A DNA stretch of 60,047 nucleotides from Pseudomonadota bacterium (lineage in GTDB: Bacteria > Pseudomonadota > Gammaproteobacteria > Burkholderiales > Burkholderiaceae_C): contig JAJZTW010000019.1 in assembly GCA_021847345.1 (NCBI GenBank), positions 1 to 60,047 of the forward strand. Reading direction: 5' to 3'. A program made the translations under genes and the position numbers. The notes beneath the pieces were generated by a model that was given only the letters and a program-made list of their open reading frames with translations, ran no database searches and was not told the DNA's origin. Shown piece after piece: positions 1-60,047 of the stretch. Positions within the stretch are counted from its first letter, which is position 1, and each line of letters starts with the position of its first letter.

Positions 1-411
1 GGCCACCAGCACGCGGTCGGCCTCGCGCAGGCAGGCGTATGGGTCCGCCGCCACCTCCAGTGTGTGCGGAAGCACCAGCAGGTCCAGGCTCTGGCCGGCC
101 AGCGGCAGGTCCGTGAACTCGCAAAGCAACGAAGCCGCGGCCGCCGGCTGCTCGTCCGGCTGCTCCTCCGGCTGCCGCGAATCGGCCTGCGCGACCTCCG
201 GGGCGTCGAGCGCAAGCCAGCGATGCGGCATGCGGTTGTGCCGCAACGCGGCGAGGTCGCGCAGCCCGAGTTGCAGCGCGTGGTACCCGAAAATGTCCGC
301 CACCACGCGATCGAGCTGCGCCTGCTCCCAGGCCAGCGCGTGCAGGCCGCCCGGGGTTTGCATCCAGCGGTCGAGATCTATACTCGGGCGGATTTCGGGG
401 GACTCATGCAT
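1..411 (-). CDS. Class I SAM-dependent methyltransferase, N-terminal part (runs off the left edge)
   Basis: The reverse strand reads openly from an ATG at 411 to the window edge, giving about 137 residues. It starts MHESPEIRPSIDLDRW and contains a W-x-x-TP-G-x(7)-WEQAQLD segment, then FGYHALQLGL. Near the edge comes LPHTLEVAADPY followed by a READRVL helix, the usual post-motif-II region of methyltransferase-fold proteins. Such a gene divergent from gloB is a familiar Burkholderiales arrangement, but the substrate is unknown. The C-terminal half lies outside the window. The ATG abuts the gloB start codon, so no untranslated DNA separates the genes. The next in-frame ATG (363) would remove the conserved Trp, so 411 is preferred. 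Confidence 0.75.
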   Translation of the reverse strand, partial: MHESPEIRPSIDLDRWMQTPGGLHALAWEQAQLDRVVADIFGYHALQLGLRDLAALRHNRMPHRWLALDAPEVAQADSRQPEEQPDEQPAAAASLLCEFTDLPLAGQSLDLLVLPHTLEVAADPYACLREADRVLVA

Positions 412-1188
412 ATCGTCGCGCTGCCGGCCTTTCGGGACAATTACATCTGGATGATCCACGACACCCGCAGCGCGGTGGTGGTGGATCCGGGGGACGCCTC
501 GGTGGTTCTCGAGGCCTGTGCCCCGGGCGGCGTGCAGGCGCAGGGGCTGCAACTCAGCGGGATTCTAGTCACCCACCACCACCCCGATCACACCGGCGGC
601 ATCGCCGGGCTGCTGCGCCTCGGGACCATCCCGGTATGGGGCCCGGCGCAGGAGGACATCGGTGGCGTGTCGCAGCGCGTGGCCGGCGGCGACACCGTGC
701 TGGTCGAGTCCCCGGCGCTGCGCCTGCAGGTGCTCGAGGTTCCCGGGCACACGCTCGGACACATCGCCTACCACTGCCCCGAGCACGATTGGCTGTTCTG
801 CGGCGACACGCTGTTCTCCGCCGGTTGCGGGCGCCTGTTCGAGGGCACGCCGGCGCAGATGCTGCAATCCCTGGAGCTGCTGGCCGCGCTGCCTGCGCGC
901 ACCCAGGTGCTTTGCGCGCATGAGTACACGCTGAGCAATCTACAATTCGCACGCCGCGTCGATCCGGCCAATGCAGACCTCGAGTCCTACCTGCAGTGGT
1001 GCGAGAAGCGGCGCGAGCAGAATCTGCCCACGTTGCCCAGCAACCTGCAGCGCGAGCTGCTGGTGAACCCTTTCCTGCGCTCGGACCAGGCGGAGATCCG
1101 GGAGCGGCTGCGGGAGCATTTCGGCCGGCCTGCGGCCGACCGCGTGGAAGCGTTCGCGATGTTGCGACAATGGAAGAATGAAAGCTGA
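406..1188 (+). CDS. gloB: Hydroxyacylglutathione hydrolase (glyoxalase II)
   Basis: A 260-residue metallo-beta-lactamase-fold hydrolase that converts S-D-lactoylglutathione to D-lactate and glutathione, the second step of cytosolic methylglyoxal detoxification. The dinuclear-metal signature THHHPDH is at residues 56-62. GHTLGHIAYH, FCGDTLF and CAHEY carry further metal ligands. The C-terminal substrate domain includes the typical LPSNLQRELLVNPFLR-like region. Length matches the family (about 255). The frame is open well upstream, but ATG 406 begins the canonical MHIVALPAFRDNYIW start and has a GGGGGA ribosome-binding site four bases before it. mltD follows on the same strand after 71 bases. 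Confidence 0.97.
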   Translation: MHIVALPAFRDNYIWMIHDTRSAVVVDPGDASVVLEACAPGGVQAQGLQLSGILVTHHHPDHTGGIAGLLRLGTIPVWGPAQEDIGGVSQRVAGGDTVLVESPALRLQVLEVPGHTLGHIAYHCPEHDWLFCGDTLFSAGCGRLFEGTPAQMLQSLELLAALPARTQVLCAHEYTLSNLQFARRVDPANADLESYLQWCEKRREQNLPTLPSNLQRELLVNPFLRSDQAEIRERLREHFGRPAADRVEAFAMLRQWKNES

Positions 1189-1259
1189 CGCCGGCCGGCC
1201 CGAACGGGCGAGGCAGGCCCCCTGACAGGACCCGCGAGGTCCAAGGCGAGGAATACGGG

Positions 1260-3008
1260 ATGCATGGTGTGCGAACGGTGAAGGCATGGGCCCTGGCGAT
1301 CGTGGTCTTGATGGCCGCTGGATGCGCCGCCACCCCGCCGACTCCGTCCGCACCGTCCGCGAGTTCCTCGGTGCCGTTGGCCGCGAGCTCGCCGGCTGCC
1401 GCGGCATCCGCCGCGCAGGGGTCGGCGGCAGGCGCGGCGGCGGCGATCTCCGGGGTGCCCGCGCTGGCGGCAAGCGCCAGCGCCCCCACGGCTGCCGCGA
1501 GCCAGGCCGCGGCCGCGCCCGGCAGCGCCGCGGCCGCGAATTACGCCGACATCTGGCAGCGCATCCGCGCCGGATTCGGGATCCCCGACATGGACGGGCC
1601 GCAGATGCAGCCCTACGTGCAGGAGGCGGTGCACTGGTACACCACCCGGCCCGACTACGTGGCGCGCATGACCGAGCGTTCGCGCAAGTACCTGTACTAC
1701 ATCGTGCAGGAAGTGCAGCGCCGGGGCATGCCGACCGAGCTGGCGCTGCTGCCGTTCATCGAAAGCGCGTTCAATCCCGACGCGCTGTCCAGCGCGAAGG
1801 CCTCGGGCATGTGGCAGTTCATGCCCAGCACCGGGGAGCACTACAACCTGCGCCAGAACATGTTCCAGGACGGCCGGCGTGACGTCATGGCATCGACCCG
1901 CGCCGCGCTCGACTACCTGGCCAAGCTTCACGGCATGTTCGGCGACTGGAAGCTCGCGCTGGCGGCCTACAACTGGGGCGAAGGCGGACTGCAGCGTGCC
2001 ATCGCCTACAACCAGGCGCACGGCCTGCCGGTGGACTACGCCCACCTCAACATGCCGGCGGAGACCCGCAACTACTACCCGAAGCTGCAGGCGGTCAAGG
2101 ACATCATCGAGGATCCGCAGCGCTACGGCATCAGCCTGCCTGCGGTGCCGAACCACGCCTATTTCAAGCCGGTGTCGATCACCCAGGACATCGACGTGAC
2201 CAAGGCGGCGCGCCTGGCGGGCATCACGGTGCAGGAGTTCCGCTCGCTCAACCCGGCGTTCAAGAAGCCGGTGATCCTGGCCGCCACGCATCCGCAGATC
2301 CTGCTGCCCTACGACAACGCCACGCAGTTCGAGCAGGCCCTGGCCGACCACCAGGGCCCGTTGGCACGCTGGACCGCCTACCGCGTCGACCACACCTCGA
2401 CCCCGGCGGCGCTGGCCAGGCACCTGCACCTGGCCGAGGCCACGCTGCGCCAGGTCAACGACATCCCCGGGCATATCCTGATCAAGGCCGGCTCCACCGT
2501 GCTGGTGCCGCGTCCTCCGCAGGACGACGCCAACGTGAGCAAGCGCGTGGCCGAGAACGCGGTGCTGGCGCTGGCCCCCGACCTGCCCCCGCTTCGCCGC
2601 CTGCGCCTGGTGGCCGGGCGCGGCGACACACCGTGGACGGTGGCGCGACGCTACGGGGTCAGCGCCGCCGAGGTGGCGCGCTGGAACCACGTGCGGGAAA
2701 ACACGCGTTTTCGTCCCCGTGCCATGGTCGTGGTCTACACGCGCAAGGCGCTGCCCCACCCGTCCGAGCAGCAGCTGCTGGCCGAGCGCAGGCGCGAGCA
2801 TGAACAGCAGCTGCGAGTGGCCGAGCTCAGGCGTGAGCATGCGCAGGCGCTGCGCGTGGCCGAGCTCAGGCGCGAACATGCGCATGCCCTGCGCGTGGCC
2901 GAGCGCAGGCGCGAGCGCGCGCGCACCGTGCTGGTGGCCGAGCGCAAGCGCGGCTCGCGCCATGGCCTGCGCTCGTCGCGACACCTGATCCGCGTCGCCG
3001 AGCGCTGA
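1260..3008 (+). CDS. mltD: MltD-like membrane-bound lytic murein transglycosylase with LysM domains
   Basis: A 582-residue predicted lipoprotein. The signal peptide ends in lipobox MAAGC (Cys22), followed by a low-complexity Ala/Ser/Pro linker to about residue 95. The SLT catalytic domain covers roughly 140-270; LLPFIESAFNP places the catalytic Glu at 168, followed by SGMWQFMPSTG and AYNWGEGG. Two degenerate LysM modules lie at about 375-420 and 450-500. The protein should cleave the glycan strands of peptidoglycan at the outer-membrane inner leaflet. The last 80 residues are unusual: a basic, probably helical tail of 13-residue tandem repeats. The start is preceded by GAGGAATACGGG. Family assignment is firm; the exact Mlt name is inferred. 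Confidence 0.9.
   Translation: MHGVRTVKAWALAIVVLMAAGCAATPPTPSAPSASSSVPLAASSPAAAASAAQGSAAGAAAAISGVPALAASASAPTAAASQAAAAPGSAAAANYADIWQRIRAGFGIPDMDGPQMQPYVQEAVHWYTTRPDYVARMTERSRKYLYYIVQEVQRRGMPTELALLPFIESAFNPDALSSAKASGMWQFMPSTGEHYNLRQNMFQDGRRDVMASTRAALDYLAKLHGMFGDWKLALAAYNWGEGGLQRAIAYNQAHGLPVDYAHLNMPAETRNYYPKLQAVKDIIEDPQRYGISLPAVPNHAYFKPVSITQDIDVTKAARLAGITVQEFRSLNPAFKKPVILAATHPQILLPYDNATQFEQALADHQGPLARWTAYRVDHTSTPAALARHLHLAEATLRQVNDIPGHILIKAGSTVLVPRPPQDDANVSKRVAENAVLALAPDLPPLRRLRLVAGRGDTPWTVARRYGVSAAEVARWNHVRENTRFRPRAMVVVYTRKALPHPSEQQLLAERRREHEQQLRVAELRREHAQALRVAELRREHAHALRVAERRRERARTVLVAERKRGSRHGLRSSRHLIRVAER
2775..2954 (+). repeat. 39-bp tandem repeat coding the basic tail of the MltD-like protein
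   Basis: Three full 39-bp units (2811-2849, 2850-2888, 2889-2927) and partial units on either side encode LRVAELRREHAQA, LRVAELRREHAHA and LRVAERRRERART. The 13-residue period with alternating Arg/Glu and Leu/Val/Ala suggests a charged amphipathic helix. The units remain close at nucleotide level, so copy number may vary between strains. Confidence 0.85.
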
Positions 3009-3168
3009 GAAGGTGTGAACGGATCCCCCATGCCCGCTGGACCGCCCCTGGACGCCGCCCTGTGTGTTGCAAATCCTCGCCGTAGCAGGTGCTACGACTG
3101 CGGTTTGCGCCTTCATGGCAGCGCCCCGGGTCGGCCCCTCGGCCACGGTCGATTCCTTCACACCTTCT
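3008..3168. repeat. MITE-like element bounded by a 12-bp perfect inverted repeat, with an internal hairpin
   Basis: AGAAGGTGTGAA at 3008-3019 recurs as its exact reverse complement at 3157-3168. The 137 bases between hold an imperfect hairpin: GCAAA at 3069-3073 faces TTTGC at 3104-3108, with a perfect inner stem CGTAGCA/TGCTACG (3081-3096). The left end overlaps the last base of the mltD stop codon. No protein is likely inside. The design (short terminal inverted repeats around a palindrome, filling an intergenic gap) resembles a non-autonomous dispersed element, but no target-site duplication is evident. hemF begins 38 bases after the right end. Confidence 0.55.
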
Positions 3169-3205
3169 GATGCGCCGCGGTGCACGCGACGCACCCGAAT
3201 CGACC

Positions 3206-4120
3206 ATGTCCACCCAAGTCCGCGAATACCTTCTCGACCTGCAGTCGCGCATCCTGGCCGCGCTGGAGCAGGCCGACGGCCATGCCTTTCACCGCGACGC
3301 CTGGACCCGCCCGCAGGGCGGCCGGCTCGAAGGCGACGGCATCAGCAGCGTGCTGGAGGACGGCGCACTGTTCGAGCGCGCCGGATGCAACTTCTCGGCG
3401 GTGCGCGGAAACAGTCTGCCGCCGTCGGCGACCCAGCAGCGTGCCGAGCTGGCGGGCGCGCCGTTCACCGCGATGGGCGTTTCGCTGGTGCTGCACCCGC
3501 GCAACCCCTACGTGCCGACCGTGCACCTGAACGTGCGGCTGCTCAGCGTGCAGCCGGCCGACAAGCCGGCGATGAGCTGGTTCGGCGGCGGAATGGACCT
3601 GACGCCCTATTACGGCTTCGAGGAGGACGCGGTGCATTTCCACCGCACCTGCAAGCGTGCCCTCGACGCCCTCGACCCCGGCTACTACCCGCGCTTCAAG
3701 GCCTGGTGCGACGAGTACTTCTTTCTCAAGCACCGAGGCGAGGCAAGAGGAATCGGGGGCATCTTCTTCGACGATTTCCACGCCCCGGGCCACGATGCCG
3801 GCTTCGCGCTGATGCGCGCCACCGGGGAAGCCTTTCTCGACGCCTACCTGCCCATCGTGCAACGCCGCCGCGACCTGCCGTTCGGCGAGCGCGAACGTGA
3901 ATTCCAGGCGCTGCGCCGCGGGCGCTACGTCGAGTTCAACCTGGTGTGGGACCGCGGCACGCTGTTCGGACTGCAATCGGGCGGGCGCACGGAATCCATC
4001 CTGATGTCCATGCCGCCGCAGGTGCGCTGGCGCTACGACTGGAAGCCCGAACCGGGAACCGCCGAAGCAAAGCTGTACCAGCAGTTTCTGCCGCCGCGAG
4101 ACTGGGCCTCGGAGCCCTGA
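3206..4120 (+). CDS. hemF: Oxygen-dependent coproporphyrinogen III oxidase
   Basis: A 304-residue cytosolic enzyme that decarboxylates two propionates of coproporphyrinogen III to give protoporphyrinogen IX, using O2. Conserved family segments include [52 protein letters not shown] and [15 protein letters not shown]. Length equals the family norm (E. coli 299). The reading frame opens upstream at 3089, but that part is repeat-derived; ATG 3206 gives the standard N-terminus [13 protein letters not shown]. The Shine-Dalgarno is weak. nadD follows after 4 bases, so the two are probably co-transcribed with rsfS and rlmH. Confidence 0.97.
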
Positions 4121-4124
4121 CGGC

Positions 4125-4748
4125 ATGGCACGCATCGGGCTGCTCGGCGGCAGCTTCGACCCGATCCACCGCGCCCACCTGGAGCTGGCGCGCAGCGCCA
4201 CCGAGCAGTTGGCGCTGGACCAGGTCTGGCTGATCCCCGCGGGCAGCCCCTGGCAGCGCGGCGCGCTCGCAGCGCCGGGCGCGCACCGCGAACGCATGGT
4301 GCGCCTGGCCGCTGCCGGCAACCCGGCGCTTCGCGTGCTGGACCTGGAACTGCGGCGCGACGGCCCCACCTACACGATCGACACCCTGCGTGAACTGTGC
4401 ACCGCCAACCCTGGCGACGAGTTCGTGCTGCTGCTGGGAGCCGACCAGCTGGAGAACTTCTCCACCTGGCGGGACTGGGACCGGATCGCCGGACTCGCCG
4501 ACCTCGCGGTGGCGCCGCGCCCGCAGCACGCCCTGCGCGCCGACCCGGCGCTGCTGCGCGTGCTGCACGCTGCCGGACACCACCTGCTGCAGCTTCGCAT
4601 GCCCCCCGCCGATGTGTCCGCCACGCAGGTGCGCGAGCACGCGGCAAGGGGTCTCGCGCTCGGCGCCCTCGTGCCGCCGGCCGTGGCAGACTATATTGAA
4701 CGTCATCATCTCTACCGTAGCCCTACCCCACCGCATGGACATTCGTAA
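4125..4748 (+). CDS. nadD: Nicotinate-nucleotide adenylyltransferase
   Basis: A 207-residue nucleotidyltransferase transferring AMP from ATP to nicotinate mononucleotide, giving deamido-NAD in NAD biosynthesis. GGSFDPIHRAH (residues 8-18) is the ATP-binding T/HxGH-type motif. The substrate-site region reads LLLGADQLENFSTWRDWD, and SATQVRE near the C-terminus is the ISSTxIR-type motif. Its end overlaps the rsfS start by 14 bases, consistent with translational coupling. The nadD-rsfS-rlmH order is widespread in proteobacteria and supports the assignment. Confidence 0.97.
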   Translation: MARIGLLGGSFDPIHRAHLELARSATEQLALDQVWLIPAGSPWQRGALAAPGAHRERMVRLAAAGNPALRVLDLELRRDGPTYTIDTLRELCTANPGDEFVLLLGADQLENFSTWRDWDRIAGLADLAVAPRPQHALRADPALLRVLHAAGHHLLQLRMPPADVSATQVREHAARGLALGALVPPAVADYIERHHLYRSPTPPHGHS

Positions 4749-5442
4749 GCTGCAACGCACCATCGTCGACGCCCTGGAAGACGTCAAGGCCCAGGACATC
4801 CGCGTGTTCAACACCGAGGCCCTGACCAGCCTGTTCGACCGCGTGATCATCGCCAGCGGAAGCTCCAACCGCCAGACGCGGGCACTGGCAGCCAGTGTGC
4901 GCGACAAGGTCCGCGGCGCCGGCGGCGAGGTGAAAAACCCCGAAGGCGCCGAGAGCGGCGAATGGGTGCTGGTGGACTGCGGCGACGCCGTGGTGCACAT
5001 CATGCAGCCCGCCATTCGCGCCTACTACAAGCTCGAGGACATCTGGGGCGGCAAGTCGGTGCACCTGAAAGCGGGCCAGGATGCGCGCGCGGCCAAGGCT
5101 GCCGCGGCGAAGGCGGCGGCGCCCGCGGGGGCGGCGAAGCCGGCCGCCAGGCCCGCGGCCAAGCGTCCTGCGGCCAAGCGCCCCGCTGCAAAGCGGCCGG
5201 CGGCCAGGTCCGCGGGTGGAGCGACCTCGGCTTCGCGCTCGCCGGCCGCGGCCGCATCGGCGCGATCCGGCTCTGCAGCCGCCGGATCGGCCCCCGCCAA
5301 GGCGCCGGCGCGCAAGCCGGCCGCCAAGGTCAGCGCAACGAAGACGTCGACTTCGCGCTCGGCGCCGCGCGCGGCCGCCGGCGGCACGGCGGCGAGCAAG
5401 ACCGGCGCCGCGCCGCGTCGCCCCCGCGCCAAGACCGCCTGA
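4735..5442 (+). CDS. rsfS: Ribosomal silencing factor RsfS with a long Lys/Ala/Pro-rich C-terminal tail
   Basis: 235 residues. The first 112 are the complete RsfS/Iojap core (MDIRKLQRTIVDAL..., RVIIASGSSNRQTRALA, WVLVDCGDAVVHIM, YYKLEDIWG). RsfS binds L14 on the 50S subunit and blocks subunit joining in starvation. From about residue 113 the protein becomes histone H1-like: AAKAAAAKAAAP, repeated AAKRP pentapeptides and AAARKPAAK-type runs up to the stop. Usual RsfS length is 105-130, so the tail doubles the protein. ATG 4735 lies inside nadD and gives the canonical N-terminus. The tail could bind rRNA or DNA, which is inference. Confidence 0.93.
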   Translation: MDIRKLQRTIVDALEDVKAQDIRVFNTEALTSLFDRVIIASGSSNRQTRALAASVRDKVRGAGGEVKNPEGAESGEWVLVDCGDAVVHIMQPAIRAYYKLEDIWGGKSVHLKAGQDARAAKAAAAKAAAPAGAAKPAARPAAKRPAAKRPAAKRPAARSAGGATSASRSPAAAASARSGSAAAGSAPAKAPARKPAAKVSATKTSTSRSAPRAAAGGTAASKTGAAPRRPRAKTA

Positions 5443-5463
5443 GCAGCGGCGCGGGCAGGCGAC

Positions 5464-5937
5464 GTGAAATACTGGCTGGTCGCGGTCGGCCAGCGCATGC
5501 CCGCGTGGGTCGACGCGGGCTATGCCGAATACGCCAGGCGCATGCCGGCGGGCACGCCGCTGCAGCTGCGTGAGCTGCGCGCCGAGAGCCGCGGCGCCGG
5601 ACTCGATACCGACACCGTGCTGCAGCGCGAGGCGCAGCGCATCGAGGACGCGCTGCCGGCGCAGTGCCTGCGCGTGGTGCTGGACGAGCGCGGGCACCAC
5701 ATGACCACGCTGCAACTGGCCGAGGCCATGCAATCTTGGCGCCAGCTCGGGCGCGACGTGGCCTTCGTCGTCGGCGGCGCCGACGGGCTGGCCCCACGCA
5801 TCAAGGAGTCGGCCGACCTGCTGCTGCGACTGTCGGACCTGACCTTGCCGCACGGACTGGTGCGCGTGCTGCTGGCCGAGCAGATCTACCGCGCGCACAG
5901 CGTGATCAGCGGCCACCCCTACCACCGCGCGGGCTGA
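5464..5937 (+). CDS. rlmH: 23S rRNA (pseudouridine1915-N3)-methyltransferase RlmH
   Basis: A 157-residue SPOUT-class methyltransferase acting on pseudouridine 1915 of helix 69 in assembled 70S ribosomes. The SAM-knot segment FVVGGADGL and the C-terminal signature LSDLTLPHGLVRVLLAEQIYRAHSV then GHPYHR are intact; length matches the usual 155-159. The start is GTG (MKYWLVAVGQ), 21 bases after rsfS. It ends the nadD-rsfS-rlmH run and converges on uup with an 18-base gap. Confidence 0.97.
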   Translation: MKYWLVAVGQRMPAWVDAGYAEYARRMPAGTPLQLRELRAESRGAGLDTDTVLQREAQRIEDALPAQCLRVVLDERGHHMTTLQLAEAMQSWRQLGRDVAFVVGGADGLAPRIKESADLLLRLSDLTLPHGLVRVLLAEQIYRAHSVISGHPYHRAG

Positions 5938-5955
5938 ACGCGCGGCCGCACCGGG

Positions 5956-7845
5956 TCAGCCGGCGGCGTCGTCGAGCTCCTGCCAGCGCTGCATGGCGGA
6001 TTCGAGTTCGCCGTCCAGAGCGTCGAAGCGGGCCCGCATGGCCGCGACCTCCTGCGGCGCGTCGCGATACAGCGTGGGGTCGGCCAGTCGCTCGGTGAGC
6101 GCGCGCTGCTCCTGCTCGATCTGCTCGATGCGCGCGGGAAGCTGCTCGAGTTCGCGCTGCTCCTTGTAGCTGAGCTTGCGCCTCGCCGCTGCGGCCGGCG
6201 CCGGCGCGGCCACGGGCGCGGACGGCGCGGGCTGCGGCGCGCGCGACGCGGCCTGGGCGGCGGCCTGCGCCTGCGTGGCGCGCTGGCGTTGCAGCAGCCA
6301 GTCCTCCACGCCGCCCTCGTACTCGCGCCAGCTCCCCGGGCCTTCCCAGGCCAGGGTGCTGGTGACCACGTTGTCGAGGAAGCGCCGGTCGTGGCTGACC
6401 AGGAACACCGTGCCGCTGAACTCCTGCAGCAGCTGCTCGAGCAGCTCGATGGTGTCCATGTCGAGGTCGTTGGTCGGCTCGTCGAGCACGACCACGTTGG
6501 CCGGACGCGCGAACAGGCGCGCCAGCAGCAGGCGGTTGCGCTCGCCGCCCGACAGGGATTTCACCGGCGAGCGCGCGCGCGACGGCGGGAACAGGAAATC
6601 GCCCAGGTAGGCGCTCACGTGCTTGCGCGCGCCGCCGATCTCGATCCAGTCGCTGCCCGGGCTGATGGTGTCGGCCAGCGTGGCCTCCGGGTCGAGCGCG
6701 GCGCGCATCTGGTCGAAATACGCGACCTGCAGCCGGGTGCCCTGGCGCACGCGGCCGCGGTCCGGCGCCAGCTCTCCCAGCAGCAGCTTGAGCAGCGTGG
6801 TCTTGCCGGCACCGTTGGGCCCGAGGATGCCGACCTTGTCGCCGCGCAGCACGATCGCCGAAAGGTCTCGCACGATCTGGCGCTCGCCAAAGCTCTTGGA
6901 CACGCCCTGCAGCTCGGCGACCACTCGCCCGCCCGCGTCGCCGCGGTCGAGCTCCAGGCGCACGCTGCCCAGCACCTCGCGGCGCGCCACGCGCTGACGG
7001 CGCAGCTCCTGCAGGCGCTGCACGCGCCCGACGCTGCGCGTGCGCCGTGCCTCGACGCCGCGACGGATCCATTCCTCCTCCTGCGCCAGCAGCTTGTCGG
7101 CGCGGGCCTGCGCCAGCGCCTCGTCGGCCAGCTCGCGCGCCTTGCGCTGCTCGAATGCGGCGTAGTTTCCCGGATAGCTGCGCAGCACGCCGCGGTCGAG
7201 CTCGACGATGCGCGTGACCACGGCGTCGATGAAGGCGCGGTCGTGGCTGATCACCAGCACGCTGCCGCGAAAGCCCTTGAGCAGCTCCTCGAGCCAGACG
7301 ATGGCCTCGAGGTCGAGATGGTTCGTGGGCTCGTCCAGCAACAACACGTCGGGGCTGGCCACCAGCGCCTGCGCCAGCGCCACGCGCTTTTGCTGCCCGC
7401 CGGACAGCGCCTGCACGCGCGCCGCGCCGTCCAGCCCGAGGCGCTGCAGCACCTCCTGCACGCGCTGCTCCCAGTTCCAGCCCTGCAGCAGCTCGATGCG
7501 GGTCTGCAGGGCGTCGAGGTCGGCGCCGGGCGCGTGCTGCTCGAACTGCTCGCGCAGCGCGCGTGCCTCGGCGATGCCTTCGGCCACCGCGTCGAACACC
7601 GTGTCGAAACCGCCGAGCTGGGGCTCCTGGGCGACGTAGACCAGGCGCAGGCCCTGCTGGCGACGCAGCTCGCCCGAGTCGGCGCGCTCGAGACCGGCCA
7701 GGATGCGCAGCAGCGAGGACTTGCCGCTGCCGTTGCGCCCGATCAGGCCCACGCGCTCGCCGGCCTCGAGGCTCATCGAAGCCTGGTCGAGCAGGGGGTG
7801 CACGCCGAAGGACAGGCGCAGGTCCTGGCAGGTGACGATGGCCAT
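5956..7845 (-). CDS. uup: ABC-F family ATPase, Uup type
   Basis: 629 residues with two soluble ABC ATPase domains and no membrane segments. Domain 1 has GRNGSGKSS, LSGGQQKRVALAQAL and LLLDEPTNHLD; domain 2 has GPNGAGKTT, LSGGERNRLLLARLF and VVLDEPTNDLD. A C-terminal coiled coil (about 550-629, SYKEQRELEQLPARIEQIEQ...) is the DNA-binding tail diagnostic of Uup. Uup influences precise excision of transposons and may act on ribosomes or branched DNA. ATG 7845 gives MAIVTCQDLRLSFG; the open frame upstream to 8085 is antisense to maf and rejected. Divergent from maf across 119 bases. Confidence 0.93.
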   Translation of the reverse strand: MAIVTCQDLRLSFGVHPLLDQASMSLEAGERVGLIGRNGSGKSSLLRILAGLERADSGELRRQQGLRLVYVAQEPQLGGFDTVFDAVAEGIAEARALREQFEQHAPGADLDALQTRIELLQGWNWEQRVQEVLQRLGLDGAARVQALSGGQQKRVALAQALVASPDVLLLDEPTNHLDLEAIVWLEELLKGFRGSVLVISHDRAFIDAVVTRIVELDRGVLRSYPGNYAAFEQRKARELADEALAQARADKLLAQEEEWIRRGVEARRTRSVGRVQRLQELRRQRVARREVLGSVRLELDRGDAGGRVVAELQGVSKSFGERQIVRDLSAIVLRGDKVGILGPNGAGKTTLLKLLLGELAPDRGRVRQGTRLQVAYFDQMRAALDPEATLADTISPGSDWIEIGGARKHVSAYLGDFLFPPSRARSPVKSLSGGERNRLLLARLFARPANVVVLDEPTNDLDMDTIELLEQLLQEFSGTVFLVSHDRRFLDNVVTSTLAWEGPGSWREYEGGVEDWLLQRQRATQAQAAAQAASRAPQPAPSAPVAAPAPAAAARRKLSYKEQRELEQLPARIEQIEQEQRALTERLADPTLYRDAPQEVAAMRARFDALDGELESAMQRWQELDDAAG

Positions 7846-7964
7846 GAGGGAGTTGCTTGCCTCGCGTGAAAAAGCTGCCATTGTGCCAGCGCCGGGAGCT
7901 GCCAGCCCGGTCGAGCTGCGCGTGCAGGCCGTATGATCTGCGGGTTCTCGGCAACGCCGCATCC

Positions 7965-8603
7965 ATGTCCCGCCCGCCCACGCTCTACCTGGCCTCCGCC
8001 AGCCCGCGACGCGCCGAGCTGCTGCGCCAGATCGGCGTGGGCTTCGAGCCGCTGCTGGCCGACGCCGACGAAGACGCCGAGGCACTGGAAGCCGAACGCC
8101 CAGGCGAGCCCGCGGCGCGCTACGTGCGCCGGGTCACCGCGGCCAAGCTCGACGCCGCACTGCAGCGCCTGCGCCGGCGCGGCCTGGCGCCGGGCGCGGT
8201 GCTGTGCGCCGACACCACGGTGGCGCTGGGTCCTCGCATCCTGGGCAAGCCGGCCGACGCCGCGCAGGCGCGCGACATGCTGCGCGCGCTGGGCGGCGCC
8301 GAGCACCGCGTGCTCAGCGCGGTGGCGCTGGCCTGGCCGCTGGCGCACGCGCAGGGCGGCGCCAGCGCATGGCAGCGGGCGCAGGCGCTGAGCCGCAGCC
8401 AGGTGCGCATGGCGCCGCTGGCCGACGACGCGATCGACGCCTACATCGCCAGCGGCGAGCCCTTCGGCAAGGCCGGGGCCTATGCGGTGCAGGGTCGCGC
8501 GGCGGCCTTCATCGAGCACATCCGCGGCAGCTACTCGGGCATCATGGGCCTGCCGCTGTTCGAGACCTGCGCCTTGCTGCGCCGCGCCGGAATCGGCGCG
8601 TAA
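7965..8603 (+). CDS. maf: Maf family nucleoside triphosphate pyrophosphatase
   Basis: 212 residues. It opens with the Maf signature [16 protein letters not shown] and retains [21 protein letters not shown] and [14 protein letters not shown]. Maf proteins hydrolyse non-canonical or excess nucleoside triphosphates to monophosphates. The sequence resembles the dTTP/UTP pyrophosphatase subgroup (YhdE), but substrate is inferred. ATG 7965 is chosen because the conserved domain starts five residues later; an open extension to 7857 has no family support. rng begins 11 bases downstream, a conserved pairing. Confidence 0.93.
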
Positions 8604-8614
8604 CCCGACTGGAC

Positions 8615-10105
8615 ATGCAAGAAGATCTGCTGATCAACATCACGCCGCAGGAGACCCGGGTCGCGCTGGTGGCGCAGGCCGCGGTGCAGGAGATCCACAT
8701 CGAGCGAAGCCTCGAGCGAGGACTCGCCGGCAACGTGTACCTGGGGCGGGTCGTGCGCGTGCTGCCCGGAATGCAGTCGGCGTTCATCGACATCGGCCTG
8801 GAGCGCGCCGCCTTCCTGCACGTGGCCGACCTGTGGCAGCGCATGCTGGGCAACGGCGACCCGCGCCAGGGCAGCGCCGGCTCCGCGGCACCTGCCATCG
8901 AGAAACTGGTGTTCGAGGGCCAGTCGCTGCTGGTGCAGGTGATCAAGGACCCGATCGGAGCCAAGGGCGCGCGCCTGTCGACCCAGATCAGCCTCGCCGG
9001 ACGCCTGCTGGTGCACCTGCCGCAGGACGACCACATCGGCGTGTCGCAGAAGATCGAGGATCCGGCGCTGCGCGACAGCCTGCGCCAGCGCCTGGGCGCG
9101 CTGGCGCGCCAGCATGACCCGGCGGCCGGCACCGGGTTCATCGTGCGCACCAACGCCGAGGACGCGAGCGACGCCGAGCTGCTGGAGGACATCTCCTACC
9201 TGCGCAAGATCTGGAGCGCGCTGGACACCAAGGTGCGCACGGCGCAGGCGCCGGCACTGCTGTACCAGGAGCTGAGCCTGGCGCAGCGGGTGCTGCGCGA
9301 CCTGGTCACGGAAGCCACGCGCAGCATCCAGATCGACTCGCGCGAGAACCACGAGCGCCTGCGCGCCTTCGCCGCCGAGTACATGCCGGCGGTGGTCGAC
9401 AGGATCCAGCTGTATCGCGGCGAGCGCCCGCTGTTCGACCTCTACAACATCGACGCCGAGATCGAGAAGGCCCTGGGCCGGCGCGTGGACCTGAAGTCCG
9501 GCGGCTACCTGATCATCGACCAGACCGAGGCGATGACCACGGTGGACGTGAACACCGGCGGCTACGTCGGCGCGCGCAATTTCGACGACACGGTGTTCAA
9601 GACCAACCTGGAGGCGGCGCAGGCCATCGCGCGCCAGCTGCGCCTGCGCAACCTGGGCGGGATCATCCTGCTCGATTTCATCGACATGGCCAACGCGCAG
9701 CATCGCTCGGCGGTGCTCGACGAACTCAAGAAGTCCCTTTGGCGCGACAAGGTCAAGGTCACGGTCAACGGGTTCTCGCAGCTGGGTCTGGTGGAGATGA
9801 CCCGCAAGCGCACCCGCGAATCGCTGGCCCACCTGCTGTGCGAGCCCTGCCCGACCTGCAGCGGCCAGGGCCAGGTGAAGACGGCGCGCACCACCTGCTA
9901 CGACATCCTGCGCGAGATCCTGCGCGAGGCGCGCCAGTTCAACCCCGGCGAGTTCCGCATCCTGGCGTCGAACGCGGTGATCGACCTGTTCCTCGAGGAG
10001 GAAAGCGCCTACCTGGCGGAGTTGTCGGACTTCATCGGCAAGCCCATCGCGCTGCAGGTCGAGCCGGCCTACCACCAGCACCAGTTCGACATCGTGCTGC
10101 TTTGA
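8615..10105 (+). CDS. rng: Ribonuclease G
   Basis: 496 residues of the RNase E/G family, an Mg-dependent endonuclease that matures the 16S rRNA 5' end and degrades mRNA. The N-terminus MQEDLLINITPQETRVALV is typical of RNase G, followed by the S1-like domain (GNVYLGRVVRVLPGMQSAFIDIGL). The catalytic region contains TTVDVNTGGYVG and GGIILLDFIDM, with the metal-binding Asp residues. The Zn-link is CEPCPTCSGQG. The protein ends soon after the catalytic core, without the long scaffold tail of RNase E, supporting the RNase G call. Confidence 0.95.
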   Translation: MQEDLLINITPQETRVALVAQAAVQEIHIERSLERGLAGNVYLGRVVRVLPGMQSAFIDIGLERAAFLHVADLWQRMLGNGDPRQGSAGSAAPAIEKLVFEGQSLLVQVIKDPIGAKGARLSTQISLAGRLLVHLPQDDHIGVSQKIEDPALRDSLRQRLGALARQHDPAAGTGFIVRTNAEDASDAELLEDISYLRKIWSALDTKVRTAQAPALLYQELSLAQRVLRDLVTEATRSIQIDSRENHERLRAFAAEYMPAVVDRIQLYRGERPLFDLYNIDAEIEKALGRRVDLKSGGYLIIDQTEAMTTVDVNTGGYVGARNFDDTVFKTNLEAAQAIARQLRLRNLGGIILLDFIDMANAQHRSAVLDELKKSLWRDKVKVTVNGFSQLGLVEMTRKRTRESLAHLLCEPCPTCSGQGQVKTARTTCYDILREILREARQFNPGEFRILASNAVIDLFLEEESAYLAELSDFIGKPIALQVEPAYHQHQFDIVLL

Positions 10106-10118
10106 GCCGGCGCCGGCC

Positions 10119-10136
10119 GGCGGCCGCGGGGCCGCC
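10119..10136. terminator. GC-rich hairpin between convergent rng and the SCP2-like gene
   Basis: A perfect 7-bp stem GGCGGCC/GGCCGCC with a four-base loop sits 13 bases after the rng stop and 24 bases before the stop of the opposing gene. There is no T tract on either strand, so it may only assist termination. Confidence 0.3.
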
Positions 10137-10159
10137 AGCCACCACGGCCATGGGCGCCC

Positions 10160-10708
10160 TCAGGACGCCTTGGCCGACGCCGGGCAGGTGCCGGTGGAGC
10201 CAGGCACCTTGTCGAGCATCAGCAGGAAGCTGCTGAAGGGCTTGATCGCGCGCATGGCGACCAGGCGCGGGCCCTGGAACTGCAGCTTGCCGCTCATCAT
10301 CGCCCACATCGGGCCGGGGTCGCCGTGTCCCATGGCTTCCCAGTTGGCGGTCGTGGCGTGCATCAGGAAGTCGACGCCGAAATCCGGCGCCAGCTTCGGC
10401 GCGCCACCGTACACGCACTCGGCCTTGCCCCCCTCGGGCACGATCTTGAGCTCGACGCGGCTGGCGGCGCCGCAGTCGTCGCGGTACATCTGCACGATCT
10501 TGTACCCGCGCCCCTTGTCGTCGTGCAGCCATTCGCCGGCCAGGCCCTGGGTCAGCCCGGGGTTGTGGTTCCAGGCCTGGCAGAACTGCCCGGCCCAGGA
10601 ATCGGACATCAGCACCGCGGGGTCGGCGGCATGCGCCTGCGACGCGGCGAGCAGGCTGGCGGCGCCGAGCAGGCGCAGGCAACGCGGAAACAAGGCACGA
10701 AACGACAT
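10160..10708 (-). CDS. Secreted SCP2 sterol-binding-domain protein
   Basis: 182 residues. A clear signal peptide (MSFRALFPRCLRLLGAASLL...AHA) predicts periplasmic location with cleavage near residue 27. The mature part resembles the SCP2 sterol-carrier fold, best seen in PGPMWAMMSGKLQFQGPR followed by AIKPFSSFLLML, the usual GK-phi-x-phi-x-G...pF hallmark. Such proteins bind hydrophobic ligands; the ligand here is unknown. Two Cys in the early mature chain may form a disulfide. ATG 10708 is supported by a strong GGAGGAGAG ribosome-binding site; the frame open to 10801 lacks one. It is not obviously in an operon. Confidence 0.7.
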   Translation of the reverse strand: MSFRALFPRCLRLLGAASLLAASQAHAADPAVLMSDSWAGQFCQAWNHNPGLTQGLAGEWLHDDKGRGYKIVQMYRDDCGAASRVELKIVPEGGKAECVYGGAPKLAPDFGVDFLMHATTANWEAMGHGDPGPMWAMMSGKLQFQGPRLVAMRAIKPFSSFLLMLDKVPGSTGTCPASAKAS

Positions 10709-10908
10709 CGACGACTCTCCTCCGGCTTGAAGCCATGGCGGCGCGGATCGCGCGGGCCGCCTTCGCGTGGCGCCGGCGCTGGACGGAACGGACTCCCGCA
10801 CGGGCTGACACCTGTTTATAGAGGGCGGAGTATGCGGGGACTGTCGTCGTGATGCACTCGGGGCTTACCAGAATACAGCCAGGAGTGTTTCTACGGAGTG
10901 CAAAAGAC

Positions 10909-10933
10909 GAAAGCCCGGCGAAGCCGGGCTTTC
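10909..10933 (-). terminator. Rho-independent terminator of rpoH
   Basis: A perfect 11-bp stem, GAAAGCCCGGC paired with GCCGGGCTTTC around a three-base loop, lies 23 bases after the rpoH stop. Read on the minus strand it is followed by GTCTTTTG, a short U-rich tract. Orientation and position fit rpoH termination. Confidence 0.85.
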
Positions 10934-10955
10934 GGGAGGCAAAGGGCTGGTTCCG

Positions 10956-11876
<921 letters not shown>

Positions 11877-11898
11877 ACTCCTCCTTGTCATGGTGAGT

Positions 11899-11928
11899 AT
11901 TTTAGCACTCACCAGCTTCGAGTGCTAA
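11899..11928 (-). promoter_or_regulatory. Predicted sigma-70-type promoter of rpoH, overlapping CIRCE
   Basis: On the minus strand TTAGCA (11928-11923) is followed after 18 bases by TAAAAT (11904-11899), matching four and five positions of the -35 and -10 consensus. Both hexamers overlap the CIRCE arms. Transcription would begin near 11892, leaving only about 16 untranslated bases containing the Shine-Dalgarno. Confidence 0.55.
11902..11928. promoter_or_regulatory. CIRCE element (HrcA operator) upstream of rpoH
   Basis: TTAGCACTC, nine bases, then GAGTGCTAA: an exact match to the CIRCE consensus recognised by the HrcA repressor. It lies 26-52 bases before the rpoH start codon and coincides with the best promoter, so bound HrcA should exclude RNA polymerase. 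CIRCE is best known at groESL and dnaK. hrcA is not in this window. Confidence 0.93.
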
Positions 11929-11949
11929 AGGGCCGGGAAGTTCCCGGCG

Positions 11950-11966
11950 GCGCCCCCCGGGGGCAC
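11950..11966 (-). repeat. GC-rich REP-like motif directly after the GGDEF-EAL gene stop
   Basis: GCCCCC and GGGGGC arms meet at 11952-11964. On the minus strand the gene's TGA is followed at once by GTGCCCCC, the same octamer that follows the paaZ stop at 45837. It may act as terminator or repeat remnant. Confidence 0.35.
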
Positions 11967-14795
11967 TCAGCCGCCCGGGTTGGCGCCGGCGAGCAGGACC
12001 TCGAAGTCGGCGAGGGGCATGGGCCTGGCGAAGTGGTATCCCTGGAAGGCATCGCAGCCGTGGCGCATCAGGAAGGCCCACTGCGCCTCGGTCTCGACGC
12101 CTTCGGCCACCACGTTCAGCCCGAGGCCCTTGCCCATCGCGATGATGGTCTGCGCGACCATCGCGTCCTGCGCGTCGTGCGGCAGGTCGTCGACGAAGGA
12201 CTTGTCGATCTTGAGCTGATCCAGCGGCAGGCGAGTCAGGTACGACAGCGAGGAACTGCCGGTGCCGAAGTCATCCATGGAAAACGACACTCCGCGGGCC
12301 TTCAGCGCGCGCATCTTGTCGAAGGCGTCGGCCACGTTGTCGAGCACGGTGCTCTCGGTCAGCTCGATTTTCAGGCACGACGCCGGCACCCCGGACTCGC
12401 GCATCGACGCGAGCACGCCGTCGACGAAATCAGCCTGCGCGAACTGGCGTGCGCTGGCGTTGACCGCCACCACGAGGCCGCCGGCGCGCGGCGTTGCGGC
12501 CCACGCCGCGGCCTGCGCGCAGGCCGCGTCCAGCACCCATTGCCCGAGGGGAACGATGATTCCGGTTTCCTCGGCCAGTTCGATGAAGTCGCCCGGCAGC
12601 AGCAGGCCGCGCGTCGGATGGTTCCAGCGCACCAGCGCCTCGGCCCCGATCACCCGGCCCTGGCGGTCGAATTGCGGCTGGTAGTGCAGCACGAACTGGC
12701 GCCTTTCGATGGCTACGCGCAATTCGGACTCGAGTGTTGTTCTCCTGGCGAGTTCCACCTGCATGCGCTGCTCGAAAAACCGCAGAGCGTTGCGCCCGTC
12801 CTGCTTGGCCCGGTACATCGCCAGGTCTGCGTGCCGCAGAATCACCTCGGCGGAATCGCTGCTCCCATCGAACAAGGTGGCGCCAATGCTCGCCGTGCAG
12901 TAGAAGTCGTGGCCCTCGAGCTCGTAGACCCCGCCGAGGCTCAGCAGCAGCTTGTCGGCGATCCTGCCCGCGCGTACGGCTGCCTCGCGGGCATCGCGGC
13001 CCAGGCCCTCGAGCACCACGACGAATTCGTCGCCGCCGAAGCGTGCCACGGTGTCGGCTTCGCGCACCGTCTGGCGCATGCGATGCGCGGCCTGCAGCAG
13101 CAACTGATCCCCCGCCTGGTGCCCGATGGTGTCGTTGACCTTCTTGAAGTGATCGAGGTCGAGGAACAGCAGCGCGCAGTGCTCGCCGCTGCGCGCGGCT
13201 GCCGAGATGGCATGGGCCAGGCGGTCGCGCAGCAGCGTGCGGTTGGGAAGGTCGGTCAAGGCGTCGAAATTGGCCAGGCGCTCGGCCTTCGACTCGGTCT
13301 CGCGTTGGCGCGTGATGTCGACCAGCCAGCCCACGTGGTGCGTCACCCTGCCCTGCGGATCCTTGACCGCAGACAGGGTCAGGCGCTCGGTGCACCAGCT
13401 GCCGTCGTCGCGCCGATGCAGCAGTTCGCCTTGCCAGTAGCCCGATTCGGCCAGCGCCGCCTCCATGCTCGCTCGCACCTGGGCATCGCGCAGCCCGGGG
13501 TGGCTCAGCACCAGCGTCTTGCCGACGGTTTCGCGCTCCTGCTGCCCGGTGATGCGTGTGAAGGCGCGATTGACCCGCTGGATCACTCCCTGGGCATCGG
13601 TGACCACGATGCCGTCCTGGGCCTCGAAGGCCGTTGCCGCGATGCGCAGGTCGGCCTCGGCCTTGCGGCGCTCGCTGATGTCGATGCCGATGCCCAGCAC
13701 GGCCGGGCGGCCGAGGTAGGTGAAGGCGCGCCCGAACACCTCGGTGGGTACCGGCGTGCCGTCCTTGCGCAGTCCGATGAACTGGTAGTGGGCGCTGTCC
13801 ATTTCGCCGCGCAGGCGCTGGCCGATGCGTCCGAGCACCAGGTCGCGGTCGGCCTCACTGACCAATTGCTCCACGCGTACCCGATCCACGACTTCCGAAG
13901 GCGATGCGAAGCCGTGCATCCTGGCGAAACCCGGGTTGACGTATCGAAAAATGCCGTCCTGGATGATGTAGATGGCAACCACCGACTGCTCGACCAGCGA
14001 GCGGAAGCGCTGCTCGCTCTCGCGCAGCGTGCGCTCGGTCAGCACGCGATCCGTGATGTCCTGGATGGTGCCGCGCATGCCCACCGGCGCGCCCGAGGCG
14101 TCGAGCACCAGGCGCCCTAGGCCGTGCACCCAGCGCATGCGCCCGTCGGCCGGGCGCACGATGCGGTATTCGCGATCGAAGGGCTGGCGCCGCCCGACCA
14201 CCTGCTGCGCGAAATACGCGGCCATCGCATCGCGGTCCTCGGGAGCCACCAGGGCCGTCCAGCCGGCCACCGTGCGGTCGTACGCCGCGTCGATTCCGAA
14301 CAGGCGGTCCAGCACCGCCGAGCTCTCCCACCTGCCGCCGGCGATGTCGAGCTCGTAGCTGCCGATGCCGGCGATTTCCTGCGACTCGCGCAGCGCCTCC
14401 AGCGCCTGCGAGACCCGCTGCTGCGCGAGGCGGCGTTCGCTGACGTCGCGCGACGAGTTGAACAGCAGGCGCTGTCCCAGGATGTCCAGCGGCTTGCCGG
14501 ACACCTCGACCGGGAACACGCTGCCGTCCTTGCGCCGATGCAGGGTCTCGAACTGGGTGCGAGAGCTCGACTCCATCTGGGTCGACAGCTTGGCCCGCAG
14601 TTCGGCCTCGGACAGGCCGGCGTCCCAGAACGAGGCGTGCCTGCCGATCAGCTCGTCGCGCCGGTAGCCGAGCATGGAGCAGAACTCGTCGCTGACGAAC
14701 ACCAGGCGCCCGCCGGCGTCCAGAACGTGCAGGCCGTCGCTCGCATGGGCCAGCAGATCCTGCGCCTGCTTGCCGACATCCTCGGACAGTGTCAT
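11967..14795 (-). CDS. PAS-PAS-PAS-PAS-GGDEF-EAL signalling protein
   Basis: 942 residues without membrane segments. Four PAS domains with PAC tails occupy roughly 1-510 (e.g. ASDGLHVLDAGGRLVFVSDEF, VSERR, ITDR, ISERRKAEADL, ITRQRE tails). The diguanylate cyclase domain has GGDEF at about 587-591 preceded by an inhibitory-site RxxD (READ). The EAL domain starts near 719 (EALVRW) and keeps catalytic residues in VNASARQF, IELTES, DDFGTG, IDKSFV and EGVET. Both cyclic-di-GMP synthesis and hydrolysis are therefore possible. The signal sensed is unknown. Transcribed toward rpoH; the stop is followed by a CCCCC/GGGGG repeat. Confidence 0.93.
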   Translation of the reverse strand: MTLSEDVGKQAQDLLAHASDGLHVLDAGGRLVFVSDEFCSMLGYRRDELIGRHASFWDAGLSEAELRAKLSTQMESSSRTQFETLHRRKDGSVFPVEVSGKPLDILGQRLLFNSSRDVSERRLAQQRVSQALEALRESQEIAGIGSYELDIAGGRWESSAVLDRLFGIDAAYDRTVAGWTALVAPEDRDAMAAYFAQQVVGRRQPFDREYRIVRPADGRMRWVHGLGRLVLDASGAPVGMRGTIQDITDRVLTERTLRESEQRFRSLVEQSVVAIYIIQDGIFRYVNPGFARMHGFASPSEVVDRVRVEQLVSEADRDLVLGRIGQRLRGEMDSAHYQFIGLRKDGTPVPTEVFGRAFTYLGRPAVLGIGIDISERRKAEADLRIAATAFEAQDGIVVTDAQGVIQRVNRAFTRITGQQERETVGKTLVLSHPGLRDAQVRASMEAALAESGYWQGELLHRRDDGSWCTERLTLSAVKDPQGRVTHHVGWLVDITRQRETESKAERLANFDALTDLPNRTLLRDRLAHAISAAARSGEHCALLFLDLDHFKKVNDTIGHQAGDQLLLQAAHRMRQTVREADTVARFGGDEFVVVLEGLGRDAREAAVRAGRIADKLLLSLGGVYELEGHDFYCTASIGATLFDGSSDSAEVILRHADLAMYRAKQDGRNALRFFEQRMQVELARRTTLESELRVAIERRQFVLHYQPQFDRQGRVIGAEALVRWNHPTRGLLLPGDFIELAEETGIIVPLGQWVLDAACAQAAAWAATPRAGGLVVAVNASARQFAQADFVDGVLASMRESGVPASCLKIELTESTVLDNVADAFDKMRALKARGVSFSMDDFGTGSSSLSYLTRLPLDQLKIDKSFVDDLPHDAQDAMVAQTIIAMGKGLGLNVVAEGVETEAQWAFLMRHGCDAFQGYHFARPMPLADFEVLLAGANPGG

Positions 14796-15077
14796 GTCGC
14801 AAACGCCTTCGATGCGAGAACTCCGTCACCCCGCGGCACGCTCGCATGACCGTACCCTGCCAAGTCGACGGGAGTTTGTCGAATTCGACCGCGCGAAAAG
14901 ACCCCGGCACGCCATCGGGGCAAGCGCTTCGGGCCGAGCATAGCAATTCCTCGCCACAAGCTCAGCATGTGCTAAGTCTCGAGCCGTAGGCTGCGCGTGG
15001 TCCGGCACCCGGCTTGCCGCTCGCGCCGCACACCGCCCCCGCCTGCACGCGGGCCTTGATCCGAAATCCCTCCCGAC
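14796..15077. other. Intergenic region between divergent genes
   Basis: 282 bases separate the GGDEF-EAL gene from the propeller gene. No RNA gene, operator or convincing promoter pair was recognised. The region must contain the starts of two divergent transcripts. Confidence 0.5.
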
Positions 15078-16148
15078 ATGCTCCGAAAACCCCGACTTCT
15101 CAGCTGGATGCTCGCGCTGGCCTGCGCCTGCGGCACGGCCCAGGCCTCCGGCGGGCCGAAGTTGCCGCAACGCATCGACCTACCCGGCCATGCCTTGCGC
15201 AGCTTCGACATCGGCTATGCCGACCACGACGTCTATGCCTTCGCCGACCGCTCCAACCACTCCGTGGACCTGATCGACACCCGCAGCTTGCGCTTCGCCG
15301 GCCGCATCGACGGCTTCGCCGGCGCCCACGATGCCGGCGGAGGCGGCCCGAACGGCGTGCTGATCGTCGGCGGCCGCCAGGTCTGGGCCGGCGACGGATC
15401 GAGCCGCCTGCGCGTGGCCGACCTGGCCACGCGACGCATCGTCGCGACCGTCGCCACCGGCGGCGCCGGGCGGGTCGACGAACTCGCCTACGACCCGCGC
15501 GACCATCTGGTGATCGCCGCCAACAACGACGACAAGCCACCGTTCATCAGTTTTATCTCCACGCGCCCGCCCTACCCGGTGCGAGCGCGCCTGGTGCTCG
15601 CGCAGGCCACCCGCGGACTGGAGCAACCCCTGTGGGACCCGCGCACCGGCAAGGTGTACCTGTCGGTACCGGAACTCGACGGCGTCGCATCGCGAGGCGG
15701 CATCGCGGTGATCGATCCGCGCAGCGCGCGCCTGGTCGGCATGCACGAGGTTTCGCGCTGCATGCCGGCCGGCCTTGCGCTGGGCCCGCATGGCGAGCTG
15801 CTCGTGGGCTGCAGCGATGACGCGGTGGCTGCCGGGTTCCGCGCGAAGTCGCTGCTGCTCGACCCGGTCAGCGGCAAGGTGCTGCGCAGCTTCGATCAGG
15901 TCGGCGGCTCCGACGAGGTCTGGTACGACGCGGCCCGGGGCGACTTCCTGCTGGCGGCCGCGGCCAATCCCGGCGGGCCGGTGCTGGGGGTGATCGACGC
16001 GCGCACCTCGAGCTGGAAGACCAACCTGCCGAGCGGAAGCCACGCGCATTCGGTGGCCGCCGATCCGGCGAGCGGCATCGCATTCGTGCCGATCGCCGCG
16101 GGCGACCCGGCGTGCAAGCGTGGCTGCGTCGAAGTGCTGCGGCCCTGA
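15078..16148 (+). CDS. Secreted YVTN/NHL-type beta-propeller protein of unknown function
   Basis: 356 residues with a Sec signal peptide (MLRKPRLLSWMLALACACGTAQA), so probably periplasmic. The rest is repetitive beta-blade sequence: VDLIDTRSLRFAGRIDG, LRVADLATRRIVATVATGG, IAVIDPRSARLVGMHEV, LLLDPVSGKVLRSF, LGVIDARTSSWKTNLPSG. The pattern 'phi-x-D-x-x-(S/T)-G-x-phi-x-x-phi' marks a six- or seven-bladed propeller. A Cys pair (DPACKRGC) near the C-terminus may form a disulfide. No catalytic motif is visible. It converges on cytochrome c', cytochrome b561 and a TonB receptor, suggesting an envelope redox or uptake role by context only. Confidence 0.7.
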   Translation: MLRKPRLLSWMLALACACGTAQASGGPKLPQRIDLPGHALRSFDIGYADHDVYAFADRSNHSVDLIDTRSLRFAGRIDGFAGAHDAGGGGPNGVLIVGGRQVWAGDGSSRLRVADLATRRIVATVATGGAGRVDELAYDPRDHLVIAANNDDKPPFISFISTRPPYPVRARLVLAQATRGLEQPLWDPRTGKVYLSVPELDGVASRGGIAVIDPRSARLVGMHEVSRCMPAGLALGPHGELLVGCSDDAVAAGFRAKSLLLDPVSGKVLRSFDQVGGSDEVWYDAARGDFLLAAAANPGGPVLGVIDARTSSWKTNLPSGSHAHSVAADPASGIAFVPIAAGDPACKRGCVEVLRP

Positions 16149-16176
16149 GGCCGGCCGCAGCTGCCGCGTGGGCGCA

Positions 16177-16196
16177 GCGAGCCCCGCGCGGCTCGC
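16177..16196. terminator. Hairpin between convergent propeller and cytochrome c' genes
   Basis: GCGAGCC and GGCTCGC form a perfect 7-bp stem with a six-base loop, 28 bases after the propeller stop and just before the cytochrome stop. No T tract, so termination is only suggested. Confidence 0.3.
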
Positions 16197-16199
16197 GCT

Positions 16200-16649
16200 T
16201 CAGCGCTTGAAGTCGTCGTGGCAGGCCTTGCAGGTCTTCACGGTCCGGCCGAAGGCCACGCGCACCTGGTCGAGCTTGCCGCCCTGCACCGCGGCGAGCA
16301 GGGCCGGAGTCGCCTGTTGCAGGCGCTGGGCGTCCTGCAGGAAACGGGCGTGCTCACGCCACACCGCGGGCTTGGCCTGGGTGCCGGCAACATCGGTGCC
16401 GGGGCCGAAGGCTCCCCACGGAAGTTGCGACAACAGCGCGATGACCCGGGCATCGTTCAGCGCCTGCGCGGCGTTGTAGGGCTGGCGACCTCGAAGCATC
16501 GCGCCGAGGTCGCTGGTGTGGTGCCCCATCACGAGCAGGGCGGCCCGCCGGTAATGCACCGCGGAGGACGGGCGCGGGAAGGCTGCGTGGGCGCATACCG
16601 AGGTCAGCGCGAAGCACAGCATGGAGATGGAGCGAGCGAGATATTTCAT
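16200..16649 (-). CDS. Periplasmic cytochrome c' family protein
   Basis: 149 residues. The signal peptide MKYLARSISMLCFALTSVCAHA predicts export. The single haem-binding motif CKACH lies seven residues from the C-terminus (TVKTCKACHDDFKR), the hallmark of the four-helix cytochrome c'/c-556 class. The N-terminal helix reads HYRRAALLVMGHHTSDLGAMLRG, where the Met may be the distal residue. Such proteins bind NO or transfer electrons. ATG 16649 gives the signal peptide; the much longer open frame upstream is not used. It is the last gene of a likely transcript beginning at the TonB receptor, with cytochrome b561 143 bases upstream. Confidence 0.87.
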   Translation of the reverse strand: MKYLARSISMLCFALTSVCAHAAFPRPSSAVHYRRAALLVMGHHTSDLGAMLRGRQPYNAAQALNDARVIALLSQLPWGAFGPGTDVAGTQAKPAVWREHARFLQDAQRLQQATPALLAAVQGGKLDQVRVAFGRTVKTCKACHDDFKR

Positions 16650-16671
16650 GAGTTGAAGGTCGAGGTGTGAT

Positions 16672-16697
16672 GTGGGGTGGTGGGGTGGTGGGGTGGT
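16672..16697. repeat. G-rich 8-base repeat 5' of the cytochrome c' gene
   Basis: GGGGTGGT occurs three times in a row on the plus strand, some 25-45 bases before the cytochrome c' start, which reads on the minus strand. The G-run strand is therefore the template; the transcript would be C-rich. It could form a G-quadruplex in DNA or simply be slippage-derived. Confidence 0.5.
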
Positions 16698-16792
16698 GCG
16701 CAGGAAGCCACGCCGGACGGCCGGGCTGGATCGACCGCGCATGGAAGGTGCGGGTACAGGTGCAGGTTCGGGTGCCGGCGCGAAGCCCCCGT

Positions 16793-17497
16793 TCAGCGAT
16801 TGCCCAGCCAGTTCAGCCACAGCGCCAGCGCGCCGCCGCAGGCGAGCAGCCCGGCGGCCAGCAGACGCTGGCGCCAGCCATCGCGCGACGCCGTCGCCAT
16901 GGACGCGGTGGCGGCGTCGACGCGCTTGTCGCCGTCGAGCATCGGCAGCACGAGGTTGGTTCGCTCGACCAGCGCGTAATACAGCACGGCGGCCACGTGC
17001 AGGCCGATCAGCCCGTACAGCAGGGGCAGACCGACGGTGGTGTGGTAGTACGTCAGCGCGTCGCTGACGCGATCCGGGACCATCGACGCCAGCGGGCCCT
17101 GGGTGAAGATCTGGTCGCTGGCGAACAGCCCGCTGGCGACCTGCAGGCTCAGCGCGCTCAGCAGCGCGAGCACCGACCAGCCACCCGCCGGGTTGTGGCC
17201 GAGCGCCGCGGCAGGCGAGGCGCCGCGCTTGCCGCGCAGGTACTCCAGCACCCTGCGCGGACCGGCGACGAAATGCACAAAGCGAGCGTGGTGGCCACCG
17301 CACAGGCCCCAGCACCAGCGGAACAGCAGCAGCGCGACCACTGCGTAGCCGCTGCGCAGATGCCAGGTCATCCACCAGCCGCCGACCCAGCCGCTGACCA
17401 GGCAGGTCAGGACCAGCGCGAGCAGGCTCCAGTGGAACAGACGCAGCGGAAGATCCCAGACGCGAATTCGCAAGTACACGTTGAACTCTCGGGCCAT
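16793..17497 (-). CDS. Cytochrome b561-type di-haem membrane protein
   Basis: 234 residues. It opens with RVWDLPLRLFHWSLLALVLTCLVSGWVG, the first helix of b561/hydrogenase-type cytochromes b, with a haem-ligand His in LFHW. Further helices carry TWHLRSGYAVVALLLFRWCWG, a central hydrophobic segment, and TYYHTTVGLPLLYGLIGLHVAAVLYY with two more His. A fifth hydrophobic helix closes the chain. The protein should move electrons between the quinone pool and periplasmic carriers; adjacent cytochrome c' is the obvious candidate partner, by context. Lies 144 bases downstream of the TonB receptor stop, same strand. Confidence 0.9.
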   Translation of the reverse strand: MAREFNVYLRIRVWDLPLRLFHWSLLALVLTCLVSGWVGGWWMTWHLRSGYAVVALLLFRWCWGLCGGHHARFVHFVAGPRRVLEYLRGKRGASPAAALGHNPAGGWSVLALLSALSLQVASGLFASDQIFTQGPLASMVPDRVSDALTYYHTTVGLPLLYGLIGLHVAAVLYYALVERTNLVLPMLDGDKRVDAATASMATASRDGWRQRLLAAGLLACGGALALWLNWLGNR

Positions 17498-17641
17498 CGC
17501 AAAGCCGCCCCGCAGTGCCTGAACCCACGCGGGGCGAGGGCCGGCAAGGGCCCGGCCCCGTCGGCATTCGGGAACGGATGATGCGAGGCGCAGCGCCGGC
17601 CGACGCGCCGGTGCTGCGCCAGGGTCACGACACGACGGCGA

Positions 17642-20047
17642 TCAGAAGTTCGCCGACAGCGACAGGTACACGGCTCTCGGAGCCCCGGGGTTGGCGATCA
17701 CGTAGCCGCCGTTCGGGGTCTGGAAATAGCCGCCCGAGGAGATGTACTCCGTCGAGTTGTACTGCTTGTCCAGCAGGTTGCTCACGCTCAGCGCGATGCT
17801 GGCCACCTGCGCGCCCGGGATCATGTGGGCCAGGGTCGTGCTGCTGTACTTGACGTTCAGGTTCAGCAGGTTGTAGGCCGGGTTGGTCTGCGTCGACGGC
17901 CCGACGACCGTGTTGTCGAACAGGTAGGAAGCTCCCGTGTACTGGTCCCACAGCGTGGTGTCGACGACACCGTCGTTGCGGAAGTAGCGGTAGGTCACGC
18001 CGGCGTTGGCGGTCAGCTTGGGTGCGTTGGACACCGGCATGCCGTTGAAGCTCTGGTTGGACTTGTAGCTGTAGTAGGAGTCCCAGTTGCTCGACAGCCA
18101 GCCCAGGTTGGCGAAGCCGCGCCAATGCTCGTTGACGTCCCCGCGCAGTTGCAGGTCGACGCCCTTCAGGCTGGCCGAACCGGTGCCGAAAGTGGTCTGG
18201 TTGGGATTGTTGGGGTTGGTGTATCGCACCGTCTGGTTCGACAGCTGGGTGTGGAAGTACTCCACGCTGGCGTACACATTGCGCAGGCCTTGCCAACGCG
18301 CAGCGGCGTAGCGCAAGCCGAAGTCGTAGGACGCCGACTTCACGAGCTGCAGCGCGGCCAGGTTGGGAGCCAGCCCGGTCGAGCCGCCCTGGTCATAGTT
18401 GCCCTGGCTGGGGTTGTGGTAGGCGATGGCGTAGTTGCCGAACGCGCTGACCGCGGGGTCGAGCGCCCAGTTCACGCCCAGCGACGGCTCGACCTTGTGG
18501 AAGGTGGTCGACACGTCGGGGCTGAGGTCGCCGCTGGTGGCGTTGAAGTTCGCCGGCAGCCCCAGGTCGGTCGCCGCCTGCGCGCTGGTGTTGGCGAAGT
18601 CGGTCTGGAAATTCACGTAGCGAATTCCAGGCACCACGGTGAGGGACGAGATCGGCTTGATCTTGTCCTGCAGGAACAGCGCCCAGTAGTCGTTGGTCGT
18701 GGTGTTGTACCCGATGCCATTGATGTCGGCCGCGGTGATGCCGTCACCCAGCAGCGAGATGCCGGCGCGCGGCGTGTAGCCGATGTACTGGTTGCTCGAA
18801 CGGGCGTGGATGAAATAGCCGCCGTAGCTGAGCAGGTTGTGCGAGCCCAGTCGCTGGTCGAAGGCCAGGCGATCCCCGAAGGTCAGCGAATGCTCGATGT
18901 AGTACTCGCCCTTGGGCGAGCTGGCGACGTAGTCGTTCTGCCGGTAGTGGTTGACGTTGCCGTTGCGGATCCACGTCAGGTTGGACATCGTCAGGTTCGG
19001 GTCCAGGTGCAGGTGCAGCCGGCCCCAGTACATGTAGTCGACGACGTAGTTGTGCTTTTGCCAGACCGCGCGCGGCAGGGTCGAGTAGTAGCCGGTGGTC
19101 TGCTGGCTGTAGACCGGCCCCACGGCGTTGCCGTTGCCGTCGGTGCCGTACAGCCCGATGCCGTTGGCCGCGGCATCCGCGCCGCTGACCGGGATCATGT
19201 TGGGGCGCTGCTCGTCGTTCTGCACGGCGTAGGCGCCCAGGCTCAGCGAGCCGCTCTCCAGGGCCTTGCGGGTCTTGAAGTAGGCCTGCACGGAGTGCGA
19301 CGGCAGGTTGTCGCCCGAATCGCGAATGGCATGGCTGTTGGCGTTGGCCAGCCCGAACACCGTCGACCAGCCGTCGTGCTCGCCGGTGTTGTGCACCACG
19401 GACTCGACGCCGGTGTGGAAGCTGCCGACCGACAGGTCGATCTTCGAGTTCGCGTCGCGCGTCGGCTGCAGCGGGATGAAGTTGATCGTGCCGCCCAGGC
19501 TGTTGTACCAGCGCTCGCGCGGGTTGCCGGGACCCTCGACCACGTTGATTCCCTGCAGCAGCGCGCCGATGGGTGTCTCGGGGGAGTGCCAGCCGGTGCC
19601 CTGGATCAGGCTGTTGAGCGGCACGCCGTCGAGCTCGGCGGTGATGGCGTTGGTGGCCAGGTCCCCGGGAATGGAGTTGTAGCCCACCTTGACCCCGCGC
19701 ATGGAGATCTGCGAGCGCGACGACACGCTGGTGGCGTTGTAGCTGGTGATGCGCACGTTGGGAATCAGCGACAAGGCCTGCATGCCGCCGGCATCGGGCC
19801 CGAGCAACGCCGCTTCGTCCTTGGTCACCGCCTTGACCGGCTGGGTCGCCTGCTTGAGCTGCTTGTGGCCGTAGGTCCTGGTGGCGAAGTCGGCTTCGCC
19901 GCCCGTCGTAGTCGAGGTGCCGGCCAAGGCGCTGGCCTGGACGCTGCCGAGGGCCTGCGGGGCCGCGGCATGCGACACGGCGATGCTGCCGAACGCCAGC
20001 GTGATGCCGGCGCTCAGGCGGGTCCATCGAAAGAGTTGGTTTTTCAT
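17642..20047 (-). CDS. TonB-dependent outer-membrane receptor
   Basis: 801 residues. Signal peptide MKNQLFRWTRLSAGITLAFGSIAVSHA, then a plug domain (about 60-210) with ALSLIPNVRI, SRSQISMRGV, TAELDGVPLNSL and GINVVEGPGNPRERWYNSLGGTINF. The remainder is a 22-strand barrel rich in alternating aromatic strands and ending in Phe (VYLSLSANF). It has no STN signalling domain, so transcriptional signalling is not expected. The C-terminal half resembles ferric-siderophore or ferric-dicitrate type receptors, but substrate cannot be told. The frame is open far upstream to 21355 on the complement of the MFS gene; only MKNQ at 20047 gives a signal peptide. Heads a possible transcript with b561 and c'. 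Confidence 0.93.
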   Translation of the reverse strand: MKNQLFRWTRLSAGITLAFGSIAVSHAAAPQALGSVQASALAGTSTTTGGEADFATRTYGHKQLKQATQPVKAVTKDEAALLGPDAGGMQALSLIPNVRITSYNATSVSSRSQISMRGVKVGYNSIPGDLATNAITAELDGVPLNSLIQGTGWHSPETPIGALLQGINVVEGPGNPRERWYNSLGGTINFIPLQPTRDANSKIDLSVGSFHTGVESVVHNTGEHDGWSTVFGLANANSHAIRDSGDNLPSHSVQAYFKTRKALESGSLSLGAYAVQNDEQRPNMIPVSGADAAANGIGLYGTDGNGNAVGPVYSQQTTGYYSTLPRAVWQKHNYVVDYMYWGRLHLHLDPNLTMSNLTWIRNGNVNHYRQNDYVASSPKGEYYIEHSLTFGDRLAFDQRLGSHNLLSYGGYFIHARSSNQYIGYTPRAGISLLGDGITAADINGIGYNTTTNDYWALFLQDKIKPISSLTVVPGIRYVNFQTDFANTSAQAATDLGLPANFNATSGDLSPDVSTTFHKVEPSLGVNWALDPAVSAFGNYAIAYHNPSQGNYDQGGSTGLAPNLAALQLVKSASYDFGLRYAAARWQGLRNVYASVEYFHTQLSNQTVRYTNPNNPNQTTFGTGSASLKGVDLQLRGDVNEHWRGFANLGWLSSNWDSYYSYKSNQSFNGMPVSNAPKLTANAGVTYRYFRNDGVVDTTLWDQYTGASYLFDNTVVGPSTQTNPAYNLLNLNVKYSSTTLAHMIPGAQVASIALSVSNLLDKQYNSTEYISSGGYFQTPNGGYVIANPGAPRAVYLSLSANF

Positions 20048-20281
20048 CGAGTGTTGGCGAGCAGAAAGGTCCATGTCGGGTTCGCACGCCGCACCCGCTG
20101 GGGTGCGACGGCAGCCGGCATTGCAAGCGCCGTCGATGAACCTGCGGTGACGAGTCCGTGACCCTGCCGTGAAACCTGTCGCAGGATGTTGCAGCGCGCC
20201 GCGCCGCAGGCAGGGCTTCGATGCCTGTCGGATAATCGGCGTCCCCGCAGCAGGCGATGAAGCGCCCTGCCCGACCTTCCC
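20048..20281. other. Divergent intergenic region, TonB receptor / MFS exporter
   Basis: 234 bases. I looked for a Fur box, a cobalamin riboswitch B12 box and sigma-70 hexamers and found nothing convincing. Short GC-rich inverted repeats occur, as expected by composition. Confidence 0.5.
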
Positions 20282-21709
20282 GTGCCCACAACCTCCCCCC
20301 GCGCCGCGCCGCCCGCGGCGCCGCCGCGCTTTCCCGTGCTCATCGCCGTGGTCGTCGCCGTCGCGTTCCTCATGGAACAGCTCGACGCGACCATCATCAC
20401 CACCGCGCTGCCCGACATGTCGCGTGCGCTGCGCACCAGCTCGGTGGACATGAACCTGGCGGTCAGCGCCTACGTGCTCACGTTGGCGGTGTTCATCCCG
20501 GTCAGCGGCTGGTTCGCCGACCGCTTCGGCGCGCGCCGGGTGTTCATGAGCGCGCTGGCGCTGTTCACGCTGGGCTCGGTGCTGTGCGGCGCCGCGCAGA
20601 GCTTTTCCATGCTCGTGGCCACGCGCGTGCTGCAGGGCCTGGGCGGCGCCATGATGACCCCGGTGGGGCGCCTGATCCTGCTGCGCAGCTTCGAGCGCAG
20701 CCAGCTCGTGCGGGCGATGACCTACACCACGCTGCCGGCGATCATCGGTCCGGTGCTGGGGCCGCTGGTGGGAGGCTACCTCAGCACGTATCTGTCGTGG
20801 CGCTGGATTTTCTACGTCAACGTACCGTTCGGGCTGCTGGGTCTGCTGCTGGCATGGCGCCTGGTCAACCCGGTGCCGGAAGAGCCCGACGCGCGCTTCG
20901 ATTTCGGCGGCTTCGTGCTGTTCGGCGCCGGCGTCGGGTTGCTGCAGTTCCTCATGGAAGCGCTCGGCGCGGCCCGCGTGAGCCTGCTGCTGACGGCGGG
21001 CGCCGCCTGCGGCGCGCTGCTGCTGGGCTTCGTGCTGCGCAACCGCGGCCGGGCCCGCCCCGCGGTGGACCTGCGCCTGCTGCGCGAGCGTGCATTCGGC
21101 ATCGCCACGCTGGCTGGAGGCCTGTGCCGCGTGGCCATGAACGCCCCGCTGTACCTGCTGCCGCTGATGCTGCAGCTCGGGCTGGGCATGAGCGCCGTGC
21201 AATCGGGTTCGCTGACCTTCCTTTCGGCGATGGGCTCGCCGGTGATCCGCCTGGCCGTCGGCCCGGCGCTCGCGCGCTGGGGCTTTCGCAGACTGCTCGT
21301 GGGCAGCGCGCTGGCCTGCTCGGCCATGCTGGCGGCGTTCGCCGGCATCGGCCACGCCACGCCACGCTGGGTGATCGCCGCCATCATCGTGCTGTTCGGC
21401 GCCGTGCGTTCAACCCAGTTCATGACCTCCAACACCCTCGCCTACGCCGACGTCGAGCCAGCCCGCCTGAGCCGCGCCACCAGCCTGGGCGGCCTGCTGC
21501 AGCAGCTCACGGTGAGCTTCGGCGTGGCGCTGGGTGCCGCCGCGCTGCGCGTGCTGGGCGCGGCACACGCCATGCCCGGCCTGGCGCAGTTCCACGCCGC
21601 GTTCCTGGTGCTGGCGCTGCTGCCGCTGCTGGCCATTCCGGTGTTCGCGCGCCTGCACCCGGAAGACGGCGCGGTGGTCAGCGGACACCGCGCCGCGCCG
21701 GGCCGCTGA
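20282..21709 (+). CDS. MFS drug exporter, EmrB/QacA (DHA2) type
   Basis: 475 residues, likely 14 transmembrane helices. The first helix carries the DHA2 signature FLMEQLDATIITTALPDMSRAL, followed by motif A GWFADRFGARRVF and helix 5 motif C-like GPVLGPLVGGYLSTYLSWRWIFYVNVPFG split over the region about 135-165. These proton antiporters expel hydrophobic compounds. The start is a GTG at 20282. No membrane-fusion partner lies beside it. Divergent from the TonB receptor. Substrate is unknown. Confidence 0.88.
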   Translation: MPTTSPRAAPPAAPPRFPVLIAVVVAVAFLMEQLDATIITTALPDMSRALRTSSVDMNLAVSAYVLTLAVFIPVSGWFADRFGARRVFMSALALFTLGSVLCGAAQSFSMLVATRVLQGLGGAMMTPVGRLILLRSFERSQLVRAMTYTTLPAIIGPVLGPLVGGYLSTYLSWRWIFYVNVPFGLLGLLLAWRLVNPVPEEPDARFDFGGFVLFGAGVGLLQFLMEALGAARVSLLLTAGAACGALLLGFVLRNRGRARPAVDLRLLRERAFGIATLAGGLCRVAMNAPLYLLPLMLQLGLGMSAVQSGSLTFLSAMGSPVIRLAVGPALARWGFRRLLVGSALACSAMLAAFAGIGHATPRWVIAAIIVLFGAVRSTQFMTSNTLAYADVEPARLSRATSLGGLLQQLTVSFGVALGAAALRVLGAAHAMPGLAQFHAAFLVLALLPLLAIPVFARLHPEDGAVVSGHRAAPGR

Positions 21710-21737
21710 AGGCCGTCCGGCGCGGCGCCGAGCTCGC

Positions 21738-23997
<2,260 letters not shown>

Positions 23998-24008
23998 CGA
24001 AAATCTAT

Positions 24009-24047
24009 CTATCGAGCGCATAGCCGATGTTCCTATCCCCGAGATAG
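24009..24047. promoter_or_regulatory. OxyR-like (LysR-type) operator of katG
   Basis: Two dyads of the form CTAT-N7-ATAG lie at 24009-24023 and 24033-24047, nine bases apart. Each contains a T-N11-A core. The tetranucleotides and seven-base spacings are those of OxyR sites, but the nine-base central gap departs from the canonical uniform seven. oxyR is not in the window. Confidence 0.55.
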
Positions 24048-24160
24048 CCTGAAACCCAGGATTGCAAGGAGTTGCACCGGGATACCCGGCTTGCGCATGC
24101 GCCCGATGTGCACGCGCCTCCCCTGCCGCATGGAGCGCGCCAGGGCGACGTACGCCCCGC

Positions 24161-25255
24161 TCAGCCGTCGACCAGCGCCCTGGCGAAAGCCGCGGCGTCG
24201 AACACCTGCAGGTCCTCGAGGGACTCGCCGACTCCGATGAAATAGATCGGCACCGGGCGTTCGCGCGCGATGGCGGCGATCACCCCGCCCTTGGCGCTGC
24301 CGTCGAGCTTGGTCAGGATGATGCCGCTGAGGCCCAGCGTGTCGTCGAAGGCGCGCAACTGGGCCAGTGCGTTCTGGCCGTTGGTGGCGTCGATGACCAG
24401 GATCGCCTCGTGGGGCGCGCCCTCCATGGCCTTGCCGATGACCCGCTTGACCTTGCGCAGTTCCTCCATCAGGTGCGCCTGCGTGGGCAGGCGCCCGGCC
24501 GTGTCGATGATCACCACGTCCATGCCCCGCGCACGGCCGGCCTGCACCGAGTCGAAAGCCACCGCGGCCGGATCTCCGCCTTGCTGCGCGATCACCTGCA
24601 CGTCGTTGCGCTGCCCCCAGGCGGCGAGCTGTTCGCGCGCGGCAGCGCGAAACGTGTCGCCGGCGGCCAGCAGCACCTTGCATCCGGCTGCCTGCAGGTG
24701 GCGCGTGAGCTTGCCGATGCTGGTCGTCTTGCCGGCCCCGTTGACCCCGACCATCATGATCACCGTGGGGCTGGTGCGCCCGATGTCCAGCGGTTTTTCC
24801 AGCGGCGCCAGCAACTCGGCGAGCACGTCACGCAACAGCTCGCGCACCTGCTGCGGGGTCTCGGCGCGGGTACTGCGCACCTTGCGACGCAGCTCGTCGA
24901 GCACATGCGCGGTCGCCGCGCTGCCGGCGTCGGCGAGGATCAGCGCGGTCTCGAGTTCCTCGAACAGCGCCTCGTCGATGCGCGCGGCGCCGAACAGGCC
25001 CGACAGCCCGGCGCCGGTCTTGCGCAGGCCCTGGCGCAAGCGCCCGAACCAGCCGGCCGGAGGCTGCTGCGCCTGCTGCTCGGGCTGCGGCTCGGGCCGC
25101 GGCTCGGGCGCGGCTGCCGGCTCGACGGCGGCCAGCGACTCGGCGATCGGGGCCGGCACCGGGGCCGCCTCCGGCCGCTGGACCGAGTCCGGCACCGGCT
25201 GCGAAACGGCGACTGCTTCGGTGGGGGCCTGCTTGCGCTTGAAAAAACGAAACAT
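24161..25255 (-). CDS. ftsY: Signal recognition particle receptor FtsY
   Basis: 364 residues. A short basic start (MFRFFKRKQ) and a Pro/Glu/Ala-rich region to about residue 65 form the variable A domain. The N domain follows (FEELETALILADAG), then the GTPase G domain with P-loop GVNGAGKTT (170-178), DTFRAAAREQL, DTAGRLPT and TKLDGSAKGG. FtsY docks SRP-ribosome complexes at the inner membrane for co-translational insertion. ATG 25255 is chosen because it yields MFRFFKRK; the frame extends without stop far upstream opposite rsmD. Divergent from rsmD, a conserved arrangement. Confidence 0.96.
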   Translation of the reverse strand: MFRFFKRKQAPTEAVAVSQPVPDSVQRPEAAPVPAPIAESLAAVEPAAAPEPRPEPQPEQQAQQPPAGWFGRLRQGLRKTGAGLSGLFGAARIDEALFEELETALILADAGSAATAHVLDELRRKVRSTRAETPQQVRELLRDVLAELLAPLEKPLDIGRTSPTVIMMVGVNGAGKTTSIGKLTRHLQAAGCKVLLAAGDTFRAAAREQLAAWGQRNDVQVIAQQGGDPAAVAFDSVQAGRARGMDVVIIDTAGRLPTQAHLMEELRKVKRVIGKAMEGAPHEAILVIDATNGQNALAQLRAFDDTLGLSGIILTKLDGSAKGGVIAAIARERPVPIYFIGVGESLEDLQVFDAAAFARALVDG

Positions 25256-25405
25256 GATGAATTGTGGGACCTGCCGTTGTGGGCGCCGCCTGCGCGCCAA
25301 TCCCGTATTGTCGCCTGTCGCGCATCGACCGGGCTCGCCAGCCGCTATGCTGGAGCCCCCGCGGGGCCGTCGAGCCCGCCGGGAATCCTGCCGACAACTC
25401 GCCGC

Positions 25406-26035
25406 ATGACCACCTCTCCGACCCCCTCCCGCGCACCGCGCCATGCCGGTGCGGGCAGCGTTCGCATCATCGGTGGGCACTTGCGCGGCAGCAAGCTGCG
25501 GGTGCCCGCGGTCGACGGTCTGCGTCCGACTCCCGACCGCGTGCGCGAGACCTTGTTCAACTGGCTGGGCCAGGACCTGCACGGCCTGCGCTGCCTGGAC
25601 CTGTTCGCAGGCAGCGGAGCCCTCGGCCTGGAGGCCGCGTCGCGCGGCGCCGCCAGCGTCGACATGGTCGAACGCCATGCCCTGCTGGCGCGGGCCCTGC
25701 GCGAAGCCAGCCAGCGCCTGGGCGCCGACGCCGTTCACGTGCATGCCACCGATGCGCTGAGCTTCGCCGCATCGCGCGCGCCCGGCAGCTACGACGTGGT
25801 GTTCATCGACCCACCCTTCGGCCTGGCCGGAATGCACGAAAAGGCCCTGTCCGTGGCGGCGCGCATCGTCGACCCGCAGGGCCGCGTGTACCTGGAGGCC
25901 CCCGACGCCGCCAGCCTGCGGCAATGGGCCGGCGCCGGCTGGGAGGTGCTGCGCAGCGCGCGGGCCGGCCATGTGCACTACGCGCTGCTGCGCAGGGACC
26001 CCGGCGCGGCACGCGAACCCTCGGCACCCGACTGA
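25406..26035 (+). CDS. rsmD: 16S rRNA (guanine966-N2)-methyltransferase RsmD
   Basis: 209 residues. [16 protein letters not shown] and [16 protein letters not shown] are the RsmD N-terminal signatures. [19 protein letters not shown] is the SAM-binding motif I, and [10 protein letters not shown] carries the catalytic DPPF of N2-guanine methyltransferases. It modifies G966 of 16S rRNA on the assembling 30S subunit. ATG 25406 precedes a short disordered N-terminus. coaD follows after 80 bases, an order common in proteobacteria. Confidence 0.96.
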
Positions 26036-26115
26036 TACCGCACGCAGCCTCGAGCGCAGCCGCCCGACCCGCCCCTGAAGCCGCCGCACCCCGACGACCG
26101 CCCCTGGAGCCCGCC

Positions 26116-26631
26116 ATGCTGACCGCCGTCTACCCCGGTACCTTCGACCCCTTCACGCGAGGACACGAGGATCTCGTGCGCCGCGCCAGCTCGCTGTTCC
26201 AGCGCCTGATCGTCGGCGTGGCGGCGGGACACCACAAGAATTCCCTGTTCAACATCGACGAGCGCCTGGACCTGGCACGGGCCATCCTGGCGCCGTACCC
26301 GAACGTGCGCGTCGAGGGCTTCACCGGCCTGCTCAAGGACTTCGTCGAGCAGCAGCGCGCCCAGGTGATCGTGCGCGGGCTGCGCGCCGTGAGCGACTTC
26401 GAGTACGAGTTCCAGATGGCGGGCATGAACCGCCAGCTCATGCCCGAGGTCGAGACGCTGTTCATGACCCCGGCCGACCAATACCAGTTCGTATCAGGGA
26501 CTTTCGTGCGGGAGATCGCCCTGCTGGGCGGAGATGTCGGAAAATTCGTGGTGCCGCTGGTCACCGAACGCCTGGCGCGCAAGGTGGCCGACCGCAAGCG
26601 CGCCGAGAACGGCGGGACCACCGCAGCCTGA
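26116..26631 (+). CDS. coaD: Phosphopantetheine adenylyltransferase
   Basis: 171 residues. [15 protein letters not shown] is the nucleotidyltransferase motif (T/HxGH). [13 protein letters not shown] contacts the pantetheine substrate, and [16 protein letters not shown] replaces the usual S-S-S/T-x-V-(R/K)-E segment near the C-terminus. The enzyme makes dephospho-CoA from 4'-phosphopantetheine and ATP, the penultimate step of CoA synthesis. The ATG is 80 bases after rsmD. A 12-bp tandem repeat begins 17 bases after its stop. Confidence 0.96.
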
Positions 26632-27162
<531 letters not shown>

Positions 27163-27221
27163 GGCAGGCGCGCCACCCGGCTGGCCCAACCCGGCCGAAC
27201 CCAACTGGGCCAGCGCGCGAC

Positions 27222-27830
27222 TCAGGCCCTGGCCGGGGCACCCGGGCGGGCGCCGCCGGGATTTTCGCGGTGCAGTTCCATCACGGCGAGGTCCATGTCG
27301 CCGTCCAGCACCCGCGGCAGCACCTGCAGGCTGCGCTGCATGGCCTGCTCGATCAACTCCAGTTCGCCGCGCGGCGGGCGCCCGAGCACGAAACCGATCA
27401 CCGCCTCGCGGCTGCCCGGGTGGCCGATGCCCAGGCGCAGGCGCCAGAACAGCGGCGTGCCCAGCTGGGCCGCGATGTCGCGCAGGCCGTTGTGCCCGGC
27501 ATGCCCGCCACCGCGCTTGAGCTTGACCTGCCCGGGAAGCAGGTCGAGCTCGTCGTGCACGACCAGGATTTCCTCGGGCGTGATCTTGTAGAAGCGCGCC
27601 ACCGCCGCCACCGACTGCCCGGAGCGGTTCATGTAGGTCCCCGGCTCGAGCAGCCATACGTCGCCATGCGGGCCTCGCATGCGCGCGACGTGGCCGAAGA
27701 ATCCCTTTTCCGGCCGCAGCGGCGCGCCCTGCCGGTCGGCGAGCTGGTCGAGCCACCAGAAGCCGGCATTGTGGCGCTGCTGGGCATGCTCCGGCCCGGG
27801 GTTGCCGAGCCCGACGATCAGGCGGATCAA
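27222..27830 (-). CDS. pth: Peptidyl-tRNA hydrolase
   Basis: 202 residues. [23 protein letters not shown] contains the catalytic His (RHNAGF) and the tRNA-binding Asn; [13 protein letters not shown] and [25 protein letters not shown] are the other signature blocks. The enzyme releases tRNA from prematurely dropped peptidyl-tRNA. The only start compatible with the conserved N-terminus is TTG at 27830, which overlaps the gpsA stop as TTGA, so translation is probably coupled to gpsA. Convergent with the ferredoxin gene. Confidence 0.95.
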
Positions 27831-28876
27831 CGCGGCGGCTCCGTCTCGGACTCGGAACGAGCCTCGCGCGCCAGCAGCGCGCCCAGCGCCGCGACGGCGT
27901 CGATGCGCTGCTCGAGCAGCGCGCACACCTGCTCGGTGATGGGCATGTCCACCTCGTGGGCGCGTGCCAGCTCCAGCACGGTGCGCGCAGTGTGCACGCC
28001 CTCGGCGACATGCCCGAGCTCGCGCACCACCGCCTGCAGGTCCTTGCCGGCGGCCAGTTGCAGCCCGACCCGTCGATTGCGCGACAACTCCCCGGTGCAG
28101 GTCAGCACGAGGTCGCCCAGCCCGCTCAGGCCCATGAAGGTCTCCTGGCGCCCGCCGAGGGCGAGGCCCAGGCGGGCCATCTCGGCCAGCCCGCGCGTGA
28201 CCAGCGCGGCACGCGCATTGGCCCCCTGGCGCAGCCCGTCGCTGACGCCACAGGCGATGGCCAGCACGTTCTTCACGGCGCCTCCGACGGCCACGCCGGT
28301 CAGGTCGTCGCTGGCGTACACGCGCATGCTGCCGCCGTGCAGGGCCCGCACGGCAGTCGCCGCGAGCTGCGACGGCGCCGCGGCCACCAGCGCCACCGGC
28401 AGGCCGCGGGCGACCTCCAGCGCGAAACTGGGCCCGGACAACACGCCCACCTGCGGGCGCTGCCGCCAGTCGCCGAACACCTGCGCGACCACCTGGTGCG
28501 GCAGCAGCGCGCTGTCGCGCTCGAAGCCCTTGGCCAGGATCAGCACGCCCGGCGCGAGCGCCACCTCGGCGCGGGTCCAGGCCTCGCGCAGCGCCTGCGC
28601 CATGCCGCGCAGCCCGGCCACCGTGACAGCCAGCACCACGAGGCCGCCGGCGGCGTGCTGCAGCGCCTCGGCGAGGTCGTCGCACAGGCGCAGGGACTCG
28701 GGAAACTCGACCCCCGGCAGGTAGCGGGTGTTCTCGCCCCTGCGACGCATCTGCTGCACCTGCGCCGGGTCGCGCGCCCACAGCAGCACGTCGTTGCGCG
28801 CGCTGGCGTGCACGGCCAGCGCGCTGCCCCAGGCGCCGGCCCCCAGCACGGCCAGCGGCATGCCCGGCTTCAGCAT
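27827..28876 (-). CDS. gpsA: NAD(P)-dependent glycerol-3-phosphate dehydrogenase
   Basis: 349 residues. The Rossmann motif [10 protein letters not shown] is at the N-terminus. Later come [39 protein letters not shown] (catalytic Lys) and [21 protein letters not shown]. The enzyme reduces dihydroxyacetone phosphate to sn-glycerol-3-phosphate for phospholipid synthesis. The C-terminal extension [16 protein letters not shown] is ordinary. It precedes pth with a TTGA overlap and follows secB by 37 bases, so secB-gpsA-pth is likely one transcript. Confidence 0.97.
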
Positions 28877-28913
28877 GGCGATCGCGGGTTGGCGCGGGGG
28901 GCGGTTGCGGACA

Positions 28914-29408
28914 TCAGTTCAGCGTCGGGCCGGCTGCCGGCTGCTGCGCCCCGGAGCCCTGCTGCGCGCGCTGCGCCTCGAACATGGCCTGGAAGTTGAT
29001 TTCCGCCAGATGCACCGGAGGGAAGCCGGCGCGGGTGATGACGTCGGCCAGGTTGGCACGCAGGTACGGGTACACGGTCTGCGGGCAGGCGATGCCCAGC
29101 AGCAGCTCGGCGTGCTCCTCGGGGACGTTGCGCATCTCGAAAATGCCCGCCTGCTTGCCCTCGACGAGGAACAGCGTGCGCTGGTCGATGCGCGCGGTGA
29201 TGGTGGCGGTCACGCACACCTCGACCACGCCATCGGCCAGGTTCTGCGATTCCAGGTTCATCTGCACATCCACCGTGGGCTGCGCTTGCTCCAGCAGGAT
29301 CTGCGGGGAGTTGGGTTGTTCCAGCGAAAGATCCTTCAGATAACAACGCTGCAACGCAAAAATCGGTTGGCGTTGTTGTGCGGCTTCCGCGGGGTTGGGC
29401 GTGCTCAT
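28914..29408 (-). CDS. secB: Protein-export chaperone SecB
   Basis: 164 residues. [90 protein letters not shown] (split over the C-terminal half) are the SecB blocks. The tetramer holds precursors unfolded and delivers them to SecA. It lies 157 bases from grxC and just upstream of gpsA, the order seen in Burkholderiales. Confidence 0.97.
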
Positions 29409-29565
29409 GCAGACAGACTCCGGACTGGGTTGAACTTCGGCCGGCGCACGCCCTCGGGGCGCGCGCCACGCACTTGCGTGGCACCGTCGGCGCGACGGTG
29501 CCCGGGCATTGTAGGAGCCGCCGCGCGGCCCCCCGAGCCGGCGGGGGACTGCCGGCGGCCGGCGC

Positions 29566-29838
29566 TCAGGCAGCCGATGCCTGCAGCAGCGGCTGCAGCT
29601 TGCCCGCCGCGTCGAGCGCGTACAGGTCGTCGCAGCCGCCGACGTGGGTCTCGCCGATGTAGATCTGCGGCACGGTGCGGCGCCCGGTGACTTGCATCAT
29701 GGTCGCGCGCGCCTGGGGATCGAGGTCGATGCGCACTTCCTGGATGTGCTCCACCCCGCGGCGACGCAGCAGGTCCTTGGCGCGCAGGCAGTAGGGGCAG
29801 ACGGCGGTGGTGTACATGCGCACCGTGGGATGGGACAT
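29566..29838 (-). CDS. grxC: Glutaredoxin 3
   Basis: 90 residues, a complete dithiol glutaredoxin. The active site is CPYC ([14 protein letters not shown]); the glutathione-binding TVPQIYIG and GGCDDLYAL motifs follow. It reduces mixed disulfides with glutathione. ATG 29838 gives [11 protein letters not shown]. It lies 20 bases after the rhodanese gene on the same strand and upstream of secB. Confidence 0.95.
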
Positions 29839-29858
29839 GACGAACGGACTCCCTGGTT

Positions 29859-30269
29859 TCAGGCCTTCTCGACCGGCAGCCCGGCCTCGCGCCACGCGCG
29901 CAGCCCGCCGTTGACGGCAAGCGCGCGCTCGTAGCCGAGCTTGCGCAGCGTCGCCGCGGCACGACCGGCACGGGCTCCGCTCTGGCACATCAGCAGCACC
30001 GGAAGCTGCTTGTTCTTGGGCAGCTCGGCGACGCGCTTCTCGAGTTCGCCCAGTGGAATGTTGCGCGAGCCGACGCAGTGCCCGGCCGCGTGCTCGGACG
30101 CCTCGCACACGTCGATCAGCACGCCCTTCTCCCGGTTCATCAGGCGAACGGCCTCGGCGGCCGACACGCCGCCGGCGCCGCCGCCACGGGGAAACGAGGT
30201 CCACAGCAGCATGCCGCCGGAGATCACGGCGATGGCGATCAGCGCCAGGTTGTCGATCACGAACTTCAA
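29859..30269 (-). CDS. Membrane-anchored rhodanese-like protein
   Basis: 136 residues from a TTG start. One N-terminal transmembrane helix (IDNLALIAIAVISGGMLLW) anchors a single rhodanese domain: SAAEAVRLMNREKGVLIDV, then the active loop MCQSGARAG with the catalytic Cys. Rhodaneses transfer sulfane sulfur; the substrate is unknown. The open frame reaches a GTG at 30281, but only the TTG at 30269 is preceded at good spacing by GGTGGAG, and it yields the common MKFVIDN N-terminus. First gene of a probable rhodanese-grxC-secB transcript. Confidence 0.87.
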   Translation of the reverse strand: MKFVIDNLALIAIAVISGGMLLWTSFPRGGGAGGVSAAEAVRLMNREKGVLIDVCEASEHAAGHCVGSRNIPLGELEKRVAELPKNKQLPVLLMCQSGARAGRAAATLRKLGYERALAVNGGLRAWREAGLPVEKA

Positions 30270-30523
30270 GATGCACTCCACCGGGTATGAGCTGAATGCA
30301 ACATTCTAGGAACTTCGGCATCAGAGCGCCCGATGCGCGTGGCGCGTCCACTACGATAGAGGATTGCCGTGTCTCGAGGCACGGCCGCGCCGGCACCCGT
30401 GCCCGGCCAGCGCCGCGACACGCGGGGCAGGCCCCGCGGAAGGCGTTGCCCGCGACGCAAGACGCCCGTTTTCCGCTCCGTTTTCATCCTCTCGCATGCG
30501 CGCCGCGAGCGCGCCCTCCGACC
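30270..30523. other. Divergent intergenic region, rhodanese / gpmA
   Basis: About 250 bases between divergent genes. TAGAAT on the minus strand (30308-30303) could be a -10 for the rhodanese gene, but no matching -35 was found. No RNA or operator recognised. Confidence 0.4.
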
Positions 30524-31231
30524 ATGCACAAACTCGTCATGATTCGACACGGTGAATCGACCTGGAACCAGGAGAACCGATTCACCGGCTGGGTCGACGT
30601 CGACATCACCGAAAAGGGGATCGCCGAGGCGCGCCGCGCCGGGCGCCTGCTCAAGGCCCACGGCCTGGACTTCGACGTGGCCTACACCTCGGTGCTCAAG
30701 CGCGCGGTGCGCACGCTGTGGCTGTGCCTGGACGAAATGGACCGCATGTGGCTGCCCACGGTGCACAGCTGGCGCCTCAACGAGCGCCACTACGGCGCCC
30801 TGCAGGGGCTGAACAAGGCCGAGACCGCCGCGCGCTTCGGCGACGACCAGGTGCTGACCTGGCGCCGCAGCTACGACGTGCGCCCGCCGCTGATGGACGA
30901 GGCACACCGCCACGAGCTGGCGGCCGATCCGCGCTACGCGAAGGTCGGCCCGGCCGAGCTGCCGCTGGCCGAGTGCCTCAAGGACACGGTGCAGCGCGTG
31001 CTGCCGCTGTGGGAGGAATCGCTGGCGCCGGCGATCCGCGCCGGACGGCGCGTGCTGGCGGTGTCTCACGGCAATTCGATGCGCGCCATCGTCAAGCACC
31101 TCGACGGCATCTCGGACGCCGACATCGTCGGGCTGAACATCCCCAACGGCGTGCCGCTGGTGTACGAGCTCGACGCCGAGCTCAAGCCGATCCGGCGTTA
31201 CTACCTGGAGGATCCCGCCGCGCAGGCGTGA
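30524..31231 (+). CDS. gpmA: 2,3-bisphosphoglycerate-dependent phosphoglycerate mutase
   Basis: 235 residues. [20 protein letters not shown] contains the phosphorylated His; [14 protein letters not shown] the catalytic Glu region; [16 protein letters not shown] the second active His. It interconverts 3- and 2-phosphoglycerate in glycolysis. ATG 30524 begins [11 protein letters not shown]. Followed by a strong hairpin at 31240-31267, then the ctpA-like gene. Confidence 0.97.
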
Positions 31232-31239
31232 GCTCCCAT

Positions 31240-31267
31240 GGCCGGGGGCGCGACGGCGCCCCCGGCC
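31240..31267 (+). terminator. Strong hairpin after gpmA
   Basis: A perfect 12-bp stem with arms GGCCGGGGGCGC and GCGCCCCCGGCC and a GACG loop, starting 8 bases after the gpmA stop. It is followed by CTATACTTTCTC, only moderately T-rich, so termination may be partial with read-through into the protease gene. Confidence 0.6.
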
Positions 31268-31298
31268 CTATACTTTCTCGGCACTCGAGGAACACGGC

Positions 31299-32768
31299 AT
31301 GGCAGGCAAATTCAAAATCGCGGCATGGGTCGGAGCGGGCATGCTCACCGGCGCCCTGGCAACCCTGCAACTGCAGGCGGTCGCGCGCGGCTCGGTGTCC
31401 CCGCTGCCGCTCGAGGAACTGCAGCAGTTCGCCGCCGTGTACGGGCTCATCAAGGCCGACTACTTCGAGCCGGTAAAGGGCAGCAAGCTGATCCATTCCG
31501 CGATCAACGGCATGGTCAACGGCCTCGACCCGCACTCGGAGTACCTCGACGCGAAGGACTTCAAGGAATTCCGCGAAAGCACCAGCGGCAAGTTCGTCGG
31601 CGTGGGCATCGAGATCGCGCCGAAGGACGGCCTGATCGAGGTCGTGTCGCCGATCGAGGGCTCGCCTGCCGCGCACGCCGGAATCGAAGCGGGTGACCTG
31701 ATCACGCGCATCGACAACACCTCGGTCAAGGGCCTGCCGCTGGACAAGGCGGTCAAGCTCATGCGCGGCAAGCCCGGCACGCAGGTGCGCCTGACCCTGC
31801 TGCGCAAGAGTGCCAACCGCACGCTGAGCCTGCTGATCACGCGCGAGGAAATCCACGTGCAGAGCGTGCGCGGGCGCATGGTGCAGCCCGGTTACGCCTG
31901 GGTGCGCATCACGCAGTTCCAGTCGGACACGCTGCCCGAGTTCGTGTCCAAGGTCGACTCGCTGTACAAGGCCGACCCCAAGCTCAAGGGCCTGGTGCTC
32001 GACCTGCGCAACGATCCCGGCGGCCTGCTGGAAAGCGCCGTCGGCGTGGCTTCGTCCTTCCTGCCCGCCGACGCGGCGATCGTGTCCACGCGCGGCCAGA
32101 TTCCCGAGGCCAACGTGACCTACCGCAACACCCCGAGCGACTATTCGCGCGTGGTCGGCCAGGACCCGCTGGCCTCGCTGCCGGCGGGCATCAAGACGGT
32201 GCCGGTGGTGGTGCTGGTCAACGGCGGGTCGGCCTCGGCCTCCGAGATCGTCACCGGTGCGCTGCAGGACTACAAGCGCGCCACCGTGATGGGCGAGCCG
32301 ACCTTCGGCAAGGGCTCGGTGCAGACCGTGCTGCCGCTGGGGCCGGACACCGCGCTCAAGCTGACCACGGCGCGCTACTACACGCCCAACGGCGAGTCGA
32401 TCCAGGCCCGCGGCATCCTGCCGAACTACCTGGTCGGCCCGCTGCCCAGCGGAGACCCCTACGCCGCGCTGCGCATGCGCGAGGTGGACTACACCAACCA
32501 GATCGGCACCGGCGCGCAGGCGGCCAGCTCGCCGGCGCTGCGTGCGGAACTGCAGCGTCAGGAGGAGGCTCGCCGCGAGCTGGAGGCGGCGATCGAGAAG
32601 GATCCGAAGAAATTCCCCAAGCTGCCAGAATACGGCAGCAAGAAGGACTGGCAGCTCGAGCAGGCGTTGAACCTGCTGGAGCACAAGCCGGTGATGACCG
32701 TGCAGACCGCGACGCGAGCCGCCAGCCAACCCGTGGCGGCGGTCTCGCACCCGGCGCAGGCGCGCTGA
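31299..32768 (+). CDS. C-terminal processing peptidase, S41 family
   Basis: 489 residues. One N-terminal hydrophobic segment anchors or exports the protein to the periplasm. A PDZ domain follows at about 95-180 (GVGIEIAPKDG, PAAHAGIEAGDLITRID). The S41 core has LDLRNDPGGLLESAVGVAS, the nucleophilic Ser in NGGSASASEIVTGAL and general-base Lys in GEPTFGKGSVQ. CtpA-type proteases trim or degrade envelope proteins, often with a lipoprotein adaptor. Preceded by GAGGAA. The linked gpmA-ctpA-moeB order is conserved in betaproteobacteria. Confidence 0.93.
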   Translation: MAGKFKIAAWVGAGMLTGALATLQLQAVARGSVSPLPLEELQQFAAVYGLIKADYFEPVKGSKLIHSAINGMVNGLDPHSEYLDAKDFKEFRESTSGKFVGVGIEIAPKDGLIEVVSPIEGSPAAHAGIEAGDLITRIDNTSVKGLPLDKAVKLMRGKPGTQVRLTLLRKSANRTLSLLITREEIHVQSVRGRMVQPGYAWVRITQFQSDTLPEFVSKVDSLYKADPKLKGLVLDLRNDPGGLLESAVGVASSFLPADAAIVSTRGQIPEANVTYRNTPSDYSRVVGQDPLASLPAGIKTVPVVVLVNGGSASASEIVTGALQDYKRATVMGEPTFGKGSVQTVLPLGPDTALKLTTARYYTPNGESIQARGILPNYLVGPLPSGDPYAALRMREVDYTNQIGTGAQAASSPALRAELQRQEEARRELEAAIEKDPKKFPKLPEYGSKKDWQLEQALNLLEHKPVMTVQTATRAASQPVAAVSHPAQAR

Positions 32769-32808
32769 GGCCTCGCCGCCAGGCCGTGCCCGGGCAGCGC
32801 CAGCGCCG

Positions 32809-33576
32809 ATGAACGACGCCGAACTGCTGCGCTATTCGCGCCATATCCTGCTCGACGCGATCGGCATCGAGGGCCAGCAGCGCATGCTCGACGCCCACGC
32901 CGTGGTGCTCGGCGCCGGCGGCCTGGGCTCGCCGGTGGCGCTGTACCTGGCCAGCGCCGGCGTGGGTCGCATCACGCTGGTCGACGACGACACCGTCGAC
33001 GCCACCAACCTGCAGCGCCAGATCGCCCACGTGGAGCAGCGCATCGGCCAGCTCAAGGTCGACTCCGCGCGCATCGCGATGGAGCAGATCAACCGCGGGC
33101 CGCGCGTTCGCACGGTGCCGCGCCGGGCCGACGCCAGGCTTCTGGACGAATTGCTGTGCGACGCGTCGGTGGCGCTCGATTGCAGCGACAACTACGCCAC
33201 GCGCCACGCCCTCAACTCCGCCTGCGTGCGGCGCGGCGTGCCGCTGGTCAGCGGCGCCGCCATCGGCTTCGACGGCCAGGTCGGGGTGTTCGACACGCGC
33301 CCGGGCCCGGAGGGTCCGGGGCCCTGCTATGCCTGCCTGTTTCCTCCCGACGCCGAGGTCGAGGAAGTGCGCTGCGCCGTCATGGGGGTGGTCGCGCCGC
33401 TGGTCGGCGTGATCGGCAGCCTGCAGGCGCTGGAGGCGATCAAGCTGCTGGCCGGGGCGGGACACTCGCTGGCCGGGCGCCTGCTGCTGATCGACGCGCT
33501 GGACATGGACATTCGCACCATGTCGCTGCGACGCAATGCGCAGTGCCCGGTGTGCGGCGACGGCCGCGTCGCCTGA
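32809..33576 (+). CDS. moeB: MoeB/ThiF-type ubiquitin-like protein adenylyltransferase
   Basis: 255 residues. YSRHILLDAIGIEGQQRML is the family N-terminus; VVLGAGGLGSPVALYLASAGVG binds ATP; LQRQIAH and the DCSDNYATR motif complete the E1-like fold. Zinc Cys pairs are CYAC and CPVC. The enzyme adenylates the C-terminal Gly of a small sulfur carrier (MoaD or ThiS). Neither carrier is nearby, so MoeB versus ThiF is decided only by family resemblance and by the conserved ctpA-moeB order. Confidence 0.88.
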   Translation: MNDAELLRYSRHILLDAIGIEGQQRMLDAHAVVLGAGGLGSPVALYLASAGVGRITLVDDDTVDATNLQRQIAHVEQRIGQLKVDSARIAMEQINRGPRVRTVPRRADARLLDELLCDASVALDCSDNYATRHALNSACVRRGVPLVSGAAIGFDGQVGVFDTRPGPEGPGPCYACLFPPDAEVEEVRCAVMGVVAPLVGVIGSLQALEAIKLLAGAGHSLAGRLLLIDALDMDIRTMSLRRNAQCPVCGDGRVA

Positions 33577-33600
33577 CGCGCCAGCGGCCAGCGGCCAGAT

Positions 33601-34113
33601 TCAATCGTCCTGCGGGGCATCGCCCGACGGCTCGGCGATGCCGGGCCACAGCGTGCCGGGCGCGTCGCGTCGCCAGTGCCCGGAAAGACTCCAGCCCCGG
33701 CCCTGCAGCTGCGCCGAATACACCACCGGGTCGAGCACCGCGGTGGCCTGGTAGACGCCGGGAGCACTGCGCTGCAGCACCAGGTCGAGATCGCCGCCGC
33801 GGCGTACCGGGTCGAGCAGGTGCAGGTGCAGCAGCGCGTCGTCGGGTGCCGGGCGCACTCGCACCGTCAGCAGACCCGAGCGCAGCGACACGTCGGCGCG
33901 CAGGCCCAGCGCGCTGGCCTTGCGCGCCTGCTCGATGCTGCTTCCCACGCGCAAGCCGCGCTCGTAGGGGTGGGCCGTGACCAGGCTGTCGCGACCGTGC
34001 ATGGCCACCGCCAGCAGCGCGAAGCCGATCACGACCATGGTTCCCGGCAGGGCGATCAGCGCCCACGGCCAGGGTTGACGCCACCACGGCGGCACTGCGG
34101 GAGAGGAAGACAC
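33601..34113 (-). CDS. FixH-family membrane protein (orphan)
   Basis: 170 residues from a GTG start preceded by GGAG eight bases upstream. PWWRQPWPWALIALPGTMVVIGFALLAVAMHGRDSLV is a single membrane anchor of the FixH type, followed by HPYERGLRVGSSIEQARKA, the family 'YY-x-x-G-phi-x-(I/V)' region, and a beta-rich periplasmic domain. FixH normally accompanies the cbb3 oxidase genes ccoNOPG and helps its assembly, possibly with copper. None of those genes is in this window, so its role here is open. Confidence 0.75.
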   Translation of the reverse strand: MSSSPAVPPWWRQPWPWALIALPGTMVVIGFALLAVAMHGRDSLVTAHPYERGLRVGSSIEQARKASALGLRADVSLRSGLLTVRVRPAPDDALLHLHLLDPVRRGGDLDLVLQRSAPGVYQATAVLDPVVYSAQLQGRGWSLSGHWRRDAPGTLWPGIAEPSGDAPQDD

Positions 34114-34264
34114 GGGCCGGACTCCGGAATCGGATCAGGAACAGGGACCGGGCCAGTGTAGCCAGCGGTGCCGGCGGGTCATTGACCCAGGGCAAGGCGC
34201 GAGACGCCGACGGCACCCGCGCCGGACCGCGCATCTTGCGGCCCCGCCCTGCCCCGGAGCAGGC

Positions 34265-35734
34265 CTACAGATCGACGCGCGGCACCCGGCTGGCCACCAG
34301 CACGGCGGCCAGGGTCACCAGCGCGGCGGCGCCGAACCCGACATGGAAGGCCTGCGTGACGCGCAGCGTGGCGGCGGCGCTGGCGCCGTGCAGCGCCGCG
34401 TGCAGGTCGGCCGGCGAGACGAGCCCGAACACGAGGGAGCCGAACACCGCCGTGCCCAGCGACGCGCCGGTGGAGCGTGCCAGCGAGATGGTCGCCGCCG
34501 CCGCGCCGAGGCGGCTGCGGCCCGCCACCGTCTGCACCAGCAATTGCGCGCTGGGCATGACGCTGCCGAATCCGATACCGGCCAGCAGGCCCAGCGAGCC
34601 GACCTCCAGGCTGTCCGGGCGTACCAGCGCCAGCGCCAGCAGCGCCAGCGCCGACAGGCACAGGCCGATGCGCGGTGGCAGGTCCGGGCGGGCGCTGCGC
34701 GCGATCAAGCGCCCCGTCACGTTCGAGCCCAGCACGATTCCGGCCGTCAACGGCAGCAGCAGCAAACCGGCGTGGGCCGCGCTGCCGTGCTGCGCGATCT
34801 GCAGGTAGACCGGCAGGAAGAACACCAGCGCGAACATGCTCGACGCGAACAGCACCACGGTCAGCGCCGTCCACGCGGCGGCGGGCAGGCGCAGCAGCTC
34901 GAGCGGAAGGAACGGATGGCGCTGCGCGCGCTCGCGACGCAGCAGCAGCCAGCCCAGCACGGAGGCGCAGCCGAGCATCAGCAGGCTTGGCGCCGACAGC
35001 CAGGCGAAGCGATGCCCGGCAAGGGTCAGCCACAGCAGCGCCAGCGCCGCGCAGGAGGCGAACAGCAGCACCCCCGGCGCGTCGTGGCCCTGCCCCGGCT
35101 CGGCATGCGCCGGGCCTGCCGGCAGGCGCGACACGCGCCACGCCGCCAGCGCGCACAACGGCAGGTTGGCCACGAACAGCCAGCGCCAGCTGTAGTCGGT
35201 GACCACCAGCCCGCCGACCACCGGGCCGGCCACGCTCGACAGCACGAACACCGCGCTCAGCCAGGCCTGGAAGCGCGGGCGCTGGCGCGGCGGCACGACC
35301 TCGCCGATCAGCGCCTGGCTCATGACCATCAGGCCGCCGCCCCCGAGTCCTTGCAGGACCCGCGCGCCGATCAGCCACCACATGCCCGGGGTGGCGGCGC
35401 AGGCCAGCGAACCGATCGAAAACAGGGCCAGCGCGCCCAGCAGCGCATCTCGGCGCCCGTAGCGGTCGCCCAGGCGGCCGTACAGCGGCGCCATGATGGT
35501 CGAGGCCAGCAGGTAGCCGACCGCGATCCAGGTGCTGTCGTGCAGGTTGCTGAAGTCGCGCGCGATGGCCGGCGTGGCCGTGGCCAGCAGGGTCTGGTCG
35601 ATGGCGGCCAGGAAAATCGGCAGCATCACCGCGGTGAACAGCTGCGCGAAGCGCCGCACGCTGACCAGTTCGGTGTCTGCGGGGAGTGCTTCGTGGGCCG
35701 GGGCGGATGGAACGGGAGCCGGTGCGGACGACAT
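34265..35734 (-). CDS. MFS drug exporter, DHA2 type
   Basis: 489 residues with about 14 predicted helices. Signatures: MLPIFLAAIDQTLLATATPAIARDF, motif A GRLGDRYGRRDAL, and helix 5 SSVAGPVVGGLVVTDYSWRWLFVANLP (split across about 150-175). It is the usual transporter of multidrug type; substrate unknown. It sits 47 bases downstream of the NodT-like channel gene on the same strand, so it may be the last gene of the RND pump transcript. The frame is open far upstream on the complement of the channel gene and was not extended beyond ATG 35734. Confidence 0.88.
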   Translation of the reverse strand: MSSAPAPVPSAPAHEALPADTELVSVRRFAQLFTAVMLPIFLAAIDQTLLATATPAIARDFSNLHDSTWIAVGYLLASTIMAPLYGRLGDRYGRRDALLGALALFSIGSLACAATPGMWWLIGARVLQGLGGGGLMVMSQALIGEVVPPRQRPRFQAWLSAVFVLSSVAGPVVGGLVVTDYSWRWLFVANLPLCALAAWRVSRLPAGPAHAEPGQGHDAPGVLLFASCAALALLWLTLAGHRFAWLSAPSLLMLGCASVLGWLLLRRERAQRHPFLPLELLRLPAAAWTALTVVLFASSMFALVFFLPVYLQIAQHGSAAHAGLLLLPLTAGIVLGSNVTGRLIARSARPDLPPRIGLCLSALALLALALVRPDSLEVGSLGLLAGIGFGSVMPSAQLLVQTVAGRSRLGAAAATISLARSTGASLGTAVFGSLVFGLVSPADLHAALHGASAAATLRVTQAFHVGFGAAALVTLAAVLVASRVPRVDL

Positions 35735-35781
35735 GAACGTGGCGCGGCGGCGCGATGGGGCGCCGCCGTCAGCGCGCCAGT

Positions 35782-37251
35782 CTACTGCCCCGGCAGCGTC
35801 GCCGCTGGAGCCGGCGCGGCCGGCGGCGCCTTGCCCCACGAGCCGCCCAGCGCGGCGATCAGGTTCACCGCGGCGGCGTAGCGCCGGTTCAGCAGGCTCA
35901 GCGTGGCGTTGCGGGCCTGGGTCGCGGTGGTCTGCGCGCTCAGCACGTTGAGGTAGCTGGCGGTGCCCGCCTTGTACTGGTTGGTGGCCAGGCGAAGCGA
36001 CACCTCGGCGGCTCGCACGACCTCGTCCTGCTGCGCCGCCTCGTGCTGCAGCACCCGCTGCCCGGCCAGGTTGTCCTCGACCTGCTGCATGGCCTGCAGC
36101 ACCGCCAGGCGCCAGTCGGCCACCGCCTGGCGGTAGGCGGCGCGGCTGCTGGCGAGCTGGGCGCTGCGCAGCCCGCCGTCGAACAGCGTGGCGGCCAGGC
36201 TCGGCCCCAGCGACCAGTACAGGCTGGGCGCGCTGAACAGCCCGGCCAGGGTCGCGGCCTGGCTGCCGCCGGACACGCCGAGGGTGATGGCGGGCAGCCA
36301 GGCGCGCTGGTTGATGCCGATCTGCGCGTTGGCCGCCTGCACGCGCTGCAGCGCCGCGGCGAGGTCCGGGCGGCGCAGCAGCAGCTCGGCCGGCACCCCG
36401 GCGGGAATGCGCGGCACTTCGGGCAGCCCCGGCTGCGGCGGCAGCTCGAAGCCCGACGCGGGCTGCCCGGCCAGCACGGCGATGGCGTCGAGCAGCTGCT
36501 GGCGCGTGACGTCCAGGTCGGTGCGCGCGGTCTGCGCCTGCAGCCACTGCGTGCGCGCCTGGGCCACGTCGGCGGCGGTGGCCACGCCGGCGGCGTAGCG
36601 GCCTTGGGTGAGCCGAAGCGCGTGAAGGTAGTCGCGCACGGTGTCGTCGGCCAGGCGCACCTGCGCGTCCACCGTGCGCAGTTGCAGGTAGCTCAGCGCC
36701 AGGTTGGCCTGCAGGCTCAGGCGGGTGTAGCGCAGCGTGTCGGCGCTGGCGCGCAGGTTGGCCTCGCCCTGCTGCACCTGCAGGCGAACGCTGCCCCACA
36801 GGTCGGGCTCCCAGCTCGCCTTGAGCTGCGCGCTGGCCTGGTCAGACGGACCCGCCAGGCCGCCGGGGCTCTCGGCGCGCGTGACGCCGGCCGTGCCGGA
36901 AAGCACCGGGGCGTAGGCCGCGCGTGCCTGCGCCAGCGCGGCACGCGCCTGGTCGTACACCGCGAGCTGCGCGGCCAGGCTCTGGTTGTGGGCCAGCAGC
37001 CCGCGCTGCAGCGCATCGAGCTCGGCGTCGCCGAACACTTTCCACCAGGCACCGTCGGCGGGCATCGCCGCTGCCGCCGCCACGGGCTGCCAGCCCTGGC
37101 CGGCCGAGTACGACGCGGGCAGCTCGGCCCGCGGCCGCGGCATCGGCGGCGTGGCCGAACAGGCGCCCAGCAGCAGCGCCAGCGCGGCGACCCGGGTGGC
37201 ACGCACGAGCGACGGGGCCGGCGATCGGACGAGGCGGACGGAGGTCGTCAT
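35782..37251 (-). CDS. RND efflux outer-membrane lipoprotein, NodT/OprM type
   Basis: 489 residues. The signal peptide ends in lipobox LLLGAC, predicting an outer-membrane lipoprotein. WWKVFGDAELDALQRGLLAHNQSLAA is the classic start of NodT-family channels. Two internal repeats follow with QARAAYAPVLSG and QANAQIGINQRAWLPAI helical hairpins; ATLFDGGLRSAQLASSRAAYRQAV and GTASYLNVLSAQ are signature blocks. The TolC-like trimer forms the exit duct for the adjacent RND pump. ATG 37251 overlaps the stop of the upstream RND gene (37248) in an ATGA arrangement. Confidence 0.93.
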   Translation of the reverse strand: MTTSVRLVRSPAPSLVRATRVAALALLLGACSATPPMPRPRAELPASYSAGQGWQPVAAAAAMPADGAWWKVFGDAELDALQRGLLAHNQSLAAQLAVYDQARAALAQARAAYAPVLSGTAGVTRAESPGGLAGPSDQASAQLKASWEPDLWGSVRLQVQQGEANLRASADTLRYTRLSLQANLALSYLQLRTVDAQVRLADDTVRDYLHALRLTQGRYAAGVATAADVAQARTQWLQAQTARTDLDVTRQQLLDAIAVLAGQPASGFELPPQPGLPEVPRIPAGVPAELLLRRPDLAAALQRVQAANAQIGINQRAWLPAITLGVSGGSQAATLAGLFSAPSLYWSLGPSLAATLFDGGLRSAQLASSRAAYRQAVADWRLAVLQAMQQVEDNLAGQRVLQHEAAQQDEVVRAAEVSLRLATNQYKAGTASYLNVLSAQTTATQARNATLSLLNRRYAAAVNLIAALGGSWGKAPPAAPAPAATLPGQ

Positions 37252-40200
37252 GGGCGCGAATCCAGAGGAAGCGGGTGGTCGCTGCGCCCGAAGCGGCGCA
37301 AGGTCCACTGGCGCAGGCGGTCGAGCTCGAGGTAGATCACCGGGGTCGTATAGAGGGTCAGCACCTGGCTGACCAGCAGGCCTCCGGCGATGGAGATTCC
37401 CAGCGGCTGGCGCAGCTCGGCGCCGTTGCCGGTGATCAGCGCCAGTGGAAGCGCCGTGAACAGCGCGGACATGGTGGTCATCAGGATCGGGCGCAGGCGC
37501 AGCGTGGCGGCAAGGTAGATCGCGTCGCGCGGAGCCATGGCCTGCTGGCGCTCGGCGGCCAGCGCGAAGTCGACCATCAGGATGGCGTTCTTCTTGACGA
37601 TGCCGATGAGCAGGAACACGCCGATCAGCGCGATGATCGAGAACTCGGTGTGGAACAGCAGCAGCGCCAGCACCGCGCCGACGCCGGCCGGCGGCAGCGT
37701 GGACAGGATGGTCAGCGGATGCAGCGTGCTCTCGTACAGCATGCCCAGCACGATGTAGATGGCGAAGATCGCCGCGACGATGAACAGCAGCTGGTTGTTC
37801 AGGGTCTGCGCGAACACCTTGGCGGTGCCCTCGAAGCCGGCATGGATGTCGGGCGGCAGCCCGATCTCGGCCATCGCCTGCTGGATGCGCGACTGGGCCT
37901 GTCCCAGCGACACGCCCGGGTCGAGGTCGAAGGAGATGGTGGACGCCGCGAACAGCCCCTGGTGGTTCACGGCCAGCGGCGTGTTCGCAAGCTCGTAGTG
38001 CGCGAGCTGCGACAGCGGAATCACCGCTCCGGAGGCCGAGACCACGTGCAGGCGCTGCAGCGCGTCGCGGTTGCGCTGCCAGTCGGGCGCCGCCTCCATG
38101 ACCACGTGGTACTGGTTCAGCGGCATGTAGATGGTGGAGACCAGTCGCTGCCCGAAGGCGTCGTTCAGCGCCGCGTCGATGCTGGCCACCGGCACGCCCA
38201 GGCGCGCGGCCGCGCCGCGGTCGATGACCAGGCGCAGCTCCAGGCCGGCCGCCTGCTGGTCGCTGTTGACGTCGCTGAGCCCGGGGATGTGCTGGAACGC
38301 GGCGAGCACGCGCGGCTCCCACTCCAGCAGCTGCTGCAGGTCGCCCGACTGCAGCGTGTACTGGTACAGCGCCGCGGACGCGCGCCCGCCGACATGGATG
38401 TCCTGCCCCGGGAACATGAACACGCGCACTCCGCCGAGGTGGGCCAGCGAGCGGTTCATCTGCATCATCACCTGCTGCACCCCGACGCGCTCGGAGATCG
38501 GCTTGAGCTGCATGTACAGGAACCCGCCGCTGCCGCCGCTGGCGAAGGCCATGACATCCTGCACGGCCGGATTGCGGCGCACGATGCCGGCGATGCGCTG
38601 CATGTTGCGGCTCATCTGCTGGAACGACGTCGACTGGTCGGCCTGCACCGAGCCCAGCAGCAAGCCGGTGTCCTGGGTCGGGAAGAACCCCTTGGGCACC
38701 ACCGCGTACAGGTACCCGGACAGCACGATGCTGGCGCCGAACACCAGCAGCATCAGCACCGGGTGGCGCAGCGCCGCGCGCAGGCTGTGCGCATAGGCGT
38801 CGTGCACCGCGTCCCACAGTCGCTGCAGCGCCAGCGAGGCCCGCCCCGGCGCGCGGTCGGGCTGGCGATGACGCAGCCAGCGCGACGCCAGCATCGGCGT
38901 GACGGTCAGCGACACCAGCAGCGAGATGCCGATCGCCACCGCCAGGGTCATCGCGAATTCGTGGAACAGGCGCCCGATGATGCCGCCCATGAACAGCACC
39001 GGCAGGAACACCGCGACCAGCGACAGGCTCATCGACAGCACCGTGAAGCCGACCTCGCGCGAACCGAGCAGCGCGGCCTGCATCGGCGAGGCGCCCAGCT
39101 CGATATGGCGCGAGATGTTCTCGGTCACCACGATGGCGTCGTCGACGACGAAGCCGGTGGCGACGATCAGCGCCATCAGCGAGAGATTGTCCAGCGAATA
39201 GCCCAGCGCCCACATGGCGGCGAAGGTGCCCACCAGCGAGATCGGCACGGCCAGCGCGGGAATGAGGGTGGCACGCCAGTCGCGCAGGAACAGCCAGACC
39301 ACCAGCACCACCAGCAGCACGGCCAGCACCAGCGTGGTCTCGACCTCGTGCAGCGAGGCGCGGATGGTGGTCGTTCGGTCCGACAGCACGCGCACGTCGA
39401 TCGACGCCGGGATCGACGCCCGCAGCTGCGGCAACGCCGCCTTCACGCCGTCGACCGCCTGGATGATGTTGGCGCCGGGCTGGCGGAACACGATCAGCAG
39501 CACCGCGGGCTGGCCGTCGGCCAGGCCCATGTTGCGCAGGTTCTCCTGGCTCTCGGTCACCGAGGCCACCTGCGACAACGGCACCGCCACGCCGTTGCGC
39601 CAGGCAACGACGACCCGGCGGTATTGCGCCGGCGTGCTGAGCTGGTCGTTGGCGCCGACCTGCCAGCGCTGCCCGCCGCTGTCGATGGCTCCCTTGGGGC
39701 CGTCGACATTGGCATCGACGATGGCCTGGCGCAGTTGCTCCAGGCCGATGCCCATGGCGTCCAGGCGCGGCAGGTCGACGTCGACGCGCACGGCCGGCAG
39801 CGCCGAGCCGCCGACGTTGACCTGGCCGATTCCAGGCAGCTGGGAGATCTTCTGCGCCAGGATGGTCGACGCCGCGTCGTACATCTGCCCGCGCGACAGC
39901 GCCCTGGAGGTCAGCGCGATGATCATGATCGGCGAGTCGGCGGGGTTGACCTTGCGATAGGTCGGATTGCCGGTCAAGCCGCTGGGCAGCAGCGGGCGCG
40001 ACGCGTTCAGCGCCGCCTGCACCTCGCGTGCCGCATCGTCGATGTTCTTGGACAGCTCGAACTGCAGCACCACGCGGGTCGAGCCGAGGTCGCTGGTCGA
40101 GGTCATCTGCGTGATGCCGGCAATGCTTCCCAGCGCGCGCTCGAGCGGCGTGGCCACCGTCGCGGCCATCACCTCCGGGCTGGCCCCGGCCAGGTTGGCG

Positions 40201-40343
40201 CTGACCACGATGGTCGGGAAATCGACCTGCGGCAGCGGCGCCACCGGGAGCTGGCGAAAGGCGATGATCCCGGCCAGCACCACGGCCAGCGCCAGCAGCG
40301 TGGTGGCCACGCTGCGGCGCACGAACGGCGCGCTCAGGTTCAC
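37248..40343 (-). CDS. mdtC: RND multidrug efflux inner-membrane subunit, MdtC type
   Basis: 1031 residues. [25 protein letters not shown] is the MdtC-like N-terminus, with a GTG start overlapping the mdtB stop (GTGA) behind GGAGG. Conserved blocks are [18 protein letters not shown], the helix 4 proton-relay segment [28 protein letters not shown] and [15 protein letters not shown]. In E. coli MdtB and MdtC form a heterotrimeric proton antiporter exporting bile salts and novobiocin. The open frame continues through the whole mdtB complement to 43205, an artefact of GC bias. Confidence 0.93.
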
Positions 40344-43300
40344 GCCTGCCCCTCCACCGCCGAGGGCGCCCCGCGGCGCGCCCGCAGGCGCGCGGCCAGC
40401 GCGTCGAAGCCGAGGTAGATCACCGGCGTGGTGTAGAGGGTCAACACCTGCGACAGCAGCAGGCCGCCGATCAGCGAGATGCCCAGCGGCTGGCGCAGCT
40501 CGGCGCCCATGCCCCCGCCGACCACCAGGGGCACCGCACCGAACAGCGCGGCGAAGGTGGTCATGAGAATCGGTCGCAGGCGCAGGCGCGCAGCCTGCAG
40601 CATCGCCTGCTCGGCCGGCATGCCCTGGTTGCGCTGGGCGTCCAGCGCGAAGTCGACCATCAGGATGGCGTTCTTCTGCACGATGCCGATGAGCAGCACG
40701 ATGCCGATGATCGCGATCACGCTCAGGTCGTGCCCGCTGGCCATCAGCGCCAGCAGCGCGCCGATGCCGGCCGACGGCAGGGTCGACAGGATGGTCACCG
40801 GATGCACGTAGCTTTCGTACAGCACGCCCAGCACGATGTACATGGTGGCCACCGCCGCAAGCAGCAGCCAAAGTTCGTTGGCCAGCGCCGCCTGGAAGGC
40901 GCTGGCCGCGCCCTGGAAGCTCAGGCTCACCGAGGCCGGCAGGCCGGCCTGCGCGGCCGCCTGGCGGATCGCGCTGACCGCAGCGCCCAGCGACACCGAC
41001 GGCGCCACGTCGAAGGACACCAGCGTGGCCGGGAACTGGCCCAGGTGGTCCTGCGCCAGCGGCGTCGTGCGCTGCTCGACGCTGGCCACGGTGCGCAGCG
41101 GCACCTGCTGGCCGGTGGCGGTGCTCACGTAGACCTGGTCGAACGCGGCGAGCCCGGCGCCCGGCGGCACGCGCACGTCGAGCACGACGCGGTACTGCGC
41201 CGACTGCGTGAAGATGGTGGAAATCAGGCGCTGGCCGAAGGCGTCGTACAGCGCGGCGTCGATGGCGCTCATGGTCACGCCCAGGCGCGCGGCGCTGGCG
41301 CGGTCGACCCGGACATAGGCCTGCAGCCCGGCATCCTGGAAGTCGTCGCTGACTCCGGCGAGTTGCGGCAGCGCGCGCAGGCGCGGCAACAGCGCGTGCA
41401 GCGCCGAGCCCAGCGCTGCGCGGCTGGTGGCCGAAAGGCTGAACTGGTAGGTGTAGCGGCTGCGCAGGTCGTCGATGCTCAGGTCCTGCACCGGCTGCAG
41501 GAACAACTCGATTCCCGGCACCTTGGCCGCCAGGCGCTGCAGGCGCTGCATGACCGGGCCCACGCGCTCGCCGCGCTGTGCCAGCGGCACCAGGCTGATC
41601 AGCAGGCGCGAACTGTTCATCGTGGTGTTGACGCCGTCGATGCCGGCGATCGCCGACACGCTGGCCACCGCCGGGTCGCGCAGCAGCGCCAGCACGAGCG
41701 CGCGCTGGCGCTGCTGCATGGCGGAAAAGGACACGTCCTGCGGAGCCAGCGTGGTGCCCTGGATCAGGCCGGTGTCCTGGGTCGGGAAAAAGCCCTTGGG
41801 AACCACCGCGTACAAAGCCGCGGTGAACAGCACCAGCGCCAGCGTGCCCAGCAGCACGGCGCGCCGGTGCCCGAGCACCCAGGCCAGGCTTCGCGCATAG
41901 CCGGCCGCCAGGCGCTCGAACACCTGGCCCGAGGCATGCCACAGGCGCCCGTGGCTTTGCTCGGGCACGCGGCGCAGCAGGCGCGCGCACAACATGGGCG
42001 TGAAGCTCAGCGACACCGCGGCCGAGATCACGATGGCCACCGCCAGCGTGATGGCGAACTCGCGGAACAGGCGTCCGACGACGTCGCCCATGAACAGCAG
42101 CGGAATCAGCACCGCGATCAGCGAGAAGGTCAGCGAGATGATGGTGAAGCCGATCTGCCCCGCCCCTTTGAGCGCCGCCCGCAGCGGCGGCTCGCCGGCC
42201 TCGATGTAGCGCGCCACGTTCTCGATCATCACGATGGCGTCGTCGACCACGAAGCCCGTCGCCACGGTCAGGGCCATCAGGGTCAGGGTGTTGACCGAGA
42301 AACCCAGCAGGTACATGGCGCCGAAGGTGCCGATCAGCGCCAGCGGCACCGCGGTGGCGGGGATGAAGGTGGCGCGCAGGTCGCGCAGGAAGGCGAAGAT
42401 CACCAGCACCACCAGCAGCACCGACAGCAGCAGCTCGAAACTGACGTCGGAAATGGCGGCGCGAATGGTCACGGTGCGGTCGGACAGCACCTGCAACGAG
42501 GCCGCCGCCGGCAGTTGGCGGCGCAGTTCGGGCAACAGCGCGTGGATCTGGTCCACCACCTGGATCACGTTGGCTCCGGGCTGGCGCTGCACGTTGATGA
42601 CAATGCCCGGGCGCCCGTCGACCAGCGCCGCCTGCCACGCGTTTTCGGCGCCGGTGTCGATGCTGGCGACGTCGCCCAGGCGCACCGCGGCGCCACGGCT
42701 GTAGCCGATGATCAGGTCGCGATAGGCCTGGGGCGAGCGCAGCTGGTCGTCGGCGTCGATGGTGAAGGCCTGCTGGGTGCCGTCGATGCTGCCCTTCGGC
42801 GTGTGCACGTTGGCCGCGCCGATGGCCGTGCGCACGGCGTCGAGCCCGATGCCCAGCGCGGCCAGCGCTCGCGCATCCACGCGCACGCGCACCGCCGGCT
42901 TGTTGCCGCCCGACAGCGTGACCAGCCCGACCCCCGGGACCTGCGAGAGCTTTTGCGAAAGCCGCGTGTCGGCCAGGTCGTACAGGGTGGTCAGCGGCAG
43001 CGAGCGCGACGTCAGCCCGAGCGTGATCACCGGCGCGTCGGCCGGGTTGACCTTCGCGTACACGGGAGGCTGCGGCAGGTCGGCGGGCAGCATCGAGCCG
43101 GCCGCGTTGATCGCCGCCTGCACCTCCTGCTCGGCGATGTCCAGGCGCAGCGACAGGTCGAAGCGCAGCGTGATCACCGAAGCGCCCCCGGAGCTCACCG
43201 ACCACATCTGCGCCAGCCCCGGCATCTGCCCGAACTGGCGCTCCAGAGGCGCCGTGACCGACGACGACATGACGTCGGGGCTGGCGCCCGGATACAGCGT

Positions 43301-43501
43301 GGTGACCTGGATGGTCGGGTAGTCGACCTCCGGCAGCGGAGCCTGGGGCAGCAGGCGCAGGCCGATCAGCCCGGCCACCAGCACCGCCACCATGAGCAGC
43401 GACGTGGCGATCGGGCGCAGGATGAACAGGCGCGACGGACTCGGCCGTTCCAGGCCGTCGGCCGGCGCCGGCGGCTGCTCGTGCGGGGACTCGACAGCCA
43501 T
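40340..43501 (-). CDS. mdtB: RND multidrug efflux inner-membrane subunit, MdtB type
   Basis: 1053 residues. After a short cytoplasmic lead comes [22 protein letters not shown]. Key blocks: [39 protein letters not shown] (proton-relay Asp pair), [17 protein letters not shown] and [21 protein letters not shown]. Paralogous to the following gene. Its ATG is one base after the mdtA stop and its stop overlaps the mdtC start, so the three are tightly coupled. Confidence 0.93.
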
Positions 43502-43502
43502 G

Positions 43503-44825
43503 TCAGCGTGCGCGCGAGGTCGCGCGCGCCGATGCGCGCGCGGCCGGACGCGAGGCCGGCGCGGCCGCCCCGGAAGCCGGCTGCGCCGGCACCACGCGCA
43601 CGCTGGCCCCGTCGCGCAGGTGGTCGAGCCCGGCGGTGACCACGCGCTCGCCCGGCCGCAGCCCCGACACCACCTGCGTCATGCCCTGCCAGGCCACGCC
43701 CGCGCGCACATGGCGCAGCTGCACCTTGTCGCCGGCGCCGATGACGTAGACATAGTCGCCCCCGGCCCCCACGGCCAGCGCGGTGCTGGGCACCATCACG
43801 GCGTGGGCAATTCGTTGCTCCAGCACGCGCACGTTGACGAACTGGTTCGGGTACAGGGTCAGCCCGGCATTGTCGAAGCGGGCGCGCAGCGCCAGCGTGC
43901 CGGTGCTGGTCGAGATCTGGTTGTCCGCCGCCAGCAACGTGCCCTGCGCCAGCATGCGCGAATCGGAGGCATCCCACGCCTGCACCAGCGCGTGCTGCCC
44001 CGCGCCCAGTTGCTGGAGCAGTTGCGCGACCTGGGCCTGCGGCAGCGCGAAGGTCACCTCGATCGGCTGCACCTGGGCGATGGTGACGATCGGCGTGGGC
44101 CCGGCCGAGCCACTGCCCTGCGCGGATCCGGTCGAGGTACTGGACGACACTCCGACGGCGCCCGAGGTGCCGACCATGTTGCCGGGGTCGACCTGGCGCA
44201 GCCCGGCGATTCCCGAAACCGGTGCGGTGATGCGGGTCCATTGCAACTGCAGGCGAGCGTTGTCCAGCGCGGCGGTGTTGGCGTCGAGCTGGGCCTGCAG
44301 CTGCGCCACGGTGGCGCGCTGGTCCGACACCTGCTGCGCCGACACCGAATCCTGCGCCAGCAGGGTCTCGTACCGCGCCAGGTCACGGCGCGCCCCGGCG
44401 AGTTGCGCGGCGGTCTGCTCGCGCTGCGCCGTGGCCTGCTCGACGGCGATGCGGAACGGACGCGGGTCGATGGTCGCCAGCAGCTGCCCGGCGCGCACCT
44501 TCTGGCCCTGGTGGAAGTCCACGCTGAGCAGCAGCCCGGAAACACGCGGCATCACGCTGGCCAGCGTGTGGGGCGTCACGGTGCCGAGCGCGGTGAGCCA
44601 CACCGGCACGGTCTGCTCACGCGCGACGGCCGCGGTCACCGCAGCCTGCGCCGAAGCAGCGAAGCCGCGGCGCCCCATGCCGGGCCCGCCGGCGGCGCCG
44701 TGACGTGCGCTGTACCACCAGACTCCGCCGCCGGCCGCCAGCAGCGCGAGCAGCACGACCAGCCAGGGCCAGCGCCGGCGCGCCGCGGGAACTACGGAAG
44801 CGGACTCGGGGGTCGGATCGGGCAT
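43503..44825 (-). CDS. mdtA: RND efflux periplasmic adaptor, MdtA type
   Basis: 440 residues. An N-terminal membrane anchor ([20 protein letters not shown]) is followed by [45 protein letters not shown] (split about 110-155), the barrel-lipoyl region. A coiled-coil hairpin ([23 protein letters not shown]) and the membrane-proximal domain follow, ending in a Pro/Ala/Arg-rich tail. It links the inner-membrane pump to the outer-membrane channel. ATG 44825 gives [11 protein letters not shown]; the frame extends to 44951 without support. A 22-bp palindrome lies 90-111 bases upstream. Confidence 0.93.
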
Positions 44826-44914
44826 CTTCGGGCAGGGCACGCAAGGGTTGCAGGTTCCCGGCTGGCGCAGCCGGGCGCGGGCATCGGGGACGACGGAGGC
44901 CGCCGCATGGCTGC

Positions 44915-44936
44915 CGCTGCCGCGGCCGCGGCAGCG
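44915..44936. promoter_or_regulatory. Perfect 22-bp GC palindrome upstream of mdtA
   Basis: Arms CGCTGCCGCGG and CCGCGGCAGCG are exact reverse complements with no spacer. It lies 90-111 bases before the mdtA start in the 186-base gap after the cob adenosyltransferase gene. It could be a regulator site or the 3' hairpin of read-through RNA; high GC makes chance palindromes commoner. Confidence 0.3.
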
Positions 44937-45011
44937 GGCGTGCAGCGCCACGCCAGCCGCCGATCATGCATGCGGCTTGTGTACGCAGCATGCAGGGCAC
45001 ATGACGAAATG

Positions 45012-45644
45012 TTACGGATCGGTGGGCTGCGCGAGTTGCGCGTCGGGGCCGGCGCCATGCTTTGCGCCGCGCTCGTGCTCCCGCTCGTGGTCCCAGAAGG
45101 TCTCGTTGCCGGCACCGTTGAGCTCGCGCGCCAGCACGAACAGCAGGTCCGACAGGCGGTTGAGGTAGCGCAGCGCGAGCGCGGGGCCGGCGGCCTCCGC
45201 GCTGCCCCCGGCTGCGGCGCCGGCTTCGGCCAGGCGCACCACGGCGCGCTCGGCGCGCCGGGCCACCGTGCGGCAGACATGGGCCTGGCTGGCCGCACGA
45301 GTGCCTCCCGGCAGGATGAACTCGCGCAGCGGCGGCAGGCCGGCATTGATGCGGGCGATGGCGTCATCGAGCCGGGCCAGCGCCGACTCGGCGAGCACGC
45401 TCATGCCCGGCACGGCCAGTTCGCCGCCGAGGTCGAACAGGTCGTGCTGCACGCGCACCAGCAGTTCCCGCGCGGGCTGCGGCAGGCTTTCGCACAGCAG
45501 CAGCCCGAGATGGGCGTTGAGTTCGTCCACGTCACCCAGCGCCTCGATGCGCGGAGCGGCCTTCGAGCAGCGCGAGCCGTCACCCAGCCCGGTGGTTCCG
45601 GCGTCGCCGGTGCGTGTGGTGATGGCGCTGAGTCGGTTTCCCAT
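45012..45644 (-). CDS. PduO-type corrinoid (cob(I)alamin) adenosyltransferase
   Basis: 210 residues. GNRLSAITTRTGDAGTTGLGDGSR is the ATP-binding N-terminus of PduO-type enzymes; LGDVDELNAHLGLL, VQHDLFDLGGEL, FILPGGTRAASQAHVCRTVARRAER and YLNRLSDLLFVLAR are the remaining signatures. It transfers adenosyl from ATP to cob(I)alamin, giving coenzyme B12. ATG 45644 is chosen over an open extension to 45710. No B12-dependent enzyme or transport gene lies beside it. Confidence 0.95.
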   Translation of the reverse strand: MGNRLSAITTRTGDAGTTGLGDGSRCSKAAPRIEALGDVDELNAHLGLLLCESLPQPARELLVRVQHDLFDLGGELAVPGMSVLAESALARLDDAIARINAGLPPLREFILPGGTRAASQAHVCRTVARRAERAVVRLAEAGAAAGGSAEAAGPALALRYLNRLSDLLFVLARELNGAGNETFWDHEREHERGAKHGAGPDAQLAQPTDP

Positions 45645-45785
45645 GCGTGGCCTCTCCAGGAATCGGCGGGCCGGCCAGCGCCGCCCCGGACTACGCGGAT
45701 TGTGGCGCAAATGCCGGACCGGCGCAGCCCGGCCCCGCCAAAGTCCCGACCACCGCTCACGAGGAAACGCAGGGCCGCCCCAAGT

Positions 45786-45837
45786 TTCCTCGACCCCCTC
45801 GGGGGGCGGGCTGGGCGCAGCCCGGCCCTGGGGGCAC
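45786..45837. repeat. REP-like GC-rich palindromic element after paaZ
   Basis: CCCCC/GGGGG arms with a TCG loop (45794-45806) are followed by a GGGCTG/CAGCCC stem (45808-45823) and GGGGGC immediately before the paaZ stop (minus strand). On that strand the stop is followed by GTGCCCCC, as at the GGDEF-EAL gene. The CCCCC-TCG-GGGGG block is near-identical to the palindrome in the 84-bp repeats at the right end of the window. Confidence 0.5.
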
Positions 45838-47904
45838 TCAGCTTGCCTGCCCGGGTGCTTCGCGCTTGGCGACCAGGGTCAGGATGTCGTAGCTGGCCAC
45901 CAGTTCGCCTTCCTGGTTGCGCACCTCGACGTCCCATGCCACCACGCCCTGGCCACGGCCCTGCGCGTCGGTCTTGCGGCGGTCGATCTTGCGCTTGCAG
46001 GTCAGCCGCGCCTGGATAGTGTCGCCGATCCGAACGGGCTTGACGAAGCGCAGGTTGTCCATGCCGTAGTTGGCCAGCACCGGGCCCGGAGCCGGCGACA
46101 CGAACAGCCCGGCGGCCGCCGACAACACGAAATAACCATGGGCGATACGCTGGCCGAACGCCGACTCGCGTGCCGCGATGTCGTCGAAATGCATGTAGAA
46201 ATAATCTCCGGACAGGCATCCGAAATTGACGATGTCGGCCTCGGTCACCGTGCGCCGGTGGCTGAGCAGGGATTCCCCGATGCGCAGTTCCTCGAAATGG
46301 CGCCTGAAGGGATGCACCTCGCCCTCGATGCGCCGGCCCCCGCGCACGTACTCGCCGACCACCGCTCCGAGCATGGTCGGCGAGCCCTGCACCGCGGCAC
46401 GCTGCAGGTAGTGGGCCACCGCGCGCATGCCGCCGAGCTCCTCGCCGCCTCCGGCTCGCCCCGGGCCGCCATGCTTGAGCGCAGGCAGCGGCGAGCCGTG
46501 TCCGGTGGACTCCTTCGCCGCCTGCTCGTCGAGCACCAGGATGCGCCCGTGGTGCACGGCGGCGCGGCGCACTGCGCGCGCCGCCAGCAGCGGGTCGCGC
46601 GTGGCCAGCGTGGCCACCAGGCTGCCCTGCCCGCGCGCGGCCAGTTCCAGCGCGTCGTCCAGATCGTCGTAGGGCATCAGGGTGCTGACCGGGCCGAACA
46701 CCTCCACGTCGTGCACCGCAGCGACCTCCGCCGGTCGCGGGCAGGCCAGCAGCGTGGGCGCGAAGAACGCGCCCTGCTCGGCACCCACGCCCGCCCATGC
46801 AGGCTGTGTGCTGCCGTCGAACACGGTGTCGCAGCACGCGCGCAGGCGCTGCAGCGCCTCTCCCACGTCGCGTTGCTGATCCTTGCTTGCCAGCGGGCCC
46901 ATCTGCACCTCGGGCAGCCGGGGGTCGCCGATGCGCAGGGCCGCCAGCTTGGCGGCGAGGCTGGCGCCGAGCGCGTCCAGATGCCGGCGCGGCACCAGGA
47001 TGCGCCGGATCGCGGTGCATTTCTGCCCGGCCTTGACCCGCATCTCGCGCACCACCTCGCGCACGAACAGTTCGAACTCGGGGTCGGAGGCCTGCACGTC
47101 GGGAGCCAGGATCGCGCTGTTGAGCGAATCGGCCTCGGCGTTGAAGGGAACTCCGCGCTCCAGCAGCTTGGGGTTGGCGCGCAGCCTGGCCGCGGTGGCG
47201 GCCGAGCCGGTGAAGGTCACCGCGTCCTGCCCGCCCAGGCGGTCGAGCAGGTCGCCGGTGGAGCCGATGACCAGTTGCAGGCACCCCTCGGGCAGCAGCC
47301 CCGACTCCAGCATCAGGCGCACCAGCGCCCAGGTCAGGTAGCCGGTGGACGTGGCGGGCTTGGCGATGCAGGGCATGCCGGCGAGAAAGCTCGGCGCGAA
47401 TTTCTCCAGCAGGCCCCAGACCGGAAAGTTGAAGGCGTCGATGTGCACCGCGACGCCTTCGCGCGGCACCAGGATGTGGCTGCCGACGAACTGCCCCTGC
47501 TTGCCCAGCGTGACCACCGGGCCCTCGTGCACCACGTTGCCGGCGGGAAGCTCCTGCGAGCCCATGCTGGCGTACGAGAACAGCGTGCCGATGCCGCCTT
47601 CGATGTCGATCCAGCCGTCGTTGCGCGTGGCGCCGGTGTACAGCGACCACTCGTACAGCGTCTCCTTGTGCTCGGCCAGGTACCTGGCCAGGGCCTTCAG
47701 GCGCGCCGCGCGCTGCTGGAAGTCGAGTTCGAGCAGCGCGCGCACGCCGGTGCCGCGGCCGTATTGCAGCGCGGCCTCGAAATCGCCCAGCCCGGCGTGG
47801 GTATGCGCGACCACGGCGCCGCTGGCCGCATCGTGCAGCGCCTGGCCAGGCTCGCTGCCGAACCACTGGCCGGCGAGATAGCTTTGCAGAATGGGAGGAT
47901 GCAT
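45838..47904 (-). CDS. paaZ: PaaZ: oxepin-CoA hydrolase / 3-oxo-5,6-dehydrosuberyl-CoA semialdehyde dehydrogenase
   Basis: 688 residues. The N-terminal aldehyde dehydrogenase has the active Glu257 (FNAEADSLN) and Cys296 (GQKCTAI). The C-terminal MaoC-like hydratase (from about 550) has SGDYFYMHFDD, with catalytic Asp/His, and GIAHGYFVLS-like IAHGYFVLSAAAGLF. Together they open the oxepin-CoA ring and oxidise the resulting aldehyde in aerobic phenylacetate catabolism. Length equals E. coli PaaZ (681). Located 15 bases after paaJ as the last gene of the minus-strand paa operon. Confidence 0.96.
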   Translation of the reverse strand: MHPPILQSYLAGQWFGSEPGQALHDAASGAVVAHTHAGLGDFEAALQYGRGTGVRALLELDFQQRAARLKALARYLAEHKETLYEWSLYTGATRNDGWIDIEGGIGTLFSYASMGSQELPAGNVVHEGPVVTLGKQGQFVGSHILVPREGVAVHIDAFNFPVWGLLEKFAPSFLAGMPCIAKPATSTGYLTWALVRLMLESGLLPEGCLQLVIGSTGDLLDRLGGQDAVTFTGSAATAARLRANPKLLERGVPFNAEADSLNSAILAPDVQASDPEFELFVREVVREMRVKAGQKCTAIRRILVPRRHLDALGASLAAKLAALRIGDPRLPEVQMGPLASKDQQRDVGEALQRLRACCDTVFDGSTQPAWAGVGAEQGAFFAPTLLACPRPAEVAAVHDVEVFGPVSTLMPYDDLDDALELAARGQGSLVATLATRDPLLAARAVRRAAVHHGRILVLDEQAAKESTGHGSPLPALKHGGPGRAGGGEELGGMRAVAHYLQRAAVQGSPTMLGAVVGEYVRGGRRIEGEVHPFRRHFEELRIGESLLSHRRTVTEADIVNFGCLSGDYFYMHFDDIAARESAFGQRIAHGYFVLSAAAGLFVSPAPGPVLANYGMDNLRFVKPVRIGDTIQARLTCKRKIDRRKTDAQGRGQGVVAWDVEVRNQEGELVASYDILTLVAKREAPGQAS

Positions 47905-47919
47905 GTCCGGGCTCCTGGT

Positions 47920-49130
<1,211 letters not shown>

Positions 49131-49134
<4 letters not shown>

Positions 49135-49796
49135 GATGTTTTCCTCGTCGAAAGGGGTTCTTCGGATACGTCGTGCGGTCCGCCGCCGGGACCCGGCGGC
49201 GGCAGGTTCATGTCGATCATGCCGTGCAGGAACAGGTCGGCCACCATCGGTGCCAGCTGCTCGTAGTCGAGCCCGCGCCCGGCCTTGAACCAGGTGAACA
49301 GCCAGTTGATCATTCCGAACAGCAGCATGGCCAGCGCCTTGTCGACCTGGCGCTCGCGCAACTGCGGGCGCAACGCGTGCATGGCCTGCGCGAAACGCGT
49401 GACCACCTCGCGCTCGACCTGAAGAATGCGCTGGCGGTCCTCGTCGGCCAGGAAGCGCACGTCCTCGGTGAGCACGCGATGCGCGTCCTGCGCGCTGGCG
49501 TACTCGCGCACGAAGTGCTCGATCAGCGCCGGCAGCAGGCGCTGCGGGTCGTCGCAGCCGGCCTGCACGCGAACCACCACGTCGAGCAGCTGGCGCACGT
49601 GGGTCTCGGCGATGTGCGCGGCCAGCGCGTACTTGTCGCGAAAGTAGTGGTACAGCGCGGCCTTCGACAGGCCGCAGGCCTCGGCGACCTGGTTCATCGA
49701 CGTCGCCATGAAGCCTTGCTGGGCGAACAGGCGCGCCGCCTGCGCCAGGATCAGCGCGCGCTGCTCGTCGTACTGCGGGGCTCGTCCACGTGCCAT
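49131..49796 (-). CDS. paaR: TetR-family repressor of phenylacetate genes, PaaR type
   Basis: 221 residues. The N-terminal helix-turn-helix reads [40 protein letters not shown], standard TetR (cited in part). The ligand domain includes [27 protein letters not shown], typical of PaaR regulators that release DNA on binding phenylacetyl-CoA. A TetR-type palindrome at 52695-52718 between paaG and paaY is the likely operator. Placed within the operon between paaK and paaJ, so autoregulated by context. Confidence 0.88.
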
Positions 49797-49800
49797 GAAG

Positions 49801-51126
49801 TCAGGCCGTGCGCGGACGGTGGTCGAACACGCGGCGCGCCTTGCCGGTCAGCGTGCGCTCGAGGGAATCGGGAGGCAGCACGACCACGCGCGTGCTCAAG
49901 CCCACCAGGGTCTTGATGCGATGCGCCACCCATTGCGCCACCTGCTCGCGCTGCGCCTCCGTGGCCTGTGCATGCTCGGGCTGCACCTCGCAGTGGATCT
50001 CCACGCGGTCGAGGTGACCGTCGCGGCTGAGGTGGATCTGGTACTGGCCCGACAGCATCTCGTGCTGCAGCACGATCTCCTCGACCTGGGTCGGGAACAT
50101 GTTGACCCCGCGCACGATCAGCATGTCGTCGCTGCGACCGACGATCTTGCCCATGCGGCGGAAGGCACGTGCCGTCGGCGGCAGCAAGCGCGTGAGGTCG
50201 CGCGTGCGGTAGCGGATGATCGGCAGGCCCTCCTTGGTCAGGCTGGTGAACACCAACTCGCCCTCGCTGCCCTCGGGCAAGGGCTGTCCGCTGACGGGGT
50301 CGATGATCTCGGGGTAGAAATGGTCCTCCCAGATCACCGGGCCGTCCTGCGTCTCCACGCATTCGCTGGCCACTCCCGGGCCCATGACCTCGCTGAGCCC
50401 GTAGATGTCGGCGGCCTTGATGCCGGCCTTGTGCTCGATCTCGGCGCGCATGGCCTCGGTCCACGGCTCGGCGCCGAAAATGCCCACGCGCAGCGAGCAT
50501 TCGCGGGCGTCGAGCCCCTGGCGCGCGAACTCCTCGACGATCACCTGCATGTAGCTCGGCGTGACCATGATGATGTCCGGGCGGAAATCGCGGATCAGCT
50601 GCACCTGCTTCTCGGTCTGGCCGCCCGACATCGGCACCACGGTGCAGCCCAGGCGCTCGGCCCCGTAATGCGCTCCGAGCCCACCGGTGAACAGCCCGTA
50701 GCCGTAGGCCACGTGCACGATGTCCCCCGGCTTGCCGCCCGCCGCGCGAATGGAACGCGCCACCAGCTCGGCCCAGGTATCGATGTCGCGCCGCGTGTAG
50801 CCGACCACCGTGGGCTTTCCGGTGGTGCCGGACGAGGCATGCACGCGAACGATCTGCTCGCGGGGCACGGCGAACATGCCGAAGGGGTAGTTGTCGCGCA
50901 GGTCGGACTTGGTCGTGAACGGAAAGCGCGCCAGATCGTCGAGGCTGCGCAGGTCGTCCGGGTGCACGCCGCGCGCGTCGAAGGCCCGACGATAGTGCGG
51001 CACGTTGTCGTAGGCATGCCGCAGGGTCTGGCGCAGGCGCTGCAACTGCAGCGCGCCGATCTCGTCGCGGCTCGCCGTCTCGATCGCATCGAGCACCGCG
51101 CCGGCGGCGCTTCGGGCCTGGTTCAT
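49801..51126 (-). CDS. paaK: Phenylacetate-CoA ligase
   Basis: 441 residues of the ANL superfamily. The AMP-binding P-loop [15 protein letters not shown] is at about 96-110; [35 protein letters not shown] and [11 protein letters not shown] follow, with the C-terminal Lys region in [15 protein letters not shown]. It converts phenylacetate, ATP and CoA to phenylacetyl-CoA, the first pathway step. Located 4 bases upstream of paaR and 36 downstream of paaI. Confidence 0.97.
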
Positions 51127-51162
51127 GGCTGTGTCTCCTCGTTGTGGGTTCGGGGTGCCGGG

Positions 51163-51657
51163 TCAGGCTCGCGCTGCGGGCTGGCCGGCGCCGTCGGCGT
51201 CTTGCTCGGCGAACACCTGGCGCGACTTCAGGCGGTGCGAGCGCCCGCGCATCAGCGCGACCGTGTGGCCATGCTGGTTGCGCACCAGCACGTCGTACAC
51301 CCCGGTGCGTGCCTGCTGCGTGCGTTGCTCGCAATGCGCGCTGAGCAGGTCTCCCTCGTGCGCGGGGGCGACGAAGTCCACGCTCACGCCGGCCGCCACC
51401 GTGACGTGGTTGGCGGAATTGCAGGCGTATGCGAAGGCCGTGTCGGCCAGCGTGGTGATCAGCCCGCCGTGGCAGATGCCGAAGCCGTTGAGCATGTCGC
51501 GGCGCACCTGCATGCGCGCCAGCGCACGCCCCGGGCCCACCTCGGCGATCTCGATGCCCAGCGCGCGCGTGGCATGGTCGTCGGCCAGCATGACCTCGCG
51601 CACGCGTTCGGCGACTTGCTGCGCTTGCGCATCGGCAGGGGATGGGGACGAGGACAA
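51163..51657 (-). CDS. paaI: Hydroxyphenylacetyl-CoA thioesterase PaaI
   Basis: 164 residues of the hotdog fold. [21 protein letters not shown] holds the catalytic Asp and the HGG turn; [15 protein letters not shown] is the beta-sheet hallmark. It removes CoA from dead-end aromatic CoA thioesters, preventing CoA trapping. The TTG at 51657 follows GGAG at seven bases, better than any ATG; an alternative ATG 22 residues later would truncate the N-terminal helix. The minus-strand gap to paaG is 91 bases. Confidence 0.92.
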
Positions 51658-51748
51658 GGGTGTTCTCCGGCAGGTGGCGCGCCGGTGCGCGCCGGTGGGT
51701 GGACAAGCGCGACGACGCACCGGGCCGCGGGGCCGGCGCGTATCCCGC

Positions 51749-52549
51749 TCAACGATCGGTGAAGCGCGGCGCGCGCTTTTGCGTGAAGGCCGTCACGCCC
51801 TCGGCGAAGTCGGCGGCGAATCCGAGTTCGCGCTGCGCCGCCGCCTCGGCGTCCAGCGCCTGCTCCAGGCTCGCGGTGGCGCCGGCGTCGAGCAGTTCGC
51901 GGGTGCGCGCCAGCGCGCGCGACGGTTGCGCCGCCAGGCGGCGCGCCAGCGCCGCCACCTCGCTGTCGAAGCCTTCGTCGTCGACGCATTTCCAGATCAG
52001 GCCGAACTGCTCGGCCTGTGCCGCCGACAGCTTGTCGCCGAGCAGGCACATGCCGAGCGAACGAGCGCGCCCGACCAGGCGGGGAAGCACCCATGTGCTG
52101 CCGCTGTCGGGCACCAGCGCGATCGCCGCGAAGGCCTGCAGGAACGAGGCCTGGCGCCGTGCGAGCACGACATCGCACATCAGCGCCAGCGCCGCGCCTG
52201 CACCCGCCGCCACCCCACCCACCGCGGCCAGCGTGGGCACCGGCATGGAGCGCAGGCGCAACACCAGCGGCCTGTAGCGCTCGGACACCACGGCACCCAG
52301 GTCCTTCGGCCCGCCTTCGGGGGAAACCGCCCGATCGCGCAGATCCTGGCCGGCGCAGAACGCGCGCCCCGACGCGGCCAGCACCACGCAGCGCACCTGC
52401 GGGTCGGCCGCCGCCGCCTCGAGCGCCAGCAGCAGCGCCCCGCAGGTCTGCGCATCGAGCGCGTTCAGGGCCTCGGGGCGATTCAGGCGCAGCGTGAGCA
52501 CGGCGCCATCGCGCTCGCTGAGCAACACGGGAACGGCACTGGCAGTCAT
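51749..52549 (-). CDS. paaG: 2-(1,2-epoxy-1,2-dihydrophenyl)acetyl-CoA isomerase PaaG
   Basis: 266 residues of the crotonase family. [10 protein letters not shown] and [20 protein letters not shown] form the oxyanion hole; the catalytic Asp lies in [16 protein letters not shown]. It rearranges ring-1,2-epoxyphenylacetyl-CoA to oxepin-CoA. First gene of the minus-strand paa operon, with the PaaR operator 146-169 bases upstream of its ATG. Confidence 0.93.
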
Positions 52550-52694
52550 GGGGCGGACTCGAATGGATGGGGCAGACTCGACGGGACGATGCAAGGCAGG
52601 CCGCGGCGTGCGACGCGACGCCTCCAGCCGGAACACGCAACGGGCCCGGCGGCCCTCGCATGCGCCGCTGCCGGGCGCGGACCCCGCAGCGCAA

Positions 52695-52718
52695 TATTGA
52701 CCAACCGGTCGGTCAATA
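52695..52718. promoter_or_regulatory. PaaR-type operator between paaG and paaY
   Basis: A 24-base near-perfect palindrome: TATTGACC on the left, GGTCAATA on the right, with ACCGGT at the centre and one mismatched pair. The form (two GACC/GGTC half-sites around CCGG) is typical of TetR regulators and of PaaR sites in betaproteobacteria. It lies between divergent paaG and paaY. Confidence 0.85.
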
Positions 52719-52725
52719 CTAGGCT
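52697..52725 (+). promoter_or_regulatory. Predicted paaY promoter overlapping the PaaR operator
   Basis: TTGACC (52697-52702) and TAGGCT (52720-52725) are 17 bases apart on the plus strand. The -35 lies inside the left operator arm and the -10 abuts the right arm. A mirror-image TTGACC (52716-52711) could serve as -35 for the paaG operon, though its -10 is poor. Confidence 0.5.
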
Positions 52726-52789
52726 CGAACCTTTGGCCGCGACAAGTCCGTGCCCCCTCCGTACAAACCCTGACCCAGGCCGCCAACCC

Positions 52790-53410
52790 ATGCCCTGCTA
52801 CTCCATCGACGGCGTCGTACCCGTGGTCCACCCCAGCGCCTACGTGCACCCCACCGCGGTGCTGATCGGCGACGTCGAGGTCGGCCCCGGCTGCTATGTC
52901 GGCCCCTGCGCCAGCCTGCGCGGCGACTTCGGGCGCATCGTGCTGCACGAAGGCAGCAACGTGCAGGACTCCTGCGTCATGCACGGCTTTCCCGGGCACG
53001 ACACCATCGTGCATGCCGGAGGACACATCGGCCATGGAGCCGTGCTGCACAGCTGCATCGTGCACCGCGACGCGCTGGTCGGCATGAACGCGGTGGTCAT
53101 GGACGACGCCGAGGTCGGCGAGCGTTCCATCGTCGCCGCCTGCGCCTTCGTGCCGGCGGCGATGGTGATCCCGCCGCGCACCCTGGTGGCGGGCGTGCCG
53201 GCGCGCATCAGGCGCGCGCTGACGGAGCAGGAAATGGCCTGGAAGGACGAGGGCACGCGCACCTACCAGGACCTCGCCGTGCGCTGCCTGCAAAGCCTGC
53301 ACGAGGTCGAACCGCTGCGCGAAATGCCGGCACAGCGCCCTCGGCTGCGAGCGCCCCAGGTGCAGCCGCTGGTGGCGCTGCGCGAGCGGGACGGGAGCGA
53401 ACCCGGTTGA
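52790..53410 (+). CDS. paaY: PaaY-type hexapeptide-repeat protein
   Basis: 206 residues. Left-handed beta-helix hexapeptide repeats run from about 15 to 150 ([30 protein letters not shown] in part; [36 protein letters not shown]). His residues fit the gamma-carbonic-anhydrase metal site. PaaY hydrolyses toxic ring-hydroxylated CoA thioesters in E. coli. The C-terminal helix ends with an uncharacterised tail. Divergent from paaG, under the same operator. Confidence 0.9.
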
Positions 53411-53456
53411 AGGCCGGGACACGGCGCGCCCGGGCCGTGTCCGATCGCCGCGCCGC

Positions 53457-54014
53457 TCAGGCGCCCTGCGCGTCCAGCGCCATCTCGATGTCGGCGCGCA
53501 GCGAGTCCGGCTGGGTCTGCGGCGCGTAGCGCCGGATCACCTGCCCGTCGCGGCCGACCAGGAACTTGGTGAAATTCCACTTGATGGCCTCGGTGCCCAG
53601 CACCCCGCTGGCCTGCGCCTTCAGCCAGCGCCACAACGGGTGGGCGTGGGCGCCGTTGACGTCGATCTTGTCGAACAGCGGGAATTCCACGCCGTAGTTG
53701 CTTTCGCAAAAGGCCTCGATCTGCGCCGCCGAGCCGGGCTCCTGGGCGCCGAACTGGTTGCAGGGGAAGGCCAGCACGCTGAAGCCGCGCGCGCGGTAGG
53801 CGTGATGCAGCGCCTGCAGTCCGGCGTACTGCGGCGTGTAGCCGCAGGCGCTCGCCGTGTTGACCACCAGCAGCACCTGCGAGCGCCAACGCGACAGCGG
53901 CTGTTCCTGGCCGTGGATGTCGCGCGCGCTGAAATCGAACAACGTGGTGCCGGCGGGCGCGCCGGGGGCATCGCCGACCGTGCCTTCGGGGGCCGGGGTC
54001 CGGGCCGTCATCAT
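53457..54014 (-). CDS. Glutathione peroxidase family protein
   Basis: 185 residues. VVNTASACGYTPQY contains the peroxidatic Cys57; FPCNQFG gives the conserved Gln and WNFTKFLVGRDGQVIRRY the catalytic Trp/Asn. In bacteria such enzymes usually use thioredoxin rather than glutathione. Strong GGAGGAGACC precedes ATG 54014. It overlaps the DMT gene stop by four bases (ATGA) and is last in a three-gene run. Confidence 0.92.
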   Translation of the reverse strand: MMTARTPAPEGTVGDAPGAPAGTTLFDFSARDIHGQEQPLSRWRSQVLLVVNTASACGYTPQYAGLQALHHAYRARGFSVLAFPCNQFGAQEPGSAAQIEAFCESNYGVEFPLFDKIDVNGAHAHPLWRWLKAQASGVLGTEAIKWNFTKFLVGRDGQVIRRYAPQTQPDSLRADIEMALDAQGA

Positions 54015-54991
54015 GGTCTCCTCCGCGCGGCATGCGCCGCGCCGTGCACGCCGTCATTGTGCTCCTCGGCGGGCCGCGACGCGGCCCCGGCGCGACGCTC
54101 GGCACGCGCCTCGGCCAGCGCGCCGAACACCACGCCGAGCGCGATCAGCAGGCCGCCGGCCAGGGCCTGCGGACCCGGATGGCTGGCGCCCAGCAGCGCC
54201 GAGCTCAGGCTCGCGAACACGATCTCCAGCATCATGATCACCGCCGTCAGCGCAGCCGGCAGGCGTGCCGCGCCGTACTGCAGGCCGAAACTGCCGGCAA
54301 GCATGGCGAGCCCGAGAAGGCCCACGGGCAGCAGCCAGGAACCGTCGAGCGCCGGAAGGGCCGGTGCCCAGCCCAGGCGCTGCGACAGCCAGGCCAGCGT
54401 GGCGCCGCAGACCAGGCCGCCGCAGAACATGGCCAGCATGCGCGGCGGCGCAGCCTCGTCCGCGCAGCGCCGCAACAGCACGTTGTTCAGCGCGAAGAAG
54501 GCTCCGCCGCACAGGCCGAGCCAATCCGCTGCCTGGCGCGGCAGCGGCAAGCCGCCGTCGTGCGGCCACAGCACGACCAGCGCGCCGCACAGGGCCACCG
54601 CCAGTCGCAGCCAGCCGGCAGGGCCGACTCGCTCGCCGAGCAGCGGGCGCGCCAGCAGCGTGGCCCACACCGGCATCAGGTAGAACAGCAACACCACGCG
54701 CACGACATCGCCGAGCGCGACGCCGAGGTTGAAGCAGACGTTGGCGCCCCCCGCGGACAGCGCCACCAGCCACAGCTGGCGGCTGCGCAGCACGCGCACC
54801 AGCGCGGCGGGACGCGCCAGCAAGACGGCCAGCGTGCCGGGCACGTACACCAGCGCGGTGGTCCACAGCGGCTGCACGCCCAGCGCGTGCGCGTGGCGCA
54901 CGGGCCACCACGACAGACCCCACACCAGCGCGCTCAAGCCCAGCCCGGCGACCGCCAGCCAAGGCGTGGCGCGCGAATCCTTGCTCGTCAT
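54011..54991 (-). CDS. DMT-family (EamA) transporter
   Basis: 326 residues, about ten hydrophobic helices in two EamA repeats: LSALVWGLSWWPVRHAHALG begins repeat 1 and GGAFFALNNVLLRRCADEA repeat 2. Such proteins export metabolites, often amino acids; substrate unknown. A charged tail (SRPAEEHNDGVHGAAHAARRRP) closes the protein. Its ATG overlaps the upstream TlpA-like gene by four bases. Confidence 0.9.
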   Translation of the reverse strand: MTSKDSRATPWLAVAGLGLSALVWGLSWWPVRHAHALGVQPLWTTALVYVPGTLAVLLARPAALVRVLRSRQLWLVALSAGGANVCFNLGVALGDVVRVVLLFYLMPVWATLLARPLLGERVGPAGWLRLAVALCGALVVLWPHDGGLPLPRQAADWLGLCGGAFFALNNVLLRRCADEAAPPRMLAMFCGGLVCGATLAWLSQRLGWAPALPALDGSWLLPVGLLGLAMLAGSFGLQYGAARLPAALTAVIMMLEIVFASLSSALLGASHPGPQALAGGLLIALGVVFGALAEARAERRAGAASRPAEEHNDGVHGAAHAARRRP

Positions 54992-55815
54992 CGCGCCTGC
55001 GCGCGCAGGCGCGCGATGCCCTGCTGCAGCGTTGCCGCCGACATCTCGCCGACGTACATGCGGTCGAGGTTTCCGTCGGGGCGGATGAACAGCGTCGTCG
55101 GGTATCCGGGGGCGTCGTAGTAGGCGGCCAGCGCGCGCCGGGTGTCGAGCACGACCTGCGGGGCGTCGGCATGGCCGAGCTGGCCCAGCAACGCCCGCAC
55201 GGCCTGCGGCGACTCGCCCTGGTCGGCCAGCACGATGCGCGCATCGCGCTCGGTCGCTGCGCGTTGCAGGAGCATCGGCAGCTCGCGCCTGCAGGGCGGG
55301 CACCAGGTCGCCCAAAGGTTGATCACCAGCGGCCGCCCCCGCAGGCTGTCCAGCGCCAGCGGCCTGCCCTGCAGGTCGCGCAGGGCCAGCACCGGCAGCG
55401 GTCGCGGCGCCGGCTGCAGCGCGCGCATCAGCGCCTGCCCGGCCAGCGTGACCAGCAGCGCGGCGGCGAAGCCCGCACCCAGAGCGCGCCGCAAGCGGGC
55501 GCGGCGCAGCCCCCACGACAGCAGCACCAGCCCGGCGGCCAGCCAGCCGGCGGTGGCGTCGAAACCGCCGTCGCGCACGTCGAGCATGGCGAGCGCGCCG
55601 TGCATCTGCGGCAGCCAGCGCACGACGAACACCACGCGCGCCACCAGCAGCCCGCACAGCGCCGCGACCAGCAACGCCGACCCCGGCCGGGCATCGGCGC
55701 CTGGGGCATCGCGTCGCGCGACGGCGCCTGCCAGCAGGTCGGCCAGCCACCAGGCCAGCAGCAACAGCAGCGGAGTCAATGGCAGCAACAGCGGGCCCAG
55801 GCGCAAGGAGTTCAC
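54988..55815 (-). CDS. Lgt-like membrane domain fused to a TlpA-type thioredoxin domain
   Basis: 275 residues from GTG 55815. The N-terminal 120 residues hold about four helices (LGPLLLPLTPLLLLLAWWLAD; LLVAALCGLLVARVVFVV; FDATAGWLAAGLVLLSWG) resembling the first part of prolipoprotein diacylglyceryl transferase, including the ARVVFVV...DGG layout, but without clear Lgt catalytic residues. The C-terminal half is a TlpA/ResA domain with INLWATWCPPCRRELP and YPTTLFI. The thioredoxin part should face the periplasm as a reductase. The upstream gene lplT ends 18 bases before the GTG. ATGA-overlaps the DMT gene. Confidence 0.82.
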   Translation of the reverse strand: MNSLRLGPLLLPLTPLLLLLAWWLADLLAGAVARRDAPGADARPGSALLVAALCGLLVARVVFVVRWLPQMHGALAMLDVRDGGFDATAGWLAAGLVLLSWGLRRARLRRALGAGFAAALLVTLAGQALMRALQPAPRPLPVLALRDLQGRPLALDSLRGRPLVINLWATWCPPCRRELPMLLQRAATERDARIVLADQGESPQAVRALLGQLGHADAPQVVLDTRRALAAYYDAPGYPTTLFIRPDGNLDRMYVGEMSAATLQQGIARLRAQAR

Positions 55816-55832
55816 GGCAATGCCCGAAGGGA

Positions 55833-57164
55833 TCAGGGCTGGTGCGGCGCCGGATGGCGCGACTCGCCGATGAGCTGGGTCCAGTCGCGCTGACGCATGT
55901 TCCAGGCGTTCCAGCGCATCACCAGCCACATGCTGCCGACGATGAACACCCCGAACAGCATCATGGTCGAACGCACCGAAAGGTCCAGGCTGATGAGCAG
56001 CGAGTACAGGCCGAGCATGGCCAGCACGCTGACGTTTTCATTGAAGTTCTGCACCGCGATCGAATGCCCGGCGGAAAGCAGTACGTAGCCTCGGTGCTGC
56101 AGCAGAGCGTTCATCGGCACGACGAAGTAGCCGGCCATGGCTCCGATGAGCACCATGAACACCCCCGCCAGCAGCAGGTACAGCGGCAGGTGCAGGTTGC
56201 CGATCGACAGTTGCAGGTCGGGAACCACGTCGCGCGAGTACAGCGCCACCACCATGCACACCACGCCCATGCCCAGCCCCACCGGAAGCACGCGCAGGCT
56301 GTTCTTCAGCGGTACGCGCGTGGCTGCGAACATGGCGCCGAGCGCGATTCCGAAAGCCACCGTGGCCTGCAATACGGCCGCGTTGCTGAGGTTCAGGCCC
56401 AAGGCCGCCTCGGCCCACTTGATCACGATGAACTGCAGGGTTGCGCCAGCCCCCCAGAACAAGGTGGTCACCGCCATCGAGATCTGGCCGAGCCGGTCGC
56501 TCCACAGCACGCGCGTGCAATGCACGAATTCGGACATCTGCCGCAGGGGATTGATGGTCTGGTGCGGATAGCGCGCACCGGTGTCGGGAATGCGAAGGTT
56601 GCAAAGCGCGGCGACCACGTAGACCACGGCGATCACGACCAGCGCGGCGTCGGCCGCGCCATGCATGCCCAGCGCGTGCACCGGAGCGACGCCGATCAGC
56701 CACGCGGCCGCCTGCTGGCTGACCAGGAAGCCGCCCAGCACGGTGCCGAGAATGATCGAGCCGACCGTGGTGCCTTCGATCCAGCCGTTCGCCGCGACCA
56801 GCTGCTGCGGCGGCAGCAGCTCGGTAAGAATGCCGTACTTGGCCGGTGAATACGCGGCGGCTCCCAGGCCGACCACCGCGTAGGACCACAGCGGATGCGT
56901 GCCGAACAGCATCAGCAGCAGGCCCAGCAGCTTGACCAGGTTGGTGATCAGCATGACCTGGCCCTTGCGCAGCGAGTCCGCGAAACCGCCTACGAACGGC
57001 GCCAGCAGCACGTAGGACACCGTGAAAAAGAACTTCAGAAGCGGGGTCATCCAGCCCGGGGACTTCAACTGGACCAGCAGCGCGATGGCCGCGATGAGCA
57101 GGGCATTGTCGGCCAGCGACGAGAAGAACTGCGCCGCCATGATCCAGTAAAAGCCTTTTTTCAT
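55833..57164 (-). CDS. lplT: Lysophospholipid transporter LplT
   Basis: 443 residues, about twelve helices of the [33 protein letters not shown] is the characteristic N-terminus (split from KKGFYW), followed by [24 protein letters not shown] and [14 protein letters not shown]. LplT flips lysophosphatidylethanolamine across the inner membrane for reacylation by Aas. aas is not adjacent here. ATG 57164 is favoured; the frame is open to 57236. Divergent from alr, an order repeated in betaproteobacteria. Confidence 0.93.
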
Positions 57165-57221
57165 TCCGTGATGCGAACAGCGCAGCCGCGGCGGCGCTGC
57201 TGGCCTGTGCGGGAACGAATC

Positions 57222-57230
57222 TTTATAGCA
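57222..57230 (-). promoter_or_regulatory. Candidate extended -10 promoter of lplT
   Basis: TGCTATAAA on the minus strand (57230-57222) is an extended -10 box about 60 bases before the lplT start. No good -35 is seen, which extended -10 promoters can tolerate. Confidence 0.35.
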
Positions 57231-57278
57231 CAGCACCTGCCGGGCGCAGGGGGCGAAGGCACTACACTGCTGCGAGCC

Positions 57279-58406
57279 ATGTCACGTCCGATCCAGGCCA
57301 CCATTTCGCTCGATGCCCTGCGCCACAACCTGGCGCGGGCGCGCGCAGCCGCGGGACGCGCCAGGGTCTGGGCGGTGGTCAAGGCCAACGCCTACGGGCA
57401 TGGCATCGAACGCGTGTTCCCGGCGCTGCGCGGGGCCGACGGTTTCGCGCTGCTCGACCTGGCCGAGGCGGAAACCCTGCGCGCACTGGGCTGGGGCGGC
57501 CCGATCCTGCTGCTCGAGGGCTGCTTCGGCCTGGACGACCTCGCCACCTGCGAACGCCTGAACCTGTGGCACGTGGTGCACGACCCGATGCAGATCCACT
57601 GGCTGGCGTCGCGCCGCAAGGCGCGTGCGCACCGCGTGTTCCTCAAGCTCAACAGCGGCATGAACCGGCTGGGCTTCACGCCGGGGCAATATCGAGCGGC
57701 CTGGCAGCGCCTGCGGGAAATCCCCGCCGTGGGCGCGATCTCGCACATGACCCATTTCGCCACCGCCGACGGTGCGCAGGGAATCGACAGCGCGCTGGAG
57801 GTATTCGGCAGCGAGGCCGACGGCCTTCCCGGCGAGCGCAGCCTGTGCAATTCGGCGGCGCTGCTGCGCTACGGGCACGGCTCGCTGCCGGCGCGAGCCG
57901 ATGCCGACGCGGTGCTCGGCGACTGGGTTCGCCCGGGCATCATGCTGTACGGAGCGTCGCCGACCGGCACGGTGCCGGACGCCGGTCACTGGCAATTGCG
58001 CCCGGCGATGAGCCTGGTCACGCGAATCATCGGTGTGCAGTCGGTCGCCGCCGGCGACGCGGTGGGCTATGGCGCGGGGTTCCGCGCCGAACGCGCCATG
58101 CGCGTCGGAGTCGCCGCGCTGGGCTATGCCGACGGCTATCCGCGCCACGCGCCGACCGGAACGCCGATCGTGGTCGATGGAGTGCGCACGCGCATCGTGG
58201 GACGCGTGTCGATGGACATGGTCACCGTCGACCTCGACCCGGTGCGCGCCGCCGGTCGCGCCGCCGAGGTCGGCAGCCCGGTGCTGTGCTGGGGTCGTCA
58301 CCAGCAGGACGAACTCGGCATCGACGAAGTCGCCGAGGCCTGCGGCACGCTGGGCTACGAACTGATGTGCGCACTGGCCCGCCGGGTTCCCGTGCAGGTG
58401 CTTTGA
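57279..58406 (+). CDS. alr: Alanine racemase
   Basis: 375 residues. [13 protein letters not shown] carries the PLP-binding Lys35; [41 protein letters not shown] and [12 protein letters not shown] are family blocks, with catalytic Tyr in the GYGAGF/GYADGY region. It supplies D-alanine for peptidoglycan. Its TGA overlaps the radA ATG by one base. Confidence 0.97.
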
Positions 58407-59794
58407 TGGCCCGCTCGGGCACCACCTTCGTGTGCAGCGACTGCGGCGGCCAGTCCGCGCAGTGGCTGGGCCGCTGCCCGCATTGCGGCGCCTGGAACAC
58501 GCTGGTGGAAACGCGCACGGCGCCGGGCTCGCGCGCGTCCGCACTGGGCAGCGCCGCCGCGCGCCCGGGCCCGGCTGCGCTGGCTCCCGGCTCGGCGGTG
58601 CAGGACCTGGCCCAGGTGCAGGCGGCGGCGCAGCGCCACATGCCCAGCGGAATCGGCGAACTCGACCGCGCGCTGGGCGGCGGGCTGGTCGCCGGCAGCG
58701 TCGTGCTGCTGGGAGGAGATCCCGGAATCGGCAAGTCCACGCTGCTGCTGCAGGTGCTGGCCGCGCTGGCCCCCGACACGCGCGTGCTGTATGTCAGCGG
58801 CGAGGAGTCGGCCGCGCAGGTCGGGCTGCGAGCTCAGCGCCTGGGATTGCACGAAGCGCCGGTGCGCCTGATGGCCGAGATCCAGCTCGAGCGCATCGGC
58901 GACGCGCTCGCCGCCGAACAGCCCACGGTGTGCGTCATCGACTCCATCCAGACCGTCTACACCGATCAGCTGTCGTCGGCCCCCGGCTCGGTGGCCCAGG
59001 TGCGCGAATGCGCCGCGCAACTCACCCGCCACGCCAAGTCCCACGGAACCTGCATCGTGCTGGTCGGCCACGTCACCAAGGAAGGCGCGCTGGCCGGGCC
59101 CAGGGTGCTCGAGCACATGGTCGACACGGTGCTGTATTTCGAGGGCGACACGCACAGCAGCTTCCGACTCATCCGCGCCATCAAGAACCGCTTCGGCGGC
59201 GTCGGCGAACTCGGCGTGTTCGCGATGACCGAACGCGGGCTCAAGGGGGTGGCCAATCCGTCGGCGATCTTCCTGTCGCACCACGGAGCACCGGTGCCGG
59301 GCTCGTGCGTGATGGCCACGCTCGAGGGAAGCCGCCCGCTGCTGGTGGAAATCCAGGCCCTGGCCGACAGCGCCGCGGCGCCGAGCCCGCGCCGGCTCAG
59401 CGTCGGGCTCGATCCGGCGCGCCTGGCCATGCTGCTCGCCGTACTGCACCGCCATGCCGGCGTGGCCTGCGCCGACCAGGACGTGTTCGTCAACGCCGTC
59501 GGCGGGGTGCGCGTGGGCGAGCCGGCGGCCGACCTGCCGGTGCTGCTGGCGATCCAGTCGTCGCTGCGCAACCGCGCGCTGCCTCGCGGACTCGTGGCCT
59601 TCGGCGAAGTCGGGCTGGCCGGCGAGATCCGCCCCGCCCCGCGCGGACAGGAACGCCTTCGCGAGGCCGCCAAGCTCGGCTTCTCGGCCGCCATCATCCC
59701 GGCCGCCAACGCGCCGCGCCACAACCCCGAGCAACTCGACGGCATGCGCCTGCACCCCGTGCAGCGCATCGACCAGGCGCTAGGGTTGTTGTGA
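58406..59794 (+). CDS. radA: DNA repair protein RadA
   Basis: 462 residues. The zinc finger CSDCGGQS...CPHCGAW is at the N-terminus. The RecA-like ATPase has GGDPGIGKSTLL and LYVSGEES; the RadA-specific KNRFGGVGELGVFAM follows. The C-terminal Lon-like domain contains GLAGEIRPAPRGQERLREAAKLGF. RadA is a branch-migration helicase in recombinational repair. Start codon overlaps the alr stop (TGATG). Confidence 0.97.
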   Translation: MARSGTTFVCSDCGGQSAQWLGRCPHCGAWNTLVETRTAPGSRASALGSAAARPGPAALAPGSAVQDLAQVQAAAQRHMPSGIGELDRALGGGLVAGSVVLLGGDPGIGKSTLLLQVLAALAPDTRVLYVSGEESAAQVGLRAQRLGLHEAPVRLMAEIQLERIGDALAAEQPTVCVIDSIQTVYTDQLSSAPGSVAQVRECAAQLTRHAKSHGTCIVLVGHVTKEGALAGPRVLEHMVDTVLYFEGDTHSSFRLIRAIKNRFGGVGELGVFAMTERGLKGVANPSAIFLSHHGAPVPGSCVMATLEGSRPLLVEIQALADSAAAPSPRRLSVGLDPARLAMLLAVLHRHAGVACADQDVFVNAVGGVRVGEPAADLPVLLAIQSSLRNRALPRGLVAFGEVGLAGEIRPAPRGQERLREAAKLGFSAAIIPAANAPRHNPEQLDGMRLHPVQRIDQALGLL

Positions 59795-59810
59795 GCCCCC
59801 TCCTTGACGT

Positions 59811-59971
59811 GGGCCCCCTTCGTCGCCGGGGGCGGCCCCGGCTCCGTCCCCCCGAGGGGGACAACCCCTGCCTTGGGGCGGCCCTGCTGTATGAGGGCCC
59901 CCTCCGTCGCCGGGGGCGGCCCCGGCTCCGTCCCCCCGAGGGGGACAACCCCTGCCTTGGGGCGGCCCTGC
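59811..59971. repeat. Tandem 84-bp GC-rich repeat downstream of radA
   Basis: Two copies start at 59811 and 59895, differing only by a T/C and a few bases at the junction. Each contains GGGCCCCCTNCGTCGCC, a GTCCCCC/GGGGGAC stem with a CGA loop, and CCTTGGGGCGGCCCTGC. The stem recalls the palindrome at 45794-45806. The second copy lies 17 bases after the first ends. No coding potential. Downstream sequence (to 60047) shows no supportable gene. Confidence 0.85.
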
Positions 59972-60047
59972 GGCAGGAGGTTTCCTGGCAGCGACGGGAG
60001 CCGCGTGGGCGTGGGGTTTTCAGGCGGGCTCGATAGCCGCCTGCGGC

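Follow-up and report, generated by a model that had tools for sequence, protein, structure and literature searches.

In the window (the whole 60-kb stretch of DNA that was analysed) an exact copy of CIRCE, the predicted operator of the repressor HrcA, lies upstream of rpoH, which encodes the heat-shock sigma factor sigma-32. This copy overlaps two predicted promoters, a sigma-70 promoter with an extended -10 and a promoter of the sigma-E type. By binding there HrcA would probably block both promoters and keep rpoH low until its release. Repression by HrcA and activation by sigma-32 are commonly presented as parallel circuits, with Escherichia coli as the model for rpoH; a sequence-only reading of this DNA had proposed that here rpoH is under HrcA control, an interpretation that the genome comparisons described below support. 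The features of the region are collected in Table 1.

Table 1. Features of the rpoH upstream region in the window, with the basis on which each was assigned.
Feature	Position	Strand	Basis
Predicted -35 of sigma-E-type promoter, GGAACTT	11938..11944	-	GAAC offset recurrent in order copies
Perfect palindrome, GCCGGGAA-C-TTCCCGGC	11932..11948	-	between upstream gene and CIRCE; contains sigma-E-like -35
CIRCE, predicted HrcA operator, TTAGCACTC-N9-GAGTGCTAA	11902..11928	-	exact match; conserved before rpoH; co-occurrence with hrcA
Weak -35 of predicted sigma-70 promoter, TTAGCA	11923..11928	-	inside left CIRCE arm
Predicted -10 of sigma-E-type promoter, TCGAA	11917..11921	-	its first two letters close the left CIRCE arm
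Predicted extended -10 of sigma-70 promoter, TGCTAAAAT (hexamer 11899-11904)	11899..11907	-	right CIRCE arm plus three bases
Ribosome binding site, AAGGAGGAG	11878..11886	-	read from the sequence
rpoH (sigma-32), 304 aa from ATG 11870	10956..11870	-	scores over the cut-offs of TIGR02392 and NF005143; start codon chosen from the L003 sequence

All of the arm bases of the 27-base element (18/18) agree with CIRCE, and it is the sole match in the window at three or fewer mismatches. A chance match as its origin is ruled out by the absence of any match in 100 dinucleotide shuffles of the window and by the 6e-8 exact matches expected in 60 kb from base composition (71% G+C), and the perfect operator first described from the letters alone stands. 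The range originally given, 11899-11928, exceeds CIRCE because it took in three bases that complete a -10 hexamer. The whole genome (3.66 Mb in 117 contigs, 93% complete) holds two copies at three or fewer mismatches, one before rpoH and one before groESL. The window's 27 bases, spacer as well as arms, recur unchanged in a distant member of the class, G173 (C15:49106-49132), on a contig other than the one with rpoH.

The gene downstream was likewise identified correctly as rpoH, scoring 400.3 bits against TIGR02392 (cut-off 323.1) and lying above the cut-off of NF005143 as well. Its product contains the RpoH box. In-frame ATG codons occur at 11891, 11876 and 11870, and the last of these sits 7 bases past the ribosome binding site. 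ATG 11870-11868 is most likely the start codon, since L003, the closest relative found among the best named-genome rpoH loci listed (92% identical), has CTG in place of the ATG at 11876, and the ATG at 11870 is common to both. CIRCE then lies 32 bases before the start codon, and the predicted sigma-70 leader would be about 20-22 bases long, not the 16 or so estimated at first. The leader is short, as had been claimed, but the argument that it leaves too little room for an E. coli-type thermometer is weak, because the E. coli rpoH thermometer lies mostly within the coding region. The leader and some 230 coding bases folded no better than shuffles (z -1.20; 25 of 200 shuffles were as stable), which leaves an RNA thermometer over the leader or early coding region unsupported, and the only Rfam match in 11500-12100 was not a thermometer (IMPDH, sub-threshold at 19.5 vs 95.4 bits). 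As a candidate for autoregulation, the sequence upstream of rpoH offered a sigma-32-like match at 4 mismatches only.

CIRCE is widespread before rpoH in related genomes. Among the best 80 rpoH loci listed from named genomes it is exact in 72, has one mismatch in 5 and two in 1, and is lacking in 2 (78/80 in all); the two loci counted as lacking it are L031 and L033, the latter on a contig that starts 63 bases upstream. Spacers and distances vary among the named loci, so the agreement amounts to more than plain DNA similarity. For the order, an even sample of 150 Burkholderiales genomes was drawn, the window's included, and rpoH was found in 147; G029, G044 and G121 (no rpoH match at 1e-60) and G129 (rpoH truncated where its contig stops) were left out of the counts. 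With up to four mismatches allowed, 133 of the 147 rpoH copies from the remaining 146 genomes carry CIRCE (no mismatch in 56, one in 47, two in 23, three in 4, four in 3, and five or more in 14), and one shuffle of each upstream region never gave fewer than five mismatches. For the class outside the order, 83 genomes were drawn together with the window's own, of which 9 of 84 had no rpoH match at 1e-50 and were left out; here 52 of 75 rpoH copies from 74 genomes carry CIRCE at the same threshold, and the shuffles again never fell below five mismatches. Many of the sampled genomes are drafts. The search of relatives that the sequence-only reading had proposed thus found conservation at every level (78/80, 133/147 and 52/75), which rules out an oddity of a single lineage.

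The bases just past the operator indicate a promoter laid over it. The right arm, GAGTGCTAA, supplies TGCTAA, and the bases that follow complete an extended -10 element, TGCTAAnAT. The third base past CIRCE is T in 79/79 and the second is A in 77/79 of the set formed by the 78 named loci and the window; the T and the A are present in 131/133 and 111/133 CIRCE-bearing rpoH copies of the order draw and in 49/52 and 38/52 of the class draw. At groESL CIRCEs this T is found in only 2 of 14 (the comparison set, a subset of all matches, comprised 30 CIRCE loci labelled as 14 groESL and 16 rpoH). As the operator does not need conserved A and T bases beyond its arm, their constraint is most simply explained by an extended -10 promoter and supports placing the promoter over the operator. 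The two hexamers named at the outset, TTAGCA (11923-11928) and TAAAAT (11899-11904), are both present and N18 apart; the letters of TTAGCA are set by the operator, and its conservation is therefore uninformative about a -35 role. What the idea of a promoter on the operator had missed was a second one, of the sigma-E type.

This second predicted promoter, GGAACTT-N16-TCGAA at 11917-11944, fits the pattern GGAACTT-N16-TCnnA and has its -10 inside the operator. GAAC starts 16 or 15 bases before CIRCE in 21 + 53 = 74 of the 133 CIRCE-bearing order copies, with 0.37 expected per offset, and the window's offset (-15) is the commonest. GAAC was found in 86/133 order copies vs 3-6 of 132 in windows 60-200 bases further upstream, and near the operator in 1 of 14 groESL sites. 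The signature GAACnn-N16-TCnnA occurs in 63 order copies vs 20.8 when the letters of the CIRCE spacer are shuffled. Allowing spacings of N15-17, it occurs in 81/133 order copies (the -10 overlaps CIRCE in 76 and lies upstream in 5) and 39/52 class copies (32 overlapping, 7 upstream); the spacer-shuffled means were 26.0 and 16.9 and the maxima 35 and 22 (100 runs), a control that allows for the signature being partly given by the operator, the end of whose left arm can supply the TC. At anchors 150 bases upstream the signature was found in 0/132 order and 0/51 class copies. Among the named CIRCE loci 50/78 have it. Comamonas testosteroni ATCC 11996 (L005), for example, combines CIRCE with the sigma-E signature, the predicted -10s being TCTAA and TAATAT, and its genome has hrcA.

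The distribution of RpoE points the same way. The window's genome has rpoE (TIGR02939, 270.3 bits vs 236.15). Seven CIRCE copies belong to genomes lacking an RpoE match (TIGR02939 at 1e-50), and six of these have neither GAAC nor the signature. In RpoE genomes GAAC is present in 92/126 and the signature in 80/126, leaving 46/126 without it; Fisher tests of RpoE against GAAC and against the signature gave 0.003 and 0.014, uncorrected for kinship, with two pairs of the six sharing a genus. The seventh copy, that of G032, does carry the signature; the G032 genome, in which RpoE was not matched, has a completeness of 92%, and a congener of it has RpoE.

A competing explanation is that the sigma-70 promoter alone is real here, so that HrcA represses one extended -10 promoter and the sigma-E-like signature is a by-product of the GC-rich palindrome. 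GGAACTT does fall within that palindrome (11932-11948), 52 of the 133 order copies have no sigma-E signature, and L003 carries CIRCE and an RpoE gene with no GAAC at the expected place, the nearest lying 82 bases above CIRCE. On account of L003, a sigma-E step in the window's own lineage is likely, not sure. The window nevertheless matches GGAACTT-N16-TCGAA at exactly the offset that recurs in 53/133 relatives where 0.37 would be expected, and we consider the restriction to sigma-70 unlikely, while regarding it as the most serious competitor to an operator shared by two promoters. The palindrome itself may act as a further operator, or it may form the stem of a terminator for the upstream gene.

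That upstream gene, at 11967-14795, encodes a PAS-GGDEF-EAL protein, runs in the same direction as rpoH and ends 38 bases before CIRCE, so placed that read-through into rpoH is possible. Elsewhere in the window, Maf-family and ribonuclease G genes stand in tandem on the plus strand (7857-10105). If most rpoH transcripts started at a remote promoter, for instance the one serving the PAS-GGDEF-EAL gene, CIRCE would serve as a roadblock or an RNA hairpin; the co-directional arrangement agrees with this, but the T that completes the -10 in 131/133 rpoH vs 2/14 groESL copies argues for a promoter at the operator, and we judge the distant origin improbable.

The presence of the operator mostly follows that of hrcA. 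The window's genome has hrcA (PF01628, 216.4 bits, E 7.3e-64), as do 136 of the 150 Burkholderiales genomes, and all 133 CIRCE-bearing rpoH copies of the order come from hrcA genomes. Of the 14 copies without CIRCE, 13 are in genomes with no HrcA match and one (G083) is in a genome with an hrcA fragment containing a stop. These 14 span 7 family labels, and because three of the families (f4, f24 and f34) otherwise keep both CIRCE and hrcA in other sampled members, loss occurred more than once. Table 7 of PMC3135505 gives HrcA as absent in two Neisseria, which fits scattered loss. Elsewhere in the class the two are still clearly associated, though less strongly, with 49 copies having both, 18 neither, 5 hrcA only and 3 CIRCE only (8 discordant); one of the five hrcA-only copies is a second rpoH in a genome whose other rpoH copy has CIRCE. 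None of the Fisher tests is corrected for kinship. That CIRCE is a chance or relic sequence with no regulatory role is a reading we give almost no credence, since the few copies that depart from hrcA co-occurrence are outweighed by the 0/100 shuffles, by arms conserved across order and class while spacers vary, and by the degraded CIRCE arms of the hrcA-less genomes G033 and G216.

Several individual genomes depart from the general pattern. Allofranklinella schreckenbergeri (L031) has hrcA and an rpoH without CIRCE, an element almost always present in the other hrcA-bearing relatives that were sampled. In the class draw G163, G230 and G214 have CIRCE before rpoH and no HrcA match; draft gaps, divergent HrcA or relics are possible causes. 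At L181 (G033) and L319 (G216), both without an HrcA match, the sigma-E-like half is retained next to a degraded CIRCE; G077 and G118, labelled with the same genus as G033, both keep hrcA and CIRCE. G112 (L191) also has no HrcA match and keeps GAACTT-N16-TCTTA upstream of rpoH, and at the would-be place of CIRCE it has a perfect 9-9-9 inverted repeat, TCAGGCACT-N9-AGTGCCTGA, where a different repressor may have taken over.

From this arrangement a mechanism can be proposed. HrcA, with GroEL, would sit on CIRCE and cover the sigma-E -10 and both sigma-70 hexamers, excluding RNA polymerase from both rpoH promoters. The GroE titration model of HrcA is set out in PMC6032397; applied here, GroEL occupied by unfolded proteins would leave HrcA inactive. 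Release of rpoH would then yield sigma-32, and sigma-32 together with HrcA release would turn groESL on. The effect of HrcA on groESL would be twofold, one direct and one via rpoH, because in the window's genome groESL has a sigma-32-like promoter (CTTGAAA-N12-CCCCTA) followed directly by the only other CIRCE. Envelope stress would enter via sigma-E only with HrcA off the DNA, a predicted AND gate. Feedback of HrcA on its own gene was considered and rejected: the hrcA locus (L340) has no CIRCE within 6 mismatches, and sigma-32-like matches there were found only at 3 mismatches. In Stenotrophomonas maltophilia, a gammaproteobacterium, PMC6479208 reports no significant change in rpoH RNA when cells were held at 42 C for 10 min. 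When Xylella fastidiosa was starved of nitrogen, according to PMC3224663, hrcA was up at 2 h and rpoH later, an order of events that a simple repressor model does not predict. Both data sets sit awkwardly with the simple model, in so far as rpoH in these two species carries CIRCE.

A link between HrcA and rpoH is known in kind. Table 8 of PMC545781 lists, as a prediction, an exact CIRCE at -51 of Geobacter sulfurreducens rpoH: operator and gene are the same, and there too the heat-shock sigma factor is predicted to be under HrcA. It differs in concerning a single species outside the class, in its distance of -51 from the start, and in that the available text mentions no overlapping promoters or sigma-E input. 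For the beta-, gamma- and epsilon-proteobacteria that paper refers to Permina and Gelfand 2003, where beta-proteobacterial rpoH CIRCEs may already be listed. The suggestion that the HrcA-rpoH link joins two normally parallel circuits is supported by conservation and hrcA co-occurrence, but it is not new in kind. As to the sigma-E side, Bordetella bronchiseptica SigE transcribes rpoH (fam) in vitro (PMC3490749), which gives a Burkholderiales rpoH with an active sigma-E-type promoter just upstream; neither HrcA nor CIRCE occurs in the available text on this SigE, and none was found in that of PMC2194791. According to the same source (PMC3490749), E. coli rpoH P3 is sigma-E-dependent. Like the window, E. 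coli has a sigma-E-type signature upstream of rpoH, GAACTT-N16-TCTGA; unlike the window, it has no CIRCE within 5 mismatches in the 300 bases upstream, and it falls outside the control genomes with an HrcA match, whereas the window's genome has one. Within the window's genome the groESL operator (C13:707-733) is an exact CIRCE like the rpoH one; it differs in lying just downstream of a sigma-32-like -10, in having no sigma-E signature, and in being followed by bases that complete no -10. No overlap between CIRCE and a sigma-E promoter at rpoH was found in the titles and abstracts of the literature searched, which left most subscription journals outside. What the present comparison adds is the overlay of two predicted promoters and an operator on shared letters, its class-wide spread and its loss with hrcA.

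On a wider view, the rpoH promoter could be an ancient three-input switch of Gammaproteobacteria, Burkholderiales included, in which a 46-base stretch holds a sigma-E promoter, a sigma-70 promoter and an HrcA operator that share letters, and in which cytoplasmic stress (through HrcA and GroEL) and envelope stress (through sigma-E) would be combined before sigma-32. The E. coli layout, sigma-E without HrcA, would be a remnant after loss of hrcA, and G033 and G216 would be intermediates. On this broader proposal our judgement is evenly balanced. Because operator and repressor are lost in pairs, the model can be tested by comparing sister genomes. The arrangement would be a compact natural design in which a single repressor blocks a pair of promoters, each belonging to a different sigma factor. 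Should HrcA gate rpoH in the majority of lineages with hrcA, the two heat-shock circuits would form a cascade with GroEL as the shared sensor, of which E. coli would be a reduced case.
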